The notes beneath the pieces were generated by a model, which saw only the letters and a list, made by a program, of their open reading frames with translations, had not been told where the DNA came from and did not search any database. From the NCBI RefSeq assembly GCF_019059575.1, contig NW_024882314.1:62001-126000 (forward strand): a DNA stretch of 64,000 nt, read 5' to 3'. This document shows positions 1 through 64,000 of the stretch, piece after piece. Source of the DNA: Amphibalanus amphitrite. Taxonomy: Eukaryota; Arthropoda; Thecostraca; Balanomorpha; Balanidae. Made by a program: the position numbers and the translations under genes. Each line of letters begins with the position of its first letter. Position 1 is the first letter of the stretch.

Positions 1-1279
1 ATAGATGACGCGGAGATCTGAGACTGAGAGGTATGTACTGCACTGCACACTACGATAACGACCTGACATCCAAAATTTGCTCTCCAGCATCCTCAGTAGG
101 TACTCATGTAAATTTCGTTCTCAGATTTCTTTCATTCAGATTTATTCAGGGGAGGAGAAAAGTTCTGAGAGATTCTTGCTCGATGAACTCAGGCAGCACT
201 TTGGCACGGTCAAGCACAACCGCTGAGCACCTACCTGCCCCGTGTGGTAGCACGGCATTCGCAGCAACTATGAGATAATAAGAGATAAATTTATTAACAT
301 TACTCAGACGAAACACCACACAGAAAACTGCACCAGAGATATGTGTTGATGTGATCGATTCGATATGAATGATAACCAATAGGTACACATGCTTTCAACT
401 CACTTCTAGCACAGGTTGAAGGCAATATGCCAACATCTAACTATTGATCATAAGGCAGGAGACCTATTATAAATATATCTACGAGCAATTAGCCACCTAA
501 TAAGAGACAAAATTGGGATATCAGTGCTTGAGTTCAAGGGCAGATACGTCAACTCCCATTCAGCATGGCACAACATGACTGAAAATGTTAGGCATATGCC
601 TTGAAAACGATCATTAGGCACTAGGCAGTAATAGGCCAAACAAAACTTTTAATCAACGTGCCCGGAGATGGAAAATCTAACATTATAGTTCGAATTGTAT
701 ACTTAATCCCGGTACTTTTGTTTAAATAGACGGTCGCAGACTTCAAAGGAGCAAGCACATCAAGCAGACATACTTGTCTTATTATCTTACAATATCGTTG
801 AGATAAATTCTCTAATGAGAGTGACATTATCGCCAGGTTAATGTAGTGTACCTTTCATTCATCCCCGAGATCCTGGAAACCCCGCGCTGTCACCAACTGC
901 TGGAAATTCGGGCCGTGATCCACTTGTAACAAACTGAGCTCCAGGCGGCGCTTTATGGGCGTCTTTTCATATTACCGTCTGCAGGTCGACAGCGCCTGGG
1001 ATATCTTTCACACCCTGACTGAAGTGATACAATTCCCAAAGTTCCCAAAATTCCCAAACGCGGACATCCAGATTTGCGATCCATCAGACCTTGCAGAATT
1101 AGTCAGTAGGATTACCCCCAGCCCTCCGGTTTCAACCAACATGATGACTTCGAATCCCTGACTTATGCATACCTTCCTAGCAACCATATCTCTCACAACA
1201 TACGTCAATCAATTCTCACTCACACTCACTTCGTCTCCACTCATCCCTCACTCTTCTTTCACATCTTTCCTCACTCTCT
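1..1279. other. 3' flank of the first tetraspanin gene, no gene seen
   Basis: I see no convincing coding exon here. This is the downstream side of the minus-strand tetraspanin that ends at 1280. The closest poly(A)-signal-like words on the minus strand are ATTAAA at 648-653 and AATAAA at 290-295, and neither can be confirmed. A short TTCCCAAA triplication lies near 1035-1057. Confidence 0.4.
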
Positions 1280-3488
1280 TCATACGATCATCTTGAAGAG
1301 TGCCATGGAGAGCACCATACCCAGGAACAATACGAAGGCGATGCCGACTCCGACTCCTCCCAGTACAGCGGCGTGTTCCATCACAAACTCCTGTACACGC
1401 TGCTTACAGCCGGCCTGGTAAGAGTCATCTAGCGTGCACGATCCGGGTTCCACCGGTCCCGGGCAGCACGAGTCGGGCAGGGGGCTGACATGGCCCGTCC
1501 AACTGGCAGGCCCGGTTACACCGCAGCACTCCATCTGAGGAAGGGACGGGGGACGAGTCAAGTAAACGGAGGGAGGGCTAGGGGTCGGGTCACACTGAGA
1601 CAATTCATTTGAGGGGAGAGAAAGAGACGGGTAACTGTCTGAGGGACGAAGACTTGGTTACTGGCCACGGAATCTCAGGAAGGAACGAGCCACAATGAAA
1701 CAGATAAAACAAAAATGAAATAAAAAACAATGAAGCATCTGAGTGGAAGAGAAAATTAATGACGGTTTATAAATAAGGCCTCCACACTCCAAAGAGCTCA
1801 TTGGAACGCTGAGTAGCCTCTTATATTTAATAACACGCAGTCTTTGGTCTTTCATTTTGCTATAAGACATTGTCATTGTATGTCGATACTTTAGTGCCCT
1901 GGTCGGTATCAAACCATTTAATCTTTTCCTCTCCAGGTTACCTGTGACTGAGCGGCGTCCCACGCATCCTTGGCCGCCTGGTTGGTCTCGTACTCGTCTT
2001 GCGAGGCCATCATCTGCGCCATGATGGTGTCCTTGACGCGATGTCTGAACACGTAGCTCACGATGCCGCCCACCAGCAGCACCACGAACAGCACTAGCAG
2101 GATGATGAAGTACTGAGAACGTGGACATCGGAACGGGACACAGCGGTCAATGTCAGTCTCGGTCTGAATTAACGATAATATACCTCTGTATACGGTATAC
2201 GATATAGTGTACATAAAGGTTTGGATATGTGGATCGATCCTTACTAAGCGCTCCCCAAGTCACTCCACATGCTTCGTTCGACCTCTACCGTTTCATACTT
2301 AATTCTTTAACTTCTCCTCAGACTTTTCATTCGTCCCCATTCCACGCGTTCGCTGCTTTACCTTTCTAATTGTCCTTTCTTATCCTCCCCACCACCACCC
2401 ATCTAGCCTCATGACCTTGCATGTCTCCTCTCCACCTCCACCCCGTTATCATTTCTTCTTACCGTAAAGAGCATGCATCGGACCTCCTTGATGGCCCCGA
2501 GGCAGCCGAGAAACGATATAAGAGTCACCACCACGCCGGTGGCCACGAAGATGTAGGCTGACGAAGCGTACAGATCGGTCCCCAGGAGCTGTTCGAACTC
2601 CGTCTTGTCAACCACCGTCCATATTCCAATGGCGAGCACTGCGACACCGCCCACCTGTCGAAGAGATAGAGGGGCAGTGAGTGATGGCAGAGTGGGGTGT
2701 GCCAGGGGGTGGAGAGACGAATTTTGGAGAGACGGGGCGAGCCAGTTCTTGTGCACTAACATCATAGATGGCACAGGCGGAGAGTTATGAAGGTAGACCG
2801 AGTGAAATGAAGGTAAGTCGAGCTTTCACTATTATAGTACTCGTGAACAGCCTGTGCAGAATAACTGCATTAATGACATAATTACATCGCATGGTTGATG
2901 ACTGTTTGACATCTATTCACTTGGTTCACGTTTTAGCCATGGGAATCACTGGTGCCTGGTACACCAGGCGCATCGTCCGTGTGCCTGTGGTTGGGTGCAG
3001 GTGCTGCCACCTAGGTCGATCGCTCTGAACTAAAGCTTCCGTACCTGGTTCACAGGTAAGGTCCGTGTCGAGACCGACCTGCGGACTAGACCTTCATTCA
3101 CTAAGAATTCAGTTGTCATGTGAACGTAAACAGATCCAATTTAGGTATGCAAGCTGGGCATTAGGCATGTAGTGTTTGTAACCTCCGTTGCTGGAGCCTC
3201 GTACAACCGTAGCAATGCTAGCGAATTTAACGAAGAGCAACGACGAAAACGGGTCAAACAGGGTAAGCGAGACCTTTTAAACTGATGCCCTCTTCTAATT
3301 TCAGATTCTAATCAATGCGATTTCAGCCCGAAGGACAGTTTCAATTTCATAAGCTACCCATCACCAACTAAAATATGCAAATAAGTCACTTGATTTTCCA
3401 AAGAACTTACCAGTATTAGGAAGTTGGAGAAGAACAGCAGGTATTTTACGCACTGGCCGCATCCCTCCATCTCTTGTCCTTTCCCCAT
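1280..3488 (-). CDS. Tetraspanin, four exons, 231 aa
   Basis: Tetraspanins are four-pass plasma-membrane or endosomal organisers that recruit integrins, receptors and proteases into microdomains. The coding exons on the minus strand are 3411-3488, 2463-2654, 1942-2112 and 1280-1534. All junctions are phase 0, with GT donors and AG acceptors, and they join into one frame of 231 residues. Membrane segment 1 spans the exon 1/2 junction. Segment 2 ends in the family motif GCLGAIKEVRC (residues about 76-86). Segment 3 opens exon 3 (YFIILLVLFVVLLVGGIVSY). The large loop has six cysteines in canonical order: CCG at the start of exon 4, then PDSCC, then two single cysteines. Segment 4 (VLGGVGVGIAFVLFLGMVL) is followed by a short tail. 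The start ATG at 3486-3488 sits just inside an exon whose acceptor is near 3509, so the first exon is probably non-coding and lies upstream. The overall type is CD9/CD151-like, but I cannot name the orthologue. Confidence 0.93.
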
Positions 3489-3511
3489 GGCTGTGCTGTC
3501 AGATTACCTGG

Positions 3512-4008
3512 AAAAAATAACGATTGTTGTAAGCAAGTGTTTACAGTGACGGTAAATGTGCAAGGAATAGGAGTGCTGGGGTATAATTATGCAGGACAAA
3601 AATAAGGCAAAATTATGATTTCATGATTTCGTGGTTATAGATGCCGTGAGGAACGCAGACACTTCGTCAATTACGAAAAATGAATAGTCGGAACGGTTAC
3701 CCAACTTATTGTTACTGAAATGACAATAAAGAATACAGTTGAGTTAATTACATCACCACAGACTGCGTGTCAATAAATAGTATCCCGTCTTAAAAGTGTG
3801 CCTACCTACTCTAACGCACAGCTATTCGAACTAATTGCTCCTCAGTAGACGATATTTTTTTTTGCTTTGATTGATTATCACACCCAAAATAAAACATTTT
3901 AATCGATTCGACATTTTTACATTATTTTTCATCCTTTCATCCGTAATTTTATCATCATAATTTTTCCATTATTATCGTCACTTCAGGAAGTAATTTTTTT
4001 GCAGGCAG
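3512..4008. other. AT-rich intron or upstream sequence
   Basis: AT-rich sequence upstream of the acceptor of the first tetraspanin coding exon. It is probably 5' intron if the gene has an upstream untranslated exon. I see no gene or element here. Confidence 0.35.
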
Positions 4009-4266
4009 ACATGGGCGCGGGAACCGCGGGGGGGGGGGGCAGTGGGGGCAGCTTGCCCCCCTAACTTTAGGGCCGTGGGGGCGGTGCCCCAACAACTTTA
4101 AGACGGAATACCGCACTTTTTTTGCAATTGTTTTCTTTTTTGTTGAAAAAGCCAAGGGATGAAAAATAAGTGGCCTAAAACCGGCGAGAAAACTAAATTT
4201 GGGGGTACCCTAGGTTGATCTCTATCATGGTGTGCCCCCCAGTCTGAAAGTAGTTCCCGCGCCCCT
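4009..4266. mobile_element. hAT-like MITE with 8-bp target duplication
   Basis: A 258-bp element is flanked by the exact 8-bp direct repeat GCAGGCAG (4001-4008 and 4267-4274). The imperfect terminal inverted repeats share GGGCGCGGGAAC and its complement (about 4013-4024 and 4251-4262). Inside are G-runs and a GGGGGCA...TGCCCCC inverted motif. The 8-bp duplication and short termini fit a non-autonomous hAT element. It has no coding capacity. Confidence 0.75.
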
Positions 4267-4274
4267 GCAGGCAG

Positions 4275-4735
4275 ATAAAAATCGTCTCACGGTTGTCTAC
4301 GCGTGGTTATATCAATAGTTTTATGCTTGCTTGGTAAGTTGCGTGCCGGGCACCAGCACATTGCCTGATGGGCACCCGAACATACGGTCAGAGACGCAGG
4401 TGGGGAAGGGAGGGGAGGAGAGGGAGAGGCAGGGGAGGGGGCATCGCACGGGCGTGGTTCGGTCACATCCGTAATGACATGTCGCTCCTAATCCCATTAC
4501 GGGACGCGTGCGGCGCAGCGGGGCGCTCCCGTGACCCCGGATCCGTGACAGGCGGGTCACGACAGAGCCTGTGCGCCGTGACACGAGCCGACAGAAGTCG
4601 TGATGGGAGCGACAATCGTGACTAGAGACGTGACAGAATCATCTGAGCCCTCATTTACGCGCTACTGATCAGTTTGCTTGCCTGAAGCTGATCATTCTGT
4701 GCCTTTAGCATGCTAAAAACGAACATTCATGAAAT
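4275..4735. other. GC-rich unassigned stretch
   Basis: Purine-rich and CpG-containing sequence at 4380-4620, with GTGACA/TGTCAC words repeated around 4530-4630. Overlapping open frames on both strands look fortuitous. I see no recognisable gene. Confidence 0.3.
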
Positions 4736-4906
4736 CAGTGGCGGCGCCACGAATTTTCGCCAGTGGGGGCAAGCTTGAGACTGACCCGACTGTTGTCTGA
4801 TAACGCCGATCTGCAAAATCCATTAGCACCTTGTCCCTAGATGTTGTCATTCAAAATTATTTTGGTTTCAGGTTTCATGCATAGGCGTATTGAGTTTAAC
4901 CATTAA

Positions 4907-6096
4907 CCCTCGCGGGCCCGGAAGGGGGGCGTTTTTCGCCTCCCCCTGGCGAATATTTGCGATACCTCACTAACGCTTAGGGATAGCAAGACGAAACTTG
5001 CTGTACCTTATCCCCCATTAATTTGACATCTTTTGAAGCAAAAAAATTGGACCTATCCTCCTTGATAATGTCTCAGGGCCGATTTTTCTAGACTCCAGCA
5101 CGGCAAACTTCGGCGTCACAGACGTGAACTTCAACCAGCTGCCAAAAATTGAGTTTTAGAGATAAAGACAAATTACGAGCACGGTTGTGTAGCATTTGAC
5201 TTAGAAAAAAAAACTTAAGTGACTTTGGTGACCTGAGGTCGGAGGTCAGGGCAACGACCCCGAGCTGGGGCTTTAGTTTCTTTTTTCGCAAATAACTTCA
5301 ACAAAAATGGTCCTGGAGCTACGGCAGTGGTACCTTCGCATTAGTCTTGTTCGAGACGCGTCGAATGACATATATATTGTTTGGAAAAGGTCAAGTATTA
5401 TGTTGACCTCATGTGACCTCGAATGACATTTGGTTGATTTTTTACACATGGAAGGTCATTTGTGATGATTTCGTAGCCGCTGATCACGATTCTGTACCTC
5501 TGGCATCCATTTTGCTGTAAGCATTCATTTAGAGCATCAGTATGGCAAAACATCTCTTAATTACCTATTATGCCTGACTTGAATAGTGAAATAGCCTCTA
5601 GCAAGGATACGCTCTTGTGACTTCGACCTTGTAGCAGCCTTGTATCGTAAGCTAAAGCACAAATAGGGGTCCGCTAAGCTTGAAAACATCAAAACATCTC
5701 GCAATTTAGTATACAAGATATAAGAAAAAGTGCAAAGTTTGTGGTCAATTTTGAGCATGATCGTGACCTTGAATTTGAATGTTATGCACATCATCGGAAT
5801 CCACGGATTCTCTTCTTTTGTTCAACACCCCTTTTAGCCGATTTTATGCACCATGCCGTCCTCTGGAACACGTACTTTGAGACCACTACATAAATGCCGG
5901 TTTTTGCCTTTGACCTTGAATTCTGACCTTGAAAACTGACCTTAGGTCAAAAAGTTTAGGTGCTTTAAAATCTTCACATATATACTTTTCGTTTGGTACC
6001 ATTTTTGTTTCCGCAGCTGCCTTATTAACCGAGTTAAACAGGGGGGGGGGGGGAGGGCTACCCCGGGCTGCGGTGGTAAGGATTACCCCCGGGCCC
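4907..6096. mobile_element. Degenerate TTAA-family element, nested
   Basis: It begins directly after TTAA (4903-4906) with CCCTCGCGGGCCCGG and then a G-run/C-run hairpin (GGGGGCG...CGCCTCCCCC, about 4925-4947). The interior has several TGACCT/AGGTCA words (for example near 5235-5260, 5400-5430 and 5925-5950). The right end is uncertain: a GGGCCCGG block near 6088 may be the decayed terminus, without TTAA. It belongs with the better bounded copies at 20705-21890 and 22316-23261. Confidence 0.4.
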
Positions 6097-7164
6097 GGCC
6101 GAAATAAAACTATAAAACTAGATTGCGAGACACAAACCTGTGAAAACGTTTGTTGTTCGTTGAGCTGTAAAATGGTGTGTTCCTCAAAACTATAGTCAGT
6201 ACCTATTTCTCCTTTTCCCCGTAGTGCGTATGTATATATGTGCGATTCTCTCACATACGATCGATAAAGGTACGAGAATAAGCTCCATTAGGGCGACCCA
6301 CATACAATTCCAGATAACCCGGGATATACATATCTATCACATTTTGTCATACCTCTCTGAGCTCAGTCTCAGTCTAAGGGTTCCCAAAAGAGGGTGATCT
6401 CTTCTCTGGCCGACTTTTGATAAACTGCTTCTCAACCTCCTCGAGATCAAGCTCGAGGGCAGCCTTTTGGTGATTGAAAATGAGTAGGAGAATGAGTGGG
6501 AGTAGGAGATATGCGACAGACGGTCCGAGAACGAACGTTCTGCTGACGCACTTGATACGAGGACCGTCAAAAACAGGCGTACAGTCGTGTACAGGTTGAT
6601 GGTCCCCTACTCTTTATCCACCGGGTTCCTATGGCTCAGCATTGGCAGCAGCCGCCTGGTACCGGTAGGCTGTGCCGCATGACCCGAGAGTGAAGCGGCA
6701 CAGCCTACCCACACTGTATGACACCGGCTCGGGTCGCCTGGTAGAGCGATTTGACCGGACGCTGGGTTACACCGGCTGGGGGGAGGGGGGGGGGGTAAGG
6801 GTCAGACCTGTCTATTTGGCTCGGCTCGGTGGATGAGGCGGGCTGGAGTGTGGTGTGGGGCGGGGGTGATGTGGGGAGGGAGTGAGCGGACCTGGGGCTG
6901 GGTGTGTGTGGTCACTTGTCGCATATAACCGATCGTAATCCACCCTCCAAAAATTCGCTTTAGAAATATTCACAAAACCCAGGGGTGTTCAAACACCCAT
7001 CTCCCAAGTGGGGTGCAGAAGGACAGGTAAGTGGGGTGCGGAAGGACAATACGGTCTCCTCATGAATTGCAGCAAAGAAAGAAAACAGACCTGTCACCAA
7101 ATAATCTTTCTGAAAAGTGGACTAATCGCATAGCCTCGGACACAGAAATAAACATCCAGCACGC

Positions 7165-7244
7165 GAAGCGTCTCGAACCGGGCCTCTCACTAGTCACTAC
7201 CGGTCAGTTTGACAGTCTAGCACTCCTACGCTGAGCTACACCGG
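7165..7244 (-). repeat. tRNA-derived SINE head, minus strand
   Basis: Read on the minus strand, an A-box-like TAGCTCAGCGTAGG (7225-7238) precedes a B-box-like GGTTCGAGAC (7170-7179), with tRNA-like spacing and an anticodon-arm-like CTGTCAAA between them. The flanking sequence lacks a clear acceptor stem and CCA, so this looks like the pol III promoter of a SINE or tRNA relic and not a functional tRNA gene. It might be Asp-like. Confidence 0.45.
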
Positions 7245-7283
7245 ATGGTGGCCATGGCCGGGGCAAAGTCTGGCCGGGCGGGC

Positions 7284-7306
7284 GGGGGGGGGGGGGGGGG
7301 GGGGGG
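7284..7306. repeat. 23-base G homopolymer
   Basis: An uninterrupted G tract inside a longer G-rich patch. The length may be affected by sequencing or assembly. It has G-quadruplex potential. Confidence 0.7.
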
Positions 7307-7354
7307 CGGGAGGTCGGCAGCAAAGTCAATGAATGTTTTTGCGGTTTCGGGTGC

Positions 7355-7440
7355 CGGTCGCTCTAGCTTGGTGGAATGATGAAGGACCATTGGCAAAACT
7401 CTCAACGTGGAGTCCCGGTTCGAGCCTCATCGGGGCTCCG
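7355..7440 (+). repeat. tRNA-derived SINE head, plus strand
   Basis: An A-box-like TAGCTTGGTGG (7364-7374) and a consensus B-box GGTTCGAGCC (7418-7427) occur 44 bases apart, followed by ATCGGGGCTCC. The structure resembles a tRNA-derived SINE head. It is oriented opposite to the tRNA-like block at 7165-7244. Confidence 0.45.
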
Positions 7441-8266
7441 TCTACTTTTCCGAGTTAGGATCTGGTTTGATTTTAGTGGTTGCGAGCCATTTATACGGTT
7501 TTATATCTACATGTCGATTGTCGATTGATTGATTGATTCATTCATTCGTTCATTTAATACATGTCGACATTTAGCATACGAACTGACATCCGGGACCAAT
7601 CCGATCAATCTACCATTTTCATAAGCGTATTGCCTAAATATCATGCATATATGTGACACAAGACCTACGGTTGCCTCGATACCGTGCCAAATCACGTTTT
7701 GCACAATGCACAAGTAAATTATATTCGCTGGGTCTTCCGTGCATTGTGCTTAGCAAAAACAGGAATGCAATTGTCAAGCGACGCAAAATGTGCAATGCAG
7801 CAAGTGACCACACACACCCGCCCAGCCCCCATGGTCCACCAACACGCCCCACACCACTCGCCAGTCCACGCCAACCACCGAGACGAGCCCCTCCCCCCGC
7901 GCTGGTCTGACGCGACAGCTCAAGCTGGTCTACAAAGCGCTCCACCCGGCGACCCGAGCCGATGTCAAACAGCGTGGGTAGACTGTGCCGCTTCACTCTC
8001 GGGTCATGCGGCACAGCCTACCGGTACCAGGCGGCTGCTGCCAATGCTGAGCCATAGGAACCCGGTGGATAAAGAGTAGGGGACCATCAACCTGTACACG
8101 ACTGTACTATTATAACCACCTATAATGAATGTTGCACGGGTCTTCTGTTCCCATACATCAGCCAAATTTTGTGGGGGCAAAAACATAGTCTTGCCCCCAC
8201 GGCCTCCTGCCAGTGGGGGCAGCCTGCCCCCACTGCCCCCACGGTGGCGCCGCCCTTGCATGAAAT

Positions 8267-8581
8267 ACGATGAATAGGCTACGAAAAGGCATTTGAACTG
8301 AATATCAGAGGATGAGTTGCCATACAGAATAAAAGGACGATTTGATTGTCACACTGACTCTGAAGCCAGAAAATATAATACATTTATATGCCAGTTCCAT
8401 CAAAGCGCATCGTTTAACTTTAAACATCGACAGACTTCAAATAAAGTAAAACTTAAAAATAAAATAAAAAAAATAAAAAGAAGATAGATGATGCCGTTGA
8501 CCTGACATTGCGGTTTTGGCAATCTGACAGATGCCAGTTAGGAGATAAATTTCTAAGAACGTCCTAAGCATTTTTATTATT
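8267..8581. other. AT-rich spacer
   Basis: AT-rich sequence with an A-rich AATAAAAT patch near 8456-8482. No gene is seen. Confidence 0.3.
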
Positions 8582-8818
8582 TAATTAATGTTTATGTTTT
8601 TTCGGAGTTGTTCAAGAGGATAAGTACATACAAATATTACATTTATTCAGATATTTCGGTACTCGTTGTGGTACCTTCATCGGTGAAAAAAAAATCCGCT
8701 CATCCGCTCTTTTTTTCACCGATGAAGGTACCACGAGTACCGAAATATCTGAATAAATGTAATATTTGTATGTACTTATCCTCTTGAACAACTCCGAAAA
8801 AAACATAAACATTAATTA
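8582..8818. repeat. Near-perfect palindromic element with hammerhead-like core
   Basis: Two arms of about 110 bp are reverse complements around a short centre near 8700 (loop about 16 bases). Read on the plus strand, the right arm contains CCGATGA (8719-8725), one unpaired A, a stem GGTAC/GTACC closing CACGA, then GAAA (8742-8745) and TGAATAAA. This is the layout of a hammerhead ribozyme core (CUGANGA, stem II, GAAA), with C in place of the usual U at the second position. The same layout recurs in three other hairpin elements of the window. A relic of a Penelope-like or retrozyme-type element is the likeliest reading. Confidence 0.7.
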
Positions 8819-10894
8819 CATATAGTCCTGAGGAAAAGTTTTTTAATCATGACACTCAAGTCATATCTCATTTTTATTATTTTTACACATTATTGCATAC
8901 CAGCAATTGTTTTCAAAACAATCGAAATACATAAAAGAAAAACATGTCTTTTGCAATTTATGATTTTAATCATTGCTGATAAGAATTGCAATATCAAAAC
9001 CACAAACACAGAAAACACTCTGCAAAGTATGATCGCATGCGACCTATGGACTTCGGAACACTTTTTGGTGTCAAATGACGTGCTAAATGCAGTTGCACAC
9101 ATCCGCAACCAAGCAACTGCATCATATCAACGATAAACGTTCGAAAAATCTGACGTAACTTGTATAAAAGCGAGCTTCTTGCGTGAAGAAAACTGCAACA
9201 AAAACTTATTTTCGCAGGTCATGAAAAGGATTTTTCTTGCGTGCCGTTTTCTTAGCCGACCCACTGTTAGGTATAGGATGGAGCTCACATCCGCTCACAT
9301 CCAGCCAGTTCAAAGCCAGTCATTACGTCATTTTCATCTCGGCTAACTGCACGACAGGCTCATACTTATCCCCGTGAGAGACGTCTTCCGCAGACGAACC
9401 GGTAACGATGGCGGAGACGACCGCCGTCTGACGGAACCGGTTCGCCAGGCTGTGACTATGGCCAGGGTGAGGATGTTACCCAGGGACTAAAATGGCATAA
9501 AACAAACATCTGGGAGGATGAGGAAACATTCTGGGCAGTGACATTAGAAAGAATGTATTCGAGGAGTGTTGTTATGGGAAAGGACGCTGTCCCCTGTTCG
9601 TGTTCAAACAACCGAGCGCATGACCACGGTTTATTTCATCTGTACGGTAATTCTTATCTGCAGAATAAACAGATTATGCACTTTAAGTCTTATTGCAACT
9701 TGCAATACTACGGTTGTAGGAATACAGCATGCGCACGATCGATGGAATTCCTGGTTCTCGTGGATCATCACGGTATAAAAAAAAAACTGATTATCTGCGA
9801 GTTGCGGAAGACGACGCACTGAATGTTTCGTTCACCCAAATCATTGCTGAAAAGACTCCGATGGAAATATTGATGGAAAAGTCACATTCAAAGCATTCAG
9901 CCAACATTAAAATTTCCGGTCGCTCTCGCGTTGAGCGCACGCGTTCACGTCACGACAGGCATGAGCTGTATGCCAGCAATGCCTGTGTGATACTGTTCGG
10001 CCTGGTTCACCCGATCGCTACTGAACCAAGCCTCGGTCGCTGCGCTCATGGACCCACGGAGCGAGTGACTTGCAGGTATGGTGAATGACAGTCCAGATTG
10101 GATGTCTCCAGGCTGGGCGGACTTGTAGACCGCCACAGGCTCTGGAATTCCCGACGATTGGCGAGGAGCACTACCGTGCTATCGTGCGTTTGACTTCACA
10201 AGGCTCGGGCAAGAAGCTTGGGCTATCGGACCAGAGGGCCGCAGCTGCTTCAGGTTGAAATACAAATACGAAAAAGGCTGGCCTACTCAAATTGCATGGA
10301 AGAACTACTTATGTGCGCGGTATCATAGGAGACACCGATGGACACCGATAATGTTCATAAGTCGAACGGCACCTTCAGTTTCTTTTTTTTGGGTAAACCA
10401 TGGGCAAAAGCAAGCGCCTTTAGGTGCTAGCTAGATCTGCAATGTTTAAATGACACGGCACACTCAACAAAGGCAAATTACTTCCGCTGATGCCTTTACC
10501 TGATAATGAAGACAACATCAATAGATGGTAGGTAGGCGATTACCAATGGCAAACGCCCCTTGGACATGATGAAAAAATAACTGTTGCCATTACGTTTGTA
10601 ACTGATTTTTCTATGCGTTTTGCTCACTATACGCTCACTCCGCACAGCATCAGGCTAACTCCCGTTTCGCCCACCAATTTAATGGGTGTTTGTCTCATAG
10701 ATAGTGGTTCAAAGCATGGGATCAATCTTCTATTCGCTTGAAAAAAAAATAATAAAGGGAGTGCATTCGATCGATATGCTCTATGTCGCGGGACTATGCG
10801 TGACTAGGTCGCTCGCCAAGCACTGCTGTCTGTTTATCGTAGCAGCGGTTATTAAAAAAATATAATCGTAGGAACTTCATAAGTCTTTTCGCCT
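8819..10894. other. Unassigned intergenic sequence
   Basis: Mixed AT-rich sequence. Open frames such as 8849-9136 and 9729-10088 show no recognisable domain, signal peptide or splice support, so I treat them as chance. Nothing else is supported here. Confidence 0.35.
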
Positions 10895-11122
10895 TTAACC
10901 CTATTAGTGGCAGGACCAGCTTCCATGTGTATCCTCTCCCATTAACTTATAACTGCAAGGTCACGTGACCGACCTGACCTCAGGTGACCTTGATTAACAT
11001 AAGACATGGGAAATGAAGACTCGGTAGCTTGCTACGTCCTGCACGTTTCAGCTCTCAGCGAAAATTAACTAATATCAATGGTATCAGGCTTTGCAACTTG
11101 CAAGCTTCCGATATTTTTTACC

Positions 11123-12152
11123 ATGGCATAAAATTGCTTTATCCATTTTCAAACGTTTCGACTTTATTCAAAGTCATCTTCAGTGTTAAGATAGACAAGT
11201 ACACAATTACATGCTGACATAAATATACAAGCAGTCGATGCAGGGTATCAGTCGATGCACATCACACACTTCACAAAAACAAGACATAAAACAGCATTCG
11301 TGTTGGTTCGGTCGTCTTCCTACAGAACGATACTTACACCTTGGCAAATTAGTTAGAACACCTTGCACCTTGCATTAGTTAGAACACCTTGCATGTTAGT
11401 TGTAATTATATTGTGTGTTTCTAAGATGACTAGCATAGTTATTCGTTGGGTCACAAGTGATCTCATACAGTTGTATTTGGTTACGTTACCTTATGTATAC
11501 CTGTTATTTTAGTCTTGCGTTGATTAAAAGAGGCCGTTCTACTTATATGGCACGAGAATGTGACTAATATTCGTAGGTGGGATCAGTGAATTCGGCGCTT
11601 TTGTGACGTTCAATTATTTGTACATTTCTGTGGCTTGTATAGTTAACTTTTTGAACTGAAGAAGGAACGTTTCCGAAATATATTCATTGATTTTAGGCTA
11701 ATTTTTGGGTTTGTTTAAAGATAGTGAGCATAAGGTTATTCTTCTACGATATTCAGAACGATACTTAGTTTAAACGCAGATGATCGGTCATTGATGGTCG
11801 GTTTCGCTTGATTAACTATGATCTATGATTTCAAAATCATAGATCAAAAACGCTCAAACTTCAATTTACGAATTTTAGAATCTTTACACATATTTGAAGC
11901 GAAACCGACCATCAATGACCGATCATCTGCGTTTAAACTAAGTATCGTTCTGTAGGAAGACGACCGAACCAACACGAATGTTGTTTTATGTCTTGTTTTT
12001 GTGAAGTGTGTGATGTGCATCGACTGATACCCTGCATCGACTGCTTGTATATTTATGTCAGCATGTAATTGTGTACTTGTCTATCTTAACACTGAAGATG
12101 ACTTTGAATAAAGTCGAAACGTTTGAAAATGGATAAAGCAATTTTATGTCAT
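11123..12152. repeat. Large inverted-repeat element, 214-bp outer arms, hammerhead-like core
   Basis: The outer arms 11123-11336 and 11939-12152 are reverse complements over 214 bp with very few mismatches. The inner stretch 11754 to about 11810 pairs with about 11885-11952, so the original palindrome had arms near 260 bp and was split by an insertion. In the right arm, plus strand, CTGAAGA (12092-12098) is followed by T, a GACTTT/AAAGTC stem with loop GAAT, and GAAA (12116-12119). This matches the hammerhead layout, where the seventh core base is variable. Similar CTGAAGATGAC...GTCGAAACG ends are, from memory, typical of Penelope-like elements. Confidence 0.7.
11337..11753 (+). mobile_element. 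417-bp insertion with 14-bp target duplication, hammerhead-like core
   Basis: The 14-bp sequence CAGAACGATACTTA occurs exactly at 11323-11336 and 11754-11767, bracketing this insert inside the left arm of the larger palindrome. The right arm lacks the insert, which proves it is secondary. Near its 3' part lies CTGAAGA (11656-11662), A, a GGAA/TTCC stem with loop CGT, and GAAA (11675-11678). This is the same layout as in the host palindrome but with different stem bases. A target duplication of this length is usual for target-primed retroposition. Confidence 0.7.
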
Positions 12153-12488
12153 ATTATCAGATTTCTATTGATCCTGAAACCATCACGAGAACATTTTTAC
12201 CATGGGTTTTACCTTCATGGGTTCACTTTGGCTTACGGCGCCACTGACCTGACCTGAAAATGTTGTTGCTATTACAAGATCCGGCTTGAATCGAAGGTCA
12301 GCTATGTCATTTTTTAACGAACCTATTGGTTTTCTACTCTCATGGTTTTCTTCAAACCTAGACGAGGGGCCGAGGGGGTTTGGTACGACCCCCCCACACA
12401 CACACACACACTGTTTCGCCCCTACTTGAGCTAGAGCGTTGTGAACGTGTGCGCCGTTGTGAGACGCAGCGAACTGTACCCGATTTTA

Positions 12489-12980
12489 AGGTCTCAGGTC
12501 AACCAGTGACCTCTGAGGTCAGGTCAAGTGCCCAAGGGTACGTGGTCTGTTTTGGTAACTAGCTTCACCAAAAATGGTCGCAGAGCCGCGATTTTGGCAC
12601 CATCGTGTTTGGCTAGCACAGGCGCGTTGAATGGCATCATTTTTGTTTAGGTGAGGTCAACTTAAGGTGTTGACCTAGGGTCAAGGTCATGTCAGAGCCC
12701 CTCAAGTCATGAAGCAGGTCAAAGGAGGTACTATTGCATATCATTCGATTTGGCAGGTCTTTCAGAGTCCATTGGTGGCAATTCGGACTCACTAGCTCAA
12801 TTTGATCGGGAGTTATTGACGATCAAATCTAATTACATTAGTGACGTCATAGGTAACGTCACTCAAGGTCAAAAATGCAAAAGTGAAGCACCTTACCTTG
12901 CAATGAGTGCTTCCAATCACGATTATGCGCGCTTGAGATATAGTTTTAGACCATTGCCAGCGCCAAAATAACAGTTTCCA
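12489..12980. repeat. Dispersed AGGTCA-rich repeat, copy 1
   Basis: Clearly homologous, though diverged, to about 38665-39170. Shared landmarks include GGTCTCAGGTCAACC, TGACCTCTGAGGTCAGGTCA, AGAGCCGCGATTTTGGCA, CATATCATTCGATT and AGCTCAATTTGATCGGGAG. Frequent AGGTCA or TGACCT words occur. It is the interior of the TTAA-flanked family, not a gene. Confidence 0.75.
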
Positions 12981-13461
12981 TGCTTTCCCATTGACTACCT
13001 ATAGGTAATGGTGAGGTCACGTGACCGACCTGACCTCAGGTGAACCTCCGAAAAAAAAATTCGTGATATTCAAGTTGTGACACCTCGGATGTTTCTGCCC
13101 TACAAGTTTCACCTCCCTGTGAAAGCTCGTCTGGCACTGAAGGTGTTGCGAAGTTAGGACCATTACGGCTTTTTAGACGGATTACGGACGCCGAGGTTCA
13201 TTTACGACGTCATAGATCAGTGACCTGACCTAGCCTGAAAATGTAGTTAGTGTCCCAAGATCTGGCTTTAATTAAAGGTTAGGTATTCCACGTTTCAGCT
13301 TTCTATCGACAGCATGTGCCGAACTATCGTGGAAAAAAAACTATGGGGGCAGCACCCACCCCCTTTTGGCCGATGAGGTTTAACTCTTTCACTAATGCTT
13401 GACCTTCTCAAAAAATCGTAAAAAAGGTCCGTCACGGCAACTTTCGGCCGGGAAGGGTTAA

Positions 13462-14683
13462 TCTCAGCAATGGGATAATTCTGTCTCCTTGCAAGTCGTT
13501 TCTCGTGGGTTTAAAGCGTGAAAATCATTTACGACAGTGGCAAGAGGAACATACAAATCTATACCAATGAGCTGTGTTTCATCCTCAAATTACACTTCGT
13601 GAGAAAACATTTTATCGTAAAAACATTGAACTTAAAGAGGGCACACGCCTGTAATCTACTGACAATGCGTCATCAGCGTTCGACACATTCTTTTCGAGAA
13701 CGAGAGGCTTTGGGGCTTCTATACTGCAAAATCCGAGTTTGTGGAAGGTCGATTCTGGGCATATCGCTATCCGTATAACTGTTATATAGCTTCGAACAGT
13801 TCTTGGTTAAATAAATAAACTTATTGGACCATAGAAAGCAAAATGATCTGAACTCGTCATGTTAAATTCTTACCCGAGGTAAGTTTAAATTTGTTACAAT
13901 ATATCAAAACAAAGCAAGCGTCAAAAGGTAGGTACGTAATATTTTCCCATTGGCTACTTATTCATATGGCGCGTGTACTCTCCATTATTTAACACCGGTC
14001 GTAGTCGATTGCTGCGCCACGCTCTTTATTAGTGAGAGTGGAGGCCATTTGACCTTTTACGGACGACGCTGGACAAAAAAATGTAGCAAGGTTACGCGGA
14101 TAGGAGGGAAAAACGTCGCGATGTTCGCACCACGACAGCGACTTTGACGTTGAGCTATCGAAATATCTAAGTTAATGATCTGCCACACAATCAAACAATG
14201 AAGGAAATGAATCACTAACTGGCTTGATCCATTTAGCTGAGGGTTGATTTTTGTAAGCCAAGGCCAGTTTTACTAGACAAAAGCGCTGGCTGCAATTCAT
14301 TTTTTTTTTTTAAACTGGCATTGCATATCTGAATTGTTTTACCAGAGCTCATAGACACACAATACTCGGTTCAGTATTTTACACTTAAATGTAAAATTAG
14401 CGCACAGTATGTATTTAGGCATGTGCTATGCGCGATAATGCCTTGAACAGATACGAGCGCTCGGAGTGTTATCATGACTAATGAACTGAGTGAGAAGTTT
14501 GATAATGAAAAAGTGTTCCCAAAATTTAACTATGTAATCATTACCTACTCCTTTAAGGAGTAAAGGAGCAGTTCAACTTGCCATGAATGCCGCCAATATA
14601 AAAAGTACCATAAGACATTCCGGTGTAAACAAAAATCCCACAAATCACCGCATAAAGAGCAGCTATTCACACCCTAACGCACC
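13462..14683. other. Unassigned AT-rich intergenic sequence
   Basis: No recognisable gene or bounded element. Open frames at 13518-13778 and 13950-14147 have no domain support. Confidence 0.3.
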
Positions 14684-15005
14684 ATGAACTATGCATTTCA
14701 GCACCACGTGGCCAGCCCGTCTGCCGAGCGCCACGTATGTGACCGCCCCCACGGACGGTACCCCAGGCCCCAGCTGGTGAACGCCGCCAGAACGCGGTCA
14801 GCCTCGCCCCGGAGGCCGGCCGGCGAGCGCACCAAGCCGGCCGCGCCGGACCTACCTGTCACGGTCGCCGCTGAATGTGGTCCAGCCGCACCGCCGCGAC
14901 CCCGCTCTCCCAACTCCGGGCCCAGAACAGCACTGGTACGGGCCGGCGAGCCGGCCGGCCGGCCGGACCAGTAGCCTCGGGGAGCCGCCGCCGCGCCGAC
15001 AGCGA
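14684..15005 (-). promoter_or_regulatory. GC-rich patch, possible 5' exon or promoter on the minus strand
   Basis: A strongly GC-rich, CpG-containing block stands out from AT-rich surroundings, with several GCCGGCCGGC words (14811-14824, 14941-14962). On the minus strand a strong donor, GACAG|GTAGGT, ends at 14856. The tetraspanin at 1280-3488 has an acceptor just upstream of its start codon and so probably has a remote non-coding exon. This patch is a candidate, but the link is inference. A plus-strand frame from ATG 14684 (96 codons) overlaps and is probably fortuitous. Confidence 0.3.
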
Positions 15006-17560
15006 CATCTATACGGGAGTTTGGTGGGCTGCAGAGGGTGGTAGTTGAGGTGGTGGTGCCGGGTAGACGGCGCTCTCGATCTGCTTTGTGTGCAGGAAAC
15101 GTCCAGGGAACCGTCCCTGCTTCCGGTATATCGGAAGTATCTCGGAAGCGACGCCTTGGATTTCGGTGATAATCAAAGTCCTAAGATGTTGGTTACGTCT
15201 TCCCAGCAGGTAAGCACCTCAGCTGAGAATTCATCTCTCCGAGAAATTATGATCGAACATACTCTGAAACAACTCCTAATTGGCTTTTTTAATTGACAAT
15301 TGAACATGTTGGTTGCTTACCTCGTCGAGCACAGTCATCATGCTTCACCAATTTGTTTCAGGTGGCGTCAGATGCCCCCTCGCAGACCAGGCCAGACTTT
15401 CCTTTCAGGAGCCCATCCGTTCATTTTCTATTGACCAATCCACCCGAACCTTTCAATTATTGACCGATGATCGTTCATGATCGATCATGCTTCCGGTTCT
15501 AGGCTCAGGACTGCCGGTCAGCCAAAATTCCGCCAGACCTCCGAGAGAGGACAGCTACGAAAAGAGTGTGCATTTCCAGGGCAGTTGTTTTAGCCAAGGC
15601 CCTAAAACATAGTTTTAGCGGTCGGTTGGCTTGTCTTGTCCCGTCAGGTTATGCTGTCCTCCCTCAGAATGTGGGCTCAGCCCCTGCGGCACACTAGTCT
15701 GATCGAATCGGCCCAATATTTCCCCTAACCTTCGCATCCCACGGTCCTGAAATGGTTCACTTAGATCGAAAGAGCCTAGCAAACAAAGCACACAAATCAC
15801 GCGTAACAGTGCTTCCAGCGCGGGCTCTCATTTGGTGGGACTTAAATGTCATTTTCGTTTGCCAACAGTAATTCATGCAGTTGTGTTGATATAATGAATA
15901 AACGTAACTTTGCAAGTAAAGTCGTGCTACCTATTCGCCAACAATTAATGAGTAGCCGTAAGTGTTCTCACGACAAAGAAGTAAGGGCGAATAATGTTAG
16001 CAGGTGTCCCTGAAATGATCATGAACCGTGCACTGGGCATTGTCAGCACTGGTCGTACGTAGCCATGCGTAGTTTTTGCGATAGTCACGCACGACGAACC
16101 CCTAACACAATTTAACCCGTGGCCTTTACCGACCACCCTGACACATGTGCTGGAGGCCGTTTGAAAGCAGGGAATATCAACTGTCGTCATTTGTATAACC
16201 TCTGATTAATGTCTAATAACCTCTGATCGGACGCTGAAAATAGATATCATCACCCCATTGCCAACAAATGTTTCACTTCTTTTGGAAGCACCTTTTTGTC
16301 AAAAGGTCGTACAATGTGCATTCTTAGTATACAGCGTATTAGAGAATAAACCAGTGACCTAAAATGTAAATGATTATGAGATTTATCATCTGTCTTTATA
16401 CCTGATAATGATCCACTTCACCGTTGTATTTTCGCAACGTCAATCGGTTCACGAAGCCTGTTTGACAAATTAAACGCTAAGTGGTCCATGTGTGGTAGAA
16501 CAGAGATAGAAATAGTGATAGGAAACTCAGCTCTTTTTATGGTCGATATAACGAGTGATTGTCATGTGCCGTTACCCATTTTGTGGTGTGAATGGCTCAA
16601 ACGTGATTCATAATTGCGTCATACTCATAAGTATGTGCCCCATTGACAAAATGGATATCTTGCCTATGTGATTTGCAACACCGTCCACTTTGTCTTCGCT
16701 ACGAAATCGATAAGAAGGTAACTCAGGTACTTCGTTGATATTCGGCCAAGCTATCTCAATCCGTACTTGCTTTTTTTTTGTTGAGGCTAAGGTTCTCGAA
16801 CTCTATTTTGGCGTCGCATAAAAACGTATTTCGCTATTTTTACGTCGCATTATCATGGAATGATCTTTAGTTGTCTCGTACAAGCCACAAAGTCTTGTTT
16901 TACATTTTTCCATAAATAGGTAATGCATCAACCAACCGGACGAGCATGTATGATAGCTACCTTAGATATGGGAACATGTTTTGTTTCTAAACAATTAATC
17001 GTTTAAAGTCATTGTGCACACTGCTGCTTCTGTTTTGCTGCATAAAGCTGCGGTCGTCCTCAATAGCCTGGACAACGAACTCATGGGAAACGGCTCAATT
17101 AGATTGGCCTTAATGGTGCTCGGCACCGTAACATATAGCGGCAACCAGAGTCTGTCCACGGTCACATCAGGTGGGACCAAATTGGCGTCAGATGTCGTGG
17201 GTTAGCGTTGAAACAGCTTTGTTGGTAATTCCACACAAACATATGTAATATATCTGCCTTGTATATTAGGTGTATCTTGCACTGTGTCACAACACTTTTT
17301 TATGACCGAATGTCGATCGAATCTACTTTAGAGACTGTGGTCCGTTCGATGTACTTTATTTGAAACTACATGTAGAATACATATAACAATTCTTAGGACG
17401 AAATCCCATCCAAATGCCCAAATTTGGTACCAAATCATAAAACGTTGAACAAGTTCGATCGCAGAGGATATGCAACAGGACCAAAATTCAAAAAAACCAT
17501 CGCATGTACATACGTCTGTTTCATCCTGTTTCAAGTCACATTAGTAGCTGAATCACGTAA
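15006..17560. other. Unassigned intergenic sequence
   Basis: No supported gene. Small open frames (for example 16995-17180) lack recognisable features, and I found no bounded element. Confidence 0.3.
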
Positions 17561-17562
17561 TA

Positions 17563-18946
17563 CCGGGAGTTCCTAAATAAACAGTCGAATTATTTTTGCC
17601 TCTAGTGGCGTCACTAACAAAATCACAACAATAAAATTGCACGTGATGATAGCACGTGCAATGCCATTTTATTTCATACCAAAATCAATCACTTTCTATC
17701 ATGCAGCCGTATAGTACAGACATAAAAACAAAAATAGTACATTTCTATTTTGAGACAAAGTCAATCGTTGCAACACAACGTAAGCTACGCCGACACTTAA
17801 AAAGGACCCAAGTGCCATCAAGAACCGTCATTTTAAGTATAGTTGAGAAGTTTTTGGCAAGAGGTAGTGTGGAGAACGTAAAAAAGGGTAAATGTGGCCG
17901 AAAAGGAACCAAGAGGACGCCTCTAAACGCCCAAAGGGCACGAGAAGCCCTCCAGAGGAGCCCACAAAAGTCGCTCAGACGGCTGGGCCAGGAACTGGGC
18001 TGTAGCAAAACCACCGCTCACCGTTTGGCCAGAAACGACGTTCAGCTGTTCCCGTATAAGGTCTCCGTTCACCAAGCACTGTCGAAAGTCGACAAACAGT
18101 CACGGCTTCTTTACAGAGGCTGGTTTTTGAGAAATTGCGAGCAGGACAATGAGTTCCTTCACCGAATCTGGTTCAACGACGAGGCCCATTTTCATATGGA
18201 TGGCCGCGTGAACTCCCAGAATTTTCGATTCTGGTCGACGGAGCCACCCGATTTGGTCGCGGAAGCCCCTCTGCACAGTGTGAAGTGCACAGCCTGGTGT
18301 GCAATGAGCAGCAGTGGCATCATCGGACCTTTCTGGTTTGAGAACGACGCTGGGGAGTCTGTCACCGTCAACGCTCTGCGCTACCAGCAAGTCCTAGCCA
18401 AGTTCTGGACTGCGCTGAACAGGCGGCTGGGTGGAGACAGGCAGCTGATGGACCATCAATGGTTCCAACAAGACGGAGCCTCGGCGCACACGGCCGTTGC
18501 GACTCGAGAATGGCTGCGGAACCGATTCGGTGCGCGGGTTATCTCCCGCAGAGAGGTGCGGACCTGGTCCCCACACTCTTCGGATCTGACCCCACTTGAC
18601 TTCTTTCTCTGGGGTCACCTGAAGTCACAGGTCTACAAAAGCAACCCCAGAACTACAGATGACCTCAAGAGGGCCGTGTCGTCCGCGGTGCGCCGAGTGT
18701 GGCCGGAGATCTGCCGGGCTGCGGTGGAGTCCGCTCGGCGACGCGCAGAGCTGTGTGTGGAGCGAGAGGGGGCTCATCTGGAACATGTCCTCTGTGGCCG
18801 CAAATGAAAAGACAGCAAAAAGAAGATGGTATCACGTGAAATGGCATCGACTATTGTGTATGTTAGAAAGTGATTCGTTTTTGTCATGCCTTCCATGCTG
18901 ATAATATACAGCTTTTAAATTCGACTGTTTATTTAGGAACTCCCGG
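17563..18946 (+). mobile_element. Intact Tc1/mariner transposon
   Basis: The element is 1384 bp. Perfect 29-bp terminal inverted repeats lie at 17563-17591 and 18918-18946, beginning CCGGGAGTTCC, and TA target duplications lie at 17561-17562 and 18947-18948. A single uninterrupted transposase frame fills the interior. Identical termini and an open frame suggest a young, possibly mobile copy. It lies between genes, upstream of the presumed promoter near 19.8 kb. Confidence 0.95.
17701..18807 (+). CDS. Tc1/mariner-family transposase, 368 aa
   Basis: This DDE/D enzyme cuts the element at its terminal repeats and reinserts it at TA. The N-terminal part (residues about 1-110) is a DUF4817-like helix-turn-helix region starting MQPYSTDIKTKIVHFYFE, with a basic GRKGTKRT linker and a second HTH-like SLRRLGQELGCSKTTAHRLA. 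The catalytic triad is visible: D in WFNDEAHFHMDG, D in WFQQDGASAHTA and D in SPHSSDLTPLDFFLWG. The last two aspartates have 36 residues between them, compared with 34 in classic mariner and 37 in maT, so it belongs to a variant DDxD group. I chose the ATG at 17701 because family members start near this motif; an in-frame upstream ATG at 17656 would add 15 residues. No frameshift or stop interrupts it. Confidence 0.93.
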   Translation: MQPYSTDIKTKIVHFYFETKSIVATQRKLRRHLKRTQVPSRTVILSIVEKFLARGSVENVKKGKCGRKGTKRTPLNAQRAREALQRSPQKSLRRLGQELGCSKTTAHRLARNDVQLFPYKVSVHQALSKVDKQSRLLYRGWFLRNCEQDNEFLHRIWFNDEAHFHMDGRVNSQNFRFWSTEPPDLVAEAPLHSVKCTAWCAMSSSGIIGPFWFENDAGESVTVNALRYQQVLAKFWTALNRRLGGDRQLMDHQWFQQDGASAHTAVATREWLRNRFGARVISRREVRTWSPHSSDLTPLDFFLWGHLKSQVYKSNPRTTDDLKRAVSSAVRRVWPEICRAAVESARRRAELCVEREGAHLEHVLCGRK

Positions 18947-18948
18947 TA

Positions 18949-19479
18949 CTCGCGTTTGTGCCACCGGAGCCAAGTTTCTAAGCCTCGGACCAGTTCAACA
19001 AGCATCGAGAGTGGGAGGAATTTGTTGAGACTGATTACTCACTGGATAATTCAGTAAAGAAGTCTCGTTTTCATGAGCAGAGCGGCAATGCAGTGACAGT
19101 GACTAAGCACTCATAAAATATCGGGTGAGTGGGTACAACACACAGACGTCCTTTGGGGTAGCTATAACTATTTGTATCTTATGCTGGCTTCTTGAAGAAG
19201 CCATAACTAAAACTTGAATATATTGGAGACTGGAGAGTGCTTAAAAGGAAGGGAGAAATCAAAATGGAAGATAGCATTCCATTTTTAGTCTCCAATGCCA
19301 TAAAAGACGTGATGCTACTGTCCCTTGTTTTAGATTTTTTGTCTTCGTCATATGTTAGAATTTTGAACAATGATTATCGCGTGTTATTGAATAGAATACT
19401 GTGTATTATTATCACTATGCTCTATGCTCAGAACACCGTTATAAGCGACTCACTAAGATCAATCCGCAGCGCTGCATCT
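18949..19479. other. Unassigned spacer
   Basis: AT-rich sequence with a perfect short hairpin, GGCTTCTTGAAGAAGCC, near 19186-19202. No gene is supported. Confidence 0.3.
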
Positions 19480-19938
19480 CCACTGCCCCTATTCCAGGAA
19501 GCGATCAGCCCCATTCCCTCTTATTATGCCATCTCCCGGCCATCTCCTTGACACCTCTCCGGCCGGCCAGAGCCGGGTCAGAAATCCATCACCCCGACAC
19601 CGGCGGCCGTTGACATGTTGACCCTGCCCGTGCAGACCGGAGATGCTTTCTGCAGTGGCGGGACTCTGCGGCACGCGGCGCGCCCTCGGCCACCGCCAGA
19701 GACCGACACGGGCTGGCAGTTTCACTTTTGGCTGGAGCGCTCCGCACGGTGGGCCTTCAGTACTGTCCGGACGGCCGACAGGAGAGCACGGACCGCTCCT
19801 CAGCACCCAGTGACGTCAGAGAACGGTCACACAGACTCGCCGGTAGCCAGTGACGTCAGAGGCTCAGCAGCGGATCGCTGCGACATGTGCTTGTGAAGAA
19901 GCTGTGGAATTCGACAACGGAGAGTCGGCTCAAACGAG
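19480..19938 (+). promoter_or_regulatory. GC-rich promoter or non-coding first exon candidate
   Basis: A GC-rich island with CpG-rich words in AT-rich surroundings. Two full CRE sites (TGACGTCA at 19811-19818 and 19851-19858) sit in a 40-bp direct repeat, CCAGTGACGTCAGAG. A strong plus-strand donor, CGAG|GTAGGT, follows at 19938/19939. The secreted-protein gene at 29601 has an acceptor 26 bases before its start codon, so it needs an upstream untranslated exon. This is the best plus-strand candidate, by inference only. Confidence 0.35.
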
Positions 19939-19940
19939 GT

Positions 19941-20700
19941 AGGTGAATTACCGGCACGTCGGCACGATGTGTGTTGATTCTATGTTACGTGATTGCATAT
20001 TTTGCCAAGATACTTCATGTGCGGATTAAATATATATTTTTTCTTCAACTGTCAGCCCGTCAACTGCACTTGGTCACAATAGCGTTATATTGCCCGATAG
20101 CTTGGGATTGTGAAGTGACTTGTCTTGTACTAACTATGGCTCTTTAATGCGATTGTATTCAGTCTATCTAGCTGAGAAGTAACTACTGGCTATTAATCTA
20201 AAAATGAAAACTAAAATATCATTGTCAATATGAACTTAGTGCTTGCTACCGACTGCGATTACGTTACACAGTTCGACATTGATACAGCTCAACAAGACAT
20301 ACTGGGAGCAGAAATGTACTTTTGTAAGTTGAGCCACTCTAAAGCTGCTTTTTACAATATTAGCTCCTATGAATCTGTATTCTCTTACAAAAGCCACTTC
20401 TCCAGATTAAGTGTGTCTGTTGTTTCTGCCTCGCCTATATTTTGCCTCGTTGTTACGCCTGGCATGCGACCCAACGTCACGAGCTCATTCAGTTTACGGC
20501 TGGTAGCGCATTGTAGCTCGGGTACTATTCGCGAAATTCGTGACCGCATTCGCAAACACGTCACAGGAAAACACAGAGGGATATGGGGCAGGGATTGCTC
20601 CCATGGAAAATTGGGTGATAATTACTTGTAAATTACAGTGATGTGATTATGGTTACAGTGATACCATTGATTACGATAAATCACATCTAAAATGACGTTA
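19941..20700. other. Unassigned AT-rich sequence
   Basis: Contains a 133-codon open frame at 20230-20631 without recognisable domain or splice support. I do not call it a gene. Confidence 0.3.
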
Positions 20701-20704
20701 TTAA

Positions 20705-21890
20705 CCCGCGCCCTGCTGGGGGGGGGTGTTTGAACACCCCCCCTTGTGGTTTTTTGCGAATATCTCAAAAACGGCGGCGCGGAGCGCCGCCGTTTTTGGT
20801 ACACCTTATCACACATCAATTCTACACATGTTGTGAAAATTTCAGACCAAGGTCATTCAAGGTCAGGTCACCAGGTCACTTGAAGTGACCTCACCTCATA
20901 AAAAGTTTCAATGTCTGTCATAGCTACACCGAGTGACCGATCGCTTTGAAACTTTCAGCGATTGCTAGCAGCAATAGCATGTACAAAATGTATATCTCAG
21001 AATTTTGATATCGATGACCTAAGGTCAGGTCAATTTTGCGACCTCCCCATTATAAGTCAATGGGAGAAAATTGAAATGCGCCTCTTTTGGACGAAAGACA
21101 TTATAAACACTCCCAAACACTGAATTACAAGTGGTTTAGACACAATGAACATGAAAATAGTGTCCGTGACCCCTGTTTATGCCCTGAGGTCATCTTAGGT
21201 CACGAATGGTATCTAACAGTTTTTCGCAAATAACTTTTGATAGAGGCATGCTAGAGCGATGAAAACGCCTTAGATGTGTTCAGCTCGACGATACGGATCG
21301 ACTGATATGCAACATGACCCTTTCCGGTCAGGTCATGACCTTGACCTGAGGTCAAATTTTCAAGTTGACCTTTCAAGGTCAAGTTATAGTTCATTCGATG
21401 CGTCTTGACGAGAGGAACACGATGCCGGTAAAAGTAAGCTCGTACAAGGCTTGGGTCAAAAGTTATTGCAGAAAAACTGTTTCCGAAAAAATCGGCTATT
21501 TTTGCAGTTTTTGCCCCCTGCAGGCAAAACCGTTGACGTTAGGTCAAATCTGAGAGAACTACTCAGAAAGGGCGTTAATAGGGCTATCGAATGCGCTTTT
21601 CCGCGGCGCTGTAGCTCTATTGGTTCCCGAGTTATGCGTTGGCTTCTTGGAAATTGTCGACATTCGACCTGGAAATCGGCGAAAATTTGCCTTCAATGAC
21701 CTCTGGTGACCTGACCTTTGACCTGATCAAAAAATTGACCGAAGTGATTTCCTCATTATTTTTTACGCTCTTTCGAACGCCGCCTTCTGCGTATCGCTAC
21801 GTGGCCCAGGAGCCGAGTTAGAAGGGGGGGTGTTCAAACACCCCCCCCCCAGCAGGGCGTGGAAATCCAGGACCCCCAGCCGGGCGCGGG
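20705..21890. mobile_element. TTAA-flanked non-autonomous element, AGGTCA-rich
   Basis: TTAA is duplicated at 20701-20704 and 21891-21894. The left end CCCGCGCCCTGCTGGGGG and right end CCCCCAGCCGGGCGCGGG are inverted copies with one or two differences. Next to each end is a hairpin of the form GGGGGGGTGTTTGAACACCCCCC. The interior contains more than twenty GGTCA/TGACC pentamers by eye (for example 20848-20892, 21015-21033 and 21318-21380), where about two are expected by chance. TTAA targets and CCC-starting ends fit the piggyBac-type TTAA group. No transposase is present. Confidence 0.8.
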
Positions 21891-21894
21891 TTAA

Positions 21895-22311
21895 GAGCGA
21901 GGAAGCAGACGAAAATAATTTGTATTTCATGCGACTTATTTCTCTCTTGGTCAATTTTTTTTTTGTTGAGTGCGTCAATATTAAAATGATAATAGTTGAC
22001 AAATTCCTTACACTCTGCTCTCTTTCTCCACCCAATGCACGGATTTTTTATTATTGTGAAATGTCTTATACGATCATTAACACATTTCAATCGAATATGG
22101 CAAAAACAATGTTTCAAAGAATGAAGGAATGGAAATTCTTCTGCAAGAATTACAAAGAAAGTGAACGGAATTTGTACGATAATCTACATTCTTGAATGCT
22201 TTCTTTATAAGCTTTGTTCCGGTGCATTGTGTGTGTGCGTGGCTTTTTTACATGTCAAGTGCACTGTTAATTGTAACCAAATTTGCCACTGTAGTTTTTT
22301 TAGCTGACGTT
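21895..22311. other. AT-rich spacer between two TTAA elements
   Basis: About 420 bases of AT-rich sequence with no recognisable gene. Confidence 0.3.
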
Positions 22312-22315
22312 TTAA

Positions 22316-23261
22316 CCCTAGAACGCCTAGGGGGGGGGGGGGTTGTATCAACCCCCCCCCCCTGAGGTTTTTTCGAAGTGCACGCTAAACGGCTTGTCGT
22401 AGCGGGCTGAAATTTTCAATACCCTCTGGGGCAACCTTTGCGCATCTTTTGCCGAAAAAAAATTGATCGGGTCATGTCAGGTCACGGAGTTATGACGTCA
22501 TAAGAGGTACAGCCTCCGGCCGGATTTTCACAAACTGAGTGCCAACGCCCGAGGTTTCCTGCCGGTGGTACGGACATCAGTTGATGGATCGTGATGAAAC
22601 TTCCCATACATGTTGGGGCAAGTATTGGCTATCATATGGTATAAGAAACTTGACCGGGTCAGGTCAGGTCACGGATCTATGACGTCACAAGAGGAACAGC
22701 GTCCGGTACTATTTTTGAAAAGCGCCCGAACCACTATTTTGCTAATTCTTGTCACCTCAATGGGAATATGCAGCAATATTAGCTTCTATAGGGAGCAAAT
22801 GGACCTCCCAAATCCAAAAATACAATCAGATTTCAAAAATTTAAATTTTGATTTTTCGAATTTCTGCCGCCGACTGTGACCTTGCCGACTTCCGGCGCTC
22901 CCAACGCGCCATTTTTAGAGCTAGGGAAACAAAATACATACCAAACGATAGAGAATTGATCAAGGAACACGATAGTGAAGGTTTCAAGTCGATATCTCCC
23001 ACCGTTTTGCCGCAATCGCCGCCGAAAGTTGAAAAAAGTCTATTTTTCCGAAAATTTGACCTTTGACCGGTCAAAAGTAGGTCAAATGTTGACCTAGGAC
23101 CAAAAATATACCACCAATCGCGAGATCTCGTTGAGAGCAATCCGTTGGTTTTTTCCGCTAAGCTCTACGACCTTCCGTTTCGAAACGCCAGGGGGGGGGG
23201 TCGTAACAACCCCCCCCCCCTGGTCGTTCGTGTTATGAGAAATGGCCTGGTCGTGCGAGGG
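22316..23261. mobile_element. TTAA-flanked non-autonomous element, second copy
   Basis: TTAA lies at 22312-22315 and 23262-23265. The ends CCCTAGAACGCCTAGG and CCTGGTCGTGCGAGGG are imperfect inverted repeats. G-run/C-run hairpins stand near both ends (about 22330-22361 and 23193-23221). AGGTCA/TGACCT words cluster near 22470-22485, 22655-22675 and 23058-23098. It is a relative of 20705-21890 in architecture but strongly diverged in sequence. Confidence 0.7.
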
Positions 23262-23265
23262 TTAA

Positions 23266-25919
23266 GCTAACGTGCTGCAAAGCAAGAGCAAATGTTTATA
23301 AAATTAAGTGAAAATGAGCCAGTTTCATCAACAATGCAATTAGTAATGATAAAATATTTTTCGCGAAAAAATGTCATTTCCATATCAGCAATCAACTCAA
23401 TAACAGTCCAGTAATAACATGAATATTACAATCCTTATCGCTTCAAAACCATTGAAAGTGACAAGTCAACATTGAACACTGCGGAAAGCCGGCACATATG
23501 AGTGGCACGCCTGAACAGGTCGGGCCCAATGGGGCTGATCCCACGTCCTTGTGTGGGAATATGGCTTCCTCTGATGAGCACAGTAGTGACACAGTGGTTA
23601 CGCGCCACTGGTGTGCCACTTACGAGCCCCTGGATCAACTAGATCTTCCGCATCGCAGCCTTCAGATGACCTGATTTTCGGCAACCGGCCACGAACGCAT
23701 GGTACGCACTAAGGCGGTACAGCTGTCGGCAAGGCACCCCACAAGTCACCAGATTGGGACTTTATTCGGTTCTGGGCTTTCAACAGTCTGTCTCAAGAAT
23801 TGTAAATACAATTTGCAAATAATGCCATAGGTATGAAGACCCCTGTACACAATAAACTACCTCGTAGGCCTGCTGTACAGGAGTCTATGACAATCCAAAT
23901 ACAAATTTGAATATGTTTTGCATTTCTAGATAAACAGATTTAAAAGCATGAAGCATTAGTGAGATTTGTCTGGTCAAAGACTGTGCATTTAAGCGAAGAG
24001 TAGCATAGGCACCTTTTGATGACTTTTTAAATAAAATGAAAAGATAACATAAACTTCTACATTGCTTCTACATAACATTGCTTACTTGTGCACCCTGACA
24101 GCACACATTCTCCATACATACAGATGCTTTCACTTGGTTTTCCATCATCCCACTCTTGCGCATCAGGAACAACACCCCGGAAAAGGGCGGTGTCTTTCGC
24201 TCCCATCTTGCTCAACTCTCCTCACCATCACTGTTAGCCAAACCCACACCCTGAGACCCTTCCGGGCAATTCACGTGTGCGCCCCCTGACCCGCCAACCC
24301 GGCCCCGCCAACCCCCTGTGAACCCCGCAAACGACCCTTACATGTGGCTGCAAGTCACGGCGCAACGCGTGGCGCTCCGTGGCTTCCGAGCCCCACAAGA
24401 CACGCCGGGGACTGCCCTCTCCCCTCCCGCCGACACCACTACCGTCGCGTGGCCATCGTCGTTCATATGCTACGATACAACACAATACAATACTACGATA
24501 CCTTGCAATACAATACAATATAATACAATACTACGATACCATGTAATACAATACAATACAATACAATACCGTCGTCACCACTGCACTGCAGACATCACGT
24601 CGATACCACCGCCGCCGTCGCTGATGCTGCTAACTGTTCCTGACGATGAGCGCCGCAGTGCGAGGGTGGCGGAGCGTTAAATTCTCCCACGTGACCAGCG
24701 GTCGTGCGCACAGCTAGCTCGCTGGCAACGACCGAATCGGAGTTGGGTTGTAATATTGTGTGGAACAGAGCCGTCGGGGTAGCCAAAGCTATTCCGTACT
24801 ATATTTTGCTATGCTACAATTTGCGAGTGATGGTGGTGGAAGTAATGAGTCGTTGCCGTTTTCCGCATTCTTTTGTTACGGGAGACGATGCAGTTTCAAA
24901 ACATCATGCGAGCGTCATGATTGCCTGGCGCAAAGTATGGGTCCCAGTACAAAATAAAGTGTTTATCATAAGTATCCCGAAAATGCTTACTCTACGTTCT
25001 TATGTTGTGTGTCAGTGCTTGAGAGCAATGGGCAGAAGCAGCTAGCCATAGGGATATGTACTGTTCTGGGTGCCCGAAGTCTCCAGATTAGTGTTACTGT
25101 CCTAGATGCAGTCTCCAGCTCCGTTGCCGTTCATCCGCCTCTGTGGTGCTACCGCCCTATGCGCAGCTGCAGTCTCCGTACCCAGATCCCGGATGTAGTG
25201 TTACTGCCCTGTGCCGCGTGCGAGTCTCTCCCGGTCGGAGTCCGTCAGGGTCCACCTGGCAGGCGGAGTCCGGGCTGGACTCTGACTACTCGGCTCGACT
25301 CCTGTGAGTCCCGGTCTGCGGTGAGCGGTAAAGGCTCGTTCCCACTGGCTGCTGACAGTGTGTGTGTGCTGTCGGCGGAAGCAGACTCGCACGACTAACA
25401 GGTGCGCTCATACGGCGCTCGTGCGAGACCGTCGGCCTCTGGGGCGGGGGCAGGCGGGGGAAGGGGCGGGGACTCAGGGTGTGACCGCGAACCGCCCATG
25501 CGTGTGACAGACGTGAAGAAAATGTGACCCGTGCCGTGGGCCTCGTCATGCCGGTTAATGATTCCGCACCGTGGTCTTGCTTCACCGTGAGGCCATCAAA
25601 AGTAATATCACCGCCATCGGCTAGTGTAGGAGGATTGGTTAAGTTGGCATTGTTCATGGTATGTCACTGGAAACGTTTCCTTTGAGTGGGGAGATGCCTT
25701 GTTTGGAGCTACCTTGCGCTGTTTGGAACTTGTGCGCGCATGCGTGAAGAAGTCGCTTCGAAGGGCGGTTACGCCACCGATGCCAATAAGACGCCTCTGT
25801 CAAGGCGTCGTGTCAAGGAAGATGTCGTTAGCTTTACTCTCACTAAGAGGAAGTGGCTCATAATAAGTATTGTATGTCACTTCATTCAACCATAATCAGT
25901 TAAAAAACTGCAAGAGTAC
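23266..25919. other. Unassigned sequence with GC-rich patches
   Basis: GC-rich, CpG-containing patches at about 24170-24460, 24590-24780 and 25090-25530 may be regulatory, but I find no supportable exon. A possible decayed tRNA-derived repeat lies around 23500-23640. Open frames on both strands look like chance products of base composition. Confidence 0.3.
24471..24572. repeat. AATAC-type pentanucleotide microsatellite
   Basis: Interrupted arrays of AATAC/ATACA units with two copies of a larger unit containing ACTACGATACC. Confidence 0.8.
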
Positions 25920-25927
25920 GTAACTCC

Positions 25928-26189
25928 TAGTGATGTCAATTACGGAAAATCGGAATACCGATACCAAACCAAATACCAACCAAAACCACGGGGAAATACC
26001 GAAACCAAACCGACTTGGGAAAATGAGGGAAATACTAACTTTTTACCGATTTCTTAGCCTCTTATACATTAGTGAGGGTCCATGGTACCAACAAAATACC
26101 GAACACATTACGAGTCAAATACCAAATACCAAGTTGGTATCGGTTTGGTATCGGTATACCAAAAAGTTGGTATCCGATTGACATCTCTA
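25928..26189. mobile_element. hAT MITE with 8-bp target duplication
   Basis: The exact duplication GTAACTCC lies at 25920-25927 and 26190-26197. The ends TAGTGATGTCAAT and ATTGACATCTCTA are inverted with one mismatch. Subterminal arrays of GGTATCGG / CCGATACC and GGTATTTGG-type words give an overall palindromic character. It is 262 bp with no coding capacity. Confidence 0.88.
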
Positions 26190-26444
26190 GTAACTCCCAT
26201 GTAAACTATCATTCGATCGTTTGTAAAAGATGGTGACATCATCCGACCTTTTGCCGGCAAATGTCGTGAGAAAATTTGCTTAAAGAGCCTGCTTCCTGTC
26301 GGCAACTGTTATTCAAATGAACTAACAGTGTAGATGTTGCATAATAGGCTCTCAAGCGTGTTTCGAGCCGTTTCCGAGTCGTCAGATCATTTTTATGATG
26401 CCTTTTGTGCAAGGCAGAAGTGACACTGTCACATATGATGTTAA

Positions 26445-26993
26445 AGGAAATAGTTCACTTTTTAACATGGGTTTTGAACTGGAATAGCAGTTCCGTAGCT
26501 TGGGCTGAGACGAGCATAAATCAGGAGCTTTTACAGCCCAACGATCACCCTAGGCAAAGATATTCTATTTCTCGTCCCGAAAAAGGTGTCTTGCGTTGAG
26601 GATGTGTGCCTTGCATATATTTCCATCCAGTATGAAAAGAGCATGGGTCCCGAAAATTCTTCAGAAACTAGATAAATTATCTACGAGAACTCTAGAGAAA
26701 TTCTCGTACTGATCAATTAGGACATTCAGGGGAACATTATCAGATCGAGCAGATCGCCCAAATGCCGGTGGCTGCGATAATTTCTCTGTTTCTGAAGAAT
26801 TTTCGGGACCCATGCTCTTTTCATACTGGATCGCCTGTGCCTTACAGAAACTGAAAAGTTCTTCCTATATCAAAATAATAGAAAATAATATTTTGTTATA
26901 AAAAGGTTTTATTTTCTTTGCTGATTATTTTGAACATAAAAAATCATAAATCCGTTGCAAAAAAAATAATTTCGTGAAAGTGAACTATTTCCT
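26445..26993. mobile_element. TTAA-flanked MITE, 549 bp
   Basis: Perfect 17-bp inverted termini (AGGAAATAGTTCACTTT at 26445-26461 and its complement at 26977-26993) are bounded by TTAA at 26441-26444 and 26994-26997. It contains the nested inverted repeat 26625-26831. The AGG-type end resembles 36060-36919 and 38054-41048. Confidence 0.85.
26625..26831. repeat. Nested element with 44-bp perfect inverted repeats
   Basis: Arms 26625-26668 and 26788-26831 are exact complements over 44 bp, with a spacer of about 119 bp. It is probably a MITE inserted in the TTAA element around it. No clear target duplication was found. Confidence 0.8.
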
Positions 26994-26997
26994 TTAA

Positions 26998-29040
26998 TGA
27001 TTGCCGAGATTTGTAAAGGTCATATTTCCAAATGATGTATTCGTGCACTCCTACCATGTTTATGCCGAAGCATTCATATTTCCTTCGAGGTACGCGGTGA
27101 TAAGCATAATGATGTCCGTGCTTACGTGAGTTGATAGCCGCCACGCATCGCCGTCACACATATCCGTCAATGAGAATTCGCATTTCTGTCCAACATATTT
27201 GTCACTTTGTACGCATTGTACCATGCCAAAGAATTAGTGTCATAGATGTTTACAAAAAAGACAATCGCTTGTACCATATTAGGTATATGTTAACATATCA
27301 TAGAATTATATTTTTATCAATTAAACTCTTAAAGCTATCCACTAAATATTAACAAACGCTCTAATTCTATGGCTGTAAAAATGGGCATTGGTTACAAAAG
27401 TCCATCATTTAGGATTGATTTGCTGCGTGACAAGCCCAGCACTTTATCTGAAAACGCTGTCGCGAATCTATTTTTTTTCATCAGCAGTAGGTTCTTATCA
27501 AAGTCCATCGTCCTTCCGGCTCAATTCCAAATTCCTGCGAAAAATAGCAGTTTTTAAGTGAGGGTGATTGTGTCCGAGTGTGCTTTATGACGTGCGGATA
27601 ACGATATGATCGGTCTAAAGCACGACAGCACTTAAAAATAAATCTAAGGTCAGTAACTTCACGTAGCACATAACCTTGAAATGAACAGCGTCTTTCTCAA
27701 AGACATATGTGACCTATGTATGGGCTATTCAGGCATGAGACCCGTGAATTAGATTAGGTTTGAATGGTCCGGACCCTCGGTCATATATCATATTGCGCTA
27801 TATATGTACATAGTAAACCTATGGTGGCATGGTATGAAGCATTTTAAATTGCTGAATATAAATGAAAGTCGTCAAAGATTAATAAAAAAGATATGAGCAT
27901 ATTTAAGTCCAATATTATTATCAAACATGACACGGAAACCAGGCGTAAAGGCAACGAGCATCATCCATCTAGTTACATGGTGACTCACACCTGACACCAT
28001 ACATAATCTCTGTTCGCTGGACCGTCTTTCATCTTGTAAAGCCTTAGAACGGCGCATGACATCATAAACGAGTTTTTGTTTTCGTCTATATAGTTCGTAG
28101 GCAGAGGATTGAAAGACATTGAAGATGTTTCGAGCTGTAGTTCTTCTCGTTTTTCCCCTTTAGCTACACTTTATATCTCGTCTCTCAAGGGCTGCCTGTC
28201 TTTTCACATCTTGCATTTCGCCGAATTGCTAGAAGCCGTTACACTAAACATGGGGTTGGCTAAGATTGCTTCATCAATCCGCATCTGTTATAACATATGC
28301 GCTTCTGCTAGCAAGCTGGATGTGAGGAATGACCTGGGGGCACTATCACTTAGGATTTAGGTATAGCTTGGTTTCCTGGCCAGAAGTGGCTGATGCTGGG
28401 TAGGGCGGGGAGCGGTACACACAAAAGAGTCTGTCACATTCCGTGTGCCCTGTACACCGGAACTTTCTGCCATAAATAGGGAAGAGAAAGTGAGGGGCTG
28501 GAATCTGAGAATGGATGTTGGGCGGCACCAGATAAAGCCGTCCTTCAAACCTCATGTCAGTTTAACGGAATGCCGTGTATCCTTCGTGACATGGCATTTT
28601 GGTAAAGGACTTACTACCGCATGAAACTGGACTCCGCAACCACAATACAAAAAAGACACGTTCGAGCATTTCCGAGAGAAAGTTTTCAGGAAATAATAAA
28701 ACTATGTGCTGCGCAACAGCGACGGTCAAAGATCATCTGGTGTTGTACGAGACGTTCTTATGCAATGTACAAACTACGAGTACCCCGGTTTTATCCGCTC
28801 TGCAAGCTGACAAAATCTCACGAGCGGCTGGTCCACGCAAGAGGAAGTTGTGCTCGCATCTGTGCGCTACTTGATTTCTGGGACAAGTACACGCGTACGT
28901 GCGATCAAATCAATAAATCATCGAGCATTTGGACCGACATCAGTCGACCATGAATCTTCCTCGGCTCCCAGTTCACGGAGATGGAAGCACCCTAGGTGGA
29001 ACGTGGAAGAAGAGCAGCTTCTCACCACGATGAGTCGACG
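26998..29040. other. Unassigned sequence upstream of the secreted-protein start
   Basis: AT-rich with no recognisable gene. Two overlapping frames at 28599-28953 lack domain or splice support. Confidence 0.3.
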
Positions 29041-29350
29041 GATGAGCCATTTTTAGTGGACCAGTCCACACTGAGATAGACCGGTCCACATTGGGATGGA
29101 CCGGTCCATCCCAATGTGGACCACCACCTGGTGCGTCGTCATATCTGGTCTGTTCACACGCAGCTCACTAGTCTGTTCACACGCATCTGTCGACACTTCC
29201 TGCAGTGTGAGCCCCGTCATCATCCTAGCAGTCGGGCCCTGACAGTCTGCTGTGACAGACTGCTCAGACAGTATGTTCTGGAATTCATTCACGACAGGTT
29301 GCTGCGGTCTGTCCCTGACAGGCGGACACTGTCTGTTCCGTTGGGGCGGA
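29041..29350. repeat. Cluster of palindromes and direct repeats before the first coding exon
   Basis: A perfect 40-bp palindrome occupies 29083-29122: GGTCCACATTGGGATGGACC followed directly by its complement. A partial related unit (GTGGACCAGTCCAC) lies at 29056-29069. Downstream, CTGTTCACACGCA repeats at about 29149 and 29173, and inverted GACAGTCTG/CAGACTGTC-type words crowd 29238-29272. It could be regulatory or a decayed foldback element. Confidence 0.6.
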
Positions 29351-29600
29351 AGTGAACAGTTTTTCTTTTCTTTGATTTCCAACATTGAACGATGATGTCT
29401 GCTAACAACTGGTTGATAGAGTTTAAACCAATTTCAGTTCGTGCAACAGCCGGCGGAAGCCATTAAAAGGCAGGCTGTCTTTCCATGTTAGATGGACTGA
29501 TTGAAGTGAATACCTGTCAACATTTTGTTGCGGAAAAGCTTGCAACGTTTATTGACTTATTTTCTCTGTTTTAGTGATAAATCATCGAACTAAGAAGAAG

Positions 29601-56349
<26,749 letters not shown>

Positions 56350-57600
56350 GAGCGCCGGTTTAGCGCGAAGTGCTGCTAAAGACTACGCCACTATGACGTG
56401 CCGTTTGCCGACTCGTCTGTTTCCAAAGTAAAAACTCAAGCTGGATGACTTGATGATGCGAGGTGCGCGTAAGAAGTGCGTATTTAGTGCTTGCTGCGCC
56501 CTCGTGAACATTTAAGCATCGGTAAACCGATGTTCGGGTGCATGGAATGACATTTACGAGCTCAGATGTGTTCATAGACAGTTTGCATCAGCTCGGAGAT
56601 GCTCAAGAGCAAACCGGAAGCGCTCCAACAGACATCGGGTCAAGAGTGCTCTGACGGAGACACAGTCTGCTTGGAACCTTTTCAATCAGCCTGGTGGGGA
56701 ATCCATAGCGGGAAATGACCTTCAGAGCAGGGATTCAAACGATCGTTGCGTTCAAGTTTGTCAGGCTTGCTTGTTGTCCCAAGCAAAGGGACACCGAAGT
56801 GACAAACGAGCACATCTAACGTGAAATGTGACAGTATCGCGGATTCGCGAGAGCCCTCTGTGTCTCTACAAATAAGGCGTTTGGTGACGCGACGGAAACA
56901 ATTCTTCACTCTGAGCATTCTTGCCGTGTTCGATGCGGCTCCGTGAGCCTACGTGGACTCTTGAGTGGGGATTGTGTATTATGAGGTGAAAAGGAAATGT
57001 TGCTCACATGCAGTGAGTGTACTGTTACCATCTCAAGTCGTCTTATATGGTGCGTACTGCGTAGTTCACCTGTTACGACTACAACAAATATGTAAGTTAG
57101 TCTTATGAATGAGACGTTGATCGTATTGTATTAGTTTCGTTGTAAATGCATGGGAGATCTGAATGATGATAGACCATTGTCTTAGGAACCAAGCAGGATT
57201 TTTCAGCTTTCCTGTGTAATTTGTGCAGGCTTATTTCAGTAGACGTTGAAGCTATGGACGTTGATAGGAAGATCTTGGTAGCGAGGCACAGTTTTAAAGG
57301 GAAACATTACAATGTTAGTTCCTCTACGTGTCTCTTTCGCTGTTTTGTATCTTGTGATATGCCATTGATGTAGTGAAAATATAAGACGGTGACAATCAAA
57401 TGGAAATTTTCCTTTTTCTCAAACAACGTCTTTATTTATCTTCCCATTTATTTAGCGACCCTTTCACACGACATGTCCCTGTGCGTACTTCCACACAAGA
57501 GTTTAGTCGTTTCTCGCTTGGCGCTTCTTCCAGCCAGGAGAAGGGTCACCACACAGCCGTGTTGATCCGTCTGATCGTTCTTGATCAGCTCACTCACCGT
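56350..57600. other. Convergent intergenic region
   Basis: 3' flank of the plus-strand secreted-protein gene and of the minus-strand tetraspanin-like gene. I saw no AATAAA on the plus strand. On the minus strand AATAAA lies at 57431-57436. Confidence 0.4.
57431..57436 (-). terminator. Candidate poly(A) signal of the tetraspanin-like gene
   Basis: AATAAA on the minus strand, 165 bases beyond the stop codon at 57601-57603, in an AT-rich context. Confidence 0.5.
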
Positions 57601-60600
57601 CTACACGGGAGTGCTGAGTTGGCCGGGAGCGCCCTGCGCGCGCGGCCGGCGCGACTGCTGGTCGGTAATCATGTGCCAGGCAGCACAGATGGTGGTCAGC
57701 TGCAGCAGGCAGGCGAGGAAGGCGCACACCAGCGGGGCCATCATCAGCTCCAGTACCAGCTCCGACTGGTTAAGCTCTCGCTGAAAAACGTCGACCGATG
57801 TAAATGATAAAATCGCCATCATACAGAGATAACACCATTTAAGCAAAGGCACGCCGCATCTTTCGCTTCTAACAGTCCTTTGAGTTAAAAACGTAATACA
57901 TGGCAAGAGGCAATCAGTTTCCTGTTCCCCTCAATGTTTAGGAATTGTAGGTATATCTGTATAGAACGATGAGTTTTTTTTTATAGCACATGTACCTACC
58001 TCTGATACTCTTCGATCTTTCACATTTAAAACAACAAGTAGCCTAAGAAAAATCCAGTGACATGCCTTACCCGCAGTTTGTTCTCGAGCTCTGTGAAGCA
58101 GTGAGTCTGGTTCTTCTCTTCCGGGTGCAGCAGACAGTCTGTGGCAGCGGGCGCCCAGTGGAAAATCACCTCATCGGTTCGGTCGTCCCAATCCTCTCCC
58201 GATTCCTCCCAGTCTGCGTCCGTGTGTCGTCGCTGTCGGGAGGTCTCGTTGAGAGACGAGAGTGTCGTCATGTTGACCTTTTCAGATATTGGTGAGGTGG
58301 GAGGGGATGGGGTATAAGAAGTGGTGTTCTGAAGCAGGACGGAGTGATTGGTAGGCGGCGAAGTCGAGGCAGTTTCGGGGTGGGTGGTTGTTTTTTCGAT
58401 AGCTTGTCTACCCTCGGGCTTAACAGCTTCAGTGGGAGCGGGAGGTTTGGATGAAGAGGAATCTACTCGTGAGGATGCTGATGACTTTGCCGAAGAGCTT
58501 GTTGCATTGATTGCTGGTGCTTTGGTTGACTTCTTTCCAACCTCTGTTGATCCATCTGCTTCACCAGCTGAATCTATCGTTCCTTCAGCTCTAGGGTTTG
58601 TCCCATTACCACCTCCTTGCTGCAACGTCGCATTCACTTCTGTCCCATTTTTCTTTCCACCAACCTCTCCGGCCTCTCCATCAGGCACCGACTCCTCTCC
58701 AGCCCCTCCACTCTTCTCTCTACCGGGCTGTGTAGCTTGGGTCGGCACCTCCCCAGGAGCAGTCAGGATTCCTCCAGGAGCAGTCAGGATGCCTCCGGGG
58801 CCGTCCAGGATCACCACGTCCACCAGCTCCTGTTCCGTCATCGGCTGTGCCAGCAGCGACTCCATCAGCTTCGGCAGATGGTCCAGCTGAGACTTGTTGT
58901 AGACGAGCAGGCCGATGGCGGCCAGCTCCAGGACGGTCGTCACCACCGTCACCACGATGTACTGCCGGGGGATAGAATAGAGTCAATGTGGGCTTGGTGA
59001 ATGGACATTGGACAAACTTGGTTTGCATACAGTGGTTGGTTGAAGCAAGTGCAATAATCGCTTTGAGTGAGCATTTGTGAAGCTATGGGAATTATAAGCA
59101 TCGATGTTTCAAACGTACGCCGAATATGATTTCGATTAAAGTATTAGCAGATTTATGACATTTTTTCTTCATTGTTTCGGAAATCAGAGGGATCGAAACA
59201 GAAAATCGAAATCGAAACCCAAACAGCTATCATAGCTTGTCTCCTGTATGCTTAGGACTAAATAGAACTAGCGGAGATCTGTCCAACTGATGCATCCACC
59301 CTTTCAGAGTGACCTTAGCACTGAACTCAGTCTCACCAGAGCCAGCGGTCCACTGCGTCCGCTGATAGCGCCACCGTAGCCGCCACCAGAGGCCACCACG
59401 AGCAGCACCCCAGCCGCCAGGGTACCCTGGCCTCCGTGACGCAGCTGGGTAAGCAGGTCACTGTCACAGGAGCGTGCCAGGTCGCCCGACGCAGCCGCCA
59501 GGTCAGCAGGCAGCCGGCCAGGTGGAATGTCGCACTGCCAGGCTGTCATCAGCTGACTGCGGAGGGGGAGGGTGGGGTGTTAGGGGGACGATAGGCGGTT
59601 GTCGTAAAAGCTAGAGGCTGCTCAGTGCCCGAGAGGTCGCCGTAAGTCATTTAGTAATAAGATAAATCAAATTGATAGCTTAGGCAATATGATAAAATTG
59701 ATAAAAAGGAGGAATTACGTAAGGCAGGTTCAAGCTTATTTCCAGTGATATTGAGTTTCGCTACCCCAAACATTCCAAGCTACAGCACACCGCTGGATGT
59801 GCTCGCTAGAAGACAGACACCGATACTCAAATCGAACGCGCGCATTTCTGAGCGCGGAACTCACTGCAGCAGCTCCCGTTTGGTGTTGCACTTCCTCACG
59901 ATATCACTGAGGTAGACGGACCGACGTGTGTCGTCTTCCTTACACTCAGACATCATGGCAGAGCTGCCACCCACCACCACAAATCCCAGAATCTGTGAAC
60001 GGGTTGAAAAAGTGGCGACAGATAGGGCACGTCGTGTTATCGTCATTATCCGAAGGTAGGCTAAATCGTTTGTAAGGCTAAATCGCATAGTTTGTTATTC
60101 TTATTTTTTATTTCTGATTGCTTCATAGACTATAGTGAGGCACTGGCCAGCCACCCTGACCGCAAAAAATCGTTATTTTTAAAGCTTACGGAATTGTTAA
60201 AATTGTATGCCAGACACCGTCACATCGCAAAGAAAAGAGTTGAAGTTGAAAATTTGTTACGAGCGAGCGAGCGCAGCGAGCGAAGTGAGTCTTTTCAATA
60301 TAACGGAAAATCTCAGTATGAGCGGCCCGGCCCGGCCCGGCCCGGCCCGGCTTGTAACGCTTTTGAGAGGCTTATATCTCAGCAACCGCTGGACCGATTG
60401 GCCTGCGATCTTTTTTGTTGGGTAGCCCCATCCCTTCTACCCCGTAATTGACTACTTTTGATACATTTCAGTGACCGTCGTGGCACGTGCCACGTGAAAA
60501 GTCAAGGGTGTTCAAGCTGTTTTGCAAAAGTAGTGATTTTGATAGGCTCATATCTCAGCAGCCGCTTGGGCGATTGACTTGCGGTAATTTTTGTAGTGTA

Positions 60601-61387
60601 GTAGCATCCCTTCTACCCAAAATAGGATACTCTCGATGCGTGTGGGTCACCCCCAGTACACGTGCAAAATACAACAATAAGAGGTGCCAAATTTGTTCCC
60701 ATTTCAGTAACTCGGTAATTACTGGGGCGATTTCGCTGAAACTTGGCATACGGGTAGGCACCCACCAGGCAATGCATTCCCATGTGTTGCGGTTAGGGTG
60801 CTACTGCACGTGCATGGGGCGTTTCCAGATCTCGAGAACGGCTGGGCCGATTGCGCTCAAATTTGGTACACGGTTGGGGACCAGTTAGTAGGGTGCCGTG
60901 CAAAAGTCATTTTGGACCCCGTTTGCACGTGCGCACGTGCAGAATGCCGCTTCCAGATCTCAGGAACGGCTGGGCCGATTGCGTTCAAATTTGGCACACC
61001 GCTAGCGACCGGTTAGAAGGGTGCTTTACGCAAGCCCGTTGGAAGCACCCTCTCGCCCTTCCGCACGTGCAGGGCTCACTATCTCGCTCGCTCGTTCTTC
61101 GCCCAAAAGGCGTTTTACTGGTTTTATCCTCGAGCAGTCAGCCCGATGAAGTAACATGGTGATGTCCGCCTAAACAATACTTCAGCTGCACCAGAAATTA
61201 GTATAGTTATTGTAGCTCATGCTTTGCTGAACTGGAATGAAATAGACGTTTTCCAGGGAGAACGTCAACACTCGGGCGGTTCATCACTTCAACTTACCAT
61301 TGTCATCGTCAGTGCGAACAGCAAAAACACTCTGTGCCATGACCACGGATGGTGCTTCTGTGGCTGGCGTGCACGCTCCTCCGCCAT
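57601..61387 (-). CDS. Tetraspanin-like four-pass protein with mucin-like large loop, 502 aa
   Basis: Minus-strand exons are 61298-61387, 59865-59992, 59337-59556, 58071-58961 and 57601-57780. Junction phases are 0, 2, 0 and 0, all GT-AG, giving one frame of 502 residues. Segment 1 spans exons 1/2 (VFLLFALTMTM + ILGFVVVGGS). Segment 2 is GTLAAGVLLVVASGGGYGGA, where SGGGYGGAISGRSG replaces the tetraspanin GCCGAIKES motif. Segment 3 is YIVVTVVTTVLELAAIGLLV and segment 4 MMAPLVCAFLACLLQLTTIC. The first intron and the one before segment 3 match the tetraspanin at 1280-3488 in place and phase. The small loop is long (about 70 residues) with four cysteines. The large loop (about 168-450) is Ser/Thr/Pro/Gly-rich with nine N-X-S/T sequons, GGILTAP repeats and RQRR at about 388-391. 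It lacks CCG and has only two cysteines. It is best called a divergent tetraspanin; function unknown. Confidence 0.85.
60255..61100. repeat. Satellite-like intronic element with five diverged units
   Basis: It lies in intron 1 of the tetraspanin-like gene. A motif of the form TCTCAGGAACGGCTGGGCCGATTGCG recurs near 60375, 60552, 60707, 60829 and 60957, at 120-180 bp spacing. Most units also carry a GCACGTGC-type palindrome (60480-60495, 60658, 60805, 60926-60940, 61063). The ends are inverted GAGCGAGCGAG (about 60262) and CTCGCTCGCTC (about 61083). It is probably a mobile or satellite repeat, and the superfamily is unknown. Confidence 0.6.
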
Positions 61388-61790
61388 CGCTGCACAAATA
61401 AACTCTTCAAACTTGACACAAACTAGCTTCTTCACGCGGATAGTTCAAGAAGTCACAAAGGTTCAAAATCACCGGTTCAATCACACAAAAATCAACTTTC
61501 AATTCCCTTCTCGATCGTTTACTTTACCTTCATCACTTCTTTGTACAACAACCCAAAACAAAACACACGGACACCCCCAAACACAGCAGAGCGTCCCGTC
61601 CGCAGCCCGCCGTCCGAGTCAGGTCAGGGACCTCTGACCGGTCACCGGGCCACGCTGTGCCCTGAGGCGATCCGGGCGGTTCAAGGTCAGCTGATAACAC
61701 TCGGGTAGCAACAGACCACACCGAATCGCTCCTTGGGGTGGCCGTTCGGAGGAGGTGGCCGCGGGGCATGCAGCAGTGAGCGTTCCTGAA
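61388..61790 (-). promoter_or_regulatory. GC-rich 5' region of the tetraspanin-like gene
   Basis: Sequence upstream of the ATG at 61385-61387 is AT-rich for about 180 bases, then GC-rich at 61570-61785. A minus-strand acceptor-like TTGTAATTCAG lies near 61783. It probably contains 5' untranslated sequence or the promoter. No TATA box is obvious. Confidence 0.35.
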
Positions 61791-62335
61791 TTACAAAAAA
61801 AAAAAATAGCAATGCAAGTTTAAAAAATGAAGCTCACAGAATCTAATGATAAGCAACTTACAAGAATTTAAAATAATATTATCAAGAAGTGCCACAGCTT
61901 GTGATGCGGTCTCAAAATAAGTGCCCTCTATTTACCTCCCCCGAACGTCCACCCTCCTTAGGTCTGCTAAGAACTGGTTCATGAAGCGGCTTTTTGTCCC
62001 GTGATGTTTATCTGAATTATGAATCACTTTCTGGCTTCTGATTTACATTTGTATGTTTTTTTTTTGTTTTTTTTCCCTGAGTAAGTTTTTGTAACGTTTG
62101 GATAATACCGTTGATAAATCGCTGTTCGTCACATGGGCCAGATAGTGTTTGTCTTTTCATTGTGTCTTTTAAGTAAGAAATAATACATGGATATGAAAGC
62201 GTCCAATTAAATAAATTTCTTCGATCAATTTATTATCTCAGATAGCCCTTTTTGCTGGATAACAACGGCTCCAAAATTATAATAACGAATGCGAATAAAT
62301 CGACACATTCCCTAGTAAAACTAGTTGCTGCAACA
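61791..62335. other. AT-rich spacer
   Basis: AT-rich sequence with T-runs. No gene or bounded element is seen. Confidence 0.3.
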
Positions 62336-62692
62336 GTCGATAGATGTCAGCACCCTCCGACCACTGCCAGCTCTAAGGAACACTGACCAAAGACTCAGTA
62401 TCTCTCTTTGCCGATAGATGTCAGCAGCATCTCGGCGGCGCCTCGGCCCGAAGCCGTGCGAGCGGCACGATCAGCTGGAAGCGGCGGGGTGGTCGCCGGT
62501 CGGCCGTGGGGGGTTGCCGGTCGGCCGGCCGGGCAGTGTCGCGTGGGAGCCCGCGGTGTGTGTTTTGTGTGGTGGTTGTGGAGGGACTGTGGGACTGAAT
62601 GTGGTGACACTGACAGATTGCGCGGTTGACTGTGTGCTAACAACGGTCGTACGTCAGACGGGGTCCTCAACGTGACTGCATTTTCAACACGG
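62336..62692 (+). promoter_or_regulatory. GC-rich promoter or first exon candidate, plus strand
   Basis: A CpG-rich block ends in a strong donor, ACACGG|GTGAGT, at 62692/62693. The sequence CGATAGATGTCAGCA is directly repeated 74 bp apart (from about 62338 and 62412). Overlapping open frames have compositions typical of GC-rich noise. It may be the first exon of a gene continuing beyond the window. Confidence 0.35.
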
Positions 62693-64000
62693 GTGAGTAC
62701 CAAACATTGAGCGACTAGCATTACGGCAAGCGTGTTTGGGAGTTGTTTTGGCGACGGGCGGACTCGCGTGCGGCGGGGTTGTGACGCGCAGAGTTGGAGT
62801 TGCACGCCGGGTTGTCAGCCGTGTGGCGCTCGCGGGCCGGCGCGGACTCGGGCCTGGCCGGCGGCATTCCTTGTCCAGAAGACCGCTCATTAGAATGAAC
62901 CACACACCTGCACTGGCCGCGCCGTTGAAAGGAAGAGGGTGCGGTGTTGGGTCGCAGGGTCGCGCTGCAGTTCAAGGTCAGACCCTCACGCTCGCGCTCG
63001 ACGCTGGCTCGGCGTTTTCATGCCGTGCTCCTGCCTGCTCACGGACGGGTGCTGATGAGTTCGGCGGCGTGTTGACGGAAGGACGGCCATCCGTCAATCG
63101 TGACGGCTGTGTTTATCGGGTCCGAGTCCAGTGTTTGGGACGGCTGTCAATGAGTGTGGCTGGGGCCTCTTTATGTAGCTGTGGGCTGTGGCCGCGGTCG
63201 CGCGGAGACGGAAGGCATTGACCAAAGGTTAGTCACGGCAAGTTAGCATAGGCTCCTGAATGAATCTCTAGCCCGTGAGCTTTTTATCGATACCTATTGC
63301 ATTACTCACTTTAATGTGAGTCACCGTGGTGTTTATTCCTATATATGTAATTGGATCCTTCGGAATTTTGATTAGCTCTTTCACCCGGAGTAGCTATAGG
63401 TACGTGGCTGATAAATGAAAACGATATGTCTGCATAATGCGTTGGCCGCCAGATCAGATTTCAATTTCTCGGCTGCCAGAGATGTGAGGGCTTGGCCGCG
63501 GCCCGTCCGTTGCTCTATATAAGGGCTGAGATGCCGTTTGAAGTCGGCTTGATGAAGTTGCAGCACCAAGGCGTAACATTGAAAATGTGAAGGTGGAGCG
63601 CTTTTCCTGCCGTTGTAGCGCTGGTGTAGGTATATGCCTAATTGTTTTTTTATGATCTTCAGATCGCGATGCTTAGATTAAGACTGCCAACTAGCAAAGA
63701 ATGTCCCTTCTAATTGCATAGTTCAGAATCGCTATCGACCAACATTCAATATGCGTCATTCTTGCCAATTAGCAATTCTCACAAACGTAATTAAAAACCT
63801 ACTGGATCGACCTGCTCACAAGTCGAGTTTTTCGGTGAGGTCCCAGTCGAAACAGTTATTCTGATGATAGCTGCAGTGTAAAAACTTGACGGTGAACCAT
63901 TGTCTAACTGGCCTGGCCTGTCAACCACTTGGGGTCAAGGGGTGAACTTATTACAAAAACAAGTTTTTTGATTTGGCATCGTTAATCTATACAATAATTG
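62693..64000. other. Possible intron start, otherwise unassigned
   Basis: GC-rich to about 63230 and then AT-rich. An open frame at 62736-63221 (161 codons) shows no domain and is probably compositional. Nothing else is supported. Confidence 0.3.

Follow-up and report, generated by a model that had tools for sequence, protein, structure and literature searches.

Tetraspanins are common four-pass membrane proteins that are recognised largely by their disulfide-bonded CCG loop. A minus-strand gene in the window, the whole stretch of 64,000 nucleotides of Amphibalanus amphitrite DNA analysed here, had been described from its sequence as encoding a tetraspanin-like protein in which the large extracellular loop lacks CCG and carries a mucin-like, furin-cleavable insertion that might be shed. 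The locus raises the question of whether a protein without this loop signature can still be assigned to the tetraspanins, and of what its unusual large loop might do. We propose, with a probability of roughly 60%, that it is a member of the tetraspanin superfamily which is without the CCG disulfide core and carries a disordered, glycosylated large loop as a surface glycan brush.

Results

Five GT-AG coding exons on the minus strand at 57601-61387, with intron phases 0, 2, 0 and 0, give a protein of 502 residues. The open frame and the splice signals are plain in the DNA, and the five exons are predicted from them to be spliced into one coding sequence. Coding exon 1 (61298..61387) encodes residues 1-30, with the start codon, the predicted cytosolic N-terminus and the first half of TM1, and ends in phase 0 at the donor ATG|GTAAGT. 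The remainder of TM1 and the start of the small extracellular loop, with Cys 47 and Cys 65, are encoded by coding exon 2 (59865..59992), which ends in phase 2 at the donor GCA|GTGAGT, and coding exon 3 (59337..59556) completes the small loop, with Cys 81 and Cys 103, and continues through TM2 (approximately 59361-59423) into the predicted cytosolic turn GRSGPLAL. Coding exon 4, which the original prediction had placed correctly at 58071..58961, encodes residues 147-443, that is, TM3 and almost all of the large extracellular loop, and has phase 0 at both ends, with the borders CGGCAG|TACATC and CTGCGG|GTAAGG. TM3 (58899..58961, approximately residues 147-167) starts exactly at the tetraspanin-type phase-0 intron and is followed within the exon by about 276 putatively extracellular residues, close to the 270 estimated previously. 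Coding exon 5 (57601..57780) encodes the end of the loop with the sequon N447, TM4 (approximately 57691-57753), the predicted cytosolic tail and the stop codon, and two AATAAA polyadenylation signals on the same strand lie 3' of the stop (57431..57452, with first bases at 57452 and 57436).

A profile search had been named as a check on family membership. Pfam Tetraspanin was the sole match of the 502-residue protein at E < 0.1 (E = 3.2e-6, residues 117-173, covering TM2-TM3), although its score of 27.4 bits lies below the curated cut-off of 32.1 bits. The other Pfam matches of the full protein (FxsA 0.14, DHHC 0.18, SOG2 1.7) are at chance level, in searches in which the HMMER filters discard most matches above E 0.1. 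Residues 1-185 alone scored 24.4 bits, and the Tetraspanin match was absent when either the C-terminal 95 residues or exon 4 was scanned alone against Pfam, so the profile signal sits in TM2-TM3. A core from which the loops had been deleted was tried as an improved query and rejected; it scored 24.0 bits, with no gain, and its match covered nearly the whole profile. Nine controls made from residues 1-205, one reversed and eight locally shuffled, gave no Tetraspanin match (0/9), and a phmmer search of the full protein against the PDB returned no match up to E = 10. Kyte-Doolittle hydropathy gives four hydrophobic segments in tetraspanin order; TM2 is weak (1.43), and residues 192-212 are as hydrophobic (1.44) and could form a fifth membrane segment.

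The cysteines are distributed as previously counted, with four in the abnormally long small loop of about 77 residues; the large loop, of about 285 residues, has no CCG and only two cysteines, Cys 422 and Cys 434. As excerpted, PMC6058033 gives CCG together with four or more large-loop cysteines as the tetraspanin criterion, and the Entamoeba survey of PMC6895871 dropped one candidate partly for lacking CCG. Published loop lengths, in the available part of PMC2650405, are 13-31 residues for the small loop and 69-132 for the large, and both loops here lie far outside these ranges. Because the profile score is under the cut-off, the large loop has neither CCG nor as many as four cysteines, and the loop lengths do not agree, we call this a divergent tetraspanin-superfamily protein and not a regular member.

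The window also holds a canonical CCG tetraspanin gene (1280-3488, minus strand), about 54 kb from the divergent gene and on the same strand, which served as a control. It has four exons with all introns in phase 0, encodes 231 residues, scores 181.1 bits to Pfam Tetraspanin, and has Tetraspanin-7 as its best sequence relative in the PDB (E 5.6e-28); the cysteine pattern of its large loop, CC-CC-C-C, is that of the CD63-like group in the excerpted text of PMC2650405. The TM2-TM3 introns of the two genes coincide, L146|Y147 in phase 0 against the canonical T90|Y91 in phase 0, within the gap-free part of the BLAST alignment, and among all ungapped registers of residues 119-166 against the canonical protein the one that matches the introns scores best (28, the next being 18). 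For TM1, two registers of nearly equal score (15 and 16) put the introns, both in phase 0, no more than one residue apart, in a segment where similarity is non-specific, since registers elsewhere score 17, 15, 14 and 14. Intron positions are in this way shared with one canonical gene, exactly at TM2-TM3 and within one residue in TM1. The proteins themselves align with a BLAST E of 0.019 (one-sequence search, composition correction off), and 57 of 2,000 shuffles of residues 116-180 matched the canonical protein equally well. The passages of PMC2650405 that we cite describe ancestral tetraspanin introns as all in phase 0 and the small loop as the place where new introns arise, often out of phase, a pattern of intron gain which the additional phase-2 small-loop intron of this gene fits.

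Judged from sequence, the 502-residue protein is probably a divergent tetraspanin, a membership that rests on a sub-threshold profile match with clean controls and on introns shared with one canonical gene. The predicted tetraspanin scaffold is upheld to that extent, and by the order of the hydrophobic segments, with the reservation that the profile score is below threshold. Like canonical tetraspanins (PF00335), the protein has four putative membrane segments, a short TM2-TM3 turn, G-x-x-G-A after TM2, and phase-0 introns both within TM1 and ahead of TM3. In the alignment it has a Glu in TM3, as CD9 does but the canonical gene of the window does not. It differs from canonical tetraspanins in the missing CCG, in the number of large-loop cysteines (two, against four or more), in the lengths of both loops and in the additional small-loop intron.

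The large loop (residues 168-451) contains 11 N-glycosylation sequons against 2.6 expected from its composition (0/20,000 shuffles), so that composition alone is no explanation, and selection for glycosylation sites would be one. The nine sequons originally counted in exon 4 are present, but N168, which adjoins TM3, brings the exon to ten, the eleventh being N447 in exon 5; the more general claim of a long glycoprotein-like insertion without CCG is supported. The loop falls into four parts. Residues 168-200 (58800..58898) are probably helical and form a helix-A-like stretch after TM3. The low-complexity part that follows (58227..58799, residues 201-391, 8 sequons) had been described as a single Ser/Thr/Pro/Gly-rich region, and both enrichments are real but belong to two blocks, one Gly-rich (residues 201-283; 25% G, 13% S/T) and one Ser/Thr/Pro-rich (residues 284-391, about 108 residues; 37% S/T, 11% P). 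The fourth part, residues 392-452, is acidic and holds both cysteines; its portion in exon 4 (58071..58226, residues 392-443) consists of an acidic stretch followed by Cys 422, Cys 434 and a helix-E-like stretch. The GGILTAP repeats noted previously are two tandem copies at residues 202-215, encoded within a 21-bp tandem repeat (58753..58811, minus strand; 2.8 copies, 87% match).

Over a long stretch of 100 residues, mucin-type PTS domains reach approximately 40% Ser/Thr or higher, with Pro at 5% or above. The best 100-residue window of the loop has 38% Ser/Thr and 12% Pro, and the best 80-residue window has 40% Ser/Thr. The term mucin-like fits only the block of about 108 residues and is weak as a description of the loop, in which the sequons are the statistically strong feature. 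Membrane mucins likewise have an extracellular stretch rich in Ser/Thr/Pro and sequons, but they are single-pass proteins with long tandem repeats, whereas the stretch here is short and lies in a loop that would be tied at both ends to membrane helices.

AlphaFold, run on exon 4 alone as a single sequence, predicted helices at residues 148-172, 175-183, 404-424 and 431-442 and none from residue 184 to 403, with pLDDT mostly below 50 over residues 201-391. A single-sequence model with a mean pLDDT of 49 cannot show that the loop is disordered, and the predicted arrangement fits a tetraspanin stalk, made of helices A and E, on which the head has been replaced. Codon usage also sets the insertion apart: residues 201-391 (58227-58799, minus strand) have a GC3 of 0.43, compared with 0.77 for the remaining coding sequence. 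The shift persists with amino acids controlled (0/5,000 shuffles) and suggests that these codons evolved under another regime. The insertion is perhaps a younger or less constrained piece of the gene. An origin of exon 4 by copying from elsewhere in the window was considered and rejected, the search having given just two short, weak matches, one of 28 bases and one of 20, each with E = 0.16.

The RQRR motif (58227..58238, residues 388-391), a possible proprotein convertase site, lies 52 residues before the exon end as originally described, and is the one strict R-x-[KR]-R motif in the translated protein. Such a motif occurs in approximately 2.6% of shuffled large loops and in 6.7% of shuffles of the large and small loops together, so RQRR alone proves little; of the furin-cleavable loop predicted earlier, the strict site stands but argues weakly for processing. 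Cleavage at RQRR itself is possible. Shedding, in contrast, is not supported, because the loop is predicted to be joined to both TM3 and TM4 and one cut would leave two anchored chains, the S/T-rich arm staying on TM3 and a remainder of 111 residues on TM4 after a cut at R391. Release would require a second cut, and the protein has no second R-x-[KR]-R, so that this part of the original prediction fails.

Discussion

In the reading that we favour, the CCG disulfide core of the recognition head in the large loop has been lost, while the four-helix membrane bundle would have been kept and the two helices rising from TM3 and TM4 probably so. Between those helices there would be approximately 190-220 residues of disordered chain, N-glycosylated and probably also O-glycosylated. 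The protein would most likely be made in the secretory pathway and, like other tetraspanins, may cluster in membrane domains via its transmembrane helices. Its loop would be displayed as a hydrated brush of glycans and would add to the surface coat or space membranes. Docking of partners through a folded head would not be expected. Departures from CCG have a partial parallel in the bed bug 'N-3' tetraspanins, arthropod tetraspanins of which some carry CCS instead of CCG in the portion of PMC11824892 available; a long glycosylated insertion is not described for them in that portion.

The sub-threshold Pfam score, its confinement to the region around TM2-TM3, the missing CCG and the long small loop with four cysteines would also suit a protein of another four-pass family, whether L6, claudin-like or unclassified, that resembles tetraspanins in TM2-TM3 only. 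The loop-free core drew a match (E = 0.27) to Clc-like, a claudin-related family. As far as the extract of PMC7461813 describes them, L6 or TM4SF1-like proteins also have four passes and a larger second extracellular loop; however, the divergent protein has no listed Pfam L6 match, neither L6 nor claudin families appear among the Pfam matches of the full protein up to E = 10, and two introns match those of the canonical gene of the window in phase and place. We consider such an origin unlikely. A fault in the gene model, in which the insertion of exon 4 would in part be intronic (retained or alternative) or the exon chain would mix two genes, with a canonical large-loop exon lying elsewhere, is very improbable. 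In its favour are the GC3 shift of the insertion, the best GT within exon 4, which scores 3.53 in an approximate donor matrix where the four modelled donors score 6.79, 1.75, 4.55 and 5.14, so that this internal GT outscores one of them, and one acceptor-like CCTCCCGACAG at the RQRR codons. Against it, the coding frame of exon 4 has no stop in 297 codons, against 12 and 11 in the remaining forward frames, and none of 5,000 first-order Markov simulations built from exon 4 was free of stops, which places the open frame beyond chance. No GTRAG donor was found within exon 4, which together with the stop-free frame led us to judge a retained intron there unlikely. The sequon excess sits in the exon's reading frame, and the idea that a CCG exon lies hidden in an intron or flank was rejected, since CCG occurs in none of the three minus-strand frames of 57000-62500, where all 7 CC[GAS] matches are CCS.

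The convertase motif allows two further readings. A furin-like cut after RQRR might open the loop, leaving a TM1-3 chain with a free, glycosylated arm at its end and a TM4 chain that would stay alongside by helix packing. The strict R-x-R-R closes the S/T-rich block, has no structure predicted around it and is followed by a turn to acidic composition, points in favour of such a two-chain tetraspanin, but the frequency of the motif in shuffled loops argues for chance, and no tetraspanin cut in this way was recognised among the matches listed from the open-access literature, as excerpted; we regard this processing as improbable. The same excerpted matches yielded no recognised tetraspanin with a mucin-like large loop. 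More speculatively, and in our estimate improbably, a tetraspanin may have turned into a membrane mucin-like glycoprotein, its head exchanged for a glycan brush in which a convertase makes a single nick. The product would be a four-pass protein of two chains, and a membrane organiser would thereby carry surface coat and not partner proteins.

If the preferred reading of a tetraspanin-superfamily brush protein is true, the roles of the membrane helices in clustering and curvature would be separable from the role of the head in partner choice. Architectures of this kind would also be overlooked by profile searches at curated cut-offs, as would have happened with the score obtained here.

Other features of the window

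Two long ORFs at 52440-56346 (plus strand), perhaps exons of one gene, are convergent with the tetraspanin-like gene and lie just past its 3' end. The ORF at 52440-53675 (plus strand) matches DUF4758, a putative sperm flagellar membrane protein (E 1.6e-9) of an insect-centred family, and that at 54307-56346 (plus strand) has no Pfam match and contains QQYQD-type 21-bp tandem repeats at 54729-54854. An open transposase-like frame of 384 residues at 17653-18804 (plus strand) has a DUF4817 helix-turn-helix match (E 9e-12) and reaches DDE_3 at E 0.016 only, below the cut-off of that family. The ORF at 48674-49258 (minus strand) gave a sub-threshold Rubi_NSP_C match over 31 residues (19.8 bits against 25.4, E 0.00086) that is most likely due to chance. 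No RNA family reached its gathering threshold in the window. A CT dinucleotide array of approximately 147 copies occupies 30695-30987 and probably causes the strong local skew there. Within intron 1 of the tetraspanin-like gene, at 60400-61060, inspection by eye showed a motif resembling CAATCGGCCCAGCCGTT...GAGAT in several diverged copies, which probably represent an interspersed repeat.
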